From positions 1 to 33,744 of the forward strand of contig JAILOA010000350.1 of NCBI GenBank assembly GCA_024691065.1: a stretch of DNA of 33,744 bases, read 5' to 3'. The first letter of the stretch is position 1; each line of letters opens with the position of its first letter. A program made the position numbers and the translations under genes. The notes beneath the pieces are model-generated. The model was not told the DNA's origin, searched no databases, and was given only the letters and a program-made list of their open reading frames with translations. The stretch comes from Lachnospiraceae bacterium. Its GTDB lineage: Bacteria; Bacillota; Clostridia; Lachnospirales; Lachnospiraceae. Positions 1 through 33,744 of this stretch are shown here, piece after piece.

Positions 1-19
1 TAAATAATGAGGAAATACG

Positions 20-877
20 ATGGAAAGAATTACATCAGAGTCCAATAAAAAAATAAAAAAAATAAAGAAACTCATGGATAACCCCCGTTTTAGAAAAAAA
101 GAGGGGTTATTTGTGGTTGAAGGCGCAAGAATAGTAAATGAAGCTGTTAAAAGAGAGGCAGCAGTTGAGATTTTCATAGATGAGAGTAATAATCCTTTAG
201 TTTATGATCTTTCGGGTGATATTGCTTTAAATAAGTTAAATAACTGTAGTGCTAAGGCAGATTCATTTCGTTTTGATCTTAATTTGATTTTTGTGCCTGT
301 TACAGCTGTTTCAAGTAATATATTTAAGGAACTTAGTAATACCATAAATTCACAGGGGATTATTGCTATATGTAAATCTCCTGAAAATTTTGATTTATCT
401 AAGTTTTGTGTTGATAATAAAAAGGCACCGCTTTTACTTTTACTCGATGGGATACAGGATCCCGGAAATCTTGGAACCATAGTAAGAAGCTCTCTTGGAG
501 CTGATGTAGATGGTCTGGTATTAAGTAAAAATTCTGTGGATATGTTTAATCCTAAGGTTTTACGTTCTACAATGGGTGCTGTTTTTGATCTTGATTATTG
601 CTATGTGGATTCACTTCCTGAAGTAATAGAAATCCTTAAAAATAAAGGGTTTAATATATATGCAACCCTTCCTGAAGAGTCAAAAGCATATTATGATTTT
701 GATTATAAACTACCGACAGCGATTATCATTGGAAATGAAGCCAATGGCATTTCGGAAGAAGTTAAAAAGCTTGATATTAATCATATTACAATTCCGATGG
801 CAAATAATCTTGAGTCCTTAAATGCAGCAGTTGCGGCATCTGTTGTATTGTATGAAGTTGCAAGACAGAGAAGATAA
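20..877 (+). CDS. TrmH/SpoU-family RNA 2'-O-methyltransferase
   Basis: ORF with SpoU motifs: LLLDGIQDPGNLGTIVRSSLGADVDGLVLS, IIIGNEANGIS, IPMANNLESLNAAVAASVVLYE; GAGGAAA RBS upstream of ATG. Confidence 0.93.
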   Translation: MERITSESNKKIKKIKKLMDNPRFRKKEGLFVVEGARIVNEAVKREAAVEIFIDESNNPLVYDLSGDIALNKLNNCSAKADSFRFDLNLIFVPVTAVSSNIFKELSNTINSQGIIAICKSPENFDLSKFCVDNKKAPLLLLLDGIQDPGNLGTIVRSSLGADVDGLVLSKNSVDMFNPKVLRSTMGAVFDLDYCYVDSLPEVIEILKNKGFNIYATLPEESKAYYDFDYKLPTAIIIGNEANGISEEVKKLDINHITIPMANNLESLNAAVAASVVLYEVARQRR

Positions 878-928
878 ATTTTGAATATGCAGACTAAATT
901 ATATTATAATAGACAGACTTAAATTATA

Positions 929-2230
929 TTATTTTTCCTCTTCATCGTCTTTGATCTTTTGAAGGAGATGAATCTTAACCTTATCTATATGATTATTGCT
1001 TGCCTCTAAAACAGTATATTCTGCATACATATCCTTTACATGTTCACCGGAATTAGGGAAGTGATCAAGAAGATTAATGATATGTCCGGCTATTGAATCA
1101 TAATTTTCGGATTCGATTTTGATTCCTAATCTGTCATCTATATCATCAAGTTTGGCAACACCAAGAAGAATATAGTCCGTGTCATTAAGTTTTGTAATTT
1201 CATCCTCTTCGTTGGTATCATACTCATCACGGATTTCACCGACTATTTCTTCAACCAGATCCTCCATGGTAAGGATTCCGGCAACAGCACCGTATTCATC
1301 AAGAACTATGGCCATTGCAATAGATTTTCTCTTCATTTCCATAAATAACTCGGAAATCTTTTTGTATTCATAAGTAAAATAAGCTTCCCTCATTACATTT
1401 CGAACATTGAAGGTCTCGATTTCTCCATTATAAAAGAAGAGGTCTTTAAGATTGATAATGCCAATGATATTATCCTCAGATTCCGAAAAGACAGGCATTC
1501 TGGTATATTTATCCTGCTTATAACAATCCATAAGCTGCTCATAATTATAATCAGCATCCACAAAACCGACATCAATTTTAGGAACAAGTACATCCTTTGC
1601 AAGAGAATCACCGAAATCGACTACATTGTTTATCATCTGATGTTCTTCTTTTTCGATAACACCTTCCTCATGGCTTACATCCAGAATAGTTAAAAATTCA
1701 TTTTCCGTAATCTGAGGAACGCCCTTATCACTGATTTTAAAGAGTTTTAAAAGAGCGCCGGAAAATTTGTTAAGGAAAAAGCTGATAGGCTTAAACAGAA
1801 TAGTAATCGCATAAACAGGTCTTGCATACATTAAGGAAAGTTTCTCCGAATGAATTGTAGCAAGGCTTTTTGGTGTGATTTCACCAAAAATAAGTACAAG
1901 TAAAGTAAGTATGCCGGTACCGATACCTGAATAAAGTCCCTGTTTACCGGTAATTCCGTGTTTCTTAAGTAAGTCAATGACAAATGTAGTAGTAAGTGAA
2001 GATGCGGTCAGGTTTACGATATTGTTACCGATAAGGATTGCAGTAAGCATCTGTGTCTGCATTTCCTTAAGCTTCAATAATGTATTGGCATTCTTTCTTT
2101 TTTCATCAACCATAGCCATAACCCTTATTTTTGTAATAGTGGTAAGACATGTTTCAGCTGAAGAAAATAATGCTGATAAAATAAGTAGCATGAATAAAAT
2201 TATTAAGCGTATCGCGTCTCCGGAATCCAA
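929..2230 (-). CDS. HlyC/CorC (CNNM-CBS-CorC) family membrane protein, possible divalent-cation transporter
   Basis: N-terminal DUF21 membrane domain (LSALFSSAETCLTTITKIRV, FGEITPKSLAT), CBS pair (DEYGAVAGILTMEDLVEEIVGEIRDEYD), acidic C-terminus; TTG start (2228-2230) after a GGAGGTGA RBS. Confidence 0.92.
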   Translation of the reverse strand: MDSGDAIRLIILFMLLILSALFSSAETCLTTITKIRVMAMVDEKRKNANTLLKLKEMQTQMLTAILIGNNIVNLTASSLTTTFVIDLLKKHGITGKQGLYSGIGTGILTLLVLIFGEITPKSLATIHSEKLSLMYARPVYAITILFKPISFFLNKFSGALLKLFKISDKGVPQITENEFLTILDVSHEEGVIEKEEHQMINNVVDFGDSLAKDVLVPKIDVGFVDADYNYEQLMDCYKQDKYTRMPVFSESEDNIIGIINLKDLFFYNGEIETFNVRNVMREAYFTYEYKKISELFMEMKRKSIAMAIVLDEYGAVAGILTMEDLVEEIVGEIRDEYDTNEEDEITKLNDTDYILLGVAKLDDIDDRLGIKIESENYDSIAGHIINLLDHFPNSGEHVKDMYAEYTVLEASNNHIDKVKIHLLQKIKDDEEEK

Positions 2231-2262
2231 AAAATATCACCTCCAAGTGAATGAAAAAAAAC

Positions 2263-2330
2263 AAATAATATATCAAATCCGGTAAATAAAATCAATAAAT
2301 AATATATCAATTCCGAGTAAATATAAACGA
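2263..2330. repeat. Imperfect tandem duplication, period about 34 bp, upstream of the minus-strand CBS-protein gene
   Basis: AAATAATATATCAA at 2263-2276 and 2297-2310, followed by related AT-rich sequence (aatccggtaaataaaat / ttccgagtaaatataaa). Confidence 0.6.
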
Positions 2331-2428
2331 TTATAATATTTTTGAAAAGTATTAAACATAAGAAAATACGTTAAATATATAATATTTAATATGAATTACA
2401 ATGTTTAATAATAAAAATTATATGATAA

Positions 2429-3820
2429 TTATAAATCACAATTACCGACTGTTCTTGGGAATGGGATTACGTCTCTTATGTTAGACATACCTGTAAGATA
2501 CATTACACAACGCTCAAATCCAAGACCAAAGCCTGCATGACGGGTTGTACCATATTTACGTAAGTCAAGATAGAAGTCGTAATTTTCCTCACCCATCTGA
2601 AGTTCATTTATACGATTCTTAAGTAAATCAAGATTTTCTTCACGCTGGCTTCCACCGATGATTTCACCGATACCGGGAACAAGTAAGTCCATAGCAGCAA
2701 CAGTCTTGTTGTCAGGATTAAGTTTCATATAGAAAGCCTTGATTTCCTTTGGATAATCAGTAACGAATACAGGGCGTTTAAATACCTGCTCTGTTAAGTA
2801 GCGCTCGTGCTCGGTCTGAAGATCTGCACCCCAGCTGACTTTATACTGGAAGTTATCATTGTTTTTCTCGAGAATTTCAATTGCCTCGGTATAAGTAACA
2901 TGTGCAAATTCAGATTCCGCTACATTTTTAAGTCTGTCAAGAAGACCTTTATCTATAAAGCTGTTAAAGAATTCCATCTCAGGAGCTGCCTTTTCAAGAA
3001 CATAATTGATAATGTATTTCATCATATCCTCAGCGAGCTTCATATCATCCTCAAGATCCGCAAATGCAATCTCAGGTTCAATCATCCAGAACTCGGCTGC
3101 ATGACGGGTAGTATTGGAATTCTCTGCTCTAAAGGTAGGACCGAAGGTATATACATTTCTAAATGCCTGAGCAAATGTTTCAGCATTTAACTGGCCGCTA
3201 ACGGTAAGAGAAGTCTCCTTACCGAAAAAGTCCTTTGTATAATCAACTGCACCTTCGTCGTTCTTAGGAATATCATTAAAATCAAAGGTTGATACATGGA
3301 ACATTTCGCCTGCACCCTCACAGTCACTGGCTGTAATAAGCGGAGTGTGTACATAGATGAAGTCTCTCTCCTGGAAGAATTTATGAATAGCATAAGCTAT
3401 TAAAGAACGAACTCTGAATACAGCCTGGAATGTATTGGTTCTAGGTCTTAAATGTGAAATGGTACGAAGGTATTCCATCGTATGTCTCTTCTTTTGAAGA
3501 GGATAGTCAGGAGTCGAAACACCTTCAACTTCTACACTTGTTGCCTGAATTTCAAAAGGCTGCTTAGCATTAGGGGTTGAAACAAGCTTACCCGTAACGA
3601 TTAGAGCAGCACCTATGTTTAAATGGCGAATTTCTTCTATGTTGGATAAATCAGCATTATATACTACCTGAAGAGGAGTAAAGAATGTTCCGTCATTAAG
3701 TACGATAAAGCCGAAATTTTTTGAATCACGGATACTTTTAACCCATCCGCAAACGGTAATTTCCTTATCAAAAAATTCCTCGCTTTTTTGAAATACATCT
3801 CTCAATTTAATAATATCCAT
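2429..3820 (-). CDS. asnS: Asparaginyl-tRNA synthetase
   Basis: OB-fold N-terminus ([31 protein letters not shown]), class II motifs [25 protein letters not shown] and [30 protein letters not shown]; start chosen at MDIIKLRDV after an AAGGTGG RBS, shorter than the ORF track. Confidence 0.95.
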
Positions 3821-3924
3821 AATATTTACCACCTTTACATATTTCTTTTTTACTAATATAATATAGTATAATTTTATAAATAAAGCAAGCAAAAAAACGT
3901 TTTGCGGAGATTAAGGGTAGCGAT

Positions 3925-5238
3925 ATGACTATTGGTATTGATATTACAAAGGGTGCGATTCAGGGAGCTTTTATATCCAAAGACGGAAATGTGAATGTAA
4001 TAACCGACAATAAAGAGAACAGTTTTCTTTCGGATAAGCTGGTTTTTGAGAGTTCCACAAATAATTATTTAGTCGGAAACAGCATAGATGTTGATAATAT
4101 GGATTATATATTGATTAAAAATGTATTTTCCGCTCTCGGAACCCGGAAAATATATTATCTTGGGGATAAAAAGTTATATCCACAGGTTGTTTTCGGTATT
4201 ATTTTAAAGGCTTTTATAAGAAGGATAGAAGAGAATTACGATGTTAAAATAGATTCGGTTGTATTTTCGGTTCCGGTTTTGTTTGACAGCACCGGAAGAG
4301 TTGCCCTTATCCAGGCGGCACAAATAGCCGGTCTGCAAACCAAAAGAATTATAAATCAATCTTCTGCATTATTAATGTTTCTTTCTTCATATATGGGCGC
4401 AAGCGATAACATTTTCCTTATGACCTACGATAAGTATGAACTTTACGGCGGTATCTTTGATATAGATGATAATGTAATCTATCCGGGCTTTGTCCATTCC
4501 GATTTTCCTGATAAATATTCGGAGATTTCGAACTCAAAAGACAATATTATTATTAATTTTTCATTGGATATAATCAGAAAATCCAAGATAAAAACCACTG
4601 TTTTAAAAGAATTATTTTTTGTTTTAGATGACACTCTTTATGATGAAATCCCTGATATTGACGATAAAATAAAGGATAAACTCGTTTTGAAGACTAAGCT
4701 TAACAATATAAGGGTCATAAGATACGGTTCCATAAGCGCAATAGGTGCGGCTCTTTTGGCACTCAGATTTGATGATATGGATATGGCACTTAAAATATGT
4801 CCGAGAGTTGTTAACGAATGTCTTTTTAAGAGTGTTTCCATTGCTTTAAAATCCAATGAAACAAAAGAAATATTTCCGGAAAATATAAGTATTCCATGTT
4901 ATAAAACACATTTGTTTTTACCTTCCGGGATTTTACAATCAGAGGCCTATACATCAGTTGTTTTAGGTAACAGTAATATGGTATATGAAAATAAATTTAT
5001 AGGATATCTGGAATTAAACAGATTAAAGAAAAGCTTTTATAAAAAAGAAAAGATACTTGTTACATTCAGAATTGATAAAAACGGAATTATGGATGTGCGT
5101 GCGGAAAGAAAGGACAGCAATAAAAAGGTTTATGCCTTTATTACAACGGAAAGCTTTATGGACGGGCAGGAAATACTTGAAGCAACCAGGCTTATAAAAC
5201 AATTGATTGATAATGATTGCCTGACACTTTGCTTTTAA
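3925..5238 (+). CDS. Divergent Hsp70/DnaK-like protein with degenerate nucleotide-binding loops
   Basis: VVFSVPVLFDSTGRVALIQAAQIAGLQTKRIINQSSALLM parallels DnaK VPAYFNDSQRQATKDAGxIAGLxVxRIINEPTAAAL; ILVTFRIDKNGIMDVRAERKDSNKK parallels DnaK IEVTFDIDANGILNVSAxDKxTGKE. Confidence 0.8.
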   Translation: MTIGIDITKGAIQGAFISKDGNVNVITDNKENSFLSDKLVFESSTNNYLVGNSIDVDNMDYILIKNVFSALGTRKIYYLGDKKLYPQVVFGIILKAFIRRIEENYDVKIDSVVFSVPVLFDSTGRVALIQAAQIAGLQTKRIINQSSALLMFLSSYMGASDNIFLMTYDKYELYGGIFDIDDNVIYPGFVHSDFPDKYSEISNSKDNIIINFSLDIIRKSKIKTTVLKELFFVLDDTLYDEIPDIDDKIKDKLVLKTKLNNIRVIRYGSISAIGAALLALRFDDMDMALKICPRVVNECLFKSVSIALKSNETKEIFPENISIPCYKTHLFLPSGILQSEAYTSVVLGNSNMVYENKFIGYLELNRLKKSFYKKEKILVTFRIDKNGIMDVRAERKDSNKKVYAFITTESFMDGQEILEATRLIKQLIDNDCLTLCF

Positions 5239-5393
5239 AAATATAACCGATTACTAAAAGATTATGCTTTTAATGATAAATCAAATGACATAATGCTTTG
5301 CATTTAAAAATGTAACCGATTACTAAAAGATTATGCTTTTAATGATAAATCAAATTGCATAATGCTTTGCATTTAAAAATAAAACCGATTACT
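5227..5393. repeat. 69-bp tandem repeat, about 2.4 copies, starting in the 3' end of the Hsp70-like ORF and ending at a predicted -35 box
   Basis: CTTTGC at 5227, 5296, 5365; AACCGATTACT at 5245-5255, 5314-5324, 5383-5393; exact 69-bp spacing; copies 1 and 2 also share AAAAGATTATGCTTTTAATGATAAATCAAA. Confidence 0.93.
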
Positions 5394-5421
5394 TGACGCT
5401 AAGCCCCATATAGTATAAAAT
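5393..5421 (+). promoter_or_regulatory. Predicted sigma-A-type promoter for the DUF1015 gene cluster
   Basis: TTGACG (5393-5398), 17-nt spacer, TAAAAT (5416-5421); alternative -10 TATAAA at 5414-5419. Confidence 0.6.
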
Positions 5422-5508
5422 AGCTATTAGTGCAAATTTCAAGTTACATTGATAAAATGGGATTTAGGCTTGATTATAAAAAATTACGGTTTAGAAGGGA
5501 GAATTCAA

Positions 5509-6747
5509 ATGGCTAAAATTCGTCCGTTTTCGGCAATAAGACCAACCAGGGAATTCGCAAGTGAAATCGCTGCATTGCCTTATGATGTATTTAATGAGGC
5601 AGAAGCAAGAGAGGAAGTTTTAAAGCATCCTTTAAGCTTTCTTAGAATCGATAGACCGGAAACACAGTTTCCCGAAGGAACAGATCCTTATTCCGAGGAG
5701 GTTTACAGAAAAGCTCATAAGATATACGTAGATATGAAACTTAAAAAGCAATATTTTCAAGATTTGGATGTTGCTTATTATATTTACCGGTTAACAATGG
5801 GAGATCATATACAGAATGGTATAGTTGCCATGGCTGCTGTAAGTGATTATGAAAACGGTATAATTAAAAAACATGAGAATACAAGAGTAGAGAAGGAACT
5901 GGACAGAATTAATCATATTACCGAATTAAGTGCTCAAACAGGTCCCATCTTCCTTGCATACAGAGCAAATGAAGTGATTAATAATATTGTAAAACGCGTT
6001 ATTGATGAAGAAAAGCCTATCTATGATTTTACATCGGATGACGGCATCAGACATACTATGTATAAAATCAATGAATCACGTGATATTGCTGATATCATAG
6101 ATCAATTTAAACATATGAATTCTATTTATATAGCAGACGGTCATCACAGGGCCGCATCAGCTGTTAAAGTATGTAAGAAAAAACTTGAATATGTTGATTT
6201 AATTGATGATACAATTGAAGCTAATTATTTTCTTTCCGTGCTTTTCCCGCATGATGAGTTATTGATTATGGATTACAACAGAACCGTTAAAGATTTGAAC
6301 GGTCTTAGTGAGGAAGAATTTTTAAATAAGATTAAGGATAACTTTACCGTTGAAAAGATGGAAGGTGAATATAAAAAGCCTTCAAAGAAGGGTGAAGTAA
6401 ATATGTATCTTAACGGTCAGTGGTACATTCTTAATGTAAATCCGGAATTAATTCCCGATGATCCTGTTAAGTCCCTGGATGTATCACTCCTTCAGGATTA
6501 TTTATTAGATCCTGTTCTTGGTATTTTAGATCCCAGAACCGATGACAGAATCGATTTTGTCGGAGGTATCAGAGGATATAAGGAGCTCGAGAAGAGAGCC
6601 GATACCGATATGAAGGTTTCATTTGCTATGTATCCGACAACCATTGAAGAATTGTTCAATGTAGCGGATGCCGGTCTTTTGATGCCACCAAAATCTACAT
6701 GGTTTGAACCAAAATTAAGGAGCGGATTGATTATTCATGAAATTTAA
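5509..6747 (+). CDS. DUF1015 family protein
   Basis: MAKIRPFSAIRP...IAALPYDVF, KKHENTRVEKELDRINHI, YIADGHHRAASA typical of DUF1015; RBS GAAGGGAG before ATG at 5509. Confidence 0.88.
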   Translation: MAKIRPFSAIRPTREFASEIAALPYDVFNEAEAREEVLKHPLSFLRIDRPETQFPEGTDPYSEEVYRKAHKIYVDMKLKKQYFQDLDVAYYIYRLTMGDHIQNGIVAMAAVSDYENGIIKKHENTRVEKELDRINHITELSAQTGPIFLAYRANEVINNIVKRVIDEEKPIYDFTSDDGIRHTMYKINESRDIADIIDQFKHMNSIYIADGHHRAASAVKVCKKKLEYVDLIDDTIEANYFLSVLFPHDELLIMDYNRTVKDLNGLSEEEFLNKIKDNFTVEKMEGEYKKPSKKGEVNMYLNGQWYILNVNPELIPDDPVKSLDVSLLQDYLLDPVLGILDPRTDDRIDFVGGIRGYKELEKRADTDMKVSFAMYPTTIEELFNVADAGLLMPPKSTWFEPKLRSGLIIHEI

Positions 6748-7378
6748 TTTTTTAAAAGATGACAGTAAGGTAATGAAGGTTCTTTCAAAAATTGTTGACG
6801 GCCTTCTTTTAACAATTATATTTTCAATTGCATGTATACCTTTATTTACAATCGGATGTTCTTTTACGAGCTTTTATTATGCTTCCGTAAAAGTTATAAG
6901 AAGAAACAGAGGATATATGTTCAGATCTTTTATAGACAGCTTTAAGCTTAATTTTAAGCTTTCAACTGTTGTCTGGCTTATCCAGTTTTTAATAATGGGT
7001 ATATGTACACTCGGAGCTTATGTTGCATTTACAAGTAAGGGGATGCTTGGATCTGTTGTTTCGGTAATACTTATAGCGATTTATTTTGCTATATTTGTAG
7101 TTGCGCTTACCGCCGGACCATTTATCTATCCGGCAATTTCAAGATATAAAATGAATCTTAAAAATGCTTTAAAGCTTGCTCTCATTATGGTTCTTTCACA
7201 TCCGGGCAAAAGCTTACTGGTATTTTTTATGACTGTAACCTATATCTTTCTTATGATATTTTCGGCCATGAACCTTGTTATTCTGGTATTTATATGGCCT
7301 GAATTGTATATATTGGGGCTTTCCATGATTATGGAAAAGGTATTGTTGGAATATATTGATTCCATTAAGAATGAGTAA
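6737..7378 (+). CDS. YesL/DUF624-like integral membrane protein
   Basis: Hydrophobic ORF; KIVDGLLLTIIFSIACIPLFTIGCSFTSFYYASVKVIRRNRGYMFRSFIDSFKLNFK matches the YesL pattern; overlaps the DUF1015 stop by 11 bp. Confidence 0.7.
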   Translation: MKFNFLKDDSKVMKVLSKIVDGLLLTIIFSIACIPLFTIGCSFTSFYYASVKVIRRNRGYMFRSFIDSFKLNFKLSTVVWLIQFLIMGICTLGAYVAFTSKGMLGSVVSVILIAIYFAIFVVALTAGPFIYPAISRYKMNLKNALKLALIMVLSHPGKSLLVFFMTVTYIFLMIFSAMNLVILVFIWPELYILGLSMIMEKVLLEYIDSIKNE

Positions 7379-7408
7379 TAAAAAATATAAATGGAAATGA
7401 GAGAAGCT

Positions 7409-9607
7409 ATGAACAAAAAATTATATGATCTTATGGATTGGGGCGATGTAGAAGAGGTAGTTTACTCTGAATCCACAAATCCCGAAAGAATTTTAGGAAT
7501 GCATAAAATTCCTGAAGGGTTGCTTATCCAGGCTTTTTTTCCTGGAGCGACAAATGTTGAATTGGTAGAAAAAAGCTCTTCTAAAATGTATAAAATGGAA
7601 GTGGCCGATGAAGCCGGATTTTTTGCGGTTTTAATTCCTAAAAAAAGAATATTTAAATATACTTATAATGTTTATTATGAAAATCAAACCTTAAGAGCCG
7701 TCGAGGATTTGTATTCTTTTACAAATCTAATCGAAAATGATGATTTGAAGCGTTTCGAGGATGGTAATCTGGATGATGCTTATCATATATTGGGTGCGCA
7801 TGTTGACAAAGTTAACAATATATCCGGCGTCAGATTTGCGGTCTGGGCACCTAATGCCATGCGAGTAAGTGTCATAGGTGATTTTAATAATTTTGACGGA
7901 ACAGCATACCAGATGATGAAACTGGGTGATAGTAATGTATTTGAGTTGTTTATTCCGAATGTTAAGGAAGGAAGCTCTTACAGATATGAGATGAAACTCC
8001 GTTCCGGAAAGGTTATTATCAAGAATGATCCTTATGCTATGGATTTAAATGTAACGGAAAGTGAAAGGTACTCATCCGTACCGACTTCTAAATCGTATAT
8101 TTGGAAGGATATGCATTGGTATCAGAAAATACAAAAAAAGAATTATCTGACATCCGCTTTAAATATTTATGAGGTACATTTGGGAAGCTTTTTAGGTGAG
8201 GTTACTACCTACGAAGAACTTGCCGAGAAGATTATTGAAAAAAAGGATAAACTTTTATTTACCCATATTTTGCTGTTTCCGATTGCCGAATATGATGATA
8301 AGGCATCGGCAGGCTTTATGACTTCGGATTATTATTCACCTTGTAAAAGTTTTGGGGATAATGTTGATTTTAAGATATTTATTAATAAACTTCACCGTGC
8401 CGATATCGGTGTTATCCTTGGATGGTCGGCAACATATTTTCCGAAAGCCGAAAATTCGCTTTATAAATATGACGGTAACAGTTGTTATGAAAATAATGAT
8501 GCAAATAAGGCTAATCATCCTTTCGTAGATGCAGCCCGTTTTGATTTCGAGAAAAACAGTGTAAGATGCTTCTTAAAATCAAATGCATTGTTCTGGATTG
8601 AAGAATATCATATCGACGGATTAAGTGTAAATTCCCTTGAAACCGCTATATTTACTGACTATGGAAAGATAATTTCATCTAATTATAATGATAATCCGGA
8701 AAATCTCTATACAGTAAATGAATATGGTTGTTCTTTCTTCAGGGAATTAAATGCTTTGATACACAATAAGCATCCCGAAGTAATAACTATTGCCGAGGAA
8801 ATTCCGGGATATCAGGGAGTTACATATTCTTCGGAAGAAGATTCATCGGCACTCGGATTTGATTTTAAATACAATGACTATTTCAGACAATCACTTATAG
8901 AATATATGTGTACCGATCCTTCATTTAAGAAGAACAGACATGAGCTTATTACCGATAATATGGTTTATGCATATAGCGAGAATTTTATATTACCTTTATC
9001 TCATAATCTGTTTGAAAAGATGTTTGGGGCACGTATTACGATGCTTCCGGGCAATGAACTACAAAGGAATGCCGAATTAAAGCTGCTTTATGCTTATCAT
9101 ATGACGCATCCGGGTAAAAAGATGTTCTTTATGGCTCTTGAAAATGCATTGAATGAGGCCTGGTCACCGGATTCGTATATCTCTTATTATGAAAGCAACA
9201 ATGAGGAATTTAGTACATTCCTCCGCGATTTAAATAAATTTTATTTGGAACATCCTGCACTTTTTGATTCCGATTATGAAACAGAAGGTTTTTCATGGAT
9301 GAGTTGTTTGGATTCGGATCATAGTATTATTACATTTTCCAGAAATTCCTCAACAAGTGATGAAGTATTATTTGTGATTATCAATTTTGCTCCTGTACTT
9401 TATGAGAATTTTATTGCCGGAGTACCTTTCTTCGGAACTTATAAGGAAATCTTTTCAAGTGATAATGTAAATTACGGCGGTTCCGGACATTTGAATCAAT
9501 CAGCTATTATATCAAAGGATATTCCTTGGGATGGGAGAGAATATAGCATTAATGCGGTTGTTCCGCCGCTGAGTATGATTATATTCGAAGCTAAAAAGTT
9601 AGAATAA
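7409..9607 (+). CDS. GlgB-like (CBM48 + GH13) protein lacking key catalytic residues; probable pseudoenzyme
   Basis: CBM48 segment GVRFAVWAPNAMRVSVIGDFNNFDG and GH13 barrel alignable by eye to GlgB (SNALFWIEEYHIDGL, VITIAEE, YSENFILPLSHN, HPGKKMFFM); start chosen at the second in-frame ATG (MNKKLYDLMDWG). Confidence 0.82.
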   Translation: MNKKLYDLMDWGDVEEVVYSESTNPERILGMHKIPEGLLIQAFFPGATNVELVEKSSSKMYKMEVADEAGFFAVLIPKKRIFKYTYNVYYENQTLRAVEDLYSFTNLIENDDLKRFEDGNLDDAYHILGAHVDKVNNISGVRFAVWAPNAMRVSVIGDFNNFDGTAYQMMKLGDSNVFELFIPNVKEGSSYRYEMKLRSGKVIIKNDPYAMDLNVTESERYSSVPTSKSYIWKDMHWYQKIQKKNYLTSALNIYEVHLGSFLGEVTTYEELAEKIIEKKDKLLFTHILLFPIAEYDDKASAGFMTSDYYSPCKSFGDNVDFKIFINKLHRADIGVILGWSATYFPKAENSLYKYDGNSCYENNDANKANHPFVDAARFDFEKNSVRCFLKSNALFWIEEYHIDGLSVNSLETAIFTDYGKIISSNYNDNPENLYTVNEYGCSFFRELNALIHNKHPEVITIAEEIPGYQGVTYSSEEDSSALGFDFKYNDYFRQSLIEYMCTDPSFKKNRHELITDNMVYAYSENFILPLSHNLFEKMFGARITMLPGNELQRNAELKLLYAYHMTHPGKKMFFMALENALNEAWSPDSYISYYESNNEEFSTFLRDLNKFYLEHPALFDSDYETEGFSWMSCLDSDHSIITFSRNSSTSDEVLFVIINFAPVLYENFIAGVPFFGTYKEIFSSDNVNYGGSGHLNQSAIISKDIPWDGREYSINAVVPPLSMIIFEAKKLE

Positions 9608-9630
9608 TATAGAACAGGATGGTATTTTCA

Positions 9631-10572
9631 ATGATTAAGTACTATAAAACAGATGATAAGAAAATACATGAAGAAACAGGACCGGGAACAGGTGTCTGGA
9701 TAAATATTGTTAATCCTACGGAAGACGAAGCGCAGCATATTTCCTCGGAATTAAATATCGATGTTCAGGATATAAAGGCTGCCTGCGACGAGGAAGAAAC
9801 ATCCCGTGTGGAGCTTGAAGACGGCTATACACTTATTCTTGTCGACTTGCCTGTACCTGAAGTAATTAATGATGTAGAAGGATATACCACAATACCTCTC
9901 GGTATTATAATTACACAGGATTCGATTATTACTGTTTCAACCGTTGAATCTCCGGTTTTGGCACCTTTTATTAATAATCGTGTAAAAGAGTTTTCAACAA
10001 AAAAGAAATTACGTTTTGTTTATCAGATATTATTTAGAATAACTGCTCAATATCAGGCTTATCTTAGACTTATAGATAAGAAAAGAACAGCAATAGAAGA
10101 GAATATCGGTGGGGGAACAGAGGATGATGATATTATCAGCTTACATTCACTCGAATCCACACTCGTTTACTTCGCAACATCTCTTAGAGCAAACGGAGCA
10201 GTGCTTGACAGGCTTACAAGATATAAGCGTTTAGAACAATACCCTGATGATAAAGAACTCCTTGATGATGTTATTACCGAGAATAAACAGGCTATCGAGA
10301 TGACTACAATTTACAGGGATATTATCAGTGGTACCCGTGATCTGTTATCAACAATTATCAATAATAAAATAAATGATGTCATGAAATACCTGACATCAAT
10401 AACCCTGGTTCTTGGTATTCCGAATATTATTTCCGGTATGTACGGAATGAATGTTAATTCCAAGGGAGTACCTCTCGCACATACGGTATATGGTTTTACA
10501 TCTATAGTTATTGGTGTTATTATAATTTGCGGTATTGCTTTGCTTATATTAAAACGAAAAAAATTATTATAA
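9631..10572 (+). CDS. CorA-family divalent-cation transporter
   Basis: C-terminal GMYGMNVN (GMN signature) with two terminal TM segments; AGGA RBS suits the ATG at 9631. Confidence 0.9.
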   Translation: MIKYYKTDDKKIHEETGPGTGVWINIVNPTEDEAQHISSELNIDVQDIKAACDEEETSRVELEDGYTLILVDLPVPEVINDVEGYTTIPLGIIITQDSIITVSTVESPVLAPFINNRVKEFSTKKKLRFVYQILFRITAQYQAYLRLIDKKRTAIEENIGGGTEDDDIISLHSLESTLVYFATSLRANGAVLDRLTRYKRLEQYPDDKELLDDVITENKQAIEMTTIYRDIISGTRDLLSTIINNKINDVMKYLTSITLVLGIPNIISGMYGMNVNSKGVPLAHTVYGFTSIVIGVIIICGIALLILKRKKLL

Positions 10573-10623
10573 TTATGTTCACATAATTATCACAAAAATC
10601 TTAATAAAATATTCATTTTTTTC

Positions 10624-10652
10624 TTTACAAATTAATACTTTTGGTATATTAT
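10624..10652 (+). promoter_or_regulatory. Predicted promoter for trxA
   Basis: TTTACA (10624-10629), 17-nt spacer, TATTAT (10647-10652). Confidence 0.5.
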
Positions 10653-10736
10653 ATTTATTAAGAATTAATGAAGATTTTTAAAGATTTTTTTAAGAATATT
10701 TAGTTGATTTGTAACTAAATATATGGAGGATTTTAT

Positions 10737-11051
10737 ATGGAATACAAATTTACGGATGAAAATTTTAAGTCTGAGGTTTTAGAGGCAGATGGTCTTGTTT
10801 TGGTTGATTTTTACGCAGATTGGTGTGGTCCATGTAAAATGATGGCTCCTGTAATCGCTCAGATAGCTGATGAAGTAAGTGATGTTAAGGTAGGTAAGCT
10901 TAATGTCGATGATTCACCTAATACAGCAGGTCAGTTTAATATTATGTCTATACCGACACTTCTATATGTTAAAGGTGGACAGGTAGTTAATCAGTCAGTA
11001 GGAGCTCAGCCTAAGGCAGCAATCTTAGAGGCTATTGAAAAATTTAAATAA
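10737..11051 (+). CDS. trxA: Thioredoxin
   Basis: DFYADWCGPCKMMAPV active site, cis-Pro region MSIPTLLYVKGG; GGAGGA RBS. Confidence 0.97.
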   Translation: MEYKFTDENFKSEVLEADGLVLVDFYADWCGPCKMMAPVIAQIADEVSDVKVGKLNVDDSPNTAGQFNIMSIPTLLYVKGGQVVNQSVGAQPKAAILEAIEKFK

Positions 11052-11156
11052 TTTTACAGAATGTAAGATTATTTTTTGTTTCGGGTTTTCCCGATATGAA
11101 TTCATTTAAAAATAAGGATAAAGTAAATTTATCATTACATACTTCACTCTCACATT

Positions 11157-11188
11157 CCCCCAACGATTCTTCGTTGGGGGTATTTTTT
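11157..11188 (+). terminator. Rho-independent terminator downstream of trxA
   Basis: Perfect 10-bp stem CCCCCAACGA-TTCT-TCGTTGGGGG followed by TATTTTTT. Confidence 0.92.
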
Positions 11189-11263
11189 GTAAGTGTTTTT
11201 TTATCCGGAATCTTTGCTAACGCCTAAAGATGGGGATTTCTCCTAATGATTTAAAGTTTTTTC

Positions 11264-11292
11264 TTTACATTCAAGGGGTAGAATGCTAAAAT
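11264..11292 (+). promoter_or_regulatory. Predicted rnpB promoter
   Basis: TTTACA (11264-11269), 17-nt spacer, TAAAAT (11287-11292), immediately upstream of the RNase P RNA. Confidence 0.65.
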
Positions 11293-11300
11293 AAACTGTT

Positions 11301-11653
11301 GAGTAATACGGATAATCGCGGAGAGCTTATGCTTTACGAGGAAAGTCCGGGCTTCAAGAGGGGCAGGATGCCGGATAACGTCCGGCGGAGGTGACTCCCG
11401 GGAAAGTGCAACAGAAATTAAACCGCCTGCTTTTGCAGGTAAGGGTGAAATGGCAGGGTAAGAGCCTACCGCATGTCCGGTAACGGGCATGGTCAGTGTA
11501 AACCCCATCCGAAGCAAGACCAAACAGGAACGTCGACGGGCCCCTGATAGTTCCGGGTAGGTTGCTTGAGGCTGTCGGTAACGGCAGTCCTAGATAGATG
11601 ATTATCACTTTCGCATTATGCGAATTTACAGAACCCGGCTTATAGTATTACTC
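11301..11653 (+). ncRNA. rnpB: RNase P RNA component, probably bacterial class A
   Basis: P1 closing helix GAGTAATAC (11301-11309) with GTATTACTC (11645-11653); conserved GAGGAAAGTCCGGGC near the 5' end and ACAGAACCCGGCTTA near the 3' end. Confidence 0.95.
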
Positions 11654-11764
11654 ATTTATTGATTTTTAAGTCATCTTTACTTTTGTAAGGCTGACTTTGA
11701 ATCTGTTTTATAAGTCCTCTCTATCGGACATAAATTCAAATTAATAGACAGGTGGATGTATAAT

Positions 11765-14410
11765 ATGGCATTATCACCAATGATGCAGAATTATTTAAAA
11801 ACTAAAGAAGAATATAATGATTGCTTTTTATTTTACAGATTAGGCGACTTTTATGAACTGTTTTTTGAGGATGCCGAAAGGGTAAGTAAGCTCCTGGATC
11901 TGACACTTACCGGAAAGAATTGCGGTCTTCCCGAAAGAGCTCCTATGTGCGGAGTACCTTTCCATGCAGCTGACGGTTATATAGATAAGCTTGTTAATGA
12001 TGGATATAAGGTTGCAATCTGTGAGCAGGTAGAAGATCCGAAGACTGCTAAGGGCCTCGTTAAAAGAGAGGTTATCAGAGTTGCTACTCCCGGAACTAAT
12101 CTTAATATAGCCGGTTTGGATGACACCAGAAATAATTATCTTATGAGTGTTATATATACTACTAATAAAATCGGTATTTCCTATGCAGATGTTACTACCG
12201 GTGCGTTTTATCTAACAGAATTTGATGATTTATCAAATCTTCTTGATGAAATATATAAAATAAACCCCAAAGAAATCATTTGTAATGAATCATTCATGGT
12301 CAGCGGTATCGATTTGGACCGTCTCAGAAATGATTATGGAATTATAATTTCAGATACAGATCCATTATTTTATGATGATGAAAGATGTAAAAATGCTCTT
12401 TTGAAACATTTTAATACAGAATCAATAGAAGGACTCGGTATATCGGATTTTACTATAGGAGTTGTTGCTGCAGGATTTTGCCTGCTTTATATGGAAGATG
12501 CCATTAAGACAGAACTTTCTCATATAACTTCCATTAAGCCTTATGTTTCAAGTGATTATATGTTGTTAGATATATCTACACGAAGAAATCTTGAGCTTTG
12601 TGAAACTATGCGTGAGAAGGAAAAGCGTGGTTCTTTATTTTGGGTGCTTGATAAAACCAGGACTGCCATGGGCGCAAGGGCTCTTAGAAATGCGATAGAG
12701 CAGCCTTTGATAAAAAAGAAGGATATCGAGTTACGTCTGGATGCAGTCGAAAGCATTTATAATAATCAATTTGCAAGAAATGAATTTAGAGCTGATTTAA
12801 ATTCGGTATATGATTTAGAAAGATTAATAAGTAAAATCAGTTATAAATCCGCAAATCCGAGAGATTTGATTGCACTTAAGCAATCACTTCTTGCACTCCC
12901 GGATATTAAATACCAATTAGCTGATATGAAAGATACATTGTTAAGTAATATCTATAATGAACTCGATATTATGAAGGATTTATATGATTTAATTGATGCA
13001 GCTATAGTAGAAGAACCGCCGATAACGGTACGTGAAGGTGGGATTATTAAACCGGGTTATAACGAGGATGCCGACAGACTGAGAGTTGCTCAAAAGGAAG
13101 GTAAAAACTGGCTTAATGAGGAGCTTGAAACCGAGAGAGAAAAGACAGGCATCAAGAATCTGAAGTTAAAATATAACAAGGTTTTCGGTTATTATCTGGA
13201 GGTTACAAATTCCTTTAAGGATAAGGTTCCGGAGGATTGGATAAGAAAGCAGACTCTTGTAAATGCCGAGAGATATATGACTCCTAAACTTAAAGAATTA
13301 GAGGAAACTATCTTAGGTGCCCAGGATAAGCTTTATGACCTGGAATATGACCTATTTTCAGAGGTTTTAAATACCTTATTTAACAATATCGAGAGAATTC
13401 AGAAAACCGCTACCCATATAGCTAATCTGGATATGTTCGTTTCTCTTGCGCATGTCGCTGTGGAAAACAGATATGTAAGGCCTCAAATTACTACCGACGG
13501 GAAGATAAATATTAAAAAGGGCAGACATCCGGTTGTTGAGAAGATGATTAAAAATGATTTATTCATTGATAATGATACGAAGCTTGACAACGAAGATAGA
13601 CGGATTTCCATTATTACTGGTCCAAATATGGCCGGTAAATCTACATATATGAGACAGAGCGCTCTTATAGTGCTTATGGCTCAATTAGGTTCCTTTGTAC
13701 CTGCCGAAAGTGCAGTGATAGGCGTTACGGACAGGATTTTCACAAGAGTCGGAGCCAGTGATGATCTCGCAAGCGGTCAATCAACATTTATGGTTGAAAT
13801 GACGGAGGTCGCCAATATTTTAAGAAATGCAACCAAAAACAGTTTGATTATACTGGATGAAATAGGCCGCGGAACATCGACTTATGATGGACTTGCGATT
13901 GCCTGGGCAGTTGTCGAATACATTTCAAATAAGGCAAAAATAGGTGCAAAAACATTGTTTGCAACACATTATCATGAGCTTACCGAACTTGAGGGAAAAC
14001 TTAGTGGGGTAAATAATTATTGTATAGCTGTTAAGGAACAAAAATCGGGAATTATTTTTCTTAGGAAAATAATTAAAGGTGGAGCCGATAAGAGCTATGG
14101 TATCGAGGTTGCACGTCTGGCCGGAGTTCCCGAGGATGTACTTATAAGAGCCAGGGAAATAGTTGATGAGCTTGTGGATAATACTCTTCTTGAAAAGGTT
14201 AAGCAGATTGAGATTAAACAGGCTGATAAAAAAGATTATGCCGAATATGAAGAAAACAGGCAACTTTCATTTTTTGATTATATGGATAACAGTAACAGTA
14301 AAAATGATGAAATAATAGATAAAATTAAGGCTTTAAATGTTTCTTCTATGACTCCGATTGAAGCACTTAATTTTCTTGATTCCTTGCAAAAGGATGTTAA
14401 AAACCTGTAG
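11765..14410 (+). CDS. mutS: DNA mismatch repair protein MutS
   Basis: N-terminal FYRLGDFYELFFEDA, Walker A ITGPNMAGKSTYMRQ, DEIGRGTSTYDGLAIAWA, FATHYHELT; AGGTGG RBS suits the ATG at 11765. Confidence 0.98.
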   Translation: MALSPMMQNYLKTKEEYNDCFLFYRLGDFYELFFEDAERVSKLLDLTLTGKNCGLPERAPMCGVPFHAADGYIDKLVNDGYKVAICEQVEDPKTAKGLVKREVIRVATPGTNLNIAGLDDTRNNYLMSVIYTTNKIGISYADVTTGAFYLTEFDDLSNLLDEIYKINPKEIICNESFMVSGIDLDRLRNDYGIIISDTDPLFYDDERCKNALLKHFNTESIEGLGISDFTIGVVAAGFCLLYMEDAIKTELSHITSIKPYVSSDYMLLDISTRRNLELCETMREKEKRGSLFWVLDKTRTAMGARALRNAIEQPLIKKKDIELRLDAVESIYNNQFARNEFRADLNSVYDLERLISKISYKSANPRDLIALKQSLLALPDIKYQLADMKDTLLSNIYNELDIMKDLYDLIDAAIVEEPPITVREGGIIKPGYNEDADRLRVAQKEGKNWLNEELETEREKTGIKNLKLKYNKVFGYYLEVTNSFKDKVPEDWIRKQTLVNAERYMTPKLKELEETILGAQDKLYDLEYDLFSEVLNTLFNNIERIQKTATHIANLDMFVSLAHVAVENRYVRPQITTDGKINIKKGRHPVVEKMIKNDLFIDNDTKLDNEDRRISIITGPNMAGKSTYMRQSALIVLMAQLGSFVPAESAVIGVTDRIFTRVGASDDLASGQSTFMVEMTEVANILRNATKNSLIILDEIGRGTSTYDGLAIAWAVVEYISNKAKIGAKTLFATHYHELTELEGKLSGVNNYCIAVKEQKSGIIFLRKIIKGGADKSYGIEVARLAGVPEDVLIRAREIVDELVDNTLLEKVKQIEIKQADKKDYAEYEENRQLSFFDYMDNSNSKNDEIIDKIKALNVSSMTPIEALNFLDSLQKDVKNL

Positions 14411-14422
14411 TTTAATGGAGGA

Positions 14423-15487
14423 TTGGATTTGTCTGAAATATATGAAAAAAAGGTTGAGGTTCCGGCCGAATATCATACCGTTGTATTTGGGGTATATGAT
14501 AGCAACCTTAGGAAGATTGAGAAAAATTTCAATGTGAATTTTTCCTCTCACAATGGCGATAACGTTTTTTCGGGTGATGAAAAAAATGTTGAATGTGCCA
14601 TCAGGGTTATAGATGAGCTTAATTCACTTGCCGGCAATGGTGAGGAAATAACCGCTCAAACAGTTGATTATGCTATTTCCGTTGCCCTGAAGGAAATAGA
14701 TGTTAAGCTTGAAAAGTTATCCGGTGATATTATCTGTCACACGGTTATGGGTAAAATAGTAGCACCTAAGACCGTAGGTCAGAAAAATTACGTAGATAAC
14801 ATTAAAAACAAGATGATTACATTCGGCATCGGTCCCGCCGGTACAGGTAAGACTTATCTTGCAATGGCAATGGCGATTGATGCATTTAAAAAAGATGAGG
14901 TAATGAGGATAATACTTACCAGACCTGCGATTGAAGCGGGAGAGAAGCTTGGTTTTTTGCCGGGAGATCTGCAAAGTAAGGTTGATCCTTATCTAAGACC
15001 TCTCTATGATGCACTTTATCAGATTATGGGTGCAGAACAATATCAAAAAAATTTCGAAAAAGGCCTTATAGAGGTAGCGCCTCTTGCATATATGCGTGGC
15101 AGGACGCTTGATAATTCCTTTATAATCCTGGATGAAGCTCAAAATACCACACCTGCGCAGATGAAAATGTTTCTTACCCGTATAGGTTTCGGCTCTAAGG
15201 TTGTTGTAACCGGAGACCTTTCCCAAAAAGATTTGCCGGATGGTCAGATCTCAGGACTGGATAATGCACTTTATGTACTTAAAAAGGTTGATGACATAGG
15301 GGTTTCGTATCTTACCTCTGTTGATATCGTACGTCACCCGTTGGTACAAAAGATTGTAAATGCTTATGATAAGTACGAAGAGAAAAAGAGTAAACAGCGT
15401 GAGCATTCAAACTCCGGTAAGGGAACTTCCCTTGGCAATAAAAATGACAGAGAGAGTTGGAATTCTTCCGGTAAAAAAAGAAATTGA
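14423..15487 (+). CDS. PhoH family ATPase
   Basis: Walker A GPAGTGKTYLAMAMA, FIILDEAQNTTPAQMKMFLTRIG, VTGDLSQKDLP; TTG start with GGAGG RBS. Confidence 0.95.
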   Translation: MDLSEIYEKKVEVPAEYHTVVFGVYDSNLRKIEKNFNVNFSSHNGDNVFSGDEKNVECAIRVIDELNSLAGNGEEITAQTVDYAISVALKEIDVKLEKLSGDIICHTVMGKIVAPKTVGQKNYVDNIKNKMITFGIGPAGTGKTYLAMAMAIDAFKKDEVMRIILTRPAIEAGEKLGFLPGDLQSKVDPYLRPLYDALYQIMGAEQYQKNFEKGLIEVAPLAYMRGRTLDNSFIILDEAQNTTPAQMKMFLTRIGFGSKVVVTGDLSQKDLPDGQISGLDNALYVLKKVDDIGVSYLTSVDIVRHPLVQKIVNAYDKYEEKKSKQREHSNSGKGTSLGNKNDRESWNSSGKKRN

Positions 15488-15566
15488 TATTCGGGAAACC
15501 GGACATAAATCCGGTTATATGATAATCCCTAAAATAATTTAAATTAAAGTATGACAGGAAATAATT

Positions 15567-16070
15567 ATGAATATTTATTTTGAAAATGAAGCAGAGTATG
15601 ATTTAGGCTTTGATTATGAAAATATCTTAAGCGAGGTTATAAATAAGGCTTTGGAAAGTGAAAATTTTCCTTTTTCTTATGAAGTAAATCTATCATTTGT
15701 CAATAATGAAGAGATTCATGAAATTAACAAAGAAACAAGGGGAATAGACAGACCTACGGATGTGTTATCCTTCCCGATGATTGATTTTAGTGCTCCGGCA
15801 GATTATTCAATCCTGGATGATTCCTCATATTTAGCAGGTTGTATTAATCCTGATACAAATGATATCATACTTGGAGACATATTAATTTCTGTTGAAAAAG
15901 CGATGGAACAGGCAGAAGAATATGGCCATCCTCTAAAAAGAGAAATTTGTTTTCTGACTGCACACAGTATATTACATTTACTTGGCTATGATCATGAAAC
16001 AGATGAAGAACGTTTAGTTATGGAGAAAAAACAGGAAGATATACTTGAATCATTAGGTATTACCAGATAG
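15567..16070 (+). CDS. ybeY: rRNA maturation endoribonuclease YbeY
   Basis: TRGIDRPTDVLSFPM and zinc motif HSILHLLGYDHETDEE. Confidence 0.96.
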   Translation: MNIYFENEAEYDLGFDYENILSEVINKALESENFPFSYEVNLSFVNNEEIHEINKETRGIDRPTDVLSFPMIDFSAPADYSILDDSSYLAGCINPDTNDIILGDILISVEKAMEQAEEYGHPLKREICFLTAHSILHLLGYDHETDEERLVMEKKQEDILESLGITR

Positions 16071-16091
16071 AAAATGCAGAAAGGATAGCTT

Positions 16092-17729
16092 ATGGCTTCT
16101 AAATCCAATTCCGGGAATTTTTTAAGACAGGGCAGTATATTGGCTGCCACAAGCATATTGGTCAGATTGATAGGTATGCTTTACAGAATTCCCCTGGCAA
16201 ATATAATAGGCGATGAAGGAAATGGTATATATTCTCCGGCGTATGAGGTATATAGTCTTCTTTTGATTTTGTCTTCAAATGCCATGCCTCTTGCAGTATC
16301 CAAGATGGTATCCGAAAAAATGGCAAAGAGAAAATATCAGGAAACCAAAAAGGTCTTTAAATGCTCTCTGATATTTGCTTCCTGTACCGGTGGTATATGT
16401 GCATTATTCCTGTTTTTCGGTGCAGACTTTTTGGAAAGAGTTTTTTATTCAAAGCTTGCGGGCATAAATATTCCATTTAAAATACTTGCTCCGACAATTT
16501 TCATTGTGGCAATCCTTGGTGTTTTAAGAGGTTTCTTTGAAGGCAATAAAACCATGATTCCAACGGCATTTTCGCAGGTTATTGAACAGATAGTAAATGC
16601 ATTTATCAGTGTTTATGCGGCTTATATGTTTATCTACCTGCACAGTGCAAGCCCTTATGTATCCGCATGGGGTGCAGCGGGCGGAACGATGGGTACCTGT
16701 ATTGGTGCATTCAGTGCCCTCATTATAATGATTTTATTATATATACTCTTCGGACCTTATTTTATAAAGCTTTTTAAGAAAGATAAGAGAAAGCATGTAC
16801 TTGATACAATAAGTATATTTAAACTGGTTATTGTTACGGTAACACCTATTATACTTAGTCAGACCGTATATCAGCTGAGTGGAACCATCGACACCATCCT
16901 ATTTAATAAATTTATGGATATCCGTGATATTAATGTAATAGATATCAAGAAAATGCTTGGTATATATAGTACAGATTACAGACTTCTTGTAAATGTACCG
17001 ATAGCTATTTCAACAGCAATTTGTTCTTCGATGATCCCAAGTCTCGTAAGAGCCTATGTAAATAAAGAGAAGGACATTATAGAAAGCAGCATAAGTCTTG
17101 CCATAAAATTCAATATGATTATTGCAATTCCATCCGCCTTTGGTCTTGCAATTCTCGGAAAACCGATATTACAGCTCATTTTTTCAAATACTGACATAAA
17201 TATGGGATCAATAATGCTTATGACAGGTAGCTCATGCATTATATTTTATTCATTATCAACAGTAACCAGCGGCGTATTGCAAAGTGTTAATAAAATGAGG
17301 GTGCCGGTTATAAATGCCGCAATTTCATTGGTTTTACACATCATCCTTGTAATCCTTCTTATTGCATTTACAGGACTTGGTCCTTATGCCCTGGTAGTAG
17401 GAAATGTTACTTACCCGCTTGTGGTTTGTATATTAAATGCATTTTCGCTTAAGAAGTATATTGGATTTAAGCAGGAGATTAAGAATACATTTATTGCACC
17501 GATTTTAGTTTCCGTCGGAATGTCCGTTGTGACAATAATTGTCTGCTATGGCTTGATAGCCATAACTCATAAAACGGTTATCGGTGTTCTTATCGGAGTT
17601 ATGGTTGCGGTTACATTATATTTTGTCGGAATTCTTAAATCCAAATGTCTTACAAAAGATGAGCTTTTCCAATTCCCTTATGGCCGAACAATGTATACAA
17701 TTGCTGTCAGATTTAAATTAATGAAATAA
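16092..17729 (+). CDS. MATE/MOP-type lipid flippase, SpoVB/MurJ-like (polysaccharide biosynthesis protein)
   Basis: About 14 hydrophobic segments; N-terminal LRQGSILAATSILVRLIGMLYRIPLANIIGDEGNGIY typical of the SpoVB family. Confidence 0.88.
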   Translation: MASKSNSGNFLRQGSILAATSILVRLIGMLYRIPLANIIGDEGNGIYSPAYEVYSLLLILSSNAMPLAVSKMVSEKMAKRKYQETKKVFKCSLIFASCTGGICALFLFFGADFLERVFYSKLAGINIPFKILAPTIFIVAILGVLRGFFEGNKTMIPTAFSQVIEQIVNAFISVYAAYMFIYLHSASPYVSAWGAAGGTMGTCIGAFSALIIMILLYILFGPYFIKLFKKDKRKHVLDTISIFKLVIVTVTPIILSQTVYQLSGTIDTILFNKFMDIRDINVIDIKKMLGIYSTDYRLLVNVPIAISTAICSSMIPSLVRAYVNKEKDIIESSISLAIKFNMIIAIPSAFGLAILGKPILQLIFSNTDINMGSIMLMTGSSCIIFYSLSTVTSGVLQSVNKMRVPVINAAISLVLHIILVILLIAFTGLGPYALVVGNVTYPLVVCILNAFSLKKYIGFKQEIKNTFIAPILVSVGMSVVTIIVCYGLIAITHKTVIGVLIGVMVAVTLYFVGILKSKCLTKDELFQFPYGRTMYTIAVRFKLMK

Positions 17730-17742
17730 GGAGTGAATATTT

Positions 17743-18591
17743 ATGACAACCTTTATTTATATTCTATCATCCCTCTTTTACGGATTATTTGAGGCAATAC
17801 TTTTTGACGGTGCCGGTATGATAAACTTTCTTGAAAAGATCAGTAAAACAAATGTTATATCCACAGGTTACAGTGTTTATCTTTTCAGCGTTATCGGCTT
17901 TATAATTGCGATTATAATAATGCTTAGAAATGAATTTAAGTATATCATTAAAGGTTACATAAGCTTTTTTACAAAGTCTTCGGGAGCCGGGAGCGAAAGA
18001 AGAACTTCAGACAGTGATTCAAATTCCGGAAAAAGAAGGGCTCAGAAAAACTATTTTCCGTATTCATTAGGTGTTTTGATTTCTATTATCATTGCAATTA
18101 CATTATCAAATTTTGTGATGGGATATATAAAGGAAACCATAGAAATTCCTTTCTTTACGGGAGCAGGATTTATTATTTCGGCTCTTTTCATGCTGATATT
18201 TATATTTGCAAACAAAGGAAATTACAAAGCTGATTCATTTATGCTATGGATAAGCTTTCCGGTTGGTATTGCAGCCGGTATTTCACCTACTCCGGGTGTT
18301 TCATGTATATTAATTGCAATGACCGCGTTGGTGCTTGCAGGTTGTGAGGTACATTTTGCTTACAGATATGCTTTACTTATTGATATTCCTGTTATGATTG
18401 TCTCTCTTGTAAATACATATAAGCATTTAATGATTGATTTTAAATTTTCACCGATTTGCATTGTTGCTCTTATTATTTCAACAGTCGGAAGTATGATAGG
18501 TATTGTTTTCTTTGATAAGATACAGGAAACAAAGATAATTTATATATTCCCTGTGATTTCTCTTGCACTTGGAATATTTATGGGATTATAA
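17743..18591 (+). CDS. Polytopic membrane protein, remote UppP/BacA-like
   Basis: Hydrophobic ORF; FYGLFEAILFDGAGMINFLEK and ISPTPGVSCILIAMTALVLAGCEVHFAYRYALLIDIPVMIV resemble the two UppP signature regions, with catalytic residues changed. Confidence 0.5.
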   Translation: MTTFIYILSSLFYGLFEAILFDGAGMINFLEKISKTNVISTGYSVYLFSVIGFIIAIIIMLRNEFKYIIKGYISFFTKSSGAGSERRTSDSDSNSGKRRAQKNYFPYSLGVLISIIIAITLSNFVMGYIKETIEIPFFTGAGFIISALFMLIFIFANKGNYKADSFMLWISFPVGIAAGISPTPGVSCILIAMTALVLAGCEVHFAYRYALLIDIPVMIVSLVNTYKHLMIDFKFSPICIVALIISTVGSMIGIVFFDKIQETKIIYIFPVISLALGIFMGL

Positions 18592-18742
18592 AAAATTATA
18601 TAGGTATTTTATATATTTAGGGATTAAAGTAATGTATAAAATTCGGGGATTTTAGATTTATCGAAATAATTTTAAATTCTGTTTTTAATGGGAATGTAGT
18701 AATCATAAAACTTAACTTAAAAAAGTGAGGATTATATTTAAA

Positions 18743-21700
18743 ATGGCAGTAGCAAACAAGAAAAGTGATAATACAACTAAATCAAGCAACAGTAGTTCGG
18801 GAAGAACTACCGGAAGTAAAAGAACATCAAGAAATTCAAATTCCGCTAATAAGACATCTTCCTCCGGGACGTCTTCCGCTAAGACTTCTTCCGGAAAAAC
18901 AACCGGTTCTAAGAGTTCTTCCGGAAGCAGGCGTACTTCAAGAAGCAAGGCCGCAGAAAAAAAACGCGAAGAGGCTTATCAGCAAATTAATGATTATGAG
19001 GACAATAAAGCATTTGCACATAGTTTATATCTGGTTATATGCATTATAGTTTCAATGTTTTTATACTTATGTTTCTTCGGGCTTTGTTCCAAGCTTGGTA
19101 TAGTATTCACCGGAATATTTTTCGGAATATTCGGATGGAGTGCATGGCTTCTTCCTATTTATGTTATATTTACATCTGTTCTCATCTTTGCAAATCCGGG
19201 TAATAAGAAAATCAGACGTTGGGTTATAGCGACTTATTTATACATTTTCTTTACTAAAATGTTTTTCCAGGTTATTTCAGGAAATGATTCAATTATAGAA
19301 TATTTTCACAGCAATCATATTATCCATAAAAATTTCTTCGAATGTCTTTATTTGTCATTTAAGGACATTTCGGTTCTGGGAAAGCTTAATGGTGGCTTAT
19401 TCTGTAAGCTTTTATGTAATGGCTTGACTGCGATTCTCGGTAAGGTCGGTTCTGCTTTTATAGCCATAGCGGGGATGGTTCTATGCGTGGTGCTTGGTTT
19501 TGGTAAAGAGATAACAATTTATTTCAGAAGAAAAAATGAATATAACCAAAGGATGGAAGAGTTAAGGCAGGAATATGTTGAAGAAGAACCTGTTGTAACC
19601 GGTACGGTAAAACCTGCTCCGAAGCCTTTACCTGATAATTACTCTTTCAGAGAACCAAGGCCTGAGAATGCTATATATGACGAAGCTAAGGTAAATGAAG
19701 CTGCGACCCGAATGCCTTCTGCTCACCAAAATACCGTAGAAACTTTAGCTTCCGATAAAACCTCCGATAATATGAATGCCGGCACAAGGAGAAGAAGATC
19801 CAAAACATCTACCGAAAATTCAAATTCATTAAATGATGAAAATGCTTCAAATTCAAAGGGACCGAATTTCAATTTTATTTCTTTTATAAATAATAAAAGG
19901 AACAATGGTAATCAGGAAAACGCCGAAAATGTAGTCGATGAAGGTAATACACAACCGTCAAAGAGAAACTTTTTCAGTAATCTACCTAATTATATTGAAA
20001 ACAAAAAAGAAGAGAATGAAACCGATGCTCCTGTTAATAAACCAAAGCAGGATGATAACGGCGAGCCTGTTTACAAACGCGAATTAAGAGATAAATTTGA
20101 TAAAAATAAAACTAAAAATGCATCTGATGCTGATTCAAAAGGCACTGATATTAAGAATGGATCTGCGTCAAATTCCGACAAACCGGTCGCTTCATTTTCC
20201 GGAAATAAAGCAGGATTAGAGGAAATAAAGACTAACGAAGAGGAAATCGAGGCTGCAATTAATGATTCCGATAATGAGGCACTTAAGGCAGCTAAGAAGG
20301 AGGCAAAGGCTCCTAAGAAACGATCAGAAAGAAAGTCCGCAAAAAAGATGGATAAGAATGAACTTGATGAGGCTGTTTCAAAGTTTGGGGAGTCATTCGA
20401 AGATGCCGAAGAGGTCGATGATTACATTTATCCGACCTATGATTTGCTGGATCCGGTTCCTGTTTTAAATGATAAGATTAATTCGGATGCCGAACTTATG
20501 GAAATGGCCGATAAGTTGCAGGAAACCCTTAAGAGCTTCGGTGTAAATGTTACGATTGAAGATGTTGTTTCCGGTCCTTCGGTTACAAGATTTGAGCTTA
20601 AACCGGAAGTCGGTGTTAAGGTTAATAAGGTTAAATCTTTGAGTGATGATATTATGCTTTCTCTCGCTGTAAAGTCAATAAGAATCGAGGCTCCGATTCC
20701 GGGTAAATCTGCAATCGGTATCGAGATTCCAAATGCAAAGAAGCGTCCCGTTACATTCAGGGAATTAATTGAGGGTGAAGAGTTTAAGGATTCAAATGCA
20801 GGTCTTGCCTTTGCTGTAGGTAAGGATATATACGGTAAAATCATAGTTACCGATATTGAGAAAATGCCGCATTTGCTTGTTGCAGGTGCTACAGGTTCCG
20901 GTAAATCGGTGTGTATAAATACTCTTATTATGAGTTTATTGTATAAATATAAGCCAAATGAGCTTAAGCTTATAATGATTGATCCTAAGGTTGTTGAATT
21001 ATCGGTTTATAACGGTATTCCTCATCTTTTCTGTCCTGTCGTTACAGATGCCAAGGAAGCAGCGGCTGCGCTTAACTGGGCAGTTGCGGAAATGATGAAG
21101 AGATATAATAAGTTTAAGGAACTCGGTGTCAGAAATATAAAGGGATATAATAAAAAGGTTGCGAGTGTTCCGAATGCCGAAGATGCCGGATATGGTCATA
21201 TGTGTTCTCTCGTACTTATAGTTGACGAGTTTGCGGACCTTATGGCAGTTGCATCGAAGGAAGTTGAGCAGGCGGTATGTAGAATCGCGCAGCTTGCCCG
21301 TGCGGCCGGAATACATTTAATTCTTGCCACACAAAGACCTTCGGTAGATGTTATCACCGGTCTTATCAAGGCAAATATTCCTTCGAGAATTGCGCTTTCA
21401 ACTTCATCTGCCATCGACTCGAGAACCATTATTGATATGGCGGGAGCGGAGAAACTTGTAGGACACGGCGATATGCTCTTTTTCCCTGCCGGAAGTTCAG
21501 AGCCTGCACGTTTGCAGGGTAGTTTCTTAACCGATGAAGAGATTGAAAGAGTAACTAATTTCCTTAAAGATAATAATGATGCACCTGTATATGACAGGTC
21601 CGTAACTAAGGTTGTTCAGGTGACCGAAACCAATGATGCTTCAAAGGAACAGGATGACAGGGATGAATATTTTGAGCAGGCAGCGAGATTTGTAATTGAA

Positions 21701-22033
21701 TCCGAGCGTGCTTCAGCCGGTCAACTTCAAAGAAAATTTAAAATCGGTTTTAACAGAGCAGGCAGAATTTTAGACCAGCTTTGTGAAGCCGGAATTGTCG
21801 GTGAATCGGAGGGAACCAAGCCACGTGCGGTTCTTGTTACAATCCCCGAATTAAATATGATGTTGGGTGTCGGAGCAGAAGACGATTCTTCTGAAGAAAA
21901 TGAGGATTCTACAGAAGATGAGATAAATGATTCCGTTGCCTTGGATGCATTAGCTTCATTGGAAGAATCTAATGATAATCCGTCCGGAGAACTTACTGAC
22001 ATAAATACTTCGGATGATGATACGAATGATTAA
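18743..22033 (+). CDS. DNA translocase FtsK/SpoIIIE
   Basis: N-terminal TM domain, Walker A VAGATGSGKSVCINTLIMSLL, LVLIVDEFADLMAVA, LATQRPSVDVITGLIKANIPSRIA, gamma winged-helix AARFVIESERASAGQLQRKFKIGFNRAGRILDQLCEAGIVG; Ser/Thr/Lys-rich N-terminus. Confidence 0.96.
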   Translation: MAVANKKSDNTTKSSNSSSGRTTGSKRTSRNSNSANKTSSSGTSSAKTSSGKTTGSKSSSGSRRTSRSKAAEKKREEAYQQINDYEDNKAFAHSLYLVICIIVSMFLYLCFFGLCSKLGIVFTGIFFGIFGWSAWLLPIYVIFTSVLIFANPGNKKIRRWVIATYLYIFFTKMFFQVISGNDSIIEYFHSNHIIHKNFFECLYLSFKDISVLGKLNGGLFCKLLCNGLTAILGKVGSAFIAIAGMVLCVVLGFGKEITIYFRRKNEYNQRMEELRQEYVEEEPVVTGTVKPAPKPLPDNYSFREPRPENAIYDEAKVNEAATRMPSAHQNTVETLASDKTSDNMNAGTRRRRSKTSTENSNSLNDENASNSKGPNFNFISFINNKRNNGNQENAENVVDEGNTQPSKRNFFSNLPNYIENKKEENETDAPVNKPKQDDNGEPVYKRELRDKFDKNKTKNASDADSKGTDIKNGSASNSDKPVASFSGNKAGLEEIKTNEEEIEAAINDSDNEALKAAKKEAKAPKKRSERKSAKKMDKNELDEAVSKFGESFEDAEEVDDYIYPTYDLLDPVPVLNDKINSDAELMEMADKLQETLKSFGVNVTIEDVVSGPSVTRFELKPEVGVKVNKVKSLSDDIMLSLAVKSIRIEAPIPGKSAIGIEIPNAKKRPVTFRELIEGEEFKDSNAGLAFAVGKDIYGKIIVTDIEKMPHLLVAGATGSGKSVCINTLIMSLLYKYKPNELKLIMIDPKVVELSVYNGIPHLFCPVVTDAKEAAAALNWAVAEMMKRYNKFKELGVRNIKGYNKKVASVPNAEDAGYGHMCSLVLIVDEFADLMAVASKEVEQAVCRIAQLARAAGIHLILATQRPSVDVITGLIKANIPSRIALSTSSAIDSRTIIDMAGAEKLVGHGDMLFFPAGSSEPARLQGSFLTDEEIERVTNFLKDNNDAPVYDRSVTKVVQVTETNDASKEQDDRDEYFEQAARFVIESERASAGQLQRKFKIGFNRAGRILDQLCEAGIVGESEGTKPRAVLVTIPELNMMLGVGAEDDSSEENEDSTEDEINDSVALDALASLEESNDNPSGELTDINTSDDDTND

Positions 22034-22172
22034 AATATTTTTATAATAATTGTATTTTTTAAAGCTTTTAGGATATTTCAGGCAGGTAAGTCACGGTAAA
22101 TATAATTGCCGGCGGGTCGTATGCATTTATATTCTAAAAGCTTTAACTCAGTTCAATCAGGAGTTTTATTTT

Positions 22173-23324
22173 ATGATTAATGGTAAATATGCCGGTATTG
22201 TTATTTATAATACCTTTCTGAATACAAAAAAATATTCCGAGCATGTTGACTGGTTGCTTGATGCAGCTAAAAGGCATGATATATTGCTTATGCCGGTCGG
22301 AAATTCCGATATAATTTCTGTTATTAATCCGGATGGTGAAGTAAAATGTGCTTTATCTTCGGCTGTAAATCTTCTGAAATACGGATTTATAGAATCACCG
22401 GATGAATTACAGGATGAATATGCTGCTATAAATAAGATTGATGAAGATTCACAGAATTCTGAGTCTTTGATAGAGGATTCATATGATTCTGAGTCTTTGA
22501 TAGAGGATTCACAGGATTCTGAGTCTTTGATAAAAGATTCACATCATTTTAATATAGATTTACTTGATTTTATTATTTATTGGGATAAAGATATAAGGCT
22601 CGGAAAGCTTCTGGAAGAAAGCCTGGATGCAAAATTCTTTAATGCTATTGATTCTGTTGCAATTTGTGATGATAAATATGAAACATATCTAAAACTTTCT
22701 AAATGGAACAAAGAAAATCCCGATAAAAAACTGAATCTTATAAAAACCATACTTGTTCCAATGACCTATGAAAATATCGGATTTAGCAAGTTTGATGATA
22801 ATTCTCTTGATTTTATTAAGAAAATAGGAGATACTTTATCCTATCCTTTTATTATAAAGGAATGCTTCGGTTCCTTCGGAGCCCAGGTATATAAGGCCGA
22901 CAATGAAAAAGAGGCTGTTAATATCATTAAAGCACATGAAAGGCATCCTCTCATTTGTCAGGAATATATCGAAGAATCGAAAGGCGAAGATGTAAGGATA
23001 CAGGTTGTAGGCGACAGGGTAGTATGTGCAATGCACAGGAAAGCCAATAATGATGACTTCAGGGCAAATATTACCAACGGCGGAACTGCCTATAATTATG
23101 AGCCTTCGGAAAAAGAAAAGGAAATTGCATTAAATGTAACTAAGGCTTTAGGGCTTACCTTTACAGGCGTGGATTTATTATTTTCGGATAAGAAAGCGGA
23201 AATTGTCTGCGAGGTTAATTCCAATGCGCATTTTAAAAATATCAGTGAATGCACCGGTATAAATGTAGCGGAGGAGATTATTTCTTATATTTGCGATTGT
23301 TTAGTTAATTCCAAGCATTCATAA
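22173..23324 (+). CDS. ATP-grasp ligase, RimK/LysX-like
   Basis: PFIIKECFGSFGAQVYKA, QEYIEESKGEDVRIQVVGDRVVCAMHRKANNDDFRANITNGGTA, FTGVDLLFSDKKAEIVCEVNSNAHFKNI; CAGGAG RBS before ATG at 22173. Confidence 0.88.
   Translation: MINGKYAGIVIYNTFLNTKKYSEHVDWLLDAAKRHDILLMPVGNSDIISVINPDGEVKCALSSAVNLLKYGFIESPDELQDEYAAINKIDEDSQNSESLIEDSYDSESLIEDSQDSESLIKDSHHFNIDLLDFIIYWDKDIRLGKLLEESLDAKFFNAIDSVAICDDKYETYLKLSKWNKENPDKKLNLIKTILVPMTYENIGFSKFDDNSLDFIKKIGDTLSYPFIIKECFGSFGAQVYKADNEKEAVNIIKAHERHPLICQEYIEESKGEDVRIQVVGDRVVCAMHRKANNDDFRANITNGGTAYNYEPSEKEKEIALNVTKALGLTFTGVDLLFSDKKAEIVCEVNSNAHFKNISECTGINVAEEIISYICDCLVNSKHS
22446..22542 (+). repeat. 30-bp in-frame tandem repeat encoding a 10-aa repeat (DSxxSESLIE), about 3.2 copies
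   Basis: GAGTCTTTGA at 22461, 22491, 22521; protein DSQNSESLIEDSYDSESLIEDSQDSESLIKDS. Confidence 0.93.
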
Positions 23325-23498
23325 GCCGGAAACTAAGTGTATTAAAGAATATCTGCTTAATTTTAGGTTAAATACGGATAATAAATTTAAATAAATTAAC
23401 ACTTTAAACATAAATATATGTTAATACTGTTTGGGTTTTAAACTAAATATTAAGATTTGTATAAAAATAATTTGTATCAAAATAAAAGGAAAAATGTT

Positions 23499-24785
23499 AT
23501 GAATAATTATTTGGAAGAAGTTTATTTAAAACGAGGTATATCAAAAGAGGTTTTTGGGCTTGTAAATAAGGCTGAGGCTTCTCTTGAAAAGGAATTTAAG
23601 ACAATTGATGAAATTAGTGAGATTAATCAGCTAAAGGTTTTAAATGCTATGCAGGATGTTTCTGTGAATACGGAATGCTTAGGTGAATCAACCGGATACG
23701 GTTATGATGATTACGGAAGGGAAACACTTGAAAAGCTCTATGCCAAGGTTTTTAAAGCGGAAGCTGCTCTTGTAAGACCTTCTATTACCTGCGGAACCCA
23801 TGCCCTTACTATAGTGCTTTCCGCAATATTAAGGCCGGGCGATATATTGTACTGCCCTGCAGGAAGGCCTTATGATACCTTGGAAGGCGTAATAGGCTTA
23901 AAGGATGAGAATCCACCGGGATCATTAAAGGAATTTAACATAGGATATCTGGAAACCCCTTTAAAAGATGATGATTTTAACTATCCGGAAATTGAAAAGA
24001 CATTAAAAGAAAATAAGAATATTAAACTTATAGAGATACAACGATCTAAAGGATATGACGCGAGAACCTCATTTACAATTAAAAGAATGGGTGAACTCAT
24101 CGAATTTATCAGAAAAATAAGAGAAGATTTGATAATAATGGTTGACAACTGCTATGGTGAGTTTGTAGAATTATCCGAGCCGATAGAAATCGGCGCTGAT
24201 GTAATCGCAGGCTCTCTTATCAAGAACCCCGGCGGCGGTCTTGCTCCGATTGGAGGTTATATCGCCGGAAATACTGATTTAATCGAGCTTTGTGCGAACC
24301 GCCTTACATCTCCCGGACTCGGAGCTGAGGTTGGTGCGACTCTTGGTTTAAACAGAAGTTTTTTCCAGGGCTTCTTTATGTCACCTGTTATTACAGCAAA
24401 TGCCTTAAAAGCAGCGGTTCTTGCGGCAAAGGTTTATGAGGAGCTTGGATTTGTGACCATTCCGCCTTCAAATTCAGAAAGAACAGACATTATACAAGCG
24501 GTTAAGCTTGGAAAACCAGAGTATCTTATTGCATTTTGCAAGGGAATACAGGCAGGATCTGCGGTTGATTCCAATGTATTGCCGGAGCCTTACCCTATGC
24601 CGGGTTATCACAGTGATGTAATAATGGCTGCCGGTGCATTTATACAAGGATCATCCATAGAATTATCCGCAGATGGTCCGTTGGAAGAGCCTTATTGTGT
24701 GTACTTTCAAGGCGGTCTGACCTATCCTTCGGCAAAATTTGGTATTTCAATGTCTGTACAAGCTTTACAAAATGTGTTAGAATGA
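23499..24785 (+). CDS. Methionine gamma-lyase/aluminium-resistance family PLP protein
   Basis: STGYGYDDYGRETLEKLYAKVFKAEAALVRPSITCGTHAL, PLP-lysine region SLIKNPGGGLAPIGGYIAG, C-terminal PYCVYFQGGLTYPSAKFGI; start set at MNNYLEEVY. Confidence 0.9.
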   Translation: MNNYLEEVYLKRGISKEVFGLVNKAEASLEKEFKTIDEISEINQLKVLNAMQDVSVNTECLGESTGYGYDDYGRETLEKLYAKVFKAEAALVRPSITCGTHALTIVLSAILRPGDILYCPAGRPYDTLEGVIGLKDENPPGSLKEFNIGYLETPLKDDDFNYPEIEKTLKENKNIKLIEIQRSKGYDARTSFTIKRMGELIEFIRKIREDLIIMVDNCYGEFVELSEPIEIGADVIAGSLIKNPGGGLAPIGGYIAGNTDLIELCANRLTSPGLGAEVGATLGLNRSFFQGFFMSPVITANALKAAVLAAKVYEELGFVTIPPSNSERTDIIQAVKLGKPEYLIAFCKGIQAGSAVDSNVLPEPYPMPGYHSDVIMAAGAFIQGSSIELSADGPLEEPYCVYFQGGLTYPSAKFGISMSVQALQNVLE

Positions 24786-24836
24786 CTCTGTATGTTTTGG
24801 GGAACACGTCTTTCATTCCGGTGAAAGGATTCATAC

Positions 24837-25547
24837 ATGGACAATAGTCAAAACTTTACGGTAAAGGAATTACCGGAGAACAGAAGACCTTATGAAAAAT
24901 GCAGTCTCTACGGCGCACGCTCACTTACCGACAGTGAGCTTTTGGCAGTTTTTTTGAGGTCCGGAACAAAAGATATCAATTGTGTGGAGCTTGCCTCTAT
25001 GGTAATTGATGCACTTCCCGGTAGAGGAATAGCCGGGATATTAAACGTTGATAAAGAAAGCCTTATGGAGTTGCCGGGTATCGGGAATGTTAAAGCCATT
25101 CAGTTTGAATGTCTTGCCGAACTCAGTAGGAGAATTATTAAAAATGACATCTATGATAAACAGAAAAAGGTTTTTGGTAATTCGGAAGTGATAGCAAATT
25201 ATTTTATGAATTCCATGAGACAGTTGGAATCCGAAGTTGTTATGCTTCTTTTATTCAATGTAAAGTGCGAATTAATTAAGGAAATTGAAATTTCGCACGG
25301 AAGCTTTGAGGCAGCGAGTCTTTCTCCAAGGGATGTATTTTATTATGCCCTAAAGAATAAGGCTTATGGAATTGTATTATTACATAATCATCCCAGCGGT
25401 GATCCTACTCCGAGTACTGAGGATATAAAGATTACCGGAAGGATTTATTCCACGGCTTGTACGGTTGGGATTAATTTGCTTGATCATATTGTGATTGGAG
25501 ATAATAAATATGTAAGTATGAGAGAGCGCGGCTTTTTCGGAACTTAA
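24837..25547 (+). CDS. radC: RadC family JAB-domain protein
   Basis: HhH region LMELPGIGNVKAIQF and JAMM motif LLHNHPSGDPTPSTED. Confidence 0.96.
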   Translation: MDNSQNFTVKELPENRRPYEKCSLYGARSLTDSELLAVFLRSGTKDINCVELASMVIDALPGRGIAGILNVDKESLMELPGIGNVKAIQFECLAELSRRIIKNDIYDKQKKVFGNSEVIANYFMNSMRQLESEVVMLLLFNVKCELIKEIEISHGSFEAASLSPRDVFYYALKNKAYGIVLLHNHPSGDPTPSTEDIKITGRIYSTACTVGINLLDHIVIGDNKYVSMRERGFFGT

Positions 25548-25605
25548 AAATGTCCCCGATCATAATTTCGGGATTGATTTAATTTTATTAATGGGAGGCC
25601 TGTTG

Positions 25606-26619
25606 ATGGCGCAAAAAGTATTTGGTGTTGATTTTGGTACAGGATCAATAAAGATTTACAGAAAAAAAGACGGAATCATAATGAATGAGCATAATGCTGT
25701 TGCCACGGTAGGAAAAAATGAAGAAAAACGTCCGGTGGCAATGGGAGATAAGGCTTTTCAGATGTTTGAAAAGGCACCTGACAGCATTCATGTTAATTTC
25801 CCTATGAAAAACGGTGCTGTAGCTGATTTGGATGATATGATTGACCTTTGGGATTTTATGACCGAGAAGGTTTCCGGAACTCCTAAGCTTAAGGGATCCG
25901 AATTTTATATTGCTGTTCCTGCCGACCTTACCGAGGTTGAGAAGAATGCATTTAAAAAGGTTGTTACAGAGGGTCAGGGAAAACCTAAGGCAGTTAAGCT
26001 TATAGATAAGCCTATTTGCGATGCATTGGGACTTGGTATAGATTTGGATAATACACAGGGTGAGCTCATTGTTAATATGGGTGCGGATACCACAGAGATT
26101 ACAATTCTTGCAAAGGGCGGTATCATTGTAACCAAGCTTTTACCTTATGGAGGAAATTTCTTTGATTTGCAGATTCTTAATTACGTAAGAAAGAATTATA
26201 ATTTTGCAATCGGAAGAAGAACAGCCGAAAACATGAAGAAGGTACTTGTAAGTGCTACGAATAATACTAATGAATCAACTGCATTTGGTAGAAATGTTTT
26301 AACCGGTCTTCCGGGTGAAATTACCATTAAGTCAGAAGAAATATATCCATTTATTTCAAATGTGATTAAAGATATTGCGGTGCAGACCAAGTCAATATTT
26401 GAGCATACACCGCCTGAGATTACCCGCTCCATTGAGGAGAACGGTATATATCTTACCGGAGGAAGCTCCTGGATTAACGGTATGGATCAGTACCTTGCAA
26501 ATGAAACATTGATTAAGGTCAATACCACTAAACATGCTCAGAGAACTGTTATTTCAGGACTGGGATTTCTTGTGGAAAATCCTAAGAAAGCAAGGGATTA
26601 CGCTTTATCACTTTATTAA
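25606..26619 (+). CDS. mreB: MreB-like rod-shape actin homologue (divergent)
   Basis: KVFGVDFGTGSIKIYRKKDGIIMNEHNAVA; NYVRKNYNFAIGRRTAENMK; LTGGSSWINGMDQYL; directly upstream of mreC/mreD; GGGAGG RBS before ATG at 25606. Confidence 0.9.
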   Translation: MAQKVFGVDFGTGSIKIYRKKDGIIMNEHNAVATVGKNEEKRPVAMGDKAFQMFEKAPDSIHVNFPMKNGAVADLDDMIDLWDFMTEKVSGTPKLKGSEFYIAVPADLTEVEKNAFKKVVTEGQGKPKAVKLIDKPICDALGLGIDLDNTQGELIVNMGADTTEITILAKGGIIVTKLLPYGGNFFDLQILNYVRKNYNFAIGRRTAENMKKVLVSATNNTNESTAFGRNVLTGLPGEITIKSEEIYPFISNVIKDIAVQTKSIFEHTPPEITRSIEENGIYLTGGSSWINGMDQYLANETLIKVNTTKHAQRTVISGLGFLVENPKKARDYALSLY

Positions 26620-26643
26620 TTATGGATTTATCAGAGGTTTTAT

Positions 26644-27516
26644 ATGAAATTAAATAAAAGGAGCAATATTACCATTGAACCAAAGTATATATACATTGGT
26701 ATAATTATTCTTTGCATTATCATGGGTATTTTGTCTTTCCGTTTTTCCGACAGAGTTACACCTGTCAGAAATGCTATAAGTAGTGCTGTAATGCCTATGC
26801 AAAAGGGGATTAACAGTATCGGTGTGGTTATTTCGGAAAAAATTGATTATCTTCATACCATGAAAAATCTTGTCAAAGAAAATAAAAAGCTCAAAAATAA
26901 AGTAGAAGATTTATCTGAAGAAAACCAATTACTTCAAAGGGATAAATACGAGTTGGAAACCTTCAGACAGTTATATGAATTGGATAAGGATTATGCCGAT
27001 TATCCTAAGGTTGCCGCGAGAGTCATAAGTTCCGACGGTGACAATTGGTATAATTCATTTGTTATAGACAAAGGCTCAAATGATGGAATTTCCAAGAACA
27101 TGAATGTTATTGCTGACGGTGGTTTGGTAGGAATAGTTACTCAGGTTAATGATAACTATTCGAGAGTTCGTTCTATCATAGATGATGAAAGCAATGTTTC
27201 CGGTACATTTGTTAAATCCGAAAACAGTTGTATAGTGAGTGGAAGTCTTACAAGAATAAATTCCGGGGTTTTAGACCTGACTGATATTTCGACTGACTCA
27301 AAGATTGAGGAAGGAGATGAGGTAGTTACATCGCAAATCAGTAATAAATACCTTCCGGGAATTTTAATTGGTTATTGTAAAAATATAACCAACAACAAAA
27401 CCAATCTTACATTGACAGGAGAATTGGTTCCTGCCGTTAACTTTCAGAACCTCGATATGGTTCTTGTAATCACTGAAGTTAAGGCTTCGGACGATTTGGA
27501 GGATATTCTTAATTGA
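26644..27516 (+). CDS. mreC: Rod shape-determining protein MreC
   Basis: Single N-terminal TM, coiled coil (KNLVKENKKLKNKVEDLSEENQLLQRDKYELE), beta domain VIDKGSNDGISKNMNVIADGGLVGIVTQV. Confidence 0.95.
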   Translation: MKLNKRSNITIEPKYIYIGIIILCIIMGILSFRFSDRVTPVRNAISSAVMPMQKGINSIGVVISEKIDYLHTMKNLVKENKKLKNKVEDLSEENQLLQRDKYELETFRQLYELDKDYADYPKVAARVISSDGDNWYNSFVIDKGSNDGISKNMNVIADGGLVGIVTQVNDNYSRVRSIIDDESNVSGTFVKSENSCIVSGSLTRINSGVLDLTDISTDSKIEEGDEVVTSQISNKYLPGILIGYCKNITNNKTNLTLTGELVPAVNFQNLDMVLVITEVKASDDLEDILN

Positions 27517-28073
27517 GAAAATATATAGGAGCATTTTTCATTACACTATTTATGTTTCTATTGCAGACAACCGTATTGGAGAGAGTTGCAATTGCCGGCA
27601 TCATACCTAATATGATGCTAATTGTGACTACCCTTTACGGTTTTATGTATGGAAAAAAAGAGGGTATGTTTGTGGGATTTCTGTCAGGTCTTCTGATAGA
27701 TGTTTTGTACAATCAGGTTATCGGTGTTAGTATCATTCTCTTTTGTACAATAGGTTACATAAACGGTGATGCGAGAAAGCTGTTTTTTAAGGAAGATTTT
27801 TATGTTCCGGTGATTGTGTTCGGTATTAATGATATTATATTTAATCTTATGTACTACATTTGCTACTTCTTAATGAGGGGCAGGGTTGGACTTTTCGAAT
27901 ACTTTTTCAAGATTATCATACCGGAAATGTCATATACGATAATAGTTGGATTTTTTGTTTATAAGCTTGCGATTTTACTTGATAAGAAATTCAGAAAAAG
28001 AGGAAAATATCCGATAAATATCAGCGTATTTGAAGAAGATAGTAAGAAAGATATTAAAAATAATAACATATAA
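27513..28073 (+). CDS. mreD: Rod shape-determining protein MreD
   Basis: Small polytopic protein (LYGFMYGKKEGMFVGFLSGLLIDVLY) after mreC; TTG start overlaps the mreC TGA (TTGA). Confidence 0.9.
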   Translation: MRKYIGAFFITLFMFLLQTTVLERVAIAGIIPNMMLIVTTLYGFMYGKKEGMFVGFLSGLLIDVLYNQVIGVSIILFCTIGYINGDARKLFFKEDFYVPVIVFGINDIIFNLMYYICYFLMRGRVGLFEYFFKIIIPEMSYTIIVGFFVYKLAILLDKKFRKRGKYPINISVFEEDSKKDIKNNNI

Positions 28074-28109
28074 GCTTAGCTTATCTGTCAGAGTACCACG
28101 GAGGCTTTT

Positions 28110-30953
28110 ATGTTTGATACCATAAAAGAAGTAATAGATAGAATATTAAGTAAAAGACTTGTTCCGATACTTGTTATCTATCTCATTTTATTTGTTTTAC
28201 TTATTGACAGACTTTTATCCCTGCAGATTATCGATGTGGATACCTATGAAAAGGAAGCCATGGAAATGACGAAAAAGACCAGGGAAATCAAGGCTGTCAG
28301 AGGTAATATATATGATTGTAACGGAAAGCTTTTGGCATATAACCAGTTATCCTACAATGTTGTATTGCAGGATTACGGCTCGCTTTCCGACATGAGTTCA
28401 GACGAGAAAAATAAGGTTATCTTTATGCTTATTTCCATTTTGGAGAAAAACGGAGATGAGCTTGATGTTGATTTTTATATAGAATTTAACAAAAAAGGGA
28501 AACTTAAATTTAATATCGAAGGTAATGAGCTTCTTCGTTTTAAGGCCGAAGTATTCGGTCTTGCAGGCGGTGTAAATGACCTGACCGAAGAGCAGACCAA
28601 TATGACTGCCGAGGATATATTTGATTATCTTAGAGAAGAGCCAAATGCCGCTACCACAAGTTTCGGCATCGGTCCTGAATTTTCGGATGAGGACGCATTA
28701 AAGATTATGGCTGTCCGTTATGCGATATTCATTAACAGATATAAGGAATTTGAGTCCATTATAATTGCTAAAAATGTAAGCGACCTTACGGTTGCTGCCG
28801 TTAAAGAATATTCCGATACAATTCCGGGTGTTGATATTACAGAGGACACCAAGAGAATGTATAACAAGAGCAAATATTTTGCACATATTCTTGGTTATAC
28901 CGGTACGATAACTTCCGAAAAGCTTAAGGAAGCCGGTGAAGACAGCGATTACTCTCAGGATGATCAAATCGGTTTATCCGGTATCGAAGAAAAATATGAG
29001 GATTATCTGAAAGGTAAAAAGGGTAAGGATGAACTTGTGGTTGAAGCTATGTCCAGTCGTGTCGTTTCGGTATCGAGTGTGGAGATGCCGGAAGCAGGTG
29101 ACAATGTTTATCTGACCATTGATTCCAAACTTCAAATCGAGTGTTATAAGCTTTTGGAAGAGCATCTTGCAGGTATCCTTATTTCCAAGATTACAAACGG
29201 TAATGATGCCGGTACGAGAGGTAAATCCGCATCGGACATTAAGATACCTATTTATGATGTTTATAATGCATTATTTGAAAATAATGTTATCAACTGTGAC
29301 CGTTTTACCGAGAAAAACTCTTCGAAATTGGAGAAAAAGGTTTATAAAAAATTCAAGGAAAAGCGTAAAAAAGTTATTAAGAAGTTAAAGAAGGATTTAT
29401 CTTATGAAAGCAAGGTTATTCCAAAGGACATAGGAGAGACCAGAGAAGATTACATTGATTTCTTCTATGATTTTCTTGCGGATAACAATATTCTTCTGCT
29501 TTCCGAGATTGATGTCGATGATGAAACATATAACAATTACTATCATGAAAAGCTTTCCCTGAGCAAGTTTATTCAATATGCAATAAATATGAACTGGCTT
29601 GATTTAAGCTGTTTAAACCTTGGTGAAGCATATTACAGTAACGAAGAAATATATGAAAAACTCCTTGATTATTCATTTAAGCAATTTAAAAAAGATAAGA
29701 GTTTTTCAAAATTAATATATTCGGATATGATTTATTCTTATGAATTATCCGGAACCGATTGTTGTCTGCTTTTGTATGATCAGGGTGACATCAAGTTGAA
29801 TGAAAATAAGTACAGGCTTCTTAAAGCCAAAGTACTTTCTCCGTATACATTCCTTATTGATGAGATTAAAAAGCTTGAAATTACACCCGGGCAGCTTGGT
29901 CTGGACCCTTGTTCGGGCTCCATAGTTGTAACCGATGTCGATACCGGTGATGTTAAGGCTATGGTTACTTATCCAAGTTATGACAATAATAAGCTCGCTA
30001 ATAAGGTTGATTCGAAATATTATAATAATTATCTTCTGGAGACAAAGTCTTCACCGCTCCTTAACAGGCCTACACAGGAAAAGCTTGCGCCGGGTTCTAC
30101 ATTTAAAATGATTTCTGCCGTTACAGGACTTGAGGAGGGGGTTATAACTCCAACGGAAACCATATATGATAAGACTACATTTACAAAGATTCATCCATCA
30201 CCTAAGGACTGGACAATATATTCACACGGTAATATCAATGTAAGCCAGGCTATCAGGGATTCATGTAACTATTTCTTTTATGAGGTAGGTTACAGACTCG
30301 GTGGTGTTAATTCCGAGGGAGATGTAATGAATAACAGGGGTCTTGAAAAACTCAAGAAATATGCTAAAATGTTTGGTCTTACCGCAAAATCCGGTGTTGA
30401 AATTATGGAAGCTGATCCGCAGTTTTCCGTTACCGATATTGTCAGATCCTGTATCGGTCAGGCAACACATGCCTATACACCTATACAATTATCACGTTAT
30501 GTTACAACCGTTGCAAATAACGGTACCTGTTATAATCTGACACTTATCAGTAAGATTGATAATTACAAAGGAAAGACAATACTTGATAATAAGGCAGAGG
30601 TTAGAAACAAGGTTGATATTTCAAATTCTACCTGGAATGCCATCCACAATGGTATGTACATGGTTGTAAACAGTGATAACAGCTCTATCAGGGATTACTT
30701 CTCGTCTGTTAAGGAAAAGGTTGCCGGAAAGACCGGTACCGCACAGCAGACAGAGTTCCATGCAAACCATGCCTACTTCGTTTCCTATGCGCCTTATGCG
30801 TCGCCGGATGTTTCGGTTACCTGCGTTATTCCTAATGGTCATACTTCTGCAAATGCAGCTAATCTTGCAAGCGATGTATATAAATATTACTTTGGAAAGA
30901 AAAAGGTTTCCGGTAAGGTTACCGCCAAGGGTAGTAATGTTGCCACTGATTAG
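28110..30953 (+). CDS. mrdA: Penicillin-binding protein 2 (class B PBP) with a large insertion
   Basis: AVRGNIYDCNGKLLAYNQ; SxxK LAPGSTFKM; SxN SCN (RDSCNYFF); KTG AGKTGTAQQ; between mreD and rodA. Confidence 0.95.
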   Translation: MFDTIKEVIDRILSKRLVPILVIYLILFVLLIDRLLSLQIIDVDTYEKEAMEMTKKTREIKAVRGNIYDCNGKLLAYNQLSYNVVLQDYGSLSDMSSDEKNKVIFMLISILEKNGDELDVDFYIEFNKKGKLKFNIEGNELLRFKAEVFGLAGGVNDLTEEQTNMTAEDIFDYLREEPNAATTSFGIGPEFSDEDALKIMAVRYAIFINRYKEFESIIIAKNVSDLTVAAVKEYSDTIPGVDITEDTKRMYNKSKYFAHILGYTGTITSEKLKEAGEDSDYSQDDQIGLSGIEEKYEDYLKGKKGKDELVVEAMSSRVVSVSSVEMPEAGDNVYLTIDSKLQIECYKLLEEHLAGILISKITNGNDAGTRGKSASDIKIPIYDVYNALFENNVINCDRFTEKNSSKLEKKVYKKFKEKRKKVIKKLKKDLSYESKVIPKDIGETREDYIDFFYDFLADNNILLLSEIDVDDETYNNYYHEKLSLSKFIQYAINMNWLDLSCLNLGEAYYSNEEIYEKLLDYSFKQFKKDKSFSKLIYSDMIYSYELSGTDCCLLLYDQGDIKLNENKYRLLKAKVLSPYTFLIDEIKKLEITPGQLGLDPCSGSIVVTDVDTGDVKAMVTYPSYDNNKLANKVDSKYYNNYLLETKSSPLLNRPTQEKLAPGSTFKMISAVTGLEEGVITPTETIYDKTTFTKIHPSPKDWTIYSHGNINVSQAIRDSCNYFFYEVGYRLGGVNSEGDVMNNRGLEKLKKYAKMFGLTAKSGVEIMEADPQFSVTDIVRSCIGQATHAYTPIQLSRYVTTVANNGTCYNLTLISKIDNYKGKTILDNKAEVRNKVDISNSTWNAIHNGMYMVVNSDNSSIRDYFSSVKEKVAGKTGTAQQTEFHANHAYFVSYAPYASPDVSVTCVIPNGHTSANAANLASDVYKYYFGKKKVSGKVTAKGSNVATD

Positions 30954-30991
30954 TGTTGAATCGTTCTTTAAGCAAAAATTGAGGTTAAATT

Positions 30992-32224
30992 ATGTTACAT
31001 TCTATTATTAACAAATTAAAAACCTATGACTGGAAGAAGATAGATGTTCTTCTTCTGATTGTGGTATTTATGTTATGTATTATCGGCGCTTTTACACTAA
31101 AGCTTGCCGGTACAAATATGGTTGTAAACGGATATAAAATGGGAGATTATTATATGAGAGCCCAATTTAAAGGTTTACTTTTAGGGCTTGTAGTTATTAT
31201 AACCCTGACATTAATAGATTATCATTTTATATGCCAATTTGCGCCTTATTATTTTATATTTGGTATTATACTTACATTACTTACAAAGAGTCCGATCGGA
31301 TATGACTATAATACCGATGCTAAACGTTGGATAAGAATAGGAGGAATTGTATTCCAGCCAACAGAGCTTATGAAAATCATTTATATTATTTTCTTTGCGT
31401 GGCTCTTAAGCAAATTTCAAAGAAAGATTGTGTCGGCACAAACCATTCTTATCTGCATCGGTCTTACATTCATTCCGTTTTTGGCCGTTTTATCGCAGCC
31501 TGACCTTTCATCCAGTCTCGTTATTTTGTTTGTAATGTTTGTTGTACTTTATACTGCAGGTGCTTCCTACAAACATATAGGAATATTCTTTGGTATTCCG
31601 ATACCGATATTTTCTTTGCTTTTCTGGTATCTCACAAGGGAAAATTCCATTACTTATAACAAGCTTTGGAATGTATACCAGTTTAGACGTGTAATCGCAT
31701 GGCTTACGAAAAAACCTGAGTTTGCCGATAATCTTAACTATCAGTCCAATCTTTCCGTAAATGCAATCGCCTCAGGCGGGCTTTACGGCAAATACCTGGC
31801 GGATTCCGGAGAGAGAGCGGGAAGAGTATATGATAGCGTATCCGTACGTGAAAGCGACTTTATTTGGGCCGTTGTCGGAGAAGAATTTGGATTTTTGGGT
31901 TGTCTATTGATAATAATATTATATGCTATTTTAATTTTCAGATGTATTCAAATTGCCAAGAATGCTCAGGATTATCTTGGTAAACTTATAGCGGTAGGAA
32001 TCAGTGCAATGTTTATGTTTCAGATGTTTACAAACATTGCGGTTGCTACATTTTTATTTCCTAATACGGGATTACCGCTTCCTTTCCTGAGTAGTGGTCT
32101 TAGTTCGATGCTATCGTCTATGATTTCGGTCGGATTGCTTATAAATATAAGTATTCAGCCTGCTAAATCCAGTAAAGGCGGTTTGCAACTTAGATCTCAC
32201 TCTATGGATATGGAAATTATATAG
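30992..32224 (+). CDS. rodA: SEDS peptidoglycan glycosyltransferase RodA/FtsW
   Basis: AKRWIRIGGIVFQPTELMKI, LSQPDLSSSLVILFV, ESDFIWAVVGEEFGFLG, TGLPLPFLSSGLSSML. Confidence 0.95.
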   Translation: MLHSIINKLKTYDWKKIDVLLLIVVFMLCIIGAFTLKLAGTNMVVNGYKMGDYYMRAQFKGLLLGLVVIITLTLIDYHFICQFAPYYFIFGIILTLLTKSPIGYDYNTDAKRWIRIGGIVFQPTELMKIIYIIFFAWLLSKFQRKIVSAQTILICIGLTFIPFLAVLSQPDLSSSLVILFVMFVVLYTAGASYKHIGIFFGIPIPIFSLLFWYLTRENSITYNKLWNVYQFRRVIAWLTKKPEFADNLNYQSNLSVNAIASGGLYGKYLADSGERAGRVYDSVSVRESDFIWAVVGEEFGFLGCLLIIILYAILIFRCIQIAKNAQDYLGKLIAVGISAMFMFQMFTNIAVATFLFPNTGLPLPFLSSGLSSMLSSMISVGLLINISIQPAKSSKGGLQLRSHSMDMEII

Positions 32225-32263
32225 ATTTTATTGTATTTTTAGATTTAATATGTTGTTTTTATA

Positions 32264-32292
32264 TTGCTAGAAAGCACAAAATATGGTACAAT
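32264..32292 (+). promoter_or_regulatory. Predicted promoter for mgsA
   Basis: TTGCTA (32264-32269), 17-nt spacer, TACAAT (32287-32292). Confidence 0.55.
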
Positions 32293-32411
32293 ACCTTATA
32301 TTTGTGGTGTTTTTAAATCAGTTGAAGGTATTTTCTTTCGAATGAATTTTATTTCGGAAGAGGAGTTTTATAAAACACACAATAATCAAAATGTTAATGG
32401 GGGAACATTTT

Positions 32412-32819
32412 ATGAATATTGGGCTGATAGCTCATGCCGGCAAGAAGATTCTTATGCAGAATTTTTGTATTGCCTACAGAGGAATTTTAAGTAAACACGA
32501 GTTGTACGCAACCGGGACTACGGGAAGATTGATTGAAGAGGTTACGAATCTTACTGTTCATAAGTATTTGGCAGGTCATGTTGGCGGTGAACAGCAGCTT
32601 GCTACTCAAATCGAGCAAAATCTTATTGATATGGTTATTTTTTTAAGAGATCCAACCAATTCAAAACCTAATGAACCTGATGTATATAGTGTATTTCATC
32701 TTTGCGATACTTATAATATTCCGTTTGCTACTAATCTTGCTACGGCTGAATTACTTGTAAAAGCACTTGAAAGAGGCGATCTTGAGTGGCGTGAAGCTTT
32801 AAAGACAGGATCAAAATAA
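32412..32819 (+). CDS. mgsA: Methylglyoxal synthase-like protein
   Basis: MNIGLIAHAGKK, LYATGTTGRLI, VGGEQQLATQI, IDMVIFLRDPTNSKPNEPDV, NIPFATNLATAELLV; GGGGGAA RBS before ATG at 32412. Confidence 0.9.
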   Translation: MNIGLIAHAGKKILMQNFCIAYRGILSKHELYATGTTGRLIEEVTNLTVHKYLAGHVGGEQQLATQIEQNLIDMVIFLRDPTNSKPNEPDVYSVFHLCDTYNIPFATNLATAELLVKALERGDLEWREALKTGSK

Positions 32820-32835
32820 CATTTTAGGAGATGTT

Positions 32836-33744
32836 ATGAATAAATTTAAGTTAAAACATAATATTCTGGTTATATCTATGTTAATAATGGCTTTCGTTCT
32901 AAATGGCTGTATGCATAAACCTAATTCGCGTATTACCGAGGATAAGGCGGGTCTTAGCTATTCATATGAACAGTCAGATAACACCAATGCCGGTAACCTG
33001 GATTATCTTTCTGACGGAGTAAGTGTGGAAGAGGAAGGTGCTACATACGGTGATAATGCCAATATTACAGCAGAAGCCACCATAATGGTTGATGAGAGTA
33101 ATGAAAAAATTCTTTATCAAAAGAATATGTATGAGCGCATTTACCCTGCAAGTGTAACCAAGGTACTTACGGCGCTTATTGCGATGGAAGAGTGTTCGCT
33201 CAGAGATGTCGTTACATTTAGTCACGATGCCGTTAATATCAGTGAGGACGGTGCGGTTGTTTGTGGTTTTGAAGAAGGAGATAAGGTATCATTAAAAAAC
33301 CTCCTTTATTGTATGTTGATTTTTTCGGGAAATGATACTGCTGTTGCCATAGCTGAGCATGTTTCGGGCAGTACTGAGGAATTCAGCAATCTTATGAATC
33401 AAAGGGCGTTGGAGCTTGGTTGTTGCGATTCGCATTTTGTTAATTCCAACGGACTTCATGATGAAAATCATTATACTACTGCATATGATATGTATTTAAT
33501 TTTCAGACAAGCTGTTAAATATCGTATTTTCAGAAAAATTGTTAATACCGACAGATACGAGATTACTTATAAAGATTCAGAGAATAAGAAGCATAATATG
33601 ACTGTTACTTCGACTAATAATTATTTATTATCCTCAGCTACACCTCCGGATAATGTTAATGTTATCGGAGGTAAGACCGGTACAACGTCTGATGCGGGAT
33701 ATTGTCTGGCTTTATACAGCAAAACTAAAAATAATAATTATATT
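32836..33744 (+). CDS. D-alanyl-D-alanine carboxypeptidase, PBP5/DacF-like, putative lipoprotein; truncated by window end
   Basis: Open frame to window end: MNKFKLKHNILVISMLIMAFVLNGC..., YPASVTKVLTALIAME (SxxK), SGND (SxN), GGKTGTTSDAGYCL (KTG); GGAG RBS. Not in the supplied ORF track, presumably because it lacks a stop. Confidence 0.93.
   Translation, partial: MNKFKLKHNILVISMLIMAFVLNGCMHKPNSRITEDKAGLSYSYEQSDNTNAGNLDYLSDGVSVEEEGATYGDNANITAEATIMVDESNEKILYQKNMYERIYPASVTKVLTALIAMEECSLRDVVTFSHDAVNISEDGAVVCGFEEGDKVSLKNLLYCMLIFSGNDTAVAIAEHVSGSTEEFSNLMNQRALELGCCDSHFVNSNGLHDENHYTTAYDMYLIFRQAVKYRIFRKIVNTDRYEITYKDSENKKHNMTVTSTNNYLLSSATPPDNVNVIGGKTGTTSDAGYCLALYSKTKNNNYI

Follow-up and report, generated by a model that had tools for sequence, protein, structure and literature searches.

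A GlgB-like protein with a dismantled active site from a Lachnospiraceae bacterium: a probable pseudo-branching enzyme in a paralogue group with recurrent loss of catalytic residues

The stretch of DNA analyzed here (the window; 33,744 nucleotides) represents a 33.7 kb contig, one of 470 in an 85% complete assembly of a rumen-type Lachnospiraceae bacterium. The family assignment follows from named organisms with related genes, among them records that match the other species of its genus. The contig codes for a protein with the domains of a glycogen branching enzyme, whose gene is embedded between genes for DUF1015 and DUF624 proteins on one side and for a CorA-family ion transporter on the other. 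We use the label GlgB-B for the paralogue represented by this protein and GlgB-A for the canonical clade. The genes and domains of the locus are as follows:

5449-6747, + strand: DUF1015 gene (PF06245, E=1.8e-106)
6737-7378, + strand: gene for a DUF624 membrane protein, directly upstream of GlgB-B (PF04854, E=5.4e-13)
7391-9607, + strand: GlgB-B gene, probable pseudo-branching enzyme of 738 aa (open frame, TIGR01515, AlphaFold2 model, Foldseek)
7439-7714, + strand: GlgB_N domain, aa 17-108 (PF22019, E=3.4e-32)
7790-8038, + strand: CBM48 domain, aa 134-216 (PF02922, Pfam CBM_48, E=5e-26)
8087-9286, + strand: GH13-type barrel region with dismantled active site, aa about 233-632 (AlphaFold2 secondary structure, conservation analysis)
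9296-9592, + strand: alpha-amylase C-terminal all-beta domain, aa 636-734 (PF02806, E=3.2e-20)
9619-10572, + strand: CorA-family ion transporter gene, directly downstream of GlgB-B (PF01544, E=3e-53)

The frame at 7391-9607 comprises 738 codons with no internal stop, in agreement with an earlier note on this DNA, which had read it as open for more than 730 codons, and its product contains the full GlgB set of GlgB_N, CBM48, GH13 barrel and C-terminal beta domain. It scores 530.6 bits against the TIGR01515 model, above the cut-off of 463.95, and lies below the cut-offs of both NF003811 and NF008967. The AlphaFold2 model, for which a 39-sequence alignment of the window and locus proteins served as input, has a pLDDT of 89.4 and a pTM of 0.90, and Foldseek aligns it over the full length with the M. 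tuberculosis GlgB (3K1D), with TM-scores of 0.90/0.92. The likeness to the structurally solved GlgBs (GH13_9; 3K1D, 1M7X, 5GQW) hence extends to the domain order, GlgB_N-CBM48-barrel-C, and to the fold (TM 0.90-0.92), at a sequence identity of about 33%. As modeled, the window protein has the complete fold of a GlgB around an active site that has been dismantled; what sets it apart from GlgB (GH13_9, EC 2.4.1.18) is the replacement of both catalytic Asps, nucleophile and transition-state residue, and of four of the five other active-site residues.

For the catalytic positions we use E. coli GlgB numbering and take Asp405, Glu458, Asp526, Asp335, His340, Arg403 and Tyr300 to be established as such. 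The columns of the catalytic Asp, Glu and Asp align gap-free through the four GH13 motifs with those of M. tuberculosis GlgB (3K1D) and Cyanothece BE1, and both the coordinates and the codons that the earlier note had assigned to these motifs proved exact when re-read to the base:

8420-8443, + strand: motif I, GWSATYFP (canonical DWVPAHFP), with Asp335 replaced by Gly and His340 by Tyr (codons re-read)
8618-8638, + strand: motif II, GLSVNSL (canonical GLRVDAV; alignment, codons re-read)
8789-8800, + strand: motif III, IAEE, with the acid/base Glu458 kept (GAG, 8795-8797; alignment, codons re-read)
8999-9013, + strand: motif IV, SHNLF, with His525 kept and Asp526 replaced by Asn (AAT, 9005-9007; alignment, codons re-read)

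Within motif II the nucleophile Asp405 is replaced by Asn (AAT, 8630-8632) and Arg403 by Ser (AGT, 8624-8626), and Tyr300 is replaced by Phe, leaving Glu458 and His525 as the only survivors among the active-site residues examined. The triad Asp405/Glu458/Asp526 reads Asn/Glu/Asn, which is not that of a functional GlgB. A displaced catalytic Asp is ruled out by the gap-free alignment across all four motifs, which leaves no intact one elsewhere, and the view of the earlier note that this is not a branching enzyme is well supported by the sequence. The CBM48 domain, described there as well preserved, is so at the level of the family, but the glucan-stacking Trp of its FNxWDG motif is Phe168 in the window protein (7892-7894). 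This Trp is invariant in the 123 canonical GlgB-Bs of the collection described below and changed in 5 of the 34 altered ones. Given this substitution and that of Lys198 by Arg, glucan binding by the CBM48 domain is plausible rather than guaranteed.

All four species of the window genus encode an altered GlgB-B at one locus, with a constant gene order of DUF1015, DUF624, glgB-B and corA, and each has a separate canonical GlgB. In the three other species the triad (nucleophile, acid/base and transition-state residue) reads Asn-Gln-Ser, Asn-Gln-Asp and Cys-Gln-Glu. As the triad changes are accompanied by further active-site changes and altered orthologues occur at the same locus in three species, assembly or sequencing error and chance are excluded as sources of these many coordinated replacements. 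The orthologues are altered, with open frames and under purifying selection, and do not show the random decay that would have spoken against the earlier note; the D-to-N and SHN changes are not fixed among them, the substitutions being lineage-specific. A fixed alternative active site is likewise unsupported, because the replacement residues differ between sister species. Between species of the genus the altered GlgB-Bs are 40-47% identical, as against 80-85% for GlgB-A and 67-81% for CorA, and this much faster evolution of GlgB-B points to weaker constraint.

The second, canonical glgB that the earlier note had proposed to seek is found on contig 89 of the same assembly; its product is 35% identical to the window protein and has the canonical motifs DWVPAHFP, GLRVDAV, AEE and SHDEV. 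The genome also contains glgC and glgD, adjacent to each other, which indicates that the glycogen pathway is present in part, and the match to GlgA in this 85%-complete assembly is a contig-end fragment only. Judged by its motifs, a canonical GlgB-A is present in all 22 of the genomes with an altered GlgB-B that were examined.

Three sources supplied the GlgB-Bs: 200 genomes that sample the family at one per genus, fetched regions, and named genomes that were scanned. Among the 157 non-redundant sequences the Asp-Glu-Asp triad is present in 123 and missing in 34, which are spread over many genera; the subset from the whole-genome search has 22 altered out of 107, a figure that is not a clean prevalence because this sampling favors high scorers. 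Three triad residues are lost in 15 of the altered sequences, two in 10 and one in 9, and their nucleophile position is occupied by Asn, Cys, Thr, Leu, Ser, Ala, Ile, Gln, Gly or Val, with Asp still present in 5. Every one of the 34 also shows a change in at least one of Tyr300, Asp335, His340, Arg403 and His525, positions that played no part in defining the altered set, as against 2 of the 123 canonical sequences. When the motif columns are left out of tree building, parsimony requires 11 changes under the LG model and 13 under the C20 mixture model, with 10-11 forced by well-supported branches. A single ancestral pseudoenzyme clade is rejected by the AU test (p-AU 9e-124, log-likelihood 777 lower). 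The canonical state of the outgroup GlgB-As makes the change one of loss, and catalysis by GlgB-B has been lost independently at least about ten times across the family. The window genus belongs to a large, mostly altered clade (22 of 23 rows altered under LG, 16 of 17 under the mixture model), which may in part reflect long-branch grouping. Repeated loss of catalysis in the same gene copy, with the protein kept, suggests a task for this protein that is not catalytic. The observation made in the earlier note is confirmed, and its interpretation is supported and widened to a recurrent catalytic loss across Lachnospiraceae. A search of open-access papers, which by its scope is no proof of novelty, returned no description of recurrent GlgB pseudoenzymes.

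The gene-neighborhoods of GlgB-B show several recurrent features. DUF1015 lies upstream at 22 of 31 altered and 44 of 121 canonical loci; it recurs in many genera and at some loci abuts or overlaps glgB-B, and serC/serA-like genes are often found further upstream of it. The DUF624 gene occupies the same position in all four species of the window genus. Directly downstream of GlgB-B and on the same strand, a gene with Pfam MscS domains (mscS), coding for a mechanosensitive channel of that family, is found at 110 of the 153 testable Lachnospiraceae loci (89 of 120 canonical and 21 of 33 altered), as against 0 of 10 for GlgB-A. The gap between the two genes, measured at altered loci, is mostly within 100 bp, and in one example the mscS gene (L048:9834-10799) adjoins the GlgB-B gene (L048:7261-9834). 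The product of the latter also exemplifies a Lys/Ala/Glu-rich C-terminal tail, 40-200 aa in length, which occurs in 79 of 123 canonical GlgB-Bs, 18 of 34 altered ones and 1 of 10 GlgB-As. In the window genus the tail is absent from the GlgB-Bs and no mscS follows the gene, the CorA gene being found instead; at the L169 locus the CorA gene comes after mscS. Near the GlgB-B locus, at 3925-5238 of the window, an HSP70/actin-fold protein of 437 aa is encoded, with only a partial match to Pfam HSP70; it is also present in G200.

It could be argued that GlgB-A suffices for branching, and that the altered GlgB-Bs are dispensable young pseudogenes in unselected decay. Such a reading would accommodate the coexistence with a canonical copy in every genome examined, the substitutions that differ in each lineage and the faster evolution of altered GlgB-B than of GlgB-A. 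Against it, all 34 altered frames are full length and open, whereas in a neutral simulation 0 of 200 frames were still open at 0.05 substitutions per site, and neither stops nor frameshifts nor an omega near 1 were found in the altered sequences examined. Close altered pairs (L176, L177, L179-L182) have an NG86 omega of 0.045-0.065; under codon models omega is 0.068 and 0.045 in two other altered clades and 0.017 in the altered GlgB-Bs of the window genus, the last value reading only as far below 1 because synonymous sites are saturated there, and 0.008 in the GlgB-A of this genus. The changes are, moreover, clustered around the active site in a non-random manner: columns invariant in the canonical proteins are kept in the altered ones to 99% in the N domain, 91% in CBM48 and 96% in the C domain, as against 64% in the barrel and 43% at the eight active-site residues. 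The locus itself is retained in four species of the window genus. Open frames, omega values and the neutral simulation together reject pseudogene decay, and the notion of a redundant relic, already largely contradicted by these data, appears improbable. We can say with good confidence that the window protein is a maintained functional protein; catalytic loss in orthologues is here combined with purifying selection, an intact frame and a canonical paralogue in the genome, as expected of a pseudoenzyme.

This function might conceivably be catalytic after all, with a remodelled pocket supporting a different reaction or with residual transfer via Glu458 alone. The window protein does keep Glu458 and His525, and its barrel is predicted to be still folded, but sister species vary in the nucleophile (Asn or Cys) and in the acid/base residue (Glu or Gln), which is unexpected for a conserved new active site and leaves this proposal very improbable. 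The downstream gene raises a different alternative, namely that the ancestral role of GlgB-B was tied to its operon partner MscS (CorA in the window genus), for instance in glycogen- or turgor-linked osmotic regulation, and that the catalytically dead copies retain just this role. The frequent occurrence of mscS behind both canonical and altered GlgB-Bs, and behind none of the 10 GlgB-As, and the tail that is missing from most GlgB-As speak in its favor. However, the window genus keeps its GlgB-B after losing both mscS and the tail, linkage of the two genes does not amount to physical interaction of their products, and the open-access literature searched yielded no glgB-mscS operon or other link. 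We consider such a role of the channel neighbor unlikely, and less certain than a glucan-binding partner or regulator.

The reading that we prefer, and hold to be reasonably probable, is that the product of the gene at 7391-9607 is a pseudo-branching enzyme, which is kept beside a canonical GlgB-A and probably serves as an alpha-glucan-binding partner or regulator. Its components differ in strength: judging from the replaced residues the protein is, with high confidence, non-catalytic for branching, and its molecular role, which we infer to lie in glycogen metabolism as an alpha-glucan-binding partner or regulator, stands at about even chances. The computational observations of a lost catalytic apparatus, a maintained protein, recurrent loss and a coexisting canonical copy could be understood if GlgB-B, ahead of the losses, had already been serving a second purpose that did not depend on catalysis; selection would then have gone on acting on the fold and the accessory domains, and the active site could be given up time and again. 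GlgB-B would bind glycogen via CBM48 and the barrel surface and modulate GlgB-A, GlgA or glycogen turnover, by analogy with ISA2 acting on ISA1 and GlgD on GlgC. The accessory domains that are kept would fit the glycan-binding, scaffolding or regulatory role suggested in the earlier note. Tentatively, GlgB-B may be a dual-function protein in which the selected trait is the sensing of glycogen or a scaffolding role, with a possible coupling to the neighboring MscS/CorA channel and the osmotic state of the cell; selection on such a catalysis-independent role would explain how catalysis was discarded at least about ten times with the protein kept, although we see this as a possibility on the doubtful side.

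Non-catalytic proteins with a GH13 fold include the SLC3 heavy chains 4F2hc and rBAT, which have structural or regulatory roles at a membrane transporter; these are animal membrane proteins, not related to glycogen and distant in sequence. The plant isoamylase ISA2 (GH13_11) is a non-catalytic partner of ISA1 in starch synthesis (PMC12510319). Like GlgB-B it is a GH13 protein whose nucleophile and other catalytic residues are replaced, and its reading frame is kept by selection in the same cell as an active paralogue, itself a glucan enzyme (the activity of GlgB-A being judged by motifs). Unlike ISA2, which is of the debranching type and lost catalysis once, GlgB-B is a bacterial member of the branching family that lost it at least about 10 times, and whereas ISA2 is a partner of ISA1, a heteromer of GlgB-B is putative. 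GlgD, a regulatory paralogue of GlgC (PMC10395257), provides a parallel in the same pathway, with both glgC and glgD present in the window genome; its fold is unrelated to that of GlgB-B, and its partnership is known whereas that of GlgB-B is putative. In the chlamydial GlgA-GlgB fusion the branching domain is non-functional, with no detectable branching activity, and a second GlgB is active; the inactivity has been ascribed to GlgA being fused at the N-terminus and to ongoing gene loss (PMC7935935). Here too a bacterial GlgB, predicted from its residues to be inactive, stands beside a second GlgB, but in GlgB-B the inactivity would stem from a maintained replacement of the active site.

The acceptance of the window protein by TIGR01515, a curated 'equivalog' model, illustrates how annotation pipelines can miscall altered GlgB-Bs as branching enzymes; as these are almost certainly not branching enzymes, estimates of branching capacity for genomes from gut and rumen may be too high. 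The occurrence of dead and active versions of one gene in related genera makes the question of their function testable in bacteria, and the conserved glgB-mscS pair is a concrete lead to a second role. A good first target for function is the clade of L176, L177, L179, L180, L181 and L182, with an omega of about 0.05, which marks strong purifying selection; its members are well conserved, with Leu or Gln as the nucleophile residue and Ser at the acid/base position.
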